A stretch of 36,961 nt of DNA, from positions 1 to 36,961 of the IMG/VR virus record IMGVR_UViG_3300047444_000377; one strand, given 5' to 3'. Source of the DNA: a virus. Under the pieces are notes generated by a model. The model was given only the letters and a program-made list of their open reading frames with translations. It was not told the origin of the DNA and made no database searches. Shown here piece after piece: positions 1 to 36,961 of this stretch; position 1 is the stretch's first letter, and each line of letters opens with the position of its first letter. Position numbers and translations under genes: made by a program.

Positions 1-1059
1 GCGGGGAAAACATTCGGCTTAACTTATTTCGACGGCAGCTTCCACATCTTCGCGTCGGAAGAGTTGTCGGACATCCCCGACGGCTACACGCTTCACGTCC
101 TGAATCACCCGGCTGTGCAGCAGGAGCTCACCGGGCAGATCAAGAATTTCACGCTGGTCGCGGGCAACACAAACTCGGGCGCCGGCTATGCTGTGCCGCC
201 AGACACCTACACCTGTGGCTCGTTGACCCCGCCGACGTTTGTCGACGGCAACGGCGTTACGCGGACTGTGTGCCGCATGGTGCTCGAGAACACGGGGCTC
301 CTGCTCAAGCTGTCGCTCACCGGCGTAAACATCCCGCAGCTGACCACGTTCAACTACATCACGATTGTCGATCAGGGCGGTACCACGCACACCCTGACGG
401 CGGCCGCGGCTACGTACAACGGTACAGACGACACCAATCAGGCGAGCTCTTGGTCCTGGGTGCTCAGCGGCGCGGTTTGGCTCGCGGCGCACACGTACTC
501 ACCGCTTATCGGCATTACGGCGCCCGGCACATTCGCGCCTATCCCGCTCAAAGAGATTCACTTCTCCGCGCCGTTCATGGGCTTCCTGTACGTGGCCGCG
601 GAATTCGATGTTGACTCCGCCACGCGCGAAGCATGGGGCGACACGTATCACTACTGGATTCAGACGAGCGGCGAGTGGACCGCGGATACGGTTTACCAGA
701 TCGGGCAGATTGTGAGCCCCACGGTGGCGAACGGCTTTCAGTACATGGCGACACGTATCAGTTCGCCGAATCCGGGCTGGACCGCGAACACGCCTGAAGT
801 CATCGACAATATCGTAGAGCCTACGACACCGAATGGCTACTACTTCACCGTGATCGAAGTCGACGGCGCTAACCCGCTGACGGGCGCCACCGAGCCGACA
901 TGGCCGACATCCACCGGGGCCACCGTGGCGGAAGACACGACGGTCGGCGGGAACGACGTGGTAGCCAGTGCGGCGCCGCAGCCGGCGACCAACGTGCCGT
1001 CGGCCGGCACCGGCACCAAGTACACAAATCCATACACGGGACCGAGTAAGTCGCTATGA
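1..1059 (+). CDS. Neck/tail structural protein, 5' partial
   Basis: The reading frame is open from the first base, so the true start lies left of the window; a TTG at 64 is an internal candidate but the residues before it (GKTFGLTYFDG) look coded. The visible 352 residues contain no enzyme motif. Near the C-terminal third there is a segment of the type W-x6-Y-x-x-G-x-x-V...G-x-x-Y (around 680-740), like the short aromatic modules of chitin-binding type 3 domains. It is followed by a TEPTWPT-x-x-G-x-x-V module that recurs twice in the next gene. It overlaps the next gene by ATGA. Position upstream of a gp10-like protein suggests a component of the neck or tail hub. Family assignment is inference; the coding call itself is strong. 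Confidence 0.8.
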   Translation, partial: AGKTFGLTYFDGSFHIFASEELSDIPDGYTLHVLNHPAVQQELTGQIKNFTLVAGNTNSGAGYAVPPDTYTCGSLTPPTFVDGNGVTRTVCRMVLENTGLLLKLSLTGVNIPQLTTFNYITIVDQGGTTHTLTAAAATYNGTDDTNQASSWSWVLSGAVWLAAHTYSPLIGITAPGTFAPIPLKEIHFSAPFMGFLYVAAEFDVDSATREAWGDTYHYWIQTSGEWTADTVYQIGQIVSPTVANGFQYMATRISSPNPGWTANTPEVIDNIVEPTTPNGYYFTVIEVDGANPLTGATEPTWPTSTGATVAEDTTVGGNDVVASAAPQPATNVPSAGTGTKYTNPYTGPSKSL

Positions 1060-2984
1060 CAATCCCGCAATGGTCCCCAGCAACACTCTACAATCCGGGC
1101 GACGTAGTCGTTCCCCGGTCGCAGAATATCGTCACGCAGGAGCAGCCGCATAACAACTCCTTCGAAGATGGGCTGACGCACTGGTCGCAGACGGTCGACA
1201 GCGGCGGCAGCGGTACGGCTACAGCGGCCACGGACCGCGCGTTCGATGGCAGCACCTCGGCCAAGTTCACCGCGGGCGTCGGGCCGGAACTGCGCGACTC
1301 CGCGCTGCTCGAGCTCGTGAACGACTTCATGGCGGACGTGAAGCCGGGGCAAGTCATCAAATTCCAGTGCTACCTGCAGCGTACCAACGTCGCCTTGGGC
1401 AGCGTAGCGGGCGTAGCAGACGGCGGCGCACGTATCTATTGGTACGACTCGAGCCATCAGTTCATCAGCTACACGGCAGCCGATACATACCCTGGTGCGT
1501 ACATCGCACCGCCGCCGAACGGCACGCCTACAGGCTTCGTTGGTGGTTCGGCTCCATTCGATGCGTGGGTACTCAGCAAGGGCACGGGTACGGCTCCGGC
1601 GAATGCGGCGTATGCGGCCGCCGGCATCGCACTGCGCACCAACAACACCGGCGGCGCCGTATGGGTCGACGCCTACACTTGGAACTATACGCATCAGGGC
1701 CTGCCGACCGGCCTCGTCTTCGTTGCCACGCAGGCGGATGCGGCGACTTCCGCTGCCACCGAGCCCGCTTGGCCGCTCGAGTCGGGGCTGACCGTTACCG
1801 ACGGCGGCGTGACGTGGGAGGGTGAGTTTGCCTCGCGCATCGTGTGGCAGGCGAGCCCGATCCTCGAGTCAGGCGACACCGAACCGACGTGGCCGACTAC
1901 AATCGGCTCGCACGTTGTCGACGCACTCGGCACGGCTCACTCTATATCGTGGGTCGCGGTAGACGGCCGCGTCACAGACACCAACTGCCCGCAGTCGAAG
2001 ATCGTTGCGATCGCACAGAGCAAAGTTTACGCCGCGGACACCGACACCATTCCGTTCAGCGCGACCACAAATCCGCTCGACTGGACGACGGCAAACGATG
2101 CCGGCTACCTGCCGTTCGGCCTGCAGAGCTACGGCGCTGAGCCGTGCGCCGCGCTCGGCCTGTATCGGTCGAACCTCGTGGCGATGAATTCACTCGGCTA
2201 CCAGATGTGGCAGATCGACCCGGACCCGGCCAACATGGCGCTGCTCGACGCGCAGCCGGTCGGCAGCAAGTACCCGAAGTCGCTTTCGCCGGTGCAGAAC
2301 GACCTCGTGTTCCTGACCAACTACGGTATCCGCTCGCTGGGCATCTCCGGCCAGAGCGGCAACATTCAGGCGGGCCAGTTCGGCAAGAACCTCGACCCGC
2401 TGGTTATCGCCTCGATCGCCACTGGGCTGACCCCGCGCGGGCTGTTCTACCCCGGCACCGGCCAGTACTGGCTGTGCTTCGGCAACACGGTCTACGTGCA
2501 GACGAACAACGGCAGTCAGAGCAATTCATGGGGCATGTACGAATTCCCCAGCGACATCGACTACTGGACCGTGGCCGACGGCGTGCTGTTCCTGCGCTCC
2601 GGCGACCTCGTCTGGGAAGTCAGCGAAAATGCTCTCTTCGACGACGTGCAAGACCCCAGCAACCAGACCGTAGACTCGGTGGCATTCACCGGCACGATGC
2701 AGTGGCAGTATCTGGACTTCGGCACGCTCGGCCAGGACAAGGGCCTCGAGGGCTTCGACATCGTCTGCACCGGAACGGGCACGCTGGCGGTCGGCTGGGA
2801 CGAGACGAACTTCAGCGCGGCCACCGTGCCGTTCGCCTTTGATGGCGACACGCTGCCGGGGCTGGGCGGTCTGCCCTTCGAGCTCACGGCGCCGTCCATA
2901 CAGGTGCGGTTGACGTTCGACGCAGGGCAGGCTTGGGAGTGGGAAGCCCTAAATGCGTACATAAATACGAAGATGGCAAAGTGA
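1056..2984 (+). CDS. Putative neck/tail beta-propeller (P22 gp10-like stabilisation protein)
   Basis: This 642-residue protein starts at an ATG that overlaps the previous stop (ATGA). The N-terminus repeats the module W-x6-Y-x-x-GDVV seen in the preceding protein. Residues about 225-290 carry two EPxWP...G-x-x-V-x-D modules. The C-terminal half (about 300-642) is a beta-rich stretch with blade-like repeats: SKVYAADTDTIPFSATT, YQMWQIDPDPANM, LVFLTNYGIRSLGIS, GQYWLCFGNTVYV and FLRSGDLVWEV. This is the pattern of the packaged-DNA stabilisation/tail accessory proteins of P22 gp10 type, which plug the portal and bind the tail spike. The following ejection-protein genes agree with that role. I see the blade pattern directly; homology to gp10 is inferred and would need a profile search. 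Confidence 0.65.
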   Translation: MTIPQWSPATLYNPGDVVVPRSQNIVTQEQPHNNSFEDGLTHWSQTVDSGGSGTATAATDRAFDGSTSAKFTAGVGPELRDSALLELVNDFMADVKPGQVIKFQCYLQRTNVALGSVAGVADGGARIYWYDSSHQFISYTAADTYPGAYIAPPPNGTPTGFVGGSAPFDAWVLSKGTGTAPANAAYAAAGIALRTNNTGGAVWVDAYTWNYTHQGLPTGLVFVATQADAATSAATEPAWPLESGLTVTDGGVTWEGEFASRIVWQASPILESGDTEPTWPTTIGSHVVDALGTAHSISWVAVDGRVTDTNCPQSKIVAIAQSKVYAADTDTIPFSATTNPLDWTTANDAGYLPFGLQSYGAEPCAALGLYRSNLVAMNSLGYQMWQIDPDPANMALLDAQPVGSKYPKSLSPVQNDLVFLTNYGIRSLGISGQSGNIQAGQFGKNLDPLVIASIATGLTPRGLFYPGTGQYWLCFGNTVYVQTNNGSQSNSWGMYEFPSDIDYWTVADGVLFLRSGDLVWEVSENALFDDVQDPSNQTVDSVAFTGTMQWQYLDFGTLGQDKGLEGFDIVCTGTGTLAVGWDETNFSAATVPFAFDGDTLPGLGGLPFELTAPSIQVRLTFDAGQAWEWEALNAYINTKMAK

Positions 2985-3019
2985 TGATAGTATTGGCCGA
3001 ATGTGGCGGGGAGCGGTAA

Positions 3020-3622
3020 ATGGGTCTTTTCAGCAGTCCAAGTAACGCAGCTGCGCAAGCTGCGGCTGCGCAGGAAGCTCAGCGCGAGCAGACTATCTCG
3101 ACGAACGTCAACGCCATCAATTCGGCATTCACGGGCCGCGCCGGTGAGTACGACCAGTACCGTCAGGCGCTGCAGCATCAGTACGAGACTGAGCTCAATC
3201 GGCAGCAGGCAATAGCCGGCCGCAACCAGAAGTTCGCGCTCGCGCGCTCCGGCCTGACCGGCGGCTCGGCCGCGGTGGACGCTGGCAAGCTGCTCGGGCA
3301 GGAAGAGGCCACGGGCACAGTCAAGGCGGAGCAGGCGGTCAACAGTGGCGTCGCCGGGCTGCAGAACCAGGACGAGGCCACGCGCCAGCAGATGATTTCG
3401 CTCGCGCAGTCGGGCGGCGACATTGGCAACGCGGCGACGCAGACGGCCAACGCGCTGCGCGCCAATATCGGCAACGCCAAAAACGTCAACGCGGCCTCGG
3501 GCCTTGGCGATGTGTTCGGCGCGACGACCGAGTCGTACCAGAACGAGCAGACCGCTTCGGCGCTCCGCAACGGCTTGCTCAAGGGCCAGACATACGCGCA
3601 AGCGCAGCCGGGGTCACTGTGA
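3020..3622 (+). CDS. Putative DNA-ejection (internal virion) protein, 200 aa
   Basis: The start is ATG at 3020 with a GGGGAG ribosome site about 8 bases upstream. The protein is Ala/Gln/Asn-rich and almost entirely predicted helix (AAAQEAQREQ, NRQQAIAGRNQK, and others), with no cysteine. This composition and the location just after the neck protein are typical of small podovirus ejection proteins of the P22 gp7 type, which are carried in the head and released into the host envelope. The segment about 70-90 (ALARSGLTGGSAAVD) resembles the short Gly/Ser break common in these proteins. It ends in a GTGA overlap with the cupin-like gene. The family call rests on composition and context. Confidence 0.6.
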   Translation: MGLFSSPSNAAAQAAAAQEAQREQTISTNVNAINSAFTGRAGEYDQYRQALQHQYETELNRQQAIAGRNQKFALARSGLTGGSAAVDAGKLLGQEEATGTVKAEQAVNSGVAGLQNQDEATRQQMISLAQSGGDIGNAATQTANALRANIGNAKNVNAASGLGDVFGATTESYQNEQTASALRNGLLKGQTYAQAQPGSL

Positions 3623-4074
3623 AAGAGCTCTGCCTTCCCGGCCTGAAGTGGAATGAGAAGCTGGCGCTTCTGACGTATCGGTTCAAGCCGATCGAAGACA
3701 CGAGCACGCCGGTAACTCACATCTTTGAGCCCGGCATGTATATCCGCGAGATGTTCATACCGGAGGGCACGGTCTTTATCGGCCGGGCTCACCGCTACGG
3801 GCACAAGTGCGAACTGGTCAGCGGCTCGGTGCGGCTGATCCTCGAGAGCGGCGACGTCGAGATGGACGCCCCGCACGAGCTCGAGACGAGCCCCGGTTTT
3901 CACATGGTACTTGTGGCGCTGACCGACGTGGTCGGCCGCACGTACCACCCCAATCCGACCGAGAGTCGCGACAAGGACGCGCTCGAGGCGGACATCTTTC
4001 ACCCGATCGAGGAAATGCTTGCACTCGGCGCCGAGGTGGCGCAGCAGTGCAAACTGTTAGAGGAAGTAGCATGA
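3619..4074 (+). CDS. Cupin-like protein within the ejection-protein block
   Basis: The start is GTG at 3619 overlapping the previous stop (GTGA); the gene ends in ATGA with the next. The 151-residue product has a short beta-strand run typical of a small cupin barrel. YIREMFIPEGTVFIGRAH leads into RYGHKCELVSGSVRLI, followed by PHELETSPGFHM, matching the order G-x5-H-x3-4-H...G of cupin motif 1. A C-terminal helix (ALEADIFHPIEEMLALG) follows. Metal ligands could be the His residues of the AHRYGH segment, but the classical HxH spacing is not intact, so an enzymatic role cannot be claimed. Small cupin-like proteins do occur among phage structural genes with unknown role. Function is unknown; a virion or assembly accessory role is likely from position. 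Confidence 0.6.
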   Translation: MKELCLPGLKWNEKLALLTYRFKPIEDTSTPVTHIFEPGMYIREMFIPEGTVFIGRAHRYGHKCELVSGSVRLILESGDVEMDAPHELETSPGFHMVLVALTDVVGRTYHPNPTESRDKDALEADIFHPIEEMLALGAEVAQQCKLLEEVA

Positions 4075-4742
4075 CAGGCGCAGCAGTAGCAATCAGCGCG
4101 GGCCTCGCGACGGCAGGGTATGCCGCGAACCGCATGGCGACAAACCAGCAGCTGCGGGCGCAGGACCGCGACGCGGCCGCCGGCATTTTGAAGCAGGGCG
4201 AGCTCCAGCGGCAGGCGAACAATAATGTCCAGAAGGGCGTTATCGACACCGCCAAGAACAACACGGCGAGCATCGCGCGCAATCAGCAGTCCGAGAACGC
4301 GCAGTATGCCGCGGCGCTGGCTCGCGCCAAGCCTACGCAGGACGCAGCCTTCAACACCCAGCCGGGCGCGAGTGCGCGCTACACCGCGGGCGTGAACAAC
4401 GCCGTAGCTGGCAATACCGCCTTCGGCAGCGACCTCGCAAAGACGACCTCCATCACGGATGCCCCGGCGCTTACGCAGCAGCAGACCGAACAGCAACTTG
4501 GCGACACCGCCGGGAAACTGGGTATACTGAGCGACACGTCGAGGAATCAGGACATTTTGACGCAGAACAAGATTAAGGGCGAACAGGCGAATCCGTGGCT
4601 GCAGGCGCTGGGCGCCACGCTCAACGGTGCAGCGGCGGGCTACGGCTCGTATGCTGGCGGCAAGCCAAAAGCCCCAGCGGGCTGGGCTCAGACTCCCGGC
4701 GGCGACCTTAGTTATGCGGAGCAAGTAGGAGCGGGGTTCTAA
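4071..4742 (+). CDS. Putative ejection protein, 223 aa
   Basis: The start is ATG at 4071, overlapping the cupin-like stop (ATGA) and preceded by GAGGAAG. A longer reading from further upstream is possible but would overlap the cupin gene, so it is not preferred. Residues 1-20 form a hydrophobic Ala-rich stretch (AAVAISAGLATAGYAAN) that could insert in a membrane. The rest is Gln/Asn/Ala-rich helix, then a Gly-rich segment (GATLNGAAAGYGSYAGG). The composition matches the internal virion proteins that form the trans-envelope ejection channel of podoviruses. No catalytic motif is visible. The partner genes are the similar proteins at 3020-3622, 4744-6192 and 6192-8378. Confidence 0.6.
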   Translation: MTGAAVAISAGLATAGYAANRMATNQQLRAQDRDAAAGILKQGELQRQANNNVQKGVIDTAKNNTASIARNQQSENAQYAAALARAKPTQDAAFNTQPGASARYTAGVNNAVAGNTAFGSDLAKTTSITDAPALTQQQTEQQLGDTAGKLGILSDTSRNQDILTQNKIKGEQANPWLQALGATLNGAAAGYGSYAGGKPKAPAGWAQTPGGDLSYAEQVGAGF

Positions 4743-4743
4743 C

Positions 4744-6192
4744 ATGGCAACTCCAGGTTTGGGCGAATCGCTGGCGGGCTGGAACGCAGGCGGCCGCGGC
4801 GTTGCCGGCGGCGGCGTGCTCCCCTCAGCGTTCGCGGAGGCGCAGGGCGAATCGCTCGGCGCCAACACACAGAATGCGATCGAGCAGGCGCAGCTGCGCA
4901 AGTTTGAGCTCGAGGCCAAGCAGGCATACGAAGCCAAGCTGAAGGCTGACCCGACGACTGCCGGCCACGCTGGAGTTATCGCGGGTGCCAGCAATGCGGG
5001 CTACAACCCGAACCAGCAATTTGAAGCGGTCAACACGGCGAACGACGTGGGCTATCGTGCGGACATTGCGAATCCGGCGACAGACGAAGCGACGCGCGTT
5101 GCTCGCGCTCAGGCGCTGAGCCCGAACGGCTTGGCTAACCCGCTCACGGATGCGAACCGGGCCTTTCTCGAAGCCAGAACAAATGACGTCTCGCAGCAGA
5201 CCGATCCGAAGGTGCGGCTGCTCAACGCGCGTACTGCGCTCACCAACATGCAGGCGCAGCACCCGGAACTGTTTCATCCGCAGAGCGCGCTCAACATCCC
5301 GGCTGATCCGGCGAAGCTGCGCGCACTCGAGCAGCTTGGCGTAATTGATCCGGGCAGCGCGAGCCGTGCTTCAATTTCTGGCCCCGCAGTGGATGCAGCG
5401 TACTACGCCGCATTCCCTGAAGATGCTCCGAAGCTGCCCCCTGGCGTTGCGCCGGCCCCCGGTGCGGCTCCGCGCGCTCCGGCGCCGATCGGCGGTGCCC
5501 CGGCCCCGGTCGCCGGCCCGCAGCCCGGCGCTGCGCCTACGCCAGCTGAACGCTCCGCGGCTCTGCCGCCGCTTTCGCCGGGCGGCAATTCGCACGCCGA
5601 AATCAGGCAGTCGGATCTGCAATTCGCGTCGACCAAGCCGACAGATCCGGGTGGAAAGATCCGCGCCGGTAACGCGCTTACGGCGCACCTTGGACTGCTG
5701 CAGCAGTTGCACGATGCGCAGCAGGCGCATGATGCGCCGACGGTCCAGAAGATCGCAGCCCAACTTGGCTTTCAGGTCGGTGCTGACGATGCCACGACCG
5801 CGGCGCTCGCCTCGCATGTTGTCGGCGACGAGCTCAACTCGTTCCTCATTGCTACGGGCGGCGCTGAGCCAGAGCGCAAGCAGATGCAGGGGCACTTCAA
5901 CCAAGCCTCGCTGGGTGCTACGCAGCTTCAGAGCAATATCCAGGAAGCCCGCGACCTCATGGGTGGTCAGTTCGCCGCGCTCAAGAAGGCGTACTCCACG
6001 CCGAGCGCTCGCACTGACGCGCAAGTAGCCGGGTTCAACCGACGCTATATGCTGAGCCCCGACATACTCGACGAGTGGGAGCAGAAGCATGGCCCAGTGA
6101 CTCGTGGCGGCGCGCGCGCACCGGCGACTGCGGCTCCGGGCGCAGCTGCCCCCAAGCCGGGTGCGGCGGCTGATCCGCTGGGGATTCGATAG
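4744..6192 (+). CDS. Putative ejection/internal virion protein, 482 aa
   Basis: The start is ATG at 4744, two bases after the previous stop. The N-terminal half is helical and Ala/Gln-rich. Residues about 235-285 are a Pro/Ala linker (PPGVAPAPGAAPRAPAPIGG), and the region to about 450 is again helical, with a second Ala/Pro tail at the end (ARAPATAAPGAAAPKPG). The two disordered Pro/Ala stretches flanking a helical block are typical of large phage ejection proteins that must unfold to pass the portal channel. The stop TAG overlaps the next GTG start by one base (TAGTG). No lytic transglycosylase catalytic motif is seen. Confidence 0.55.
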   Translation: MATPGLGESLAGWNAGGRGVAGGGVLPSAFAEAQGESLGANTQNAIEQAQLRKFELEAKQAYEAKLKADPTTAGHAGVIAGASNAGYNPNQQFEAVNTANDVGYRADIANPATDEATRVARAQALSPNGLANPLTDANRAFLEARTNDVSQQTDPKVRLLNARTALTNMQAQHPELFHPQSALNIPADPAKLRALEQLGVIDPGSASRASISGPAVDAAYYAAFPEDAPKLPPGVAPAPGAAPRAPAPIGGAPAPVAGPQPGAAPTPAERSAALPPLSPGGNSHAEIRQSDLQFASTKPTDPGGKIRAGNALTAHLGLLQQLHDAQQAHDAPTVQKIAAQLGFQVGADDATTAALASHVVGDELNSFLIATGGAEPERKQMQGHFNQASLGATQLQSNIQEARDLMGGQFAALKKAYSTPSARTDAQVAGFNRRYMLSPDILDEWEQKHGPVTRGGARAPATAAPGAAAPKPGAAADPLGIR

Positions 6193-8378
6193 TGGCAGAC
6201 ATCACCATCGCTGATGTGCGGGCGAAGTACCCGCAGTATCACGACATGTCAGATGACCAACTGGCGCAGGGCTTGCACCAGAAATTCTACGCGGACATGC
6301 CTTATGAGCAGTTCTCCGCGAAGATCGGGCTCGGCCCGAAGATGACGCAGCCGAACATCAGCACCGAGGGGATGCCCCCGGCGCAGGTAAGCCGTCCGCC
6401 GCCATCCGCGCTCGAGACTATCGGCAACACGATACACGACTTGCCCGACGCGCTGGCGACCACTGTTTCGCACGGCGTATCTAGCGTGCTCGCGCCGCCG
6501 ACCGCGCTGGCGGCTCGAGGCTTGGCGACGATCAGCGGCCGCGACCCGAATGCGGACGCCGCCGCGGTGCATCACTTCTTCGATACCACCGGGACGTACC
6601 ACGCTGTCACTCCCGGCGGTCAGGTCACAGAGAACGACGCGAGCGCCGCGGGGCGCGCTATCTCAGCGCCAGTCGCGCGCGTTGCCGGCGGCATTGAGAA
6701 CGCAGCCGAGCGCGCGGTTCCCGGCGCCGCGCAGCGTATCGAGAATACCGCAGGCGCCGCCAACGACGTTATTGGCTCGCTGCCGGTAGTCGGTGGGCTG
6801 ACCCGCGCTGCCAGCATCGCAGGAGAGGCCGCACCGCAGGTAGCCCGCGGCGCCGCCGACGTGGCGCGGGAAGCCGGCTACACCGGGCTCAAGACGCGCG
6901 CCGACCTCAAGACCCCCGGCGCCCAGAACATTACCGATTCGCTTATCGCGCATGACGCCGGTGTGGTCCCTGGCTCGAAGATCAACGTAGCCTCCGTGCA
7001 GAACGGCCGTGCCATTGGCCCGGCCCGCGTGTATAACCGCATGGAGTCGTCCATGCCGGCCAAGCTGACGCACGACGACAACCTCACCGCGGACCTCAGA
7101 GCGGTGGGCGATTCGACCAGTCAGCTGCCGCGCTCCCCGGACGTGGACGCGCTGCGTGAGTCGATGCTCGATCAGCCAGAGCTCACGAGCAAGGAGCTCT
7201 TCGCCAACATCCGCGAGGCGCGCGCCCGCTCAGCCGCGGCGCTGGCTTCGGATGACCCGGACAAGGCTGCGCTCGGCCGCGCCTACGGGCAGCTGGCGAA
7301 TGCCTACGAGGATTTCGCCGGACGCAATATCCCGAAAAACTCCACCGTCACCTTGGAAGACTGGCAGGCGGCGCGTACGAAATTCGCCAAGAGCTTCCTC
7401 GCCGAAGAGGCGCTGAAGGGCGGCGAGCATTTCGACCCCGCGGTATACGGGCGCGCGGCGCAGGCCGACCCGACCCTGCTTACCGGCGGCGGCAAGGTGG
7501 TGGCCGATATACATAATGCACTCCCGGCGGGCAGCGGCGAGGCGGCCCAGCGCGGCGTGGGGGCGCTGATAGGCGGCGTAGCCGGCGCAGCGGCCGAGCA
7601 CGCGGCCGGCGGCGGCTTCGGCATGGGCGGCACGACCGGCGCGGTGATCGGCTCTCAGGCGGCCCCGGCCGTTCGCGGGGCGATCCGCGGCTACGCTACG
7701 CGCGGCAACCCGACGGCGGCCGCGGCAGCCCCGACCAATCCGGCGCTGAGCTACGTGTATGACTCGGGCCGGGCCCCGCCTGCGCCTCCGCCGGTACCCC
7801 CGCCACATCAATTCGAGCTCGAGCCCGGTGGCAGCATAGACCAGTACCGCGGCGGCCAGACGACGCTGCCGCTGCATGGTGGTAGCCCGTCGCCGTTCGC
7901 GCCCCCGCCAGGCAAAGTCGGCACGCCTCCGCTGGGCGCCGTGCTGGCGCGCAACACCGGCCGGCTGCCGGTGGCGCAGCAGCCCCCGGAAGGCCGCGGC
8001 ACGGTGCCCCCGCAGCGTGTGGTCGTGCCGCCTCACGTTGACGAGAATCCTACACCGCCGTCCGGGCCGGCCCCGCAGCCGCTGCCCGTGCCGGCCGCAG
8101 GCGTGCAGCCGCCAGAGGGCCAGCTGCCCCGCCGGCTGGGCGACTTCCTGCGTGGGGGCGGCTCCGAGCCCCTGCCGTCGACTGCCCCGCCAAGCCCGAA
8201 GGCCAAGCCCGAAGGCGGCGACGCGGCGACCGAGCGCCTGTTCGAAGAGGCTGTCGCGCGCGACGCTGAGCGGGCGCACGCGGCCAACGCCAAGAACGGC
8301 GGCAAGACCAAGCGGCAGCTTGGCGAAGAATTAGCACGGCGGAGCGCCCGGCGCGCTTCAGACGCCAATGGCGAGTAG
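6192..8378 (+). CDS. Large putative DNA-ejection protein with Pro-rich C-terminus
   Basis: The start is GTG at 6192, sharing its G with the previous TAG. The N-terminal 40 residues carry the repeat VRAKYPQYHDMSDDQLAQ then KFYADMPYEQFSAKIG, a short helical motif that I recognise at the N-termini of many podophage internal virion proteins. The middle is Ala-rich helix with Gly/Ala membrane-active stretches (around 450-490, GVGALIGGVAGAAAEHAAGG). The C-terminal third (about 520-680) is very Pro-rich (PPAPPPVPPPH, EGRGTVPPQR) and basic at the end. A role in the ejectosome is inferred from the motif, composition and position. It overlaps the tail fibre gene by 11 bases. Confidence 0.6.
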   Translation: MADITIADVRAKYPQYHDMSDDQLAQGLHQKFYADMPYEQFSAKIGLGPKMTQPNISTEGMPPAQVSRPPPSALETIGNTIHDLPDALATTVSHGVSSVLAPPTALAARGLATISGRDPNADAAAVHHFFDTTGTYHAVTPGGQVTENDASAAGRAISAPVARVAGGIENAAERAVPGAAQRIENTAGAANDVIGSLPVVGGLTRAASIAGEAAPQVARGAADVAREAGYTGLKTRADLKTPGAQNITDSLIAHDAGVVPGSKINVASVQNGRAIGPARVYNRMESSMPAKLTHDDNLTADLRAVGDSTSQLPRSPDVDALRESMLDQPELTSKELFANIREARARSAAALASDDPDKAALGRAYGQLANAYEDFAGRNIPKNSTVTLEDWQAARTKFAKSFLAEEALKGGEHFDPAVYGRAAQADPTLLTGGGKVVADIHNALPAGSGEAAQRGVGALIGGVAGAAAEHAAGGGFGMGGTTGAVIGSQAAPAVRGAIRGYATRGNPTAAAAAPTNPALSYVYDSGRAPPAPPPVPPPHQFELEPGGSIDQYRGGQTTLPLHGGSPSPFAPPPGKVGTPPLGAVLARNTGRLPVAQQPPEGRGTVPPQRVVVPPHVDENPTPPSGPAPQPLPVPAAGVQPPEGQLPRRLGDFLRGGGSEPLPSTAPPSPKAKPEGGDAATERLFEEAVARDAERAHAANAKNGGKTKRQLGEELARRSARRASDANGE

Positions 8379-10401
8379 GATTCGAGTCCCCATAGTCGGG
8401 GGCAACAACAAGTCAGTCGTCATCGACTCGGGCGCCACTGCCGGTGCCACCATTGGCGTCGACCTCCGCGGCCCCAGCGGCAGCGTCCTGACCGTGGCGC
8501 AGCTGGCCGCCCTGCTGGGCGTCGGCTCGAGCTCGAGCTCGGACCAGAATGTCCAGTGGATACGCATTCTCAATATCCCGCCGAACATCACCCAGCTGGC
8601 CGCCCTCAGCGGGCAGGGCGCGGTGGTGCGCGACTCGGATGGCACCTTCCATACCCGGAACTTCCCGATCGTCGAAGGCGGCGCGGGCGGTGACGGCGCG
8701 GACGGCGACCCCGGCCCGCCGGGCGCTCAGGGCCCCAAGGGCGACACCGGCAACGACGGGCCGCCCGGCACGGCCGTTCCAGGCCCTGCAGGCGAGGATG
8801 GCGCCGACGGGCAGGATGGCGACCCAGTGCCCGGCCCTACCGGCCCGACCGGCGCTACGGGCGCTACAGGAGCTACGGGCGCAGATGGCGCGCAGGGCCC
8901 CGCAGGGCCGCTAGGCCCCGCAGGCGATGAGGGCCCGGCTGGGCAGGACGGCGACCCGGTGCCCGGCCCTACGGGCGCTACGGGCGCTACTGGGGCTACT
9001 GGCTCGGCCGGCGCTGACGGCCCGCCCGGTGCGCAGGGGCCTTCCGGCCCTCCGCTCGAGGGCGACGTTGGCGCGGAAGGCGAGCAGGGCCCCCCTGGCA
9101 TGAACTCCTCGGCGCTCATTCAGCAGCGCGGCGGTACATGGTCGAGCGTCATCGCGCTCACCGTGCCGGCGAGCGACATCCCTATCACGATCGCCGAAGA
9201 CTGCACGATTACCAGCGCCGCCATCCTGACCGAAGGCGGCACGGGCTCCTGCTCCATCGACATCTGGCGCACGCCTTCGGGCTCGGCGAACTACCCGCCG
9301 ACGGTGACGAACACCATCATGAATTCGCCGCTACTCGTGAGCGGCGGCAAGTATTACCTGGATACCGCGCTGACCGAATTCAACTCGGTGGCGCTGTCGG
9401 CCGGCGACTCTGTCCTGTTCCACCTCAATTCGACCAGCATCTTTACCAGCATCGTCATCCTGCTGACGCTCAAGCGTGTAGGCTCGACTGCCTCGGATGG
9501 CTACACGGATGCGCGGGCTATCGCCGCGGTCGAAGGCTCTTCGCCCACGCTGACTGGCTCGTGGACATTCCAGCCGACCGCTGGCAACAACGTCTACGTT
9601 CAGAATGCTGCCGATCTGCCGGTACAGATCATAGGGTCGGCCACCACGGGGCACTCTGACGGGCTTCAGATCAACGCGGGCACCAATAGCTCGGACACTG
9701 CGTTCGACGTGGCGGATAATACCGGCGTCCACGACTACTTCAACATCCGCGGCGACGGCGTGGGCACCTTCGGGCCGCCCACGGGCACCGGCATCTCCAA
9801 CTTCACGTTCAACGGCAGCGGCGCCAACAACGCGCTAGCCGTCGTATCTGTCAAGAGTGGCAGCACCGCTTACGGTGTGGCGATCAAGGCCGGTAACAGT
9901 TCATCCGACTGGAGCCTGATATGCCAAGACTACACGGGAGCCAAAAACTATTTCGAAGTGCGCGGTGACGGCGCAATCCTCGGGTACGGCGCCACGGTAG
10001 GCGGCGCTGTGGATATGACCCCAGACACCGGCACGTCCACGCTCACGCAGACTGGCGGCACCACTGCCCCCACGGTAACGGCCGTATGGGCGAAGATGGG
10101 CAACGTGGTGATGATGCAGATTCCGGCTTTCGCGGCGATGACCAGCGGCAGCAACGCGCTGACGTTCACTGGTTTGCCCGCCGAGATAACCCCTACGCGA
10201 AACTGGGTACAGCTAGTGCCATCCTTTTGCTTCATCGACGCCGGCTCGCAGTTGACGGCCGCGGCTATCGTCTCTGTTGACGTCGCATCCAGCGGCACCA
10301 TCAGCGTGCGCAAGAACGGCTCCCTTACGGGCTGGACTAATACTGTCACCAGCAAGGGGTTTAACAACGTCTCCCTCACACTCTATTGGGCGCTCAATTA
10401 A
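8368..10401 (+). CDS. Collagen-like tail fibre protein
   Basis: The start is ATG at 8368, inside the end of the previous gene. Residues 1-100 are a globular attachment region. Residues about 104-244 are Gly-X-Y repeats (GADGDPGPPGAQGPKGD, TGATGATGATG) with short interruptions, which would form a collagen-like triple helix. Residues 250-677 are a beta-rich Ser/Thr/Gly receptor-binding part with no cysteine-rich cap except one late Cys. The Gly-X-Y region contains a block (GQDGDPVPGPTG followed by ATG triplets) present twice, at about 148 and 192. Trimeric fibres of this design bind cell-surface glycans in many phages. The absence of a recognisable chaperone domain means trimerisation probably uses the collagen stalk. 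This is the main candidate host-recognition protein in the window. Confidence 0.8.
   Translation: MASRIRVPIVGGNNKSVVIDSGATAGATIGVDLRGPSGSVLTVAQLAALLGVGSSSSSDQNVQWIRILNIPPNITQLAALSGQGAVVRDSDGTFHTRNFPIVEGGAGGDGADGDPGPPGAQGPKGDTGNDGPPGTAVPGPAGEDGADGQDGDPVPGPTGPTGATGATGATGADGAQGPAGPLGPAGDEGPAGQDGDPVPGPTGATGATGATGSAGADGPPGAQGPSGPPLEGDVGAEGEQGPPGMNSSALIQQRGGTWSSVIALTVPASDIPITIAEDCTITSAAILTEGGTGSCSIDIWRTPSGSANYPPTVTNTIMNSPLLVSGGKYYLDTALTEFNSVALSAGDSVLFHLNSTSIFTSIVILLTLKRVGSTASDGYTDARAIAAVEGSSPTLTGSWTFQPTAGNNVYVQNAADLPVQIIGSATTGHSDGLQINAGTNSSDTAFDVADNTGVHDYFNIRGDGVGTFGPPTGTGISNFTFNGSGANNALAVVSVKSGSTAYGVAIKAGNSSSDWSLICQDYTGAKNYFEVRGDGAILGYGATVGGAVDMTPDTGTSTLTQTGGTTAPTVTAVWAKMGNVVMMQIPAFAAMTSGSNALTFTGLPAEITPTRNWVQLVPSFCFIDAGSQLTAAAIVSVDVASSGTISVRKNGSLTGWTNTVTSKGFNNVSLTLYWALN
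8809..9003 (+). repeat. Duplicated Gly-X-Y block in the tail fibre gene
   Basis: Two copies, about 8809-8880 and 8941-9003, both encode GQDGDPVPGPTG followed by runs of GAT/TGA triplets. At DNA level they share gggcaggatggcgaccc-type sequence and strings of ggcgctac/gggcgctac. They are separated by about 60 bases encoding a different Gly-X-Y stretch. Slippage or recombination between the copies would lengthen or shorten the stalk. Confidence 0.7.
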
Positions 10402-10410
10402 GGCACCACC

Positions 10411-11370
10411 ATGACCACCGCATCAACCAACACCGTTTTCGACCACACCTCAGACGCGGGCTTCCGCACTTGGGGCAACGAGCTGATGACCATGCTCATC
10501 ACCACGCTCGGCCTCACGCAGACGACCGACACGGGCCAGCTTGCGTTTCCGATGACGGCGACGACGCGTCCCGCCACGACCACAGCGGCCGGGTACTACA
10601 TCCTCAAGTTCAACGACACGCTCCAGAGCACGACGCCGATCTTCATAAAGATCGAGCCGGGCACCGGCGGCACCTCAACGTCTCCGGGGCTGTGGGTCAC
10701 GGTGGGCACAGGCTCTAACGGCTCCGGCACGCTAACGGGCCTTAGCTCGCGCGCGTCCTGCACGGTCAACGCCGGCCCCCTCAGCACCGTAACGAACTAC
10801 ACTTCGCGCGGTTGCTACAACGCGACGCAGGGCGTGCTGTGGATAGACTTTAAACAGAACGGGGCTGTCGCTAACGAGTCCATGTACTCCTTCATGGTTA
10901 TCCGCAGCGTGGATAACACGGGCGCTCCGACTTCAGCCGCCATAGGATTTCAGGCGGCAGCAGCGGCGGCCAACACGATCAACGGCAATAGCGGTATGCC
11001 GTTCCAGTGGTACAACGCGGCCACGACCACATGGCTCGCGCTCGGCGGCGGCGGCGCGGGATGGGTCGCTAATAACTGGTGTGCCGTACCGTGGGGCACG
11101 TCGAACTCGCAGCTTTCCACTATCGTAGGAACCGCCGGATATGTTTTCCCGTGTTGGCAGTATGCGCCTACAGCCAGCGCGCCCGGAACCGGCATAACGA
11201 ATGCTTTTGCAATGGCTAACCTGACTGAAGTTTCGCTCGGGTCCACTGTGACGGTGACTATCCTCGGCAGCACATCGCTGACGTATATCTGCGGGCAGGT
11301 GCCTAGTACCTCCATCGCCAGCATAAACCTCGGCCTCACCAGTTACGGTGTTCTGAGGCTCTGGCAATGA
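10411..11370 (+). CDS. Putative tail or virion protein, 319 aa
   Basis: The start is ATG at 10411, with AAGG ten bases upstream. The protein is Thr/Gly/Asn-rich and beta-rich (FRTWGNELMTMLITTLGLTQ at the N-terminus, then alternating hydrophobic strands), with five scattered Cys. The N-terminal FDHTSDAGFRTWGNELMTML pattern is seen in phage tail-associated proteins that follow a fibre gene. No enzymatic motif is recognisable. It ends in ATGA with the next small gene. A minor tail or fibre-accessory role is inferred from position only. Confidence 0.6.
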   Translation: MTTASTNTVFDHTSDAGFRTWGNELMTMLITTLGLTQTTDTGQLAFPMTATTRPATTTAAGYYILKFNDTLQSTTPIFIKIEPGTGGTSTSPGLWVTVGTGSNGSGTLTGLSSRASCTVNAGPLSTVTNYTSRGCYNATQGVLWIDFKQNGAVANESMYSFMVIRSVDNTGAPTSAAIGFQAAAAAANTINGNSGMPFQWYNAATTTWLALGGGGAGWVANNWCAVPWGTSNSQLSTIVGTAGYVFPCWQYAPTASAPGTGITNAFAMANLTEVSLGSTVTVTILGSTSLTYICGQVPSTSIASINLGLTSYGVLRLWQ

Positions 11371-11561
11371 GCAACACGTTCACCCCGATTACCCCGTTTC
11401 CGACTGGCACAGCCGCGTCGCCCGCCGTTGCGGGCATTGTCGCCACAATGAGTAGCGGCGGCGTGTCGCCGCCGACGCCGTTGCCGGAGGGGGGCTTCTC
11501 GATGAGCCCCGTGGCCCCCCTGCCCGTGACCGGGACCGGGCAGGCATCGACAGCGATATGA
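11367..11561 (+). CDS. Small Pro/Thr-rich protein, 64 aa
   Basis: The start is ATG at 11367 overlapping the previous stop (ATGA). The 64-residue product is rich in Pro, Thr, Ser and Gly (ITPFPTGTAASPAVAG, SPPTPLPEGGF) and has no membrane segment or motif. Coupled translation with the previous virion gene supports it as real. Function unknown; perhaps a disordered virion accessory. Confidence 0.5.
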   Translation: MSNTFTPITPFPTGTAASPAVAGIVATMSSGGVSPPTPLPEGGFSMSPVAPLPVTGTGQASTAI

Positions 11562-11581
11562 CGTTCCTATACACTGACCCC

Positions 11582-11587
11582 AGGAGG
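11582..11587 (+). promoter_or_regulatory. Strong ribosome binding site
   Basis: AGGAGG, the full anti-16S core, lies eight bases before the ATG at 11596. Most genes in this window rely on overlaps and weak sites, so this is the strongest plus-strand site seen and suggests high expression of the following small protein. Confidence 0.75.
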
Positions 11588-11595
11588 GTTTTTCC

Positions 11596-11916
11596 ATGAC
11601 CATGAAACGAATCGTCGGTCCTACTCAGCTGAGTAATACGGCCGGCACCCTGTACACCGTTAGCTCGGGGCAGAAGGCCACGCTGAAGCGCATCCATATC
11701 GTGAACACCGACTCCGCAAGTCATACGTTCACGCTGTCGATTGGCGCCGATGCCGCGGGCACGCGCCTGTACATGACCACCACGATCGCAGCCAACGGTG
11801 GGTACTTCGACGACTACGCGAACTACACGCTCGAGGCCGGTGAGATTTTCCAAGGTTACGCGGATAGCGCCAGCAAGCTGACCATCACGGTCAACGCTGA
11901 CGTGTCGATAATCTAA
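11596..11916 (+). CDS. Small beta-rich virion-type protein, 106 aa
   Basis: The start is ATG at 11596, set by a perfect AGGAGG site. The protein is nearly all predicted beta: YTVSSGQKATLKRIHIVNT, HTFTLSIGADAAGTRLY, GEIFQGYADSASKLTITVN. The order IHIVNTD...TLSIGAD...GYFDDY...LEAGEIFQGYA...VNADVS matches small phage proteins of jelly-roll or Ig-like fold that decorate capsids or tails; I recognise the style, not a named family. No cysteine. The strong ribosome site implies many copies, which suits a decoration or fibre-tip subunit. Confidence 0.65.
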   Translation: MTMKRIVGPTQLSNTAGTLYTVSSGQKATLKRIHIVNTDSASHTFTLSIGADAAGTRLYMTTTIAANGGYFDDYANYTLEAGEIFQGYADSASKLTITVNADVSII

Positions 11917-12110
11917 TGGACGTCAAAGCTTGCGCCAGCGTAGCGCTTCAGCTGATTTCCAAAACACAGATCGCGGCAAACGACGAGTCGCTCGACGCCG
12001 TCATCGCAACACGGAACATGTTGCGGTGCCTGGCGTCGGGCGAGTTTGTCATCGTGACAGCGGCACCGGCGCAAGCCAGCACGCCGCCCCCGCCCGGTGC
12101 AGAGGTCTAA
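11916..12110 (+). CDS. Small hypothetical protein, 64 aa
   Basis: The start ATG at 11916 shares its A with the preceding TAA. The N-terminal 45 residues are helical (ACASVALQLISKTQIAAND, ATRNMLRCLASGEFVIVT) and the end is Pro-rich (APAQASTPPPPG). No membrane segment or known motif. It lies between a virion-type protein and a single-span membrane protein at the end of the rightward late block. Confidence 0.5.
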   Translation: MDVKACASVALQLISKTQIAANDESLDAVIATRNMLRCLASGEFVIVTAAPAQASTPPPPGAEV

Positions 12111-12111
12111 G

Positions 12112-12393
12112 GTGGATACAACGGGATTCAGCCTTTGGGAGATAGCAAAGGGCGGCTGGGTTGCGGCGGCTATGATCGTAGCGTGGGTCGGCCGCTCGCA
12201 CATGAAGCACGACTCCGAGCAGTTCACGGAAGTCGGGAAGAAGCACGACACCGCCCTGGCGGCTGTAACGGACCGGCTGACAGAAGTCGCCGATCAGATG
12301 TCAGCGAACCACACCCAGATCCTCACGATACTGCTTCGGCAGAATCAAGATCGCGTGGACGTAGCGTCGGCACTGGCTGCCAAGCGCCCCTGA
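12112..12393 (+). CDS. Single-span membrane protein with coiled coil
   Basis: GTG at 12112 is preferred because AGAGG lies seven bases upstream and the previous gene stops at 12110. A GTG at 12097 would add five residues. Residues about 9-27 (AKGGWVAAAMIVAWVG) form one membrane span. They are followed by a heptad-like helix (VGKKHDTALAAVTDRLTEVADQM) and a polar tail. The shape (short N-terminus, one span, cytoplasmic coiled coil) is like XhlA-type lysis accessory proteins or small holins, but I cannot assign a family. Its last 71 bases overlap the 3' end of the convergent glycosyltransferase gene on the other strand. Confidence 0.6.
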   Translation: MDTTGFSLWEIAKGGWVAAAMIVAWVGRSHMKHDSEQFTEVGKKHDTALAAVTDRLTEVADQMSANHTQILTILLRQNQDRVDVASALAAKRP

Positions 12394-13087
12394 CCCACGG
12401 CCAGTCGGACGCCCACGGCTTTGTCCCGCCGTTGAACTGCACGAGTCTTGCGTCTACCGGGGGAGCCAGTCTCGATATGCCGGGGTCGCGGACTGAGTAG
12501 ATTCCCGCGGCTCTCGACATGTAGGGCTCGCGCTCTGCGAGGCAGTAGCTAATCCATCCTTGGTCTGAACCACGGTATCCCGCCCGGCGGGCAGCTGCGA
12601 TTGCGTTGCGAGGTGAGGCCACGAAACCGTCCCACACTTTGAGTCGCGTTCCGGTTGATATAATGTAGATGCCTCCGCCAAATCTTTTGCGGCGCACTCC
12701 CCAGTCCCGGTACGGATACCATCCGACAAATTCACCCTGCAGTTCGAATAGTGGCGAAAGATCGCCGAGGACCACGACGTCAATGTCCAGGAGTAGACAT
12801 CGTGATCCGAGAAGCCGAGCAGCTTCAGAGAACATCCAAAGTCGTCTATAACACGAAGGAAAGCGAGGGCCCTCTGGGGAACGCAGATCGGACAAGAGGG
12901 CTGCTTCGGGAGGGGTGGCAAGGACGTTGACGTGTTCACTGAATTGTTCCTTGGGTGAGTCGGTGATGCAGATGAAATTGTAGGGGCCGCCGCTCATGTG
13001 GCGGTTAATCATTCGCTCCATGATATTGACGTGGGCCGGCGCGAAGTTGCGCGTGCCGCCCCAGAGCCATGTGACTATCGCGCGCAC
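12323..13087 (-). CDS. Glycosyltransferase with DxD motif
   Basis: The start is GTG at 13087, which places the conserved opening AIVTWLWGGTRNFAPAHVN at the N-terminus; it overlaps the upstream gene by 13 bases. The 254-residue product has the nucleotide-sugar fold order ICITDSP (strand after the sugar-nucleotide loop), RRLWMFSEAARLLG, then LLLDIDVVVLGDLSPLF with D101-x-D103 as the metal-binding DxD. The later segment IYIISTGT...GSDQGWISYCL fits an acceptor-side region of GT8/GT-A type enzymes. It should transfer a sugar from a nucleotide donor, in the cytoplasm, to an unknown acceptor. It is the last gene of the leftward operon and collides with the plus-strand late genes. Confidence 0.75.
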   Translation of the reverse strand: MRAIVTWLWGGTRNFAPAHVNIMERMINRHMSGGPYNFICITDSPKEQFSEHVNVLATPPEAALLSDLRSPEGPRFPSCYRRLWMFSEAARLLGSRCLLLDIDVVVLGDLSPLFELQGEFVGWYPYRDWGVRRKRFGGGIYIISTGTRLKVWDGFVASPRNAIAAARRAGYRGSDQGWISYCLAEREPYMSRAAGIYSVRDPGISRLAPPVDARLVQFNGGTKPWASDWPWVRGAWQPVPTLRPRDLDSAEAVS

Positions 13088-13716
13088 GCCAGCTTCAGCA
13101 GGAAGCCGCCGGCACTTCCAATGTCGATCGCGTGGTGGTACTTCGACAGGCGGTTCGCCAGGCAGGTAGCCGTGGGGCCGCACGACATGATTATCACGTC
13201 GGGCTTGCCGGAGCGCAGCGCCTTTTCGAATTCGTCGATGCGGGCATATGACTCCCGGTGCGGGCACTCGACGTGCTTGATCTTGCGCGCCGTCAGGGCC
13301 AGCACCTTCATGATGGAGTTGGCGGGCTCGGCCAGCACAGCCACCGTCTTGCCAGCCCACAGCTGCGAAATCAGATTGTAGTAGGCGCGCGTGTTGATCC
13401 ACGGGGCGCTGTCTGGGCGGCTGATGAAGGCTGAGCCGTAGGTGTACTCCGGCACGATCGCGGCTTCGAAGCGCCGCTTGTGCCGCTGCCAGTTGCCGCC
13501 CTTTGGCCCCTCCGGGTCGAACGTGGGGATGCACGGCAGGCACCGGGCCCGCGGCTGCTTCAGGATGGCGCTGAGCTCGGCGGCCAGCTTGGGGCTGCCG
13601 GGCTCGCGCACGTAGCCGGTGCCCGCTGCCATCTTTATCTCGCCGTCACCGAAGCGGGACAGCGACCATCCCTCGAGTGCCATCTGTATCGTGGCGAATT
13701 CGCTCATGACTTTCAT
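13075..13716 (-). CDS. GT-D fold glycosyltransferase (DUF1792-like)
   Basis: The start is ATG at 13716; it overlaps the FkbM gene upstream by GTGA-type spacing. Residues 18-26 read SLSRFGDGE, the signature of the GT-D fold family (formerly DUF1792), in which the D-x-E pair (D24, E26) binds the metal and UDP-sugar. Later segments SAFISRPDSAPWIN, KTVAVLAEPANS and PDVIIMSCGPTATCLANRL-type order agree with that family, in which the enzyme adds a sugar to a growing glycan. Length (213) is close to a single GT-D domain. The four neighbouring genes are also glycan enzymes, so a shared pathway is likely. The acceptor cannot be read from sequence. Confidence 0.75.
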   Translation of the reverse strand: MKVMSEFATIQMALEGWSLSRFGDGEIKMAAGTGYVREPGSPKLAAELSAILKQPRARCLPCIPTFDPEGPKGGNWQRHKRRFEAAIVPEYTYGSAFISRPDSAPWINTRAYYNLISQLWAGKTVAVLAEPANSIMKVLALTARKIKHVECPHRESYARIDEFEKALRSGKPDVIIMSCGPTATCLANRLSKYHHAIDIGSAGGFLLKLACAR

Positions 13717-14279
13717 GAGAAGCCTACCATCGTCAGCCAGTTGCGGATGCGTGCCTCGTGCGTGGCGCCGTGCTGGATCTGCTTTGAGCTCAGCACGCTA
13801 GGGTGGGCCAGAAGCCGCTCCCGCGTGGCGGCCAAGTGGCCGTGCAATTCAGGGATCTTGTGCGCGTCGAACATCACCAACGTATGTGTCGGCAGGCAGT
13901 TGTTGTCGATCAGGTTATCGAGGACATCGAGCTCCGCGCCTTCGCAGTTGAGCTTCATGTATACCTCGTCGTGATCGGCGATGTTGGCGGCAAACCAGTC
14001 GGCCGCGTCTCGCATCTGGCAGGTAGTGTAGTGCGTGCCGCGGCCCTCGCGCTGCCAGAGGCTCGCGCCCATAGAGCCCGGATCATACAGCCGCACCTTG
14101 GCGTTGCTGCCCCACAGCCCGAACTTCTCGATGATGGCGGGGTATCCAAGCGCCAGTTTGCTCAGGATAGGCCAGTGCTGGGGCACGGGCTCGAAGCAAT
14201 GAATGCGATCGAAGGGCAGATCGCGGACAGCCTTCAGAGTCTGCCCGACGTGGGCGCCTACGTCTAAGAAGATTTTCAT
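13713..14279 (-). CDS. FkbM-type SAM-dependent methyltransferase
   Basis: ATG at 14279 is chosen over a TTG at 14294 because it forms an ATGA overlap with the previous stop. MKIFLDVGAHVGQTLKAV is the SAM-binding motif I (DVGAHxGQT). FDRIHCFEPVPQHWPIL is motif II with the acidic ribose-binding E. EVYMKLNCEGAELDVLDNL matches the FkbM KxDxEGxExxVL core, although D is N here (KLNCEGAE). The family methylates sugar hydroxyls, commonly in glycan or polyketide tailoring. Set between glycosyltransferases, it probably O-methylates a sugar of the same product. Confidence 0.85.
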   Translation of the reverse strand: MKIFLDVGAHVGQTLKAVRDLPFDRIHCFEPVPQHWPILSKLALGYPAIIEKFGLWGSNAKVRLYDPGSMGASLWQREGRGTHYTTCQMRDAADWFAANIADHDEVYMKLNCEGAELDVLDNLIDNNCLPTHTLVMFDAHKIPELHGHLAATRERLLAHPSVLSSKQIQHGATHEARIRNWLTMVGFS

Positions 14280-15001
14280 AGCACTTGATGCCAAGGGAAG
14301 TTGAGGGGCTTGATCGGCTTCAGATGTCCGAAGGCGCGCTTGCGCCGGCCGTACTCTGCGGTGTCCCGCGAGAGAGTGTGTTCGCTTGAGTCTGGCACAA
14401 CGCTGCGGGTGTAGACGTCCAGCGGGAAGGCCAGCACATGCGGCGTGCCCAGCGCCTCAGTAGCGCGCCGGAGAAATACCCCGCCGCCACCGAGGCAGCC
14501 AGCATAACGTTCATCGTAACCTCCAAGATCGAGATAGGCTTTGCGCTTCATGAGGTAGCTGTCGATGTGGGGCTTTATCTCCCCATGTTCTGCGTCTCGT
14601 GGGAGACTATCTTTGTTGCGCGTCTCGTCGGCCATGCCCACGCGGAAGCGCCGGAAGCGGTACCAGTCATCGTGTGCCGCGGGCAGCCACAGCATGAGCT
14701 CAGCCATCACGTTCGCCGACATGACGTGGTCGATGTCGACGTGCATGATCCACTCGGTTGTCGCCACATGGGCGCCGAGGTTACGCGCGCCGTTGCGGTT
14801 CCACGGGATGTCTTTGGTGATGCGGTACAGGCTCAGCTGGCTCGGCGGATGGTCGATGTACTGCTCCGCATCCTCCGGGCTGCCGTCGTCCACCAAGATG
14901 ACCTTCACGTCGGTCGGGTAGTGTCGCCACTGCGTCATCTGCAGCTGCAGCATCAGCGGCTGGCGGTAATAGGGAACGATCAGAGTGAATCCGGCGGGCA
15001 T
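14276..15001 (-). CDS. GT2-family glycosyltransferase
   Basis: ATG at 15001 has AAGGAG nine bases upstream and fits the family start (FTLIVPYYRQPLMLQLQM). Motifs in order: KVILVDDGSPEDA (nucleotide-binding DDGS), NGARNLGAHVATTEWIMHVDIDHVM (metal-binding DxD as DID), SYLMKRKAYLDLGGYDERY (acceptor loop with the GGYDE element), then a C-terminal GRRKRAFGHLKP. This is a complete single-domain GT-A enzyme of about 242 residues. It ends in ATGA with the FkbM gene and begins inside the end of a lipoprotein gene. The role is sugar transfer in the glycan module; donor and acceptor are not predictable. Confidence 0.85.
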   Translation of the reverse strand: MPAGFTLIVPYYRQPLMLQLQMTQWRHYPTDVKVILVDDGSPEDAEQYIDHPPSQLSLYRITKDIPWNRNGARNLGAHVATTEWIMHVDIDHVMSANVMAELMLWLPAAHDDWYRFRRFRVGMADETRNKDSLPRDAEHGEIKPHIDSYLMKRKAYLDLGGYDERYAGCLGGGGVFLRRATEALGTPHVLAFPLDVYTRSVVPDSSEHTLSRDTAEYGRRKRAFGHLKPIKPLNFPWHQVL

Positions 15002-15177
15002 TGCTCGAGCTCCTTCGTTGCCGGGTTTACCCGGTAGACCATCGTGCGGCAAGTGTTGTCGCCGGCCTTGAGATTTTCCTGGTCCCACGACTGGCTCTTC
15101 GGCGGCGCGTCATGGTGCAGATGCCACGCGGCATCGCAGCCGGCGAGGAACGTGAACAGGATGATGACTAGGGCCAT
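14980..15177 (-). CDS. Small lipoprotein, 65 aa
   Basis: ATG at 15177 gives MALVIILFTFLAGCDAAW, a signal peptide with lipobox L-A-G-C; Cys14 would be lipidated by signal peptidase II. The residue after Cys is Asp, the Lol-avoidance signal of enterobacteria, so inner-membrane retention is expected. The mature part is about 52 polar residues with two more Cys (NTCRTMVYRVN, EQCPPDS). A ribosome site AAGGTG lies upstream. It overlaps the DUF3310 gene by 10 bases and the GT2 gene by 22. Phage lipoproteins of this size often act in superinfection exclusion or lysis, but no family is recognisable. Confidence 0.65.
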   Translation of the reverse strand: MALVIILFTFLAGCDAAWHLHHDAPPKSQSWDQENLKAGDNTCRTMVYRVNPATKELEQCPPDSL

Positions 15178-15584
15178 TTGCACACCTTGCAGATCAGGCG
15201 GCCGCAGGGACACGTCTTCAGGGGCTCCCCAACAACCATAGCCGGATGCGGCGGCTTCTCCAGGGCCCACTTGAGGTGATCGGCCGGCTTCGGCGAGTGG
15301 TCCGGCAGGAAGTTGTGATAGTTGCCTGCGTCAACAGGGTACTCGTCCTGCATGGGCAACACCGGCGCCGCATCTACGCCGCCGTACTGCCACTCGAGCA
15401 GCAGGTCGATGTAGTGCCGCGCCTTCAGCAGATCGTCGCGCCCGTTCTTGGCCGCGTGGCGGCAGACGTACTTGATGACGTTGCCTTCGAGGAAGCCGAT
15501 CTGGTTCATGTGAATGAATTCAGCCGGCTGCATGGCGAAGTCTTTGTAGTGACTCCCGCCTACTTGTTTTTCTGAGGGTTTCAA
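15168..15584 (-). CDS. DUF3310 (T7 gp1.7-like) nucleotide kinase-type protein
   Basis: The start is TTG at 15584: AGGAG lies five bases upstream and the protein then opens KPSEKQVGGSHYKDF. The DUF3310 signature is complete: VGGSHYKDFAMQPAEFIH, IGFLEGNVIKYVCRH, KNGRDDLLKARHYIDLLLE. T7 gp1.7, the best known member, phosphorylates dTMP/dGMP. The conserved helices are expected in residues 8-70. The C-terminal part is Pro-rich, then CPCGRLICKVC, a four-Cys cluster that probably binds zinc and is not part of the basic domain. The ribosome site overlaps the stop codon of the phosphoesterase gene. Confidence 0.85.
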   Translation of the reverse strand: MKPSEKQVGGSHYKDFAMQPAEFIHMNQIGFLEGNVIKYVCRHAAKNGRDDLLKARHYIDLLLEWQYGGVDAAPVLPMQDEYPVDAGNYHNFLPDHSPKPADHLKWALEKPPHPAMVVGEPLKTCPCGRLICKVCKWP

Positions 15585-15592
15585 GTGAGCTC

Positions 15593-16792
15593 CTATTTCG
15601 GCAGTGACACCCACTCCGTAGCTCTGATCTTCGTATCGGGGTCCACGTACACCGGCATGTTAAACGTTATGCCATGCTGCGGGTGAGTGATCCACAGATT
15701 CTGAGACGGGGCTTCGAAGGGGAAGTTGTTGGTGAAAGCGTACTCGTCGTAGCCCTTGAGGCAGCTATTGACGATGACACGGTTGAGCATGATGCGCTGA
15801 TGCCAGTGCCCCATGATAAGCGTGTCGTAGTCCTGCTCGATCTGCGCATTGCGGCTGCGCTTCTTGTGGTCGCCACGGAGGATGGGGCCCAGCGCCCCGA
15901 TCATGCCGTCGCCTCCGCGGAACTGGTCGCCGTGAGTCAGCACGTACTTGGTGCCGTAGACACGGTAGTAGGCGTCCGACCCCTCGGGGATGTAGAACGT
16001 GATGCGCTTGTCGTGGGCGAGGGCCCGCGCTAGGAACTGATACAGCAGCCAGTCGAAAGAGGTGTGGTTACGCCCTTTCGCGTATATCTTCATCGTGTCC
16101 CGACCGTGATTCCCCGACACGCAGGGCAGGAATACAGCACCGAAGGTATCAGCCAGTGTCTTGATTGCCGGTACAAGATTATCGACCAGATCGAGCACCG
16201 TCGGCATTGTAGGTATTTCATTCGAAGCTTTAAGCTCGTCATGAATCGCCCCGGACACCATGTCTCCGCCGAGTGGAACCACGATACCGGGGTAGCGCAT
16301 GTCCCGGTCAAGAATGCGGCACAGAGCAATAGCGGTTTCCACAGCAAATCGTAGGCGGTCACGCGCAATCGAAACAGTAAATTCGTTGACATTGTTTACC
16401 TGCTTGGGGAACACGCGCTCGCCCCAGTGGAAGTCTGATAGCTCCAGCGTCGGCACGCCGGGGCTCTTTATCTGCTTGGGCTCGAGCACCCACGCCGGCG
16501 CGCTGAGCTCGTCCAGCTTCATCGCTGCGGTTCCAATGATCTGCTTCATCGCGCGGGTGTCGGCCTGCTCCTTGGTGGCAGCCTTCAGATCCTTCTCGAG
16601 TTGCGCGATGCGCTTCAGCGGGTCGGTCGCGGCGGCCGCGGCGACGCCGGCCTGCTTGGCGCGCACCACCCGGTTCTTGAATGTTGACGGCGCGATGCCG
16701 AGCGCCCTGGCGGCGCCCTCCATGGAGCCGTACTTGGCTACGGCGTCGAGGGCTTCCTGCAACTCACCTTTGGACAACGGGGCTTGGCTCAC
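15593..16792 (-). CDS. Calcineurin-like phosphoesterase with N-terminal HTH
   Basis: The start is GTG at 16792 in GTGA overlap with the spanin gene. Residues about 8-45 form a helix-turn-helix of the DNA-binding type (GELQEALDAVAKYGSMEGAA, then LGIAPSTFKNRVVRAK), followed by a coiled coil to about 90. The phosphoesterase motifs are all present in order: D120-x-H122 (LSDFHWGE), GGD177 (GGDMVSG), GNH229 (SGNHGR), H287 (THGDQF) and GH329-x-H331 (GHWHQ). It should therefore bind two metal ions and hydrolyse phosphomono- or diesters. HTH plus calcineurin architecture recurs in phages and may direct the enzyme to DNA. Middle parts of the gene look less GC-rich than its ends. Confidence 0.85.
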   Translation of the reverse strand: MSQAPLSKGELQEALDAVAKYGSMEGAARALGIAPSTFKNRVVRAKQAGVAAAAATDPLKRIAQLEKDLKAATKEQADTRAMKQIIGTAAMKLDELSAPAWVLEPKQIKSPGVPTLELSDFHWGERVFPKQVNNVNEFTVSIARDRLRFAVETAIALCRILDRDMRYPGIVVPLGGDMVSGAIHDELKASNEIPTMPTVLDLVDNLVPAIKTLADTFGAVFLPCVSGNHGRDTMKIYAKGRNHTSFDWLLYQFLARALAHDKRITFYIPEGSDAYYRVYGTKYVLTHGDQFRGGDGMIGALGPILRGDHKKRSRNAQIEQDYDTLIMGHWHQRIMLNRVIVNSCLKGYDEYAFTNNFPFEAPSQNLWITHPQHGITFNMPVYVDPDTKIRATEWVSLPK

Positions 16793-17271
16793 TTAAGGCA
16801 CTCCTGTTTGATGTACCGCTGCAAGGCAATCACTTGGTCGGCGTCGCGCGCGGCTGAGACAATGACTTGTCCAACTGCTCGGTCAACGCCTGAATCGCTG
16901 GCGGGCTTTGTGGCGGGAGCATCAGGGCCGGCGGAGGTGGCGGGGGTACCCGGCACGGCAACGCGACGGCGACTGGCAACTTCGTAGTCGTGCAGCCGGC
17001 TGACAAGAGAAGCAGCGTTATCGTTAGAAGCCTTGAGTGCTTGTGCATATCCATTCTCGATTGAGTTGAGTTTGATTTGATCGGCAGCCGCCTGAGCGGC
17101 TAGATCCTTGGTGCGCTTCGCCTCAGCCTTGGCGGTGATGCTGGCAATCTTGGCGTCGATCTTTGCGGCCTCGACTGAGCGCTCGTGTACGGCGAAGGCG
17201 GTTATCGCACCGGCCGCGCCGAGCACGGCTACGATCCAGGCGATGACTCGGGCGGTGAGGAAAGCGGGCAT
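16789..17271 (-). CDS. Rz-like inner-membrane spanin (i-spanin)
   Basis: The start is ATG at 17271. A single N-terminal membrane span (VIAWIVAVLGAAGAITAFAV, about residues 9-28) is followed by a long helical, Ala/Lys/Asp-rich periplasmic coiled coil (AKIDAKIASITAKAEAKRTK and on). This is the Rz plan: the i-spanin spans the periplasm and pairs with the lipoprotein Rz1 to fuse the membranes at the end of lysis. The Rz1-like gene lies entirely inside this one in another frame. It starts at the last base of the holin-like gene and its stop overlaps the phosphoesterase start by GTGA. Confidence 0.85.
   Translation of the reverse strand: MPAFLTARVIAWIVAVLGAAGAITAFAVHERSVEAAKIDAKIASITAKAEAKRTKDLAAQAAADQIKLNSIENGYAQALKASNDNAASLVSRLHDYEVASRRRVAVPGTPATSAGPDAPATKPASDSGVDRAVGQVIVSAARDADQVIALQRYIKQECLK
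16830..17054 (-). CDS. Rz1-like outer-membrane spanin lipoprotein, nested in Rz
   Basis: This 74-residue gene is wholly contained in the i-spanin gene in a shifted frame, the lambda Rz/Rz1 arrangement. Start ATG at 17054 (a second ATG two codons on is possible). LLTITLLLLSAGC is a lipoprotein signal peptide with lipobox L-S-A-G-C and Cys21 as the lipidated residue; the next residue is Thr, so outer-membrane sorting is expected. The mature part is short and Pro-rich (CRVPPPPPPALMLPPQ), as in other o-spanins. It would join Rz across the periplasm. The evidence is unusually complete for a nested gene. Confidence 0.85.
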   Translation of the reverse strand: MDMHKHSRLLTITLLLLSAGCTTTKLPVAVALPCRVPPPPPPALMLPPQSPPAIQALTEQLDKSLSQPRATPTK

Positions 17272-17492
17272 TACTTCTGGCTCCAGGTGTTAGCCCCGTG
17301 GTACATGCCGAGGATCAGGGCAGTGAGCGACACGTACTCGGTTCCGGTTATGAAGTGGGTGAAGAGCGCGACCGTGGTTACGATGCCGCAGCCGCCGGTC
17401 AGGATGAACTTGCGGCTGAGGTAGGATACACCCCGGCCCCTAAGCAGGTCGCCAATCTCCGTACTCTTGACAGGCCCACTTGTGAGATCCAC
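17271..17492 (-). CDS. Holin-like membrane protein
   Basis: GTG at 17492 gives a 73-residue protein; a GTG at 17579 would add 29 polar residues. Its ribosome site is weak in either case. Two hydrophobic segments follow the basic FLSRK-like start: KFILTGGCGIVTTVALFTHF and YVSLTALILGMYHGANTW. The tail motif LILGMYHGANTWSQK matches the C-terminal pattern of small phage holins (L-x-x-x-Y-x-x-AN). It lies between the lysozyme and the spanins, and its 5' part overlaps the end of the lysozyme gene by 94 bases in another frame. It should form the membrane holes through which the lysozyme escapes. Confidence 0.65.
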   Translation of the reverse strand: MDLTSGPVKSTEIGDLLRGRGVSYLSRKFILTGGCGIVTTVALFTHFITGTEYVSLTALILGMYHGANTWSQK

Positions 17493-17863
17493 AGCGGGCT
17501 CGCAAGCAAGTTCTGCTCGGCGCTGGGCCAGTCCTGAGCTTGGATCGACTTGCGAGTCTGGGGGAATAGAGTTGTCCACTTGTGCGGTCCCATGTTGAAC
17601 ACGATTTCAATTATCGCGTTGCGTCTTGCTTCGGTGTCCAGCGCGGGCCATTCGGGTAGGTGAACCGCATAAGCCGCCGCGCCGTCTGCATCATCCTCGA
17701 GCCAGTGCTCTGCCTGCTCGACCGTGATTACCTGATTGATCCAGACATCGCGGCCAGTGTGACCGTACCCGTTAGTCGGTACGCCGCCCCCATCTGGGTA
17801 CCCGACCAAGCGCAAGCCTTCGGCGATGCGCAGATCGGCCAGCAGACGGGGGCTCAGGAACAT
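17399..17863 (-). CDS. Endolysin, T4-lysozyme type (GH24)
   Basis: The start is ATG at 17863. The catalytic triad has the exact family spacing E15-x8-D24-x5-T30 (EGLRLVGYPDGGGVPT), followed by NGYGHTG. NAIIEIVFNMG (about residues 82-92) is the second conserved helix. These enzymes cleave the MurNAc-GlcNAc bond of peptidoglycan. No signal peptide or SAR-type membrane anchor is present at the N-terminus, so release needs a holin. Length (154) is normal for the family. The 3' end overlaps the holin-like gene. Lysis order here is lysozyme, holin, Rz, Rz1. Confidence 0.9.
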   Translation of the reverse strand: MFLSPRLLADLRIAEGLRLVGYPDGGGVPTNGYGHTGRDVWINQVITVEQAEHWLEDDADGAAAYAVHLPEWPALDTEARRNAIIEIVFNMGPHKWTTLFPQTRKSIQAQDWPSAEQNLLASPLWISQVGLSRVRRLATCLGAGVYPTSAASSS

Positions 17864-18130
17864 CTACTCCCCGTACTCGGGGGTCGTAGGGGCGCCCTTC
17901 GCCGCGGCGTCTATAATCTCGTTGATGCCCTTGCCGCCGTGCGTCGGCTCGGATTGCTTCTTGGTGAAGAATGACTTGACGTGCTCGTAGAAGCTGTCAG
18001 CGTCGCTCTTCGGAGCAGCCGGAGTAGCCGGGGCCGCCGGGGGTGTAACGGGATTCGTATCGCCGGTGTGGAACGAGGAAGGCTTGCCCATGCTGGCCTT
18101 CAACTCTTCGCTCATATCCTGGTCAGCCAT
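17864..18130 (-). CDS. Hypothetical protein, 88 aa
   Basis: ATG at 18130 follows AGGAG (18140-18144) by nine bases and opens MADQDMSEELKASMG. A Pro/Ala-rich segment (TPPAAPATPAAPK) joins two helical parts, and the end GINEIIDAAAKGAPT is amphipathic. No family is recognised. The ribosome site lies in the last codons of the primase-helicase gene, inside the sequence that encodes its SVDDLLG tail. The stop is immediately adjacent to the lysozyme start, so it may be the first gene of the lysis unit. Confidence 0.6.
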   Translation of the reverse strand: MADQDMSEELKASMGKPSSFHTGDTNPVTPPAAPATPAAPKSDADSFYEHVKSFFTKKQSEPTHGGKGINEIIDAAAKGAPTTPEYGE

Positions 18131-20390
18131 TTGCAAAGTCTCCTAGAAGATCGTCTACAGAGTCGGGGTCGTCATCATCCTCCGCCAGCGCCTGAATTGC
18201 AACCGGGAGGTCGTCCGTGCCGCCGGTGAACGGGCGCACCCCGGACTCGAGGTACTTCAGCGCCTCGGCATAGCCCATGCGGCGCCACCAAGGGCCGTTG
18301 CGCCAAGCATAAAGCCGCTCCCCTTTGGCGGTACGCAAGCACGTTAGGTCTAGCCCGACATCCTTAAGCAACGAAACTATATGCAGAAGGTTTGGGGCGT
18401 TAGTGCCTATCAGCGCTTCGCGCACAGTGTCGAGGTCAAAGACATCCCGGTCAAACGGCTTTTTGCCCGCGATTACTAATTGCGTTATGCGGGATTCCCA
18501 GCCACCGAGCCCGGCGACAATCATGGTACGCCGGCCCTTGGTATTTGGCGGCCGCCCGGTGGGGCTGAAGCCCGCCAGATCCTGCTCGAGCACGAGCGAC
18601 TTCAACATGCCAGGCGCATCGTCGGTCTTCAGGAATCCTTCGTACAGGTCGGCGCACTCGGCCTCGGTGAAGCCGGGGCCCCGCACCTCGCACACCGCCC
18701 AGCGGCGATCGCCGTTGTCGAGGTGCGCGGCGTTGCTGTGGTTCGATGTCGCCACGATCTGCAGGCGGTTCGTAATCTTGTACGGCTTGCCGCCCTTCGG
18801 ATGCACGGGCAGCGTGTCGCCGGTGATCCACGCCTTGACCTTGTTGCTCGTGTCGATGCGGTCCAGCTTCGCCATCTTGAGCTCGTCCATCACGAGGAAC
18901 CAAGTGTTAGCCACCTGGTCGTTGAACTGGCTCTTGAGCGTGTCGTTCGACATGAGCTCGACGTTGGGCTTGCCGAACAGCAGCCCCGGTATCTGCTCGA
19001 GCAGCGTCGTCTTGCCGGTGCCGCCCGTGCGCCCGTACAGCAGCGGCGCGCATGTCACGCGCTTGCCGGGGGTCTTCAGCAGGTAGGCGAAGTACTGTCG
19101 CAGCCAGCGCTGGTAGTTGTCGTCGTCGATGCGCTCGAAAAGGAAGTCCCACATCTTGCGAGCGTGGGCGCTCGGCGGGATGGCTTCGACGTGGTACGGC
19201 TTGTAGCTGTTGACGTACTTGCGCCCGTCGTTCGGGTCGTCGTAGATCAGCTTACCGCCCGGAAAGAAGCCCACGCCGTACGCCGTCTGCGGGTCTGGGA
19301 TCTTGCGCCACAGATCAATCGGGTCGAGGTGGTAGGCGCGGGTCTTGGTTTCGATGATCGGCATGTGCCGGGTAAAGATGTTGCGCACCCCGTCAGCGGT
19401 CATCAGGTCGCTCGAGTTGTGGTCGAAGGCGTGCTCGGCCGGGGTCTTGTAGGTGGGCCACCACCGCTCTTGGTGCGTGAGGTAGACGAGCCGCGAGCGC
19501 AGTATGCCCTGCGCCTTGCCAATGACTGTGTCGTCTTCGGGGCCGGTGAATTCGTCCAGAGGAAAGTCGTTTTTATCGGCCACCTTATCGGCCAAAAGTG
19601 TCTCGATGCCCACTCCCCCGGCGGCGTCGAAACTGCGCCAATGTGACATAAGATCGGCAATGCCCTTGTACTTCGAGCCGCGCCGGGACCAGTTGTCCCA
19701 GAGGAAGAGGCTCTGCCCCTTCGTAGCCGCGTGAACGGCCATGCCGACCTTGATCCACTTCAGGTAGTCCATGTCCGGGTCAAGACCGGCCAAGAGCTCG
19801 GCAATCTCGTCCATGCCTGCGGTGGTAGGCACGATCGGGGCTACAGGCCCCTCGGTGGCGGGGGTAACTAGCCCCGCCCATATCGCGTCTAATGCGGCCG
19901 GGAGCGGAGGTAGGCCCAGCAGCGGATTAAAGTTAAACCAAGTGTACGGTTTGCCGGTCCCCATGTGGATTGTGGGCGGCAGAACGTCCTGGTTGCCGAT
20001 GCACCGGAAGTCGAGGATGTTGCGCTTGTCTTCGATGATCTTTTTGGACGCCCGCGCTACAGGAAGCGAATAGAGCAGCTTGGCGTGGTTGCCGCGGCCG
20101 GAGATTAGCTGGACCGCCCACGGGTCGGCAAAAAGCCCGGCAATCTCGACGCCGCGCTCACCCAGCCACGCCGTCGAAGCGTCTACGTCGTCGATGTCCA
20201 GCGCGCATGTGCCGCTCCATTGATGGACTAGGCCGGCGCGGTCGGAGCTAGGGTCAAAAGGGGCGCCCTGCTGTTGCCAGCCGCTATGCTTGGGGGCTTT
20301 GCCGCGCTGGTTCGGGTCGGCGGTTGTGCCGTCGACGCGGAGCTCAGTCAGCTGCCAGCCCATCTCGAGGTATTGGTCCCACTTACCCAC
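18123..20390 (-). CDS. Bifunctional primase-polymerase / SF3 helicase
   Basis: The start is GTG at 20390, overlapping the SNF2 gene by 8 bases. The N-terminal prim-pol domain shows CALDIDDVD (D65, D67 metal pair) and SGRGNHAKLLYSL (the GxxxH/K element at about 97-107). A PriCT-2-like linker follows (DMDYLKWIKVGMAVHAA, about 207-222). The C-terminal helicase has Walker A GRTGGTGKTT (453-462), Walker B WFLVMDEL (D502, E503) and motif C VATSN (546-550), as in D5/DUF5906 primase-helicases of phages and plasmids. It primes and unwinds at the fork. The tail DDDDPDSVDDLLGDF resembles the SSB tail. Length 755 is normal for the fusion. Confidence 0.9.
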   Translation of the reverse strand: MGKWDQYLEMGWQLTELRVDGTTADPNQRGKAPKHSGWQQQGAPFDPSSDRAGLVHQWSGTCALDIDDVDASTAWLGERGVEIAGLFADPWAVQLISGRGNHAKLLYSLPVARASKKIIEDKRNILDFRCIGNQDVLPPTIHMGTGKPYTWFNFNPLLGLPPLPAALDAIWAGLVTPATEGPVAPIVPTTAGMDEIAELLAGLDPDMDYLKWIKVGMAVHAATKGQSLFLWDNWSRRGSKYKGIADLMSHWRSFDAAGGVGIETLLADKVADKNDFPLDEFTGPEDDTVIGKAQGILRSRLVYLTHQERWWPTYKTPAEHAFDHNSSDLMTADGVRNIFTRHMPIIETKTRAYHLDPIDLWRKIPDPQTAYGVGFFPGGKLIYDDPNDGRKYVNSYKPYHVEAIPPSAHARKMWDFLFERIDDDNYQRWLRQYFAYLLKTPGKRVTCAPLLYGRTGGTGKTTLLEQIPGLLFGKPNVELMSNDTLKSQFNDQVANTWFLVMDELKMAKLDRIDTSNKVKAWITGDTLPVHPKGGKPYKITNRLQIVATSNHSNAAHLDNGDRRWAVCEVRGPGFTEAECADLYEGFLKTDDAPGMLKSLVLEQDLAGFSPTGRPPNTKGRRTMIVAGLGGWESRITQLVIAGKKPFDRDVFDLDTVREALIGTNAPNLLHIVSLLKDVGLDLTCLRTAKGERLYAWRNGPWWRRMGYAEALKYLESGVRPFTGGTDDLPVAIQALAEDDDDPDSVDDLLGDFANG

Positions 20391-21771
20391 GGTGAGCTCG
20401 CGCAGCCATCAGTGCATCGAGCACCGATCGCTTGACGGTGAGGCGGTCCAGCACTTCGGAGTCCAGTGTGTCGAGGGCGACGATGTCTATTACGTTCACG
20501 GCGCGGTCGTAGCCGGCCTGTTTCTGGCGAACCGGCCCTATGCGGTCGATAACCTGCATTCGGAGCTCAAGATCCCAGAACGGGGAGAAGAATATCATGG
20601 TTCTGCCACCGTGTTGTAAGTTAGTGCCGTGGCCGCCGCGCTGGGGGTGCAGGAGCATCAGCGGGGTGTTGCCTTCGTTCCACTTCGTCTCTTCCTTGCG
20701 GCCCATGAACATCTCGGCGTGCGGGAAGCGTGCCTGGATCATCTTGGCCTCATGGACGAACTGGTACACCACGATTACGTTCTCGCCGCCGAGCTCGTTG
20801 ATAAGAGACTCGAGGGCGTCCAGCTTGGCGTCGTGTATCGTTTGCGGTTTCTTGTCATCGTCGAGGACCGCACCGCCTGCCATTTGCAGCAGCTTGGAAC
20901 TGAGGGTAAGGGCAATTTTGGCTGTGACTTCAGCGTCCCGGTGTTCGCCTTGAACCTCGAGTAGCTTGACGAAAAAGTCGCGCTCCATTTTACGATACAG
21001 CGCAGCCGCTTCTGGCGGCAGTCGCACTTCGCGGCGCGACACAACGGGCTTCTGAATGTCGAACCAGTCTTCCGTCCGAAACGCCATAGTGCAATCCGCC
21101 AAGAGGTGATGTATCTCGGCTTCTGCACCGTGGCGAGGGATAGTCTGCCGCGTGTACGCTTCGACGATGAACCAGCGCTGGAGGAAGGCGGCGTATGAAG
21201 CGCCAAGCCTTCCACCATAGTCGATAAACCATACTTGGCCCCACAAGTCCTTAAGACCATTCGGCGCTGGTGTGCCGGTAAGCTCGATAAAGCGCCCAGT
21301 GTTTCTGGCGATTCGAGCCAGCGCACTAGCTCGCTTTCCCCCCTGCTTTGTGCGGTAGCCTTTAAGCTTTGTAGCTTCATCGACAATGACTGTTCGATAG
21401 GGCCAGTTCTCACCGCACACCTCCACGAGCCATTCGATATTCTCGAAGTTGATTACGTACAGATCGGCCGGAGTGTGCATCGCCAGCTGGCGCTGCTCCG
21501 ACGTGCCGCGGATGTTGACGACCTTGATGTCTTTGAAGTTTGTCCACTTGGCTTGCTCAGCGGGCCACGTAAGATCGCACACTTGTTTGGGCGCAATAAC
21601 AAGCGCTGGAAAGAGTCTCGAGCCAGCCAGTTTCAGGATGTCCAGTAAGGCGTATACCAAGGATGTCTTCCCGAATCCGGGCGGCATCCACACAGCGGCA
21701 CGCTGAGTATCGAGTAGGAATTTCAATGCGGGGGTATGGTACGGGCGCGGCTTCCATTCTATCGGCTCCAT
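20383..21771 (-). CDS. SNF2-type DNA helicase/ATPase
   Basis: The start is ATG at 21771; it overlaps the VRR-NUC gene. Motif I is MPPGFGKTS (29-37), motif Ia ALVIAPKQV, motif II VIVDEATKLK (D131-E132, a DEAT box instead of DEAH), motif III LTGTPAPNG. Motif IV-V covers VIVVYQFVHEAK and the HGTNLQHG element, and motif VI is QVIDRIGPVRQ. The order and spacing are those of the SNF2/Rad54-like SF2 helicases encoded next to VRR-NUC nucleases and family A polymerases in many phages. It should translocate on duplex DNA rather than act as the main replicative helicase, which is the primase-fused SF3 protein. Confidence 0.9.
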   Translation of the reverse strand: MEPIEWKPRPYHTPALKFLLDTQRAAVWMPPGFGKTSLVYALLDILKLAGSRLFPALVIAPKQVCDLTWPAEQAKWTNFKDIKVVNIRGTSEQRQLAMHTPADLYVINFENIEWLVEVCGENWPYRTVIVDEATKLKGYRTKQGGKRASALARIARNTGRFIELTGTPAPNGLKDLWGQVWFIDYGGRLGASYAAFLQRWFIVEAYTRQTIPRHGAEAEIHHLLADCTMAFRTEDWFDIQKPVVSRREVRLPPEAAALYRKMERDFFVKLLEVQGEHRDAEVTAKIALTLSSKLLQMAGGAVLDDDKKPQTIHDAKLDALESLINELGGENVIVVYQFVHEAKMIQARFPHAEMFMGRKEETKWNEGNTPLMLLHPQRGGHGTNLQHGGRTMIFFSPFWDLELRMQVIDRIGPVRQKQAGYDRAVNVIDIVALDTLDSEVLDRLTVKRSVLDALMAARAHRG

Positions 21772-22046
21772 GTGGCGTACCAGAGGTCGACGGCTTCATA
21801 CGAGCTCAGGACCGCAACGCGGACGCCGAGGCGAGCTCTTTCAGCGTGATCCCGCAGCTGGCCGGGTCGCAGCTTGCCTCCAGGTCGCTTAAGTTCGACG
21901 AGGAACATCTGGCCCAGCGGAGCAGTAACAAGTTCATCAGGGACATCGCGGTTGCTCGGGGAGACGAACTTTTCGGCCTTCCAACCTTGCGGGAGACGGC
22001 GATAAAAGTATTTTCGAACGTCGCTCTCTTTAATAATTTCTTGCAC
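21759..22046 (-). CDS. VRR-NUC domain nuclease
   Basis: GTG at 22046 is preceded by GGAGAGAG. The 95-residue protein is a single VRR-NUC domain. The first helix is ESDVRKYFYRRLPQGWK. SPSNRDVPDELVT replaces the usual RGxPDxxV segment with NRDVPD. MFLVELKRPGGKLRPGQ carries the E-x-K catalytic pair, then HAERARLGVRVAVLSSYEAVD. These PD-(D/E)XK nucleases are common partners of phage SNF2 helicases and may resolve recombination or replication intermediates. The 5' half is overlapped in another frame by the gene starting at 22156. Confidence 0.9.
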   Translation of the reverse strand: MQEIIKESDVRKYFYRRLPQGWKAEKFVSPSNRDVPDELVTAPLGQMFLVELKRPGGKLRPGQLRDHAERARLGVRVAVLSSYEAVDLWYATWSR

Positions 22047-22156
22047 TTTGCTCTCTCCGCGCGCTTGCGTTCCATGCGCGCTCTGTAGGTGGGGCCCTGC
22101 CGGTACTTCTTGGCGCGCTCGACGTCAGTCATGCGCACTGCAGCTAGTCGTTTCAT
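21806..22156 (-). CDS. Possible basic protein overlapping the VRR-NUC gene
   Basis: The ATG at 22156 lies in an ATGA overlap with the preceding gene, and no other frame fills 22047-22153, so a gene must start here. Residues 1-45 are strongly basic and helical (VERAKKYRQGPTYRARMERK and ERAKCKKLLKR). After about residue 55 the frame runs through the VRR-NUC gene and the sequence (SSSPRATAMSLMNLLLLRWARC) looks like shadow coding. Either a 116-residue protein with an incidental C-terminus or a coupled leader for the nuclease is possible. Function unknown; nucleic-acid binding is suggested only by charge. Confidence 0.45.
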   Translation of the reverse strand: MKRLAAVRMTDVERAKKYRQGPTYRARMERKRAERAKCKKLLKRATFENTFIAVSRKVGRPKSSSPRATAMSLMNLLLLRWARCSSSNLSDLEASCDPASCGITLKELASASALRS

Positions 22157-22395
22157 AACATGCTGCGCTTGGTGTGCCGATCGCGCTGCTCCTGCAGCGC
22201 GATGTTGGTTACGGGGGAGTGTGGCTGCTCGTCATTGCCGAAGTAGGTCGTCGGGTAGACACGCGCCGGCTGCAGCTGCTCGAGCTCGAGCTCGAGCTCG
22301 CCGATAACTTCAAACTCCCAACGGCACTTTTCGCACATCAGCATTGGGTCGTGTCGGCACTGCATGCCTAAAATGTGGCGCCATACTATTTCCAC
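22153..22395 (-). CDS. Small Cys-containing protein, 80 aa
   Basis: GTG at 22395 is chosen because GAGG lies eight bases upstream, inside the end of the polymerase gene (10-base overlap). MEIVWRHILGMQCRHDPMLMCEKCRWEF holds C-x7-C-x2-C plus a His, a possible zinc knuckle. An acidic ELELELEQLQ run, encoded by tandem GAGCTC units, follows. The C-terminus is polar. No family is recognised. It ends in ATGA with the next gene. Confidence 0.6.
   Translation of the reverse strand: MEIVWRHILGMQCRHDPMLMCEKCRWEFEVIGELELELEQLQPARVYPTTYFGNDEQPHSPVTNIALQEQRDRHTKRSML
22278..22300. repeat. Tandem GCTCGA hexamer tract
   Basis: Nearly four copies of GCTCGA/TCGAGC run without interruption. They encode the ELELELEQ run of the small protein on the minus strand. 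The tract also contains repeated overlapping SacI (GAGCTC) and XhoI (CTCGAG) sites. It is the only simple tandem tract of this length in the window, and copy number may vary by slippage in frame (two codons per unit). Confidence 0.8.
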
Positions 22396-24512
22396 TTTCC
22401 GTACCTCGTGTTTACCCAGCCCTCGGTGGCGATCGGCAGACCGCGCGCCCACGGCGGGAGGATGTTCATTTGTTCGATCATGCGCTCGAGCGGATACGAG
22501 CCTTTTGGTATGTCGAGCGTGAGTGAGTCATGCACCCGCAGTACGATCGCAGTGCGAGCGTGCGCGGGGAGGCGCGCAAGGTACTCGCGTATCGCTGGCA
22601 CTGTCAAGGTGTCCGCGTGGACCCGGAGCGCCGCCAGGCGCAGCAGCCGGTTGGCTGTCGCCTGCACGATGTTCTCCCAGTACAGCCCCGCCCATGCTGT
22701 CTCCCGGCGCCACGTCTTGCCACGCGCTGTCATGTACGACGTGTGCGTGCGCTCTTTCCGCTCGCCCGTGACCGGGTCGACTTCGACGGTGTGGTGCAGC
22801 TGCGGGCTGAAGTAGTTCAGCCGCGAGCCGTCGGGGAGCTCGATGATTAAAAGAGCTCCAGTTGACCATATCTTGCACTTTGCAACTTCATGGAGCGTGC
22901 CCGGCGTTTCAATTGCCTGCTCCACAGCTTTGCCGACCGCGTGGCCTGTTCGGAAAATGGCTGAGTTAGATTCGCGATAGGCTTGCTTGAGGATGTCGCA
23001 AGCGATAAAGACGTTAGGTTCAAGTTCAAAGTCTTCTCCTGCTACGAAAGCCTTACCCCACGCACGAGTCGCGTTAGTAACCTGATTAGCCGGTGCGCGA
23101 GGCAGTACGAGATCCGGCAAGGAATCCAGATCAAGATTATAAGTACTAGCCATAGGAACGAAAGCCCCAACGCCGCCCAGAAACCCCATCGAGAGTGCCA
23201 CCACTTTAGCAATCTGACGCTGCTCATAGTTCACCTCTTCGAGCGGGATGCCGAATTTTTCCGAGTACCAGATTTTGTAGAGGTCAGCGCCTTCACGGTA
23301 ACGTTCAAGCGCCGCAGATTCAACCGCAAGCCATGCAAGAACGCGGGATTCAATATTAGAGTAGTCAGCATCGACCAACTCGTTCCCAGGGGCCGCGACA
23401 ATAGATGATCGCAGAGCATTCGCTGCTGCCGTGTTGGGCCCGCCAACGAGTAGAGGGCTATCCAGCGCTGATCCGTTAAGGATAGCCGGTACGACGATTT
23501 CACAGATATAACCTGCCTTCATGGTCTGACGGGCCATGTTGCCGGGCTGAAAGCCTTTGTGGGAGTCTCGGCCGGTGCGCCCGGCGCCGAAAACCTGGTG
23601 GGTGTGTCTTAGCCGGTCCTGCGGACCGACAAGTGAAAGGCCGCGCCCGTATTTAGCACCGCTCGACTTAGCAGCCTCGAGACGCGCTTCGAGCAGGAAG
23701 CGCAAGCCTTTGTCAAGATCGTCCTGCTCGAGCATATCCCGCACAGTGGCAGCCCGGAGATTTTGCAGTTCAACTCCATATTTGGTGTTGAGATAGTCAA
23801 GAAGGCGAGCCCTTTGGGTAGCAGCTTGGACTTGATCGCCCGTAGCTTTCGCAATTTCTTTGCCACTTCTGACCTTTGCTAATTCGAGGATATTCCGAGC
23901 CGCGACAGCCAAGGGCTTATCGAATCGGAATCCTCGCCAGTTAACACGTTGGTCGAGCTCCACCCAGAGCAGGGCGTCGCCTCGGTAATTGTGGGTAGGC
24001 AGGCGCTTGTGGACTTCGCGCAGCGAGCCAGTATCTCTCTTAGCGTACTCGCAGAATTCATGCCACTCGACGGGATGGGTGCTGGCGTCGTTATATCCGC
24101 CGTCGGCTCTGGGGATGCAGAAGAGCGGGATAAGTCTCTTGCCCGTTGAACTAAGCTTCGCATCTTCAAATGGTACTCCAAGGACGGCTCCCAACAGGTC
24201 CAGCGAACCGGGGAGTCCGTGTGCGTAGGCTTGCGCTCGAGTGCAGCGCAGAAGAGCGAGGGGGATTTCAATTTGGAGTCCAAAGTACGCGATAGCGTAG
24301 TCGAACGGCGCGTTGTGAGCAATCATGGGCTCGCCGCGCTCGATCGCGGCCGCGAGGCAGGCGCGCATAGACGGCTTGTCGGTGAGGATGCCGACGCAGC
24401 CGTCATCGTACGCATACGTCAGGATGATTGCCTCCGCCTGACGTGCGTAGCGGTCCAGCCCCTCGCTGATCGGCACGGGGCTGCGCGACTCAAAGTCGAA
24501 GTAGAACGTCAC
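22386..24512 (-). CDS. Family A DNA polymerase with 3'-5' exonuclease
   Basis: The start is GTG at 24512, with GGAG ten bases upstream. Exonuclease: D6 and E8 (FYFDFESRS), N67-x3-D71 (AHNAPFDYA), Y156-x3-D160 (CEYAKRDT), so proofreading looks intact. Polymerase: motif A VDADYSNIES (D383, E388), motif B RQIAKVVALSMGFLGG (K436), motif C VLRVHDSLTL (H661, D662). The sequence is the short phage type of about 700 residues, with RETAWAGLYWENIVQATANR before motif C. Position K+8 in motif B is F444 where a Tyr is usual. The middle of the gene is visibly less GC-rich than its ends. It is the replicative polymerase of this phage. Confidence 0.93.
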   Translation of the reverse strand: MTFYFDFESRSPVPISEGLDRYARQAEAIILTYAYDDGCVGILTDKPSMRACLAAAIERGEPMIAHNAPFDYAIAYFGLQIEIPLALLRCTRAQAYAHGLPGSLDLLGAVLGVPFEDAKLSSTGKRLIPLFCIPRADGGYNDASTHPVEWHEFCEYAKRDTGSLREVHKRLPTHNYRGDALLWVELDQRVNWRGFRFDKPLAVAARNILELAKVRSGKEIAKATGDQVQAATQRARLLDYLNTKYGVELQNLRAATVRDMLEQDDLDKGLRFLLEARLEAAKSSGAKYGRGLSLVGPQDRLRHTHQVFGAGRTGRDSHKGFQPGNMARQTMKAGYICEIVVPAILNGSALDSPLLVGGPNTAAANALRSSIVAAPGNELVDADYSNIESRVLAWLAVESAALERYREGADLYKIWYSEKFGIPLEEVNYEQRQIAKVVALSMGFLGGVGAFVPMASTYNLDLDSLPDLVLPRAPANQVTNATRAWGKAFVAGEDFELEPNVFIACDILKQAYRESNSAIFRTGHAVGKAVEQAIETPGTLHEVAKCKIWSTGALLIIELPDGSRLNYFSPQLHHTVEVDPVTGERKERTHTSYMTARGKTWRRETAWAGLYWENIVQATANRLLRLAALRVHADTLTVPAIREYLARLPAHARTAIVLRVHDSLTLDIPKGSYPLERMIEQMNILPPWARGLPIATEGWVNTRYGKWK

Positions 24513-24721
24513 CGCCGCGGCGCTCCACCGTTGCCGCCGCGCTCGCTGCGGCCGGTGCTATGGCGCGGCTTCTGGCGCTGGCCCGGCGACCGGCGGAATT
24601 TCGTCCCGTGCCGGTACAGATCCCCCAGACTCCCCGGCTTCCACTCGATTTCTCTGCTGCACGGCTCCAATGAGTCGCTTGAATTCTCGATCTTTGTCGA
24701 AGGTATTGAGGGTAGAGTCAT
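24509..24721 (-). CDS. Possible small basic protein overlapping its neighbour
   Basis: The ATG at 24721 has GGAG eight bases upstream, and the stop forms a GTGA overlap with the polymerase start; both support translation. The 70-residue product has EIEWKPGSLGDLY followed by a basic tail (KFRRSPGQRQKPRHSTGRSE). It overlaps the 3' half of the gene 24558-24875 in another frame. One of the two may be a shadow; the ribosome site and coupling favour that both are expressed. No function can be given. Confidence 0.4.
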   Translation of the reverse strand: MTLPSIPSTKIENSSDSLEPCSREIEWKPGSLGDLYRHGTKFRRSPGQRQKPRHSTGRSERGGNGGAPRR

Positions 24722-24875
24722 TGTGAATTCTCCGTAGCGCGTTGAACACCGCGGCTGCGATCTTGCCGGGAGGGCCGGGTATGTCCGCCATCTGGCGGTA
24801 GAAGGCGAGCGCGGCCTTGCGCTTGTCGCGCAAGTCGACGCCCTGTTTCCCGGCGAGTTTCTTGAACGTGCTCAC
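24558..24875 (-). CDS. Hypothetical helical protein, 105 aa
   Basis: The start is ATG at 24875 in ATGA overlap with the previous gene. The product is helical and basic at first (KKLAGKQGVDLRDKRKAALA), then FYRQMADIPGPPGKIAAAVF, and ends in a Pro/Ala tail. No known motif. It belongs to the small-gene run between the polymerase and the SSB gene and may assist replication; that is context only. Confidence 0.6.
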   Translation of the reverse strand: MSTFKKLAGKQGVDLRDKRKAALAFYRQMADIPGPPGKIAAAVFNALRRIHNDSTLNTFDKDREFKRLIGAVQQRNRVEAGESGGSVPARDEIPPVAGPAPEAAP

Positions 24876-25123
24876 GACAGCAGCTGGATCAAGCCGCCCT
24901 CGCCTTGCCCCGCCTGCTCGATCATGTGCTGGGCAACGAAATGCACGGCGAGGGTGATGCCGAGTGCGATCGCGGGGTCGCGGCCGCCCTCGGCTGCCAG
25001 CTTCTTAACAACTTTTTCAATCTGTAAGGCAGCGTGGCGTGCGCGCATCCGAGCATTCGGCGGCGCTTGTTCCAGGATTTCTTTGAGCACGTCAACATTG
25101 GCGTCGATGTCTTTGGTGAACAT
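24872..25123 (-). CDS. Hypothetical helical protein, 83 aa
   Basis: The ATG at 25123 shares its A with the stop TAA of the membrane protein gene. The product is almost all helix: DANVDVLKEILEQAPPNAR, HAALQIEKVVKKLAAEGG, AIALGITLAVHFVAQHMIEQA. The third helix is hydrophobic enough to pack or touch a membrane but carries His and Gln. No family is recognised. Both neighbours are joined to it by overlaps. Confidence 0.6.
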   Translation of the reverse strand: MFTKDIDANVDVLKEILEQAPPNARMRARHAALQIEKVVKKLAAEGGRDPAIALGITLAVHFVAQHMIEQAGQGEGGLIQLLS

Positions 25124-25317
25124 TACGCGGCAACCTTGGCGGCGGTATACCACACGGCCCGGAACAACCAGACCATCAAGAACGCGCCGACGTAGGCGCC
25201 GATGAACCAACAGGCGTTGCCTATGGCGCTCGGCTGCTTTTCGAAAATGAACGGGGCGTACACGGTCACTAAGATCAGCGCCGCGATCGCTTGGGTCTTG
25301 CTAAATAGCGATTTCAT
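25123..25317 (-). CDS. Two-span small membrane protein, 64 aa
   Basis: The start is ATG at 25317 after AAGGAG seven bases upstream. Two membrane segments are evident: AIAALILVTVYAPFIF and FIGAYVGAFLMVWLFRAVW, joined by a short polar loop, with basic residues at the N-terminus (MKSLFSKTQ). The topology is like small phage inner-membrane proteins of unknown role (superinfection exclusion, membrane anchoring of replication). No family is recognised. Confidence 0.65.
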   Translation of the reverse strand: MKSLFSKTQAIAALILVTVYAPFIFEKQPSAIGNACWFIGAYVGAFLMVWLFRAVWYTAAKVAA

Positions 25318-25355
25318 TTTGGGCTCCTTGGTGAGAAATGCCGGGCACTTAATGA

Positions 25356-25373
25356 TTCGCCCCCGGCGGCGAA
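25356..25373. other. Short perfect hairpin between SSB and membrane-protein genes
   Basis: The arms TTCGCC (25356-25361) and GGCGAA (25368-25373) form a six-pair stem with a six-base loop. On the plus strand it is followed by GGTTTTC; on the minus strand, the coding direction here, no T-run follows. It sits in the 95-base space between the SSB gene and 25317, which holds no convincing gene (only a TTG-initiated 22-codon frame ending in ATGA). Weak attenuator or mRNA-end structure at best. Confidence 0.35.
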
Positions 25374-25412
25374 GGTTTTCAAGGCTAAGCCACAGCGGTT
25401 ATGCTGCTCCTC

Positions 25413-26045
25413 CTAGCCGAGAAGATCGTCTACGCTTTCAGTCGACGCCGCGGCGGCTGGCGCCGGGGCATCACTGTCAGCGTCGCTCGGCTCAACGCCG
25501 AATTCAGTCACAGCAGCCACGCGGCTGCCACCGCCCAGCGGCTCGCCCTTGCGCACGTACTGAATGCCCATGACATCAGCGAAGATGCCCTTGCCCTCAG
25601 CGAAAGTGTGCGCGTAGATAGCGATGCTGGCGTTGCCGTAGTCACCTGAGCGCGGACGGTTGTCTTCCTTGCTCAGCTGCACGTTCACGCCGCCGCGGGT
25701 TTCCACCACCGAGAAGGGCCCTTTGTGCGAGCAGCCAATGAAGTACATACCTTTGTACTCAGGCTGCCCAGGCTTGTTGGTGTCGCCCTTCTTGAGACAG
25801 ATTTTGTTGTTGACCTTCAGCGTGGCAAGGACGTTGGCAGCTTCCGGGCCCCACTTCTCTGCAGCGATGGCGGGGATGAAAGCGGCGATTTCCTTCAGCT
25901 GCGGGTGGTCGGCGGGGAGGATCAACTGCACCCCATAGGTCTTCTTGCCGGTGGTGCGATTGGTCTGGGGCTCATGCGCGAACACGTAGTTGAAACGGAC
26001 GTTTTTGAGCATGATTTCTCGACGTCCTGCAATACCAGTAGCCAT
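25413..26045 (-). CDS. Single-stranded DNA-binding protein, Enc34/DUF2815 type
   Basis: The start is ATG at 26045, with AGGAG nearby. The OB-fold core has the family features: NVRFNYVFAHEPQTNRTTGK at the start, KTYGVQLILPADHPQL, KWGPEAANVL, NNKICLKKGDTNKPG, YKGMYFIGCS, then RGGVNVQLSKEDNRPRSGDYG and the Gly-rich IYAHTFAEGKGIFADVMGIQ. Phage ssDNA-binding proteins of this family cover the lagging strand. Residues 183-210 are a disordered Ala/Asp-rich linker ending in the acidic tip TESVDDLLG. In phage T7 an acidic tail of this kind contacts polymerase and helicase. The primase-helicase ends with the same tip. Confidence 0.9.
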   Translation of the reverse strand: MATGIAGRREIMLKNVRFNYVFAHEPQTNRTTGKKTYGVQLILPADHPQLKEIAAFIPAIAAEKWGPEAANVLATLKVNNKICLKKGDTNKPGQPEYKGMYFIGCSHKGPFSVVETRGGVNVQLSKEDNRPRSGDYGNASIAIYAHTFAEGKGIFADVMGIQYVRKGEPLGGGSRVAAVTEFGVEPSDADSDAPAPAAAASTESVDDLLG

Positions 26046-26046
26046 A

Positions 26047-26235
26047 TCAATCTCCTGTTGAACTATTAGACAAACTCAAACGCGAATCAATGTTAGCGGT
26101 TGTTGGTTTCAAAAGCAACGGTACGTAGCCGCCGGCCTCGGCGCGGCAGCGCGGGCAGTAGATGTGGCCCGGCGTCGCCTTGTTGCGGCACTGCAGCGAC
26201 TTGGTCGCGGCGTCGTGGTTAGCGCAGTAATTCAC
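26047..26235 (-). CDS. Zinc-finger-like small protein, 62 aa
   Basis: The GTG at 26235 overlaps the DUF2800 stop (GTGA) and has GGAGG eight to nine bases upstream. The Cys/His pattern Y-C-x2-H then LQCRNKATPGHIYCPRCRAEAG gives C...H...C...C-x2-C, a compact zinc-binding motif in the first 35 residues. The remainder is a polar tail (NIDSRLSLSNSSTGD). No DNA-binding family is recognisable. Coupling to the nuclease and position just before the SSB gene suggest a recombination or replication accessory. Confidence 0.65.
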   Translation of the reverse strand: MNYCANHDAATKSLQCRNKATPGHIYCPRCRAEAGGYVPLLLKPTTANIDSRLSLSNSSTGD

Positions 26236-27386
26236 TGAACTTCCTCCAAGCCAAACTCTAAGGCCGGGAGCGGCCGCCCTTCCTCGTTCCACTTCGCCAA
26301 GCTGGGGGCGCCTGGCGGCTGTTCGACCAGCATGGCGACTTCCGTGTAGGGCTGCTTGGCAGCCTTCAGGCGCCGCTCGGCCTCGGTGGGGCTCACAAGC
26401 TTGGGCTTCTCGTGTGGGTCGATGCCCAGCGCCCGGAGCTCCATTGCAGCCACGTCTACGTCTATCCACCGGCGATTGCCGCGCTTGCCCTCGATCAGCT
26501 TGTAGCCGGGGATAGCCTTGCCCGCGGTCGCGCGGCGCAGCCCCTCGGCACGGATGTCGCGCCAAAACGCTTCGCGGGCGTCGGCCTTGTCCAGCAGTTG
26601 CCCGACTTCGGCATCCGAGAGGGCGGACAGCGGGACGGGATTATCTTCTATGGGGAATTCCGTGAGCACCTGAGTGGCTCGCGCCTTGCAGTTCGCCCGC
26701 GCCGGGCACCACTGGCACTGCTTGTCGCCGGGGTTGAGGCCGCCGCCCGTTGTCGACATAGCCAGCTTCGCGGCCTCGGCGAAGTGCTCACCGGCATTGC
26801 GTACGTGCTCCGCCGTCGTCTCCCACATGCGCGGCTCGCCGCGCTTGGGCTGGAATACCCAGAGGCGCACTGTGTCGTAGTCAGTGCCAAACTCGTCGAA
26901 CTTGTGCAGCGCCGCGGCCGCGTACAGCAGCATCTGGCGGTTCTCTTCAACGTCAACGTAGCCGTAGCCGAATTTGTGGTCGCCCACGTTGAGCACGCGC
27001 GCCACCTTGTCGCCTATGACCACGTCGCCGGTACCCTTCTGGTCCGGCACGCCCAGCACCGGGGAGGTGTCGAGCTCGATTTCAAACCACCGGCTGCTGC
27101 CAGGAATGGCGCGCACGGCGTCGAGGCAGTAGTTGACGTGCGCGATAAACTCGTCGTCGATTTCGCCCGCGAAGCCCTCGTGGGCCCACGGCTGGCCCTT
27201 GAGCCCATCAGCCATCATGCCGGGGAAGCTGTGCATCAAAGCCCAATAAACGGCTTCATGCTTGGCAGAGCCCAGCGCGCTCGCCTCGTTCGGCGGGTTC
27301 GGGATGTCCTTGCAGAGCTCGACGCTGCCGGGGCAGCGCGTCCAGCGGTCGGCGCTGGATGGCGATAGAACGCTGTGGCCGCTCAT
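26232..27386 (-). CDS. DUF2800 PD-(D/E)XK (Cas4/RecB-like) nuclease
   Basis: The start is ATG at 27386. The family order is clear: SPSSADRWTRCPGSVEL, the ALGSAKHEAVYW helix, GTGDVVIGDK (D121), NVGDHKFGYGYVDVEENRQ (D136-x-K138 catalytic pair, Q151) and LLYAAAAL. These are the RecB/Cas4-type nuclease motifs. C18 together with C224, C227 and C233 (CQWCPARANC) could hold an iron-sulfur cluster, as in Cas4 and AddB; that is inference. A C-terminal part of about 120 residues, with a TAGKAIPGYKLIEGKRGNR segment, is typical of the phage group. It probably acts as an exonuclease in recombination-dependent replication. Confidence 0.88.
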   Translation of the reverse strand: MSGHSVLSPSSADRWTRCPGSVELCKDIPNPPNEASALGSAKHEAVYWALMHSFPGMMADGLKGQPWAHEGFAGEIDDEFIAHVNYCLDAVRAIPGSSRWFEIELDTSPVLGVPDQKGTGDVVIGDKVARVLNVGDHKFGYGYVDVEENRQMLLYAAAALHKFDEFGTDYDTVRLWVFQPKRGEPRMWETTAEHVRNAGEHFAEAAKLAMSTTGGGLNPGDKQCQWCPARANCKARATQVLTEFPIEDNPVPLSALSDAEVGQLLDKADAREAFWRDIRAEGLRRATAGKAIPGYKLIEGKRGNRRWIDVDVAAMELRALGIDPHEKPKLVSPTEAERRLKAAKQPYTEVAMLVEQPPGAPSLAKWNEEGRPLPALEFGLEEVQ

Positions 27387-27583
27387 GTTTTCCTCCGTAT
27401 CAGCTGCGCATTGCGCTTCTCGAGCAGCTTCTGTAACCGAGAGATTTCATGCCGCTGCGCGATGATCTGCTCGTTAGCTTCCGGGCAGCGGTGGCGCGAG
27501 AATTCACCGTCGTAATAGTCGCCGTCCGTGGAGCAATACTTGCAGCCGCCGGGACCGGCGATAGCAACGTCTAGCGTCTTCAC
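27383..27583 (-). CDS. Cys-rich coiled-coil small protein, 66 aa
   Basis: The start is GTG at 27583 in GTGA overlap with the PEP-CTERM gene; it ends in ATGA with the nuclease gene. The first half has GGCKYCSTDGDYYDGE and SRHRCPEAN, three Cys plus His, perhaps a zinc site. The second half is a heptad helix (IIAQRHEISRLQKLLEKRN) that could dimerise. It has no signal peptide. Function unknown. Confidence 0.6.
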   Translation of the reverse strand: MKTLDVAIAGPGGCKYCSTDGDYYDGEFSRHRCPEANEQIIAQRHEISRLQKLLEKRNAQLIRRKT

Positions 27584-27846
27584 TTGCGCCGTCTCCTGGC
27601 GGCCAGCACCGCGGCCACGCCGCTGCCCAGCATGAGCAGGCTGGCGGGCTCGGGCACTGACTGCGTCGGCACCGGGCGCTCTACCGGGCCCTCATGGCGC
27701 GGCGGCAAGTAGACATACTCGCAGTCCTGCGGCTTGAGTTTGATGTTCGGCTCGTCGGAGCACTCGCGCGCTTCGGCGGGCATCGCCCAGACGGTGAAGA
27801 GGATCAGCGCGAGCACGAGGGCGGCGCCGTATACTAGGCGCGTCAC
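27580..27846 (-). CDS. Phage-encoded PEP-CTERM surface protein, 88 aa
   Basis: The start is GTG at 27846 in GTGA overlap with the upstream gene. Residues 1-26 form a classical signal peptide ending A-M-P-A-E-A (cleavage after Ala26). The mature part is only about 35 residues with two Cys (RECSDEPNIKLKPQDC). Then comes a complete PEP-CTERM sorting signal: SVPEPASLLMLGSGVAAVLA, hydrophobic span, and a terminal RRRRK cluster. In bacteria this signal is recognised by an exosortase that cleaves and transfers the protein to the outer surface or matrix. No exosortase gene is seen here, so the host enzyme would be used. The mature part shows no known domain. Confidence 0.85.
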   Translation of the reverse strand: MTRLVYGAALVLALILFTVWAMPAEARECSDEPNIKLKPQDCEYVYLPPRHEGPVERPVPTQSVPEPASLLMLGSGVAAVLAARRRRK

Positions 27847-28010
27847 GGGTGACGCTCCAGCCAGATCGCCGTCGTCACCTTCGGCTGCATTGGCCGGAGG
27901 TGCAGATCATCCAGCTGCCGCTCTAGGCGGTGAAGCATGAAGAGCATCCCGGCGATGATCGCGCAGCCCGCGGCCAGTAACCCGGCGGCGTGCCATACGA
28001 ATTTGTTCAA
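27843..28010 (-). CDS. Single-span small membrane protein, 55 aa
   Basis: TTG at 28010 has GGAGA just upstream and overlaps the previous stop (TTGA); its own stop overlaps the PEP-CTERM start (GTGA). MNKFVWHAAGLLAAGCAIIA followed by GMLFMLHRL is one membrane segment with a basic N-terminal end. A short helix (ERQLDDLHLRPMQPKVTTA) follows. It is missed by length thresholds but fits the overlap chain exactly. No family is recognised. Confidence 0.6.
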   Translation of the reverse strand: MNKFVWHAAGLLAAGCAIIAGMLFMLHRLERQLDDLHLRPMQPKVTTAIWLERHP

Positions 28011-28111
28011 GGGTTTCTCCACAGTTTGTAGAGTAGGAGCAGCATGACAAGCGTCCAGATAGCGACGAGCGTCACGCCGAAGCGGAACATGATTATCAGG
28101 AATGTGAGCAT
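28007..28111 (-). CDS. Tiny hydrophobic membrane peptide, 34 aa
   Basis: ATG at 28111 opens MLTFLIIMFRFGVTLVAIW and continues to TLVMLLLLYKLWRNP, almost entirely hydrophobic with one Arg in the middle, giving one long or two short spans. Its stop overlaps the following TTG (TTGA). No ribosome site is clear. Support is the overlap chain plus extreme hydrophobicity. Function unknown. Confidence 0.5.
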   Translation of the reverse strand: MLTFLIIMFRFGVTLVAIWTLVMLLLLYKLWRNP

Positions 28112-28200
28112 GAGGTTAGAACGGCGCCCTAGTACGTATTGACTAGCATTTATGTCGCTGACGTGGGGGCCTAAGCCTCTGTCGAGCGGCGCCGCAATCC

Positions 28201-28647
28201 TTAGCCTATCAGGTCCGCTACCGAATCGGTAGCAGCCTGCGGGCCCATTTCCAAGTCTGTCTTGAACTGCGCCAGATCCTTGACGTCGTTAAACGTCTTG
28301 GCGTTGCGCACCTTCAGCAGTCCGCGCACAAACTCCGCGCCGTGGTCGAGCGCCGCCTTCTTGAAGGCTGGCACAAGGTCCGCGTGCGTGAGGCTAGACG
28401 CAGTTGGTGCAGCCGTCGCGGGAGCAGCGGCAGCCGTCGGGGCGGCCACAGCCGCCGGAGTAGCAGCCGCAGGCGCACCCTCTACGCCCTTCGGCGGGCG
28501 GCCGCGGGGCCGCGGTGCAGCCGCAGGCGCAGGCGCGGGCGTCGTCGCCACTGCCGCAGCGGCAGGCGCAGAAGTCTCTGAGGATGACTGGCTGACCAGT
28601 GCGTCGGCTAACGCATGGAGCGCAGCCGCAAGGGCTTGAAGGTTCAT
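28201..28647 (-). CDS. AT-hook-like Ala/Pro-rich protein
   Basis: The start is ATG at 28647 with GGAG eight bases upstream. Residues 1-18 are a helix (NLQALAAALHALADALV). Then come Ala/Pro-rich linkers around RPRGRPPKG, an AT-hook (GRP core with flanking basics) that binds the DNA minor groove. The folded C-terminal part has HADLVPAFKKAALDHGAEFV and LLKVRNAKTFNDVKDLAQ, and the last residues are DSVADLIG, close to the SVDDLLG tails of the SSB and the primase-helicase. The layout suggests a replication or nucleoid accessory protein. Long Ala/Pro tracts make the DNA repetitive. Confidence 0.6.
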   Translation of the reverse strand: MNLQALAAALHALADALVSQSSSETSAPAAAAVATTPAPAPAAAPRPRGRPPKGVEGAPAAATPAAVAAPTAAAAPATAAPTASSLTHADLVPAFKKAALDHGAEFVRGLLKVRNAKTFNDVKDLAQFKTDLEMGPQAATDSVADLIG

Positions 28648-28673
28648 TCATGATTCTCCGAGGGTGTGAATTA

Positions 28674-29150
28674 TTACAGTTCAGTTATCTGCATTCCGCT
28701 GCCGCCGCGATGGAACGGGACATCCGGCTTGCCTGTTTTCGGGAGCGAAGGTACCACGCCACAAACGGCGTTGCCAACACTTTCTGCGACGCTGCCAGGC
28801 GCGATGGGCTTGGCGATTGCGTCCACTTCGCCGACGCCGCCGACTATTGTCGCGTTGTCCGCCAGATCGTAACTCGACTGTACTTGCCATGTGCGCTTGC
28901 CGCAGTCGAGCGCAATACGCCCAGCAGAGCCCGCAGGCAGGCTCTTGTCGCGGCCCTTGGGACTGTAGGCAATCAGCACGATGACCGAGACGCGGCCGTC
29001 TGGCAGCTGTACCTGATGCTCTAGGTCAACTACGGCGGCCGCCTGATCGTTTCTGAACACAATCTGCATACGGTCGCCCTTGTGGGGGATGTCGCTCTGA
29101 GCGGCAGCGATGGCGGCGGCTGATACGACGAGCGCGGCGAATAGGTTCAA
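28674..29150 (-). CDS. Secreted Adhesin_E-like protein
   Basis: TTG at 29150 is preceded by AGGAG and overlaps the previous stop (TTGA). A signal peptide MNLFAALVVSAAAIAAAQS is followed by a beta-rich domain. The segment ALDCGKRTWQVQSSYDL then KPIAPGSVAESVGNAVC has the features of surface-adhesin protein E-type domains: an early Cys near the W/Y strand, an IxPGS loop and a terminal Cys that would form a disulfide. Phages carry secreted proteins of this look, of unknown role. The match is by eye and should be treated as a hypothesis; the exported nature is firm. Confidence 0.6.
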   Translation of the reverse strand: MNLFAALVVSAAAIAAAQSDIPHKGDRMQIVFRNDQAAAVVDLEHQVQLPDGRVSVIVLIAYSPKGRDKSLPAGSAGRIALDCGKRTWQVQSSYDLADNATIVGGVGEVDAIAKPIAPGSVAESVGNAVCGVVPSLPKTGKPDVPFHRGGSGMQITEL

Positions 29151-29452
29151 TTGACTGCTCCTTTGGGGGTTACTTCATCGCGTTGGACTACGTCTACGCC
29201 GCCCAGCTTAGTCACGTCGCCGCCTGAGAGGCTGACAACGTGGCCCGCGGCCGCGCGTAAGGCGCTTAGGATGTCTTGATTTGTGGCGTCCTTGGGGCCC
29301 ACAACGTTGACGCAGTAGTAGGTGCCAGCCGACTGCAGGTACATGGTAAGCGAGTCTACCTCTACCTGCTTGCCGTTGACTTCAACGGACGCGCGGCTCG
29401 GCTCAAAGTCCACGAGGCGCCAAAGGGTATCGGGGGGTGTTGCGTCAGTCAT
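29147..29452 (-). CDS. Hypothetical protein, 101 aa
   Basis: The start is ATG at 29452; it ends in TTGA overlap with the secreted protein gene. The sequence is mixed alpha/beta with no membrane segment (LWRLVDFEPSRASVEVNGK, SLTMYLQSAGTYYCVNVVG, QDILSALRAAAGHVVSLSGG). No family is recognised. Confidence 0.6.
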   Translation of the reverse strand: MTDATPPDTLWRLVDFEPSRASVEVNGKQVEVDSLTMYLQSAGTYYCVNVVGPKDATNQDILSALRAAAGHVVSLSGGDVTKLGGVDVVQRDEVTPKGAVN

Positions 29453-29636
29453 TTGAATCTTTTACTCCCACAATGGCCGCGATGCAAGCCTGCACCTCAG
29501 CCGAGACATCAGGCAGGTCATCCATGCTGGCAGGCTGGCAGCCGCACGTGCAGCGCCGGGGCTGATAGCGGGCTTTAGGCGTGCGCTGGGCGCGTCTGTC
29601 GGCCAGTTCGATAACGTCGGCCACGGTAACGGTCAT
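29445..29636 (-). CDS. Small Cys-containing protein, 63 aa
   Basis: The ATG at 29636 is in ATGA overlap with the methyltransferase stop. TVTVADVIELADRRAQRT is an amphipathic helix, followed by a basic RRCTCGCQP Cys cluster and an acidic C-terminus. No family is recognised. It overlaps the next gene by 8 bases. Confidence 0.55.
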   Translation of the reverse strand: MTVTVADVIELADRRAQRTPKARYQPRRCTCGCQPASMDDLPDVSAEVQACIAAIVGVKDSND

Positions 29637-30331
29637 AGTGCTCCCCACTGTGCAGCCATAGCGGCCGCGATGTTTGGATCGGTCAAGGATCGGAACCACC
29701 AACGATTCGGCCGCGGGCTCTCATGATGCACGCGCGCCTTGATCGGCTGGGTGGCGTACTTGGTGGCGCGCAGCAGTGGCAGCCGGTCAAGCCACAGCAC
29801 CGTTGCCTTAGTCTCTGGCGTGCCAAAGTCGTACGGCTGAATGATCTGGCGCTCCCGCCATGTGCATGAGCCTACAGCCTGCATCGCGTGCTTGTGCATG
29901 ATCGGATTCTCAAGCACAGACCCAATGCGCGCGGTGCGCGCAGCCTCGGACACTTGGCGGAAGAATCGCGCGCCATCGTGCATAGCGTCCCAGCGCGCAC
30001 TATCGCGCACTGTGCCGCGGCCGCCCTTGTACAGCCACCGCGCGCCCGCGTTGGTCAGATACGTACAGGGTGGATGCGCGATAACGATGTCCCACGGCTC
30101 GCCGCCGTAGCCGTCCGGGCCAAGCCACTCCATGCAGTCGCCTACAAGGTGGCACTGCGGCCCCCACTTCTGGCGTATCCACACGTCTGCCCACTGTGCA
30201 GGCGTAAAGCCCGCGGGCTCGGAATCGGGACCGAGGATGTCGCAACTCCAGGCGTTGTGCCCAAGCTCGCGGAATGCGTCGCGCACTGTGCCGGAAGCTT
30301 CGCACGCGATTAGAACGTTTAGCGGCCGCAT
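29633..30331 (-). CDS. DNA cytosine methyltransferase-like protein
   Basis: The start is ATG at 30331, inside the end of the previous gene. Motif I is NVLIACEASGTVRDAFRELG. The catalytic motif IV is AHPPC (C89) in IVIAHPPCTYLTNAG. Motif VI is ENP (141-143). QPYDFGTPETKATVLWLDRL is the late conserved element of the short phage group of C5 methylases. At 232 residues it is shorter than bacterial C5 enzymes and seems to have no large target-recognition domain. Its likely role is base modification of phage DNA against host restriction. The target sequence is not deducible. Confidence 0.75.
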   Translation of the reverse strand: MRPLNVLIACEASGTVRDAFRELGHNAWSCDILGPDSEPAGFTPAQWADVWIRQKWGPQCHLVGDCMEWLGPDGYGGEPWDIVIAHPPCTYLTNAGARWLYKGGRGTVRDSARWDAMHDGARFFRQVSEAARTARIGSVLENPIMHKHAMQAVGSCTWRERQIIQPYDFGTPETKATVLWLDRLPLLRATKYATQPIKARVHHESPRPNRWWFRSLTDPNIAAAMAAQWGAL

Positions 30332-30567
30332 GAGCGCACCTGCGTTTCAGTCTCTGCCACGATGGCAGCAAGTTCGCGTAAGCCGTCGGGCTCGTCAGCT
30401 AGGACGTCATGCGCCGCAGCTAGCAGCGCGTCGCGCTGCGCCATCAGCAGCTTGACCTTTTTCATAGCCGCGTTGCGCTGGCGCCCGCGCAAGGCACACT
30501 CTTGCTCCATGCGCCGGATGTCCTTTGCGCTCAGGTCTTCATAGTCTGCGTTGTGGAAGGTGGCCAT
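30319..30567 (-). CDS. Hypothetical helical protein, 82 aa
   Basis: The ATG at 30567 shares its A with the previous TAA. MATFHNADYEDLSAKDIRRM is followed by a long heptad-type helix (RNAAMKKVKLLMAQRDALLA) and a second helix to the end. It is probably a coiled-coil dimer; no family is recognised. The last 13 bases overlap the methyltransferase start. Confidence 0.6.
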   Translation of the reverse strand: MATFHNADYEDLSAKDIRRMEQECALRGRQRNAAMKKVKLLMAQRDALLAAAHDVLADEPDGLRELAAIVAETETQVRSCGR

Positions 30568-31010
30568 TACATGTATTCCTCGGATGCGTCCCACAGCGCG
30601 ATGTACGCCATAAGCCACTTGACGTGACTCTCGCGCCTGTCGTCAGTGCTACCCATTACGCTGTGCAGCAAATCATCCGCGCTGATAAACGGCAGCCCTT
30701 GCGAGTCGCAGAACTTGAGCAGCAAGTCGCACAGCAAGGGCTGAATATCATCCGGGTCTGTGTCGAAGCATCGTTCCTCGCAGCCGTAATGGTACAGCCG
30801 CACCTCAAGCCTGGCCAGGTCATCGGTCAGCCACTCGGAGCGATTGAGCACGAGCAGCCACTTGCCGTCTTTGTGGTCTACCTGTTCGATATACAGGTTA
30901 GATGCATACACGCGACCGGGGCGCACCTCGTTTTCATCTAAGCAACCGACACTAGGCGCGCAAAGGTCTGGGACATCGCGCCCGGAGGCGCGGAAGTTTC
31001 TAAGGTTCAT
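30567..31010 (-). CDS. Hypothetical protein, 147 aa
   Basis: ATG at 31010 is chosen: it overlaps the preceding tiny gene (ATGA) and has GGAG nine bases upstream. A GTG at 31025 would add five residues. The sequence is mixed: GRVYASNLYIEQVDHKDGKW, then LLVLNRSEWLTDDLARLEVR, then an acidic CEERCFDTDPDDIQPLLCDL with four Cys. No known motif. It is part of the early-gene train. Confidence 0.6.
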   Translation of the reverse strand: MNLRNFRASGRDVPDLCAPSVGCLDENEVRPGRVYASNLYIEQVDHKDGKWLLVLNRSEWLTDDLARLEVRLYHYGCEERCFDTDPDDIQPLLCDLLLKFCDSQGLPFISADDLLHSVMGSTDDRRESHVKWLMAYIALWDASEEYM

Positions 31011-31111
31011 GACAGCAGACTCCACTTAGGTGAGGCGCGGTGAATGTAGGTAAAGCGTGCGTCTATGCCCGCGTATACCGCGATGTAAACATCATAGCGA
31101 ACAACGCTCAT
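31007..31111 (-). CDS. Tiny coupled gene, 34 aa
   Basis: The ATG at 31111 overlaps the stop of the previous tiny gene (ATGA), and its own TGA overlaps the next ATG at 31010 (ATGA). MSVVRYDVYIAVYAGIDARF then TYIHRASPKWSLLS. Its only support is the exact two-sided overlap chain and the lack of any other gene in this space. Confidence 0.5.
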   Translation of the reverse strand: MSVVRYDVYIAVYAGIDARFTYIHRASPKWSLLS

Positions 31112-31239
31112 TGTCTGGGCACTCCCGTGCGGTTGTGGTTTGCAAACTGGTTAGGGTGCGAGCCCCGCAGTCTGCGCTTGCGTCGCGGCCAAAGGGCGCG
31201 CAGCAGCGCGTTGAGGGCGCGTGTGCCTTGCCTGTTCAT
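31108..31239 (-). CDS. Tiny basic coupled gene, 43 aa
   Basis: The ATG at 31239 overlaps the stop of the gene at 31236-31427 (ATGA), with AAGGTGG in the preceding codons as ribosome site. The product is very basic (RALWPRRKRRLRG) with a polar end. It is a potential nucleic-acid-binding or host-directed early peptide by charge only. Two-sided overlaps support translation. Confidence 0.5.
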   Translation of the reverse strand: MNRQGTRALNALLRALWPRRKRRLRGSHPNQFANHNRTGVPRQ

Positions 31240-31427
31240 GGGCTGCCACCTTGCGCTGTACCGCAACGTAGCGCGACGTCGCATAACCCGCGTATCTCAG
31301 CTAATAGGCTAGCTAATTCGGTACCCTCGTTCTGTGTTAAGTCGCGGATGTCGCGTAGGGTGCGCAGCGCGATGTCGCGCTCTACCTGTACGCAAGCTAA
31401 GACGTTTTCTGTGTGATTGCGTTTCAT
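31236..31427 (-). CDS. Hypothetical protein, 63 aa
   Basis: The ATG at 31427 is in ATGA overlap with the previous gene, with AAGGTGG as ribosome site. The product is one long helix (QVERDIALRTLRDIRDLTQN, ELASLLAEIRGLCDVAL). No family is recognised. Confidence 0.6.
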   Translation of the reverse strand: MKRNHTENVLACVQVERDIALRTLRDIRDLTQNEGTELASLLAEIRGLCDVALRCGTAQGGSP

Positions 31428-31654
31428 AATTCCACCTTGCCGTTAGGCGCGTAGTAGATGTCTGCCGGTGGCACACCGGCGTCGCGTAAGAATCTGTCGG
31501 CCTCAAAGCGCGCATTATCGCGCAGCAGTGCGCGCGCGATTGCCTTGGCATGATCCGTACAGGCGCGAAACAGGTTAGGGTCCCAGTTCGCGCCGTACGA
31601 CTCGCGCGCACGTCGCAGTGTCGCGGACAAGAGCACGTAGTCCTTGCGCGTCAT
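31424..31654 (-). CDS. Conserved small phage protein, 76 aa
   Basis: The ATG at 31654 lies in the repeated junction sequence ggGGTGCAGTCATGA. MTRKDYVLLSATLRRARESY, then CTDHAKAIARALLRDNARFE, then ADRFLRDAGV. This order (TRKDY...L..AL..A...DNPRFD..RF...CG) is a common unnamed family of small phage proteins of unknown role, recognised from its wording. Confidence 0.65.
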   Translation of the reverse strand: MTRKDYVLLSATLRRARESYGANWDPNLFRACTDHAKAIARALLRDNARFEADRFLRDAGVPPADIYYAPNGKVEL

Positions 31655-31932
31655 GACTGCACCCCCCATAAAACCTTGCCGCAGCCTATGCAGGACTCTG
31701 AGCATTCAGACTCACCGCTATTAGTAAGCCCAATTACGCGCCACTCATCGCGGTCGTCGGCGCGCTTAGTGGCGCGGTATATCGTGCGGTAGTCTTCCCG
31801 CGCGCAGCGCTCGCACATTAGTTCGCCATCAGCAAATACGGCGGCCCAGACATAACCGCCATGAGTGTGATACCGCGCGAAATTTCGGAACGCGTCCAGC
31901 GCCTGGTTTCCTGTCTCGTGCTTCAAGCTCAT
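31651..31932 (-). CDS. Zinc-binding-type small protein, 93 aa
   Basis: The ATG at 31932 is in ATGA overlap, with GAGGTG upstream. Two Cys pairs, C-x2-C in GELMCERCAREDYRTIY and C-x3-C-x2-C in ECSESCIGCGKVLWG, would make a zinc ribbon. The N-terminal part is a short helix (NQALDAFRNFARYHTHGGYV). Function unknown. Confidence 0.6.
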   Translation of the reverse strand: MSLKHETGNQALDAFRNFARYHTHGGYVWAAVFADGELMCERCAREDYRTIYRATKRADDRDEWRVIGLTNSGESECSESCIGCGKVLWGVQS

Positions 31933-32147
31933 GATTGCACCTCGCTTAGAAAGGATTCGATTTTCGCGCGCCACTCGGCGTTAGTGCAGCGCGCCAGCAG
32001 TTCGCGCAATACCCACGTGGCGTCGCGCAGCAGCGCCTCAGCCTTATCAGCGCGGGCGCGTTCTATGTTGGCGATAGTCTGCCGCTCACTTGCCACGCGC
32101 TGCCAGAAGTCTGCGCTTCCCAAGGCCCGGAAGTCTGCGCCGCTCAT
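31929..32147 (-). CDS. Hypothetical helical protein, 72 aa
   Basis: The ATG at 32147 is in ATGA overlap with the upstream gene and the junction motif GAGGTGCAGTCATGA. The product is one helix pair (WQRVASERQTIANIERARAD, EALLRDATWVLRELLARC). It ends in LSEVQS, the same six residues that end the upstream gene, because both stops lie in the repeated junction. Confidence 0.6.
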   Translation of the reverse strand: MSGADFRALGSADFWQRVASERQTIANIERARADKAEALLRDATWVLRELLARCTNAEWRAKIESFLSEVQS

Positions 32148-33091
32148 GACTGCACCTCGCTCAGCTGCGCCGCTACGCGCTCAAGCTCAGCGCGATAGAT
32201 CTTGTGGCAGCCCGCGGTAACGTTGCCGTCCGCGTCTATGGAGTCTAAGCGGAAGTGTCCCAAGCGCGTCTCATCTCCCCATAGCCCACCGCGGGTTATC
32301 GTCTCACCCTTGTCGACAAGGCGCAGGTACAGCGCGAACACGCGCCGCGCATCCTCTAGCGGGCATTCGGCGCCCCACGACGTCACAACCCTATCCTCTA
32401 GTACGCGCAGCATGGCGCCACCCTGCGCGCATACAACGCGCTTGTAGGGTGACATGACGGCGCCCGCGACCCAATCCTGCCGCGCGATGTTGTCATCCGC
32501 AATTCGCCTGGCCAGGTTTTCCGCCTCGCGTCGCGCCTTGGCAGCAATAGCGGCCGCGCGTCGCGGGCTCGCGTTTAGCGCAGCCTGCCGCGCGTCCCAT
32601 TGCCGGATTGCGCTGTCGGGCTCGGCCGTCACGCGCGGCACTGGTAGCGCAAAGGCTAGCGCGTAGTCGCGCATATGGTTATATGACTCGCGCAGCCCGT
32701 TGCGCTGCCAATCGTCAACCTCAAACGCGTACATGCCGCGCTCGGCTTGCTTTTCGTAGTCTTTGGCAAGGTGGCGCAGGTTTACGGTGTGGTCGCCGCC
32801 GTCGTCGCGGTTCCAGCCTCCCGGCGCAGCCTCATGCACGTTGAACACAAAGACATCATCTGCCAGCGCACGGCGCGCGTGCGAGATGTGGCGCGCGGTT
32901 GTGTTGCTATATCGGCGGTTGCTGATAAGGCAGACGTTGCGACCCAAGGTGTCGCGCACAAATGCCGCGACTGGGGTTGCGTACGATCGGAAGATCGGGC
33001 CGCGGAAGCTTACGCTTGCGCCGCGTCCATGCTCCTGCGACTGCTGTGCCCAGACGTGGGCGCACTGACTGTTAGTAAATACGGTCTTCAT
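32144..33091 (-). CDS. Conserved phage protein of unknown function (DUF8033-like), 315 aa
   Basis: ATG at 33091 is preferred: AAGGA lies about nine bases upstream and the family begins MKTVFTNSQCAHVWAQQSQ. An in-frame ATG at 33142 exists inside the hairpin region. FRSYATPVAAFVRDTLGRNVCLISNRRYSNTT is a beta-strand block, followed by the H-x-SHARRAL element that I know from abundant, uncharacterised early proteins of tailed phages. The middle is helical with a basic repeat (RRAAAIAAKARREAENLARR). Function unknown; not a recognised enzyme. Confidence 0.7.
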   Translation of the reverse strand: MKTVFTNSQCAHVWAQQSQEHGRGASVSFRGPIFRSYATPVAAFVRDTLGRNVCLISNRRYSNTTARHISHARRALADDVFVFNVHEAAPGGWNRDDGGDHTVNLRHLAKDYEKQAERGMYAFEVDDWQRNGLRESYNHMRDYALAFALPVPRVTAEPDSAIRQWDARQAALNASPRRAAAIAAKARREAENLARRIADDNIARQDWVAGAVMSPYKRVVCAQGGAMLRVLEDRVVTSWGAECPLEDARRVFALYLRLVDKGETITRGGLWGDETRLGHFRLDSIDADGNVTAGCHKIYRAELERVAAQLSEVQS

Positions 33092-33127
33092 GGTTTCCAG
33101 TCCTTTAGTCTGTGAGTGTGAGAACAC

Positions 33128-33159
33128 CACAGCGCACGCCATTGGGCGCGTGCGCTGTG
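33128..33159. other. 12-base-pair perfect stem-loop
   Basis: CACAGCGCACGC (33128-33139) and GCGTGCGCTGTG (33148-33159) pair perfectly around an eight-base loop. It lies in the 73-base gap between the gene ending at 33165 and the start at 33091 on the minus strand. No T-run follows on the minus strand (GGTGTTCTCAC), so it is not a canonical terminator; it may stabilise or process the early mRNA or gate readthrough. Confidence 0.7.
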
Positions 33160-33164
33160 ATGCG

Positions 33165-33371
33165 TCACGCGCCGTCGTAAGGCAGCGCCAGCGCCAGCGC
33201 GGCGCGCCCTTCCGACCGCGGCTGCGCTGCCTTGGTTGCATCGTCTAGTACGCGGCGGTAGAGCGCGACGCGCTCTAGGTAGTCTCGCGCGTTAAACGTT
33301 TCGCCGCGCGCGATTGCTTCCAACATCTGCACGGCCAGCGCCAGCGCGTTTAGGGTATCGGGGGCACTCAT
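33165..33371 (-). CDS. Hypothetical protein, 68 aa
   Basis: The ATG at 33371 is in ATGA overlap with the preceding 58-codon gene and carries the junction motif GAGGTGCAGTCATGA. The helical sequence (TLNALALAVQMLEAIARGET, ARDYLERVALYRRVLDDATK) has no recognised motif. It is followed by the strong stem-loop at 33128-33159. Confidence 0.6.
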   Translation of the reverse strand: MSAPDTLNALALAVQMLEAIARGETFNARDYLERVALYRRVLDDATKAAQPRSEGRAALALALPYDGA

Positions 33372-33544
33372 GACTGCACCTCACCCTGCCAGCCCGCGCG
33401 GGTTTCGCTGTGGGTGTCTTCGCCAGCGCCGCTCCAAGCGTATTCGCCGCTCAGGGTGACGTGTTCAGACTCGCGCGCAATGAACGCGCGCACCGTGGGG
33501 CTTGTGGCGTAGCGACGCGCCAGTGATTCGGCGTAGGTTTCCAT
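33368..33544 (-). CDS. Small hypothetical protein, 58 aa
   Basis: ATG at 33544 follows directly after the TAA of the first leftward gene. The 58 residues open METYAESLARRYATSPTVRA and include a SGEYAWSG segment. It ends in GEVQS within the repeated junction. It is shorter than usual gene-length thresholds; the adjacency on both sides supports it. Confidence 0.6.
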   Translation of the reverse strand: METYAESLARRYATSPTVRAFIARESEHVTLSGEYAWSGAGEDTHSETRAGWQGEVQS

Positions 33545-33772
33545 TTACTTGCTCCCTAACAGCTTGGCGCAGCCCGCGACGATCTTAGCGACTGTGGGGT
33601 CGCTATCCAGCGCGGCGAAGGTTACTACGTCAGGGTAGCCTAGGACCTCAAGCGTGGCGCTTGCGAGTCCTGCGGCGTCTACAAAATGCCTTTTGGCGTC
33701 CTGCGAGACTAGTACCAGTTCGCGCGCGACATTCAGCGCGGCGGTGATTGTGTGCAGTGATTTGGTAAGCAT
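33545..33772 (-). CDS. First gene of the leftward early operon, 75 aa
   Basis: The start is ATG at 33772 with AAAGAG just upstream. The product is helical (SLHTITAALNVARELVLV, DAAGLASATLEVLGYPDVVT, AKIVAGCAKLL). No family is recognised. Being next to the control region it should be among the first genes expressed after infection, often host-directed; that is inference. Confidence 0.55.
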   Translation of the reverse strand: MLTKSLHTITAALNVARELVLVSQDAKRHFVDAAGLASATLEVLGYPDVVTFAALDSDPTVAKIVAGCAKLLGSK

Positions 33773-33983
33773 GGCTCTTTGGTCCTATGTCTGTGAATGA
33801 TTGAGTGGCACTAGGATATATGCAGGTACCATGCCAATTAGCTAAGTCCTTGAAATTGCTGGCAATGGGGCCTTGAGGTGTGCCGCGGATTGTCAGTAAT
33901 TCCGACACTTTGGGCATTTAATGCCGTGCGGTGTCAGATGCTAAAACGGCAGGTGCATCTAAGTTACTGATTTATAAGGGTCG

Positions 33984-34005
33984 TGTCAGACTGTCAGATG
34001 TCAGA
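33984..34005 (+). repeat. TGTCAGA array (three copies)
   Basis: Copies at 33984-33990, 33992-33998 and 33999-34005 all point in the same orientation, with further single copies at 33932-33938 and TGTCAG at 33891. Together with the reverse-orientation array at 34066-34092 it flanks a 60-base AT-rich centre. Such clustered short repeats are typical of protein-binding iterons or operators. Confidence 0.75.
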
Positions 34006-34065
34006 CCGTTTTTGGGGTCCGCCTATATAAACACGTATCGGCAACCGCGTATACATAGATATTAC

Positions 34066-34092
34066 TCTGACACTTCTGACACTACTGACACT
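34066..34092 (-). repeat. Three 9-bp tandem repeats TCTGACACT
   Basis: TCTGACACT, TCTGACACT and ACTGACACT follow each other exactly with a 9-bp period. The core is the reverse complement of the TGTCAGA array, so the two arrays are opposed about a centre near 34035. Confidence 0.8.
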
Positions 34093-34223
34093 AAAGAAAG
34101 AAAAGAAGAGGAGAAACAGTAACTTGCGCATGTTCTGGCGCGTGCTAGATATGCTAGGTGTGGCAGCTGTACGTTTATACAGTACTGTTTGTTTTAGCGT
34201 TTCGCCGCGCGGAGCGCTTCACC

Positions 34224-34247
34224 GGCCGCGATTAATTGCCCGCGGCC
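34224..34247. other. GC stem-loop with AT-rich loop
   Basis: GGCCGCG (34224-34230) pairs with CGCGGCC (34241-34247) around the loop attaattgcc. It lies between the repeat arrays and the terminase genes. It could be part of an origin or a weak attenuator. Confidence 0.45.
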
Positions 34248-34289
34248 CGACTAATATCTAAAAACGACATACCTGCGAGCGACATTAAT

Positions 34290-34544
34290 ATGTCAAAGCC
34301 TGGGACTGTGTGCCTATACAGTACCAGCCCCGTGCAGTATCCGTGCCAAGCGCGGCCGCTCACAGCTGCGGAGCGCATAGCGGCGCAGCGGCGCAATATA
34401 GAGCGGGGGGTGCCGGGCCACGGGGAGCCCCCCACTGATAAGACGGCGGCTTTGTTCCACGCGCGGCGGGCAATGCTTCGCCGCGCGCAACTTTTTCCTG
34501 ACCATTTAACGTTATTAATTCCCTCCCTTGACTGCGCGAAATGA
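34290..34544 (+). CDS. Possible small protein upstream of the terminase genes, 84 aa
   Basis: ATG at 34290 gives 84 residues; the middle RPLTAAERIAAQRRNIERGV and TDKTAALFHARRAMLRRAQ read like natural helix-forming coding sequence. Its stop lies in ATGA with an eight-codon mini-frame (34541-34567) whose stop in turn overlaps the small terminase ATG (ATGA). Against it: no ribosome site, modest codon quality at the ends, and a terminator-like hairpin inside. Treat as uncertain. Confidence 0.35.
   Translation: MSKPGTVCLYSTSPVQYPCQARPLTAAERIAAQRRNIERGVPGHGEPPTDKTAALFHARRAMLRRAQLFPDHLTLLIPSLDCAK
34460..34495 (+). terminator. Terminator-like hairpin with T-run
   Basis: CGCGCGGCG (34460-34468) pairs with CGCCGCGCG (34479-34487) around a ten-base loop, and CTTTTTCC follows at about 34490. 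It has the form of a Rho-independent terminator for rightward transcription. If functional it would separate the control region from the terminase operon, or attenuate its leader. It lies inside the uncertain frame 34290-34544. Confidence 0.5.
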
Positions 34545-34563
34545 AACCGCTAAAAGACGGTGC

Positions 34564-34995
34564 ATGACAAAAGAAACCGCACCCGGCACCTCCCTGGCGT
34601 ACGCCCCCAAAGGCTCCGGTGTTCACATGCCGGAAGCCGAGCGCGTCGAGCGCAGCCTCACCAAGACGATGCCCGCGCACATCCCCGCGCTGACCACGGC
34701 GAAGATCGACGCCGTCTCCCGCTCGCGCATCCGCCGCGCGTGGGCGGAGCTCACGCAGGGGAACATCGAGGATGTGGAGCGCTGGCTGCATCAGGTGGCG
34801 ACCGGTATCCGCGACGAGGAAGGCCGCATCATCACAAACCCGAATCCGCGCGAAGCGATACTGCTCTTCATCGAGATGGCGAAGTTCACGACGCCGCAGG
34901 TAAAGGCCGTCAGCATCGACATGAACGACGGCAAGTCCATCAAGCGCATGTCGATCGCGGAGCTCGAGGCCAGCATCGTAGGCGACGGCTCGTGA
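34564..34995 (+). CDS. Putative terminase small subunit
   Basis: ATG at 34564 is preferred; a TTG at 34528 would add 12 residues. The 143-residue protein has helices TAKIDAVSRSRIRRAWAELT and NIEDVERWLHQVATG, then NPREAILLFIEMAKFTTPQV. The last segment, with the SIKRMSIAELEASIVGDGS end, is the pattern of small terminase-like proteins that precede a large terminase. It would bind the packaging site and regulate TerL. The classical N-terminal HTH is not evident. It ends in GTGA with the tiny membrane gene. Confidence 0.6.
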   Translation: MTKETAPGTSLAYAPKGSGVHMPEAERVERSLTKTMPAHIPALTTAKIDAVSRSRIRRAWAELTQGNIEDVERWLHQVATGIRDEEGRIITNPNPREAILLFIEMAKFTTPQVKAVSIDMNDGKSIKRMSIAELEASIVGDGS

Positions 34996-35081
34996 GTCAC
35001 GACTGGCTCGTTGCGATCGGCTGGGTAGTCAGCGCGATAGCCTGGCTCGGCCTGATGCTACCGGACCGCGGCGCCCAGTGA
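34992..35081 (+). CDS. Tiny membrane peptide, 29 aa
   Basis: The GTG at 34992 overlaps the small terminase stop (GTGA), and its own stop overlaps the next GTG (GTGA). MSHDWLVAIGWVVSAIAWLG followed by LMLPDRGAQ is one membrane span. The two-sided overlaps make translation likely. Its role between packaging genes is unknown. Confidence 0.55.
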   Translation: MSHDWLVAIGWVVSAIAWLGLMLPDRGAQ

Positions 35082-35311
35082 CCCCTGAGCGCGAACCAGT
35101 GCTCTTCTCGGAGGTGGCGACAGCCATCACGCTCGAGAAACTGGTACGCAAGAAGGGCGGCCTGCTCTTTGTGGACACGCACAACAGGCTGAGGCTATTC
35201 TCGTACTCGAGTTTCCCACCCGACCTGAAGGCTCAGGTTAAGAAATACTACAAGGCGATGACGTGGCTATTGAAGATGCGAGCGACGGTGCCCGGCGAAG
35301 AGAAAGTCTAG
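35078..35311 (+). CDS. Hypothetical protein, 77 aa
   Basis: The GTG at 35078 is in GTGA overlap with the tiny membrane gene. TLEKLVRKKGGLLFVDTHNR and SFPPDLKAQVKKYYKAMTW resemble the small helix-strand-helix seen at the N-termini of TubC-like docking domains, but the likeness is loose. No firm family. Confidence 0.55.
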   Translation: MTPEREPVLFSEVATAITLEKLVRKKGGLLFVDTHNRLRLFSYSSFPPDLKAQVKKYYKAMTWLLKMRATVPGEEKV

Positions 35312-35326
35312 TATACTGGCGGGGCT

Positions 35327-35695
35327 ATGCCACCCTATAAAGACAAAGCTGCAGCGGCAGCCGCCAATAAGCGTTGGCGCAAGAAAAACCCCAACAAGGT
35401 CCGCGAAAATATGCGGCGTTGGAAGACAGAAAACCCAGAGCGGTTGCGGACGATAAACCGGCGCAGGCGCGGGCTGCCAGTACCGCCGTATCCGGCGCCA
35501 ACACATTGCGAGTGCTGCCGGCGGCCGTTCACCAAAACCCCCGCGCTAGACCACGACCACGAGACAGGCCAGTTTCGCGGATGGCTTTGCGGTAAGTGCA
35601 ACGTAGCTATCGGGATGCTGGGGGATACGCTGCAGGGAGTAGAGAACGCTTCACGGTACCTCAACGCAGTGGCGCTTCTATATGGCCGGAACTGA
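35327..35695 (+). CDS. Endonuclease VII-like HNH protein
   Basis: The start is ATG at 35327 after GGCGGGG. Residues 1-45 are basic and helical (KRWRKKNPNKVRENMRRW). The core is the endonuclease VII motif: CECCRRPF (Cys pair), ALDHDHETGQFRGWLCGKCN (DHDH with the second Cys pair), VAIGML. Zinc is held by the four Cys and catalysis uses the His/Asp/Asn of the beta-beta-alpha metal fold. Members resolve branched DNA before packaging or nick as HNH enzymes. Its location right before the large terminase is common for packaging-linked HNH proteins. It overlaps the TerL start by 14 bases. Confidence 0.88.
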   Translation: MPPYKDKAAAAAANKRWRKKNPNKVRENMRRWKTENPERLRTINRRRRGLPVPPYPAPTHCECCRRPFTKTPALDHDHETGQFRGWLCGKCNVAIGMLGDTLQGVENASRYLNAVALLYGRN

Positions 35696-36961
35696 AACAA
35701 CGAGCGCGCGGCGAGAGCTATTGCGGAGGAAGCGCGCGCAAGAAAGTTTGCACGCCTACGCGCTGAGCATTCAGATCCCGCTGGCCCCGCACCCTCCGTT
35801 CGACGAGCTCGACGAGGATGCGTTCGGGCCGGCGCGCATGTTCATGCCGCACCACATCGCCACGATGCTCGACGTGCTGCAGCGCACGGTCACGCGGCCG
35901 ATGGGCCGCGCGCTGATAATGATGCCGCCGGGAAGCGCGAAGTCGAGTTACGCGAGCGTTGTGCTGCCGACGTGGGTCATGGGGAGAATCCCCAAGTCAA
36001 GACTGATCCTCGCTTCGTACGCGACGCCGCTCGCGGAGCGGCAATCGCGCCGGGCCCAGCAGATATGCAAGAGCCCTGAGTACGCGACGATCTTCGAGGA
36101 TGCCGCGGTCCTGCGCGACGCGGCCGGGGACTGGCAGCTGCAGAACGAATCGGAAATGATTGCCGCGGGCTTGCTCGCCGGCATCACCGGCAACCGCGCG
36201 ACGGGCTGGATCATCGACGACCCGGTGAAAGGCCGCGAGGATGCGGACTCGGAATTGTTTCAGAGCAAGACGATCGAGGAATACCAGGACTCGCTGCTCA
36301 CCCGCTGCCTGCCCGGCGCGTGGGGCGTGCTCATCATGACGCGCTGGAACGAGAACGACCTCGCAGGAAACATCCTGCCGGAAGACTACAACGGGCAATC
36401 TGGTATGGTGCTGTGCAGAGATGGGCTGTACTGGGACGTGTTGAATGTGCCGGCGAAGGCGGAGCACGCTGACGACCCGCTGGGGCGCAAGATCGGGGAT
36501 TACCTCTGGACCGAGTATTTCCCCAAGGAACACTGGCAGATGTTCGAACGCGGAGAGTCGCGCGCTGCTCAAAGAACGTGGTCGAGTCTCTACCAGCAAC
36601 GGCCGGTCCCGCAGGGTAATACGTCCCTAGACCGAACGAAGATCCAGTGGAATAACCCGAACGAATTCCCGCCGCGGAAGCTCCTGCGCATCGCCGGCTA
36701 CTCGGACTTCGCAGTTACGGAAAAAGCTTCCGCGGACTCGACTGAACATGCTACGTTCGGTATCGACGGCAACGGTGAGGTGTGGCTGCTCGATACCTGG
36801 TCGGGACAAGTCTCGACCGACAAGAGCATTGACTCACTGCTGGCTATGGCATCACGCAACGGCGTGCGCACATGGTTCGATGAAAAGGGGGTGATCCACA
36901 ACTCTGTGGGGCCGGCGCTGAACAAGGCCATGCGCGAGAAGCGCATCTACCTCGACGTCCG
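35682..36961 (+). CDS. Terminase large subunit, 3' partial
   Basis: ATG at 35682 opens a frame that is uninterrupted to the window end (426 complete codons). ATPase: Walker A MPPGSAKSS (81-89, with the Ser/Ala variant of the loop), Walker B GWIIDDP (D179, D180), coupling motif LIMTRWNEND (217-226). Nuclease: the first metal Asp at about 342 in AGYSDFAVTEK, followed by HATFGIDGNGEVWLLDTW. The remaining acidic residues must lie beyond the window. It cuts concatemers and pumps DNA through the portal. The organisation small terminase, HNH, large terminase is typical. The packaging strategy cannot be told from this part. Confidence 0.9.
   Translation, partial: MAGTETTSARRELLRRKRAQESLHAYALSIQIPLAPHPPFDELDEDAFGPARMFMPHHIATMLDVLQRTVTRPMGRALIMMPPGSAKSSYASVVLPTWVMGRIPKSRLILASYATPLAERQSRRAQQICKSPEYATIFEDAAVLRDAAGDWQLQNESEMIAAGLLAGITGNRATGWIIDDPVKGREDADSELFQSKTIEEYQDSLLTRCLPGAWGVLIMTRWNENDLAGNILPEDYNGQSGMVLCRDGLYWDVLNVPAKAEHADDPLGRKIGDYLWTEYFPKEHWQMFERGESRAAQRTWSSLYQQRPVPQGNTSLDRTKIQWNNPNEFPPRKLLRIAGYSDFAVTEKASADSTEHATFGIDGNGEVWLLDTWSGQVSTDKSIDSLLAMASRNGVRTWFDEKGVIHNSVGPALNKAMREKRIYLDV

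Follow-up and report, generated by a model that had tools for sequence, protein, structure and literature searches.

Many soil and water bacteria use an export tag together with a tail tag for proteins bound for their slimy outer coat. Why a phage should encode a protein carrying both tags is the question raised by a small gene found in the 36,961-bp virus record IMGVR_UViG_3300047444_000377, which was analysed in its full length and is called the window below. A sequence-only reading of this DNA had proposed that the gene encodes a complete PEP-CTERM exosortase substrate, that such a signal is not known to have been described as an early-gene feature of phages and that a decoy, a competitive inhibitor of exosortase or a surface-masking peptide is more plausible than an enzyme.

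Architecture of the 88-residue protein

The gene (positions 27580–27846, minus strand) starts with GTG and encodes 88 residues, which we divided into MTRLVYGAALVLALILFTVWAMPAEA (leader, residues ~1–26), RECSDEPNIKLKPQDCEYVYLPPRHEGPVERPVPTQS (mature part, ~27–63) and VPEPASLLMLGSGVAAVLAARRRRK (PEP-CTERM tail, 63–88). The expected N-terminal signal peptide was recognized by inspection as a Sec-type leader (MTR-LVYGAALVLALILFTVWAMP-AEA) with n-, h- and c-regions, an arginine in the n-region, a hydrophobic core of ~19 residues and an A-x-A cleavage site (AEA). The mature part, previously estimated as about 35 residues, comprises ~37 residues with exactly two cysteines; by inspection, residues 27–62 are polar and proline-rich, with no extra membrane span between leader and tail. 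The sorting signal (27583–27660, minus strand) forms the extreme C terminus and combines VPEPASLLML, a hydrophobic span and the basic cluster RRRRK, as in the textbook signal reported earlier.

The HMMER search with PEP-CTERM models, suggested as a check of this assignment, gave scores above both curated cut-offs. In the protein scan PF07589 matched residues 63–86 with 30.6 bits (E 3.1e-7, cut-off 20.7), and TIGR02595 matched residues 64–88 with 25.9 bits (cut-off 16); a chance explanation was rejected. In the genome scan the sorting signal scored 32.8 bits with PF07589 (27589–27660), which is the only match of this model in the whole window, and 14 control genomes gave no matches at all. Models of VPLPA-CTERM (18.8 bits, cut-off 25.35), VPDSG-CTERM (13.9, cut-off 25) and MYXO-CTERM (15.1, cut-off 20) remained below their thresholds. 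These data support the assignment of the product, by its architecture, as a complete PEP-CTERM exosortase substrate encoded in a phage replication operon. What the mature peptide does cannot be read from its sequence.

Coding reality and genomic context

GC content at the three codon positions of the gene (0.72/0.49/0.90, that is 90% GC3) is similar to that of the neighbouring DUF2800 gene (0.68/0.46/0.84). The gene shares 4 bp with each neighbour: the last 4 bp of the upstream ORF (28022–27843) include its start, and its own last 4 bp include the start of the downstream ORF (27583–27383). In a second, independent contig (L002), 97.6% identical to the window in the DNA around the gene, only one difference was registered within its 267 bp, and this difference is synonymous. 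Because of the codon GC profile, both overlaps and the single synonymous change, the gene is real and a member of an operon. This leftward replication operon includes genes of DUF2800/exonuclease, Gp2.5-like ssDNA-binding protein, VRR-NUC, DNA polymerase A and primase, and from its place here the gene is probably an early one, as was assumed before.

The downstream 66-aa ORF (27383–27583, minus strand) matches nothing in Pfam, and its PHROG matches are weak (best E 0.023); it is followed by the next operon gene, DUF2800/phage exonuclease (26232–27386, minus strand; PF10926, 212 bits; phrog_69). The 158-aa ORF at 28674–29150 (minus strand), with a leader-like N terminus and weak sub-threshold similarity to Adhesin_E, appears to be another envelope-type gene of the same operon. 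Immediately before the PEP-CTERM gene there are two tiny single-span hydrophobic ORFs (27843–28111, minus strand). One of them (59 aa, 27843–28022, minus strand) has one hydrophobic segment by inspection and is that whose stop overlaps the gene; the other (34 aa, 28007–28111, minus strand) has a look-alike in a 38-aa ORF located directly before DUF2800 in a sister phage, L124, the likeness being judged by eye (FRF..L..IW.LV...LY.LWRN).

The terminase of the window is nearest to those of Pseudanabaena phage Pan3 and Microcystis phage Mwe-JY13 (~43–44%), and the needle and ejection proteins of Pan3 are those of a P22-like podovirus. No integrase was found among the subset of window ORFs scanned. 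The earlier statement that the window contains no exosortase gene agrees with our data for selected ORFs scanned against family libraries, among which none was identified. A cluster of phage-borne glycosyltransferase (GT-D, GT2) and FkbM-type methyltransferase-like genes was observed at 12454–15088 (minus strand).

A leader followed by a C-terminal membrane span is the outline of a unimolecular spanin, and the 88-residue protein resembles it. Its function as a spanin-like or other lysis protein is, however, highly improbable: its leader ends with PAEA-REC and has no lipobox, the gene sits in the replication operon, and the window already has at 16.8–17.9 kb an endolysin and an Rz-like spanin (17271–16789), with an embedded Rz1-like lipoprotein ORF seen by inspection.

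Sister phages and relatives

In the sister phage L124, whose DUF2800 is 58% identical to that of the window, a 137-aa protein ending with HEGAPARPQSVPEPGGALILLTGVVVIIVTRFARASAG is encoded ~3 kb upstream of DUF2800. By tblastn, residues 51–87 of the window protein align with this sister-phage homologue (L124/L311) at 46% identity with E 1e-4. The homologue of L124 keeps PEP and a hydrophobic tail; it has no clear leader and obtained no PF07589 score even at E≤1. The sorting signal in this lineage may have been lost or altered, and judging from the sequences it seems not to be strictly kept. In the same sister phage (L124:6541-7076:+) a 41-residue leader-like frame has a 4-bp overlap with the leaderless PEP-containing 137-aa ORF, an arrangement that may reflect gene splitting or a frameshift.

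Among 50 relatives (48 virus contigs, many of them fragments, collected via the PEP gene itself, TerL or DUF2800, plus two annotated phages) only two had a PEP-CTERM that exceeded the cut-off. The first belongs to the same phage species as the window; the second, phage G047, has a strong signal in a different protein of 213 aa, the gene of which is flanked by an SGNH-hydrolase-like gene and an acidic ORF resembling a scaffold protein. A related-locus search with the 88-aa protein alone gave matches limited to the same phage species, and tblastn of this protein against INPHARED revealed, outside the tail, only chance matches.

Such restricted distribution and the other location of the gene in the sister phage might be expected for a passenger: a truncated PEP-CTERM gene captured from a host, which has no present function for the phage. 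This origin is doubtful in view of the 4-bp overlaps on both sides, the 90% GC3 and the lack of amino-acid changes between two contigs. Besides, in the study that gave the defining features of PEP-CTERM proteins (PMC1569441, 2006) most of their genes were found to be single-gene operons behind long intergenic regions, unlike the window gene.

The sister-phage homologue, keeping PEP and the hydrophobic tail but failing the PEP-CTERM model, would fit an uncleaved effector of the inner membrane. In this case the product would be a type I membrane protein that excludes superinfecting phages, blocks DNA entry or takes part in membrane signalling; its PEP motif would be incidental. Two hydrophobic segments and a basic tail are sufficient for such topology, and the neighbouring ORFs encode small single-span proteins. 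Nevertheless, we consider this possibility rather unlikely: the high PEP-CTERM score sets the tail apart from a stop-transfer segment of random sequence, and phages unrelated to this one have proteins built in the same way.

PEP-CTERM proteins in other phages

The degenerate pattern VPEPA[ST]L..LL[GA] was registered in at least 120 stretches of IMG/VR. With very few exceptions, the tails of all 121 matched frames listed are hydrophobic, mostly basic and end shortly after the pattern, and 105 of the 111 uncut proteins among the matches listed have a hydrophobic N terminus. The second pattern, VPEPG, gave 25 stretches (complete listing), most of which are PEP-CTERM proteins. A tight tail HMM built in the course of this analysis missed the divergent tail of L306 and was left out of the counts. 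PEP-CTERM genes are, therefore, widespread on IMG/VR contigs and not rare in phages. A 26-aa consensus tail had no match in phages and plasmids, which is uninformative, as low-complexity masking probably hid the query; a 29-aa probe with fewer repeats matched 13 plasmid records and none of 50,697 annotated phage records. The absence from annotated records would fit a culture bias towards hosts without the exosortase system. No study devoted to phage PEP-CTERM proteins was found in the open-access literature, so virus-borne proteins with this tag are apparently common yet undescribed. A study of hot-spring viruses (PMC11003980) mentions in passing 13 proteins carried by viruses and assigned to TIGR03118, whose members have an exosortase-interaction domain at the C terminus. 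Hence the novelty supposed for the signal holds with respect to dedicated description, but not with respect to occurrence.

One family accounts for 52 of the 107 full-length phage PEP-CTERM proteins among the matches listed, if grouped on the tail-free part (alignment A4); 24 of its at least 52 members are distinct at 70% identity. In 32 of the 52 family loci listed the gene adjoins a terminase-type ORF of the same strand at a median distance of 131 bp, in 9 a portal gene is located ~2.8 kb upstream and in 19 a small ORF lies directly downstream. Example terminase and portal genes were confirmed by PHROGs, and terminases, endolysins, ParB and methyltransferases were present among 115 neighbouring ORFs scanned in long contigs. 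The family spans L003–L122 (for instance L013:2834-3472:-, L060:2698-3363:- and L105), its gene usually standing directly after that of terminase. Scanned members have no PHROG match and, besides PEP-CTERM, no Pfam match. For the mature domain of ~170 aa a confident all-beta model was predicted (pLDDT 91.9), which has no significant fold match in PDB or BFVD and indicates no function. The search for this family in 399 genomes of the Methyloversatilis (G062) order, carried out without a positive control, gave no match, and this negative carries no weight.

Three further miniatures of 59–99 aa, all passing PF07589, were found in unrelated phages: 99 aa in L070 (a 35-kb contig with a VRR-NUC gene nearby), 59 aa in L100 (adjoining a VRR-NUC gene) and 82 aa in L352 (L352:3732-3980:+, immediately preceded by a terminase-like ORF and followed by a portal gene). 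The miniatures of L100 and L352 have, like the window protein, exactly two cysteines in the mature part. The number of cysteines in this part is even (zero included) in 101 of the 107 phage PEP-CTERM proteins among the matches listed. For representatives with cysteines at 70% identity among these matches the ratio is 37 even to 5 odd (p 2e-7), and the coarsest clustering weakens the excess to 12 versus 5 (p 0.07). Even counts suggest disulfides formed in an oxidising compartment, i.e. in the periplasm or outside the cell.

A very short mature part combined with a strong tail, repeated in the 59–99 aa versions of other phages, would also suit a decoy or inhibitor: a tiny substrate saturating the host exosortase would keep host PEP-CTERM proteins off the surface, thus loosening flocs and biofilm or stripping receptors. 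Floc and biofilm phenotypes known for PEP-CTERM/exosortase mutants (PMC12188702) are in line with this idea, and it formed part of the sequence-only reading, but it found no positive support and appears unlikely. Most phage PEP-CTERM proteins among the matches listed have a sizeable mature domain (~150–200 aa), diverse or conserved, which is needless for a decoy and favours surface delivery as the general use of the tag. Short proteins are about as rare in phages (3 of ~129 full-length listed) as in cells, where 4 of 97 open frames had fewer than 130 codons, so they are not enriched. Furthermore, with up to 68 substrates per host a decoy would need high expression. A surface role, which would include the masking peptide of the earlier proposal, therefore seems more likely than the decoy. 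We would place the uncleaved effector first among the rivals, the decoy second and the passenger third.

Host exosortase

If the phage uses the exosortase of its host, hosts of related phages should have this enzyme. Exosortase PF09721 was detected in 7 of 28 genomes with TerL-related loci (prophages), so some of these hosts do carry it; the similarity of these loci (best ~45–48%) is too broad for host assignment. PEP-CTERM was present in all 6 exosortase-positive and in none of 5 exosortase-negative genomes tested. Because in these 11 genomes the signal occurred only together with exosortase, it may serve as a sequence-based clue to phage hosts. A 20-kb stretch of the window compared with 993 genomes of three groups (297 + 399 + 297) revealed no prophage and no clear host, giving only short matches of 68–96% identity. 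Two of the best matches, those in G376 and G373, lay on the DNA of the PEP-CTERM tail, yet these loci contained no PEP-CTERM end and G376 has no exosortase, so both matches were treated as chance.

Proposed function

Based on these data one can assume that the phage expresses a miniature exosortase substrate during infection. The leader would route the 88-aa protein through Sec, and the PEP-CTERM tail would keep it in the inner membrane so that PEP faces the periplasm; host exosortase of XrtA/EpsH type would then cut off the tail. The peptide of ~37 residues, probably with one disulfide, would be passed on to the outer surface or to exopolysaccharide. That the protein is exported, cleaved and delivered to the surface is deduced here from what is known of the PEP-CTERM/EpsH system (PMC1569441, PMC12188702). 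As for the benefit to the phage, which we infer, the peptide would most likely alter the surface of the infected cell, for example by hiding receptor or EPS from a second phage or by changing how EPS is attached. Taken as a whole, this scheme has, in our estimate, about an even chance of being correct.

It is equally a matter of balanced chances whether it is common for phages of Gram-negative bacteria with exosortase to encode PEP-CTERM proteins of their own and to display them on the infected cell via the host enzyme, so that the terminase-adjacent family and the two-cysteine miniatures would be two forms of one undescribed strategy changing surface or EPS. If the protein is processed as predicted, viruses use a dedicated surface-sorting pathway of bacteria. 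This would give a handle on the roles of exosortase products, which are still poorly known, and could point, in bacteria of soil, sludge and freshwater, to proteins of a new class that exclude superinfection or alter EPS.

Comparison with known systems

From unimolecular spanins and Rz1 the window protein differs in the absence of a lipobox cysteine at the leader end. Its best partial match at the equivalog level is PepA, a flocculation-associated PEP-CTERM protein (NF033554, 28.3 bits, cut-off 80), which covers the C-terminal signal only, with no similarity outside it. The terminase-adjacent family is likewise phage-borne and has both leader and PEP-CTERM; unlike the window protein, it carries an all-beta mature domain of ~170 aa and stands beside terminase, the two being unrelated outside the tail. 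Compared with typical PEP-CTERM genes, that of the window is phage-encoded and belongs to an overlapping replication operon rather than standing alone behind a long upstream region, and compared with typical PEP-CTERM proteins its mature part is of only ~37 aa with two cysteines. With the PEP-CTERM/exosortase (XrtA/EpsH) system itself (PF07589/TIGR02595) the window protein shares the leader, PEP motif, hydrophobic span and C-terminal basic cluster.
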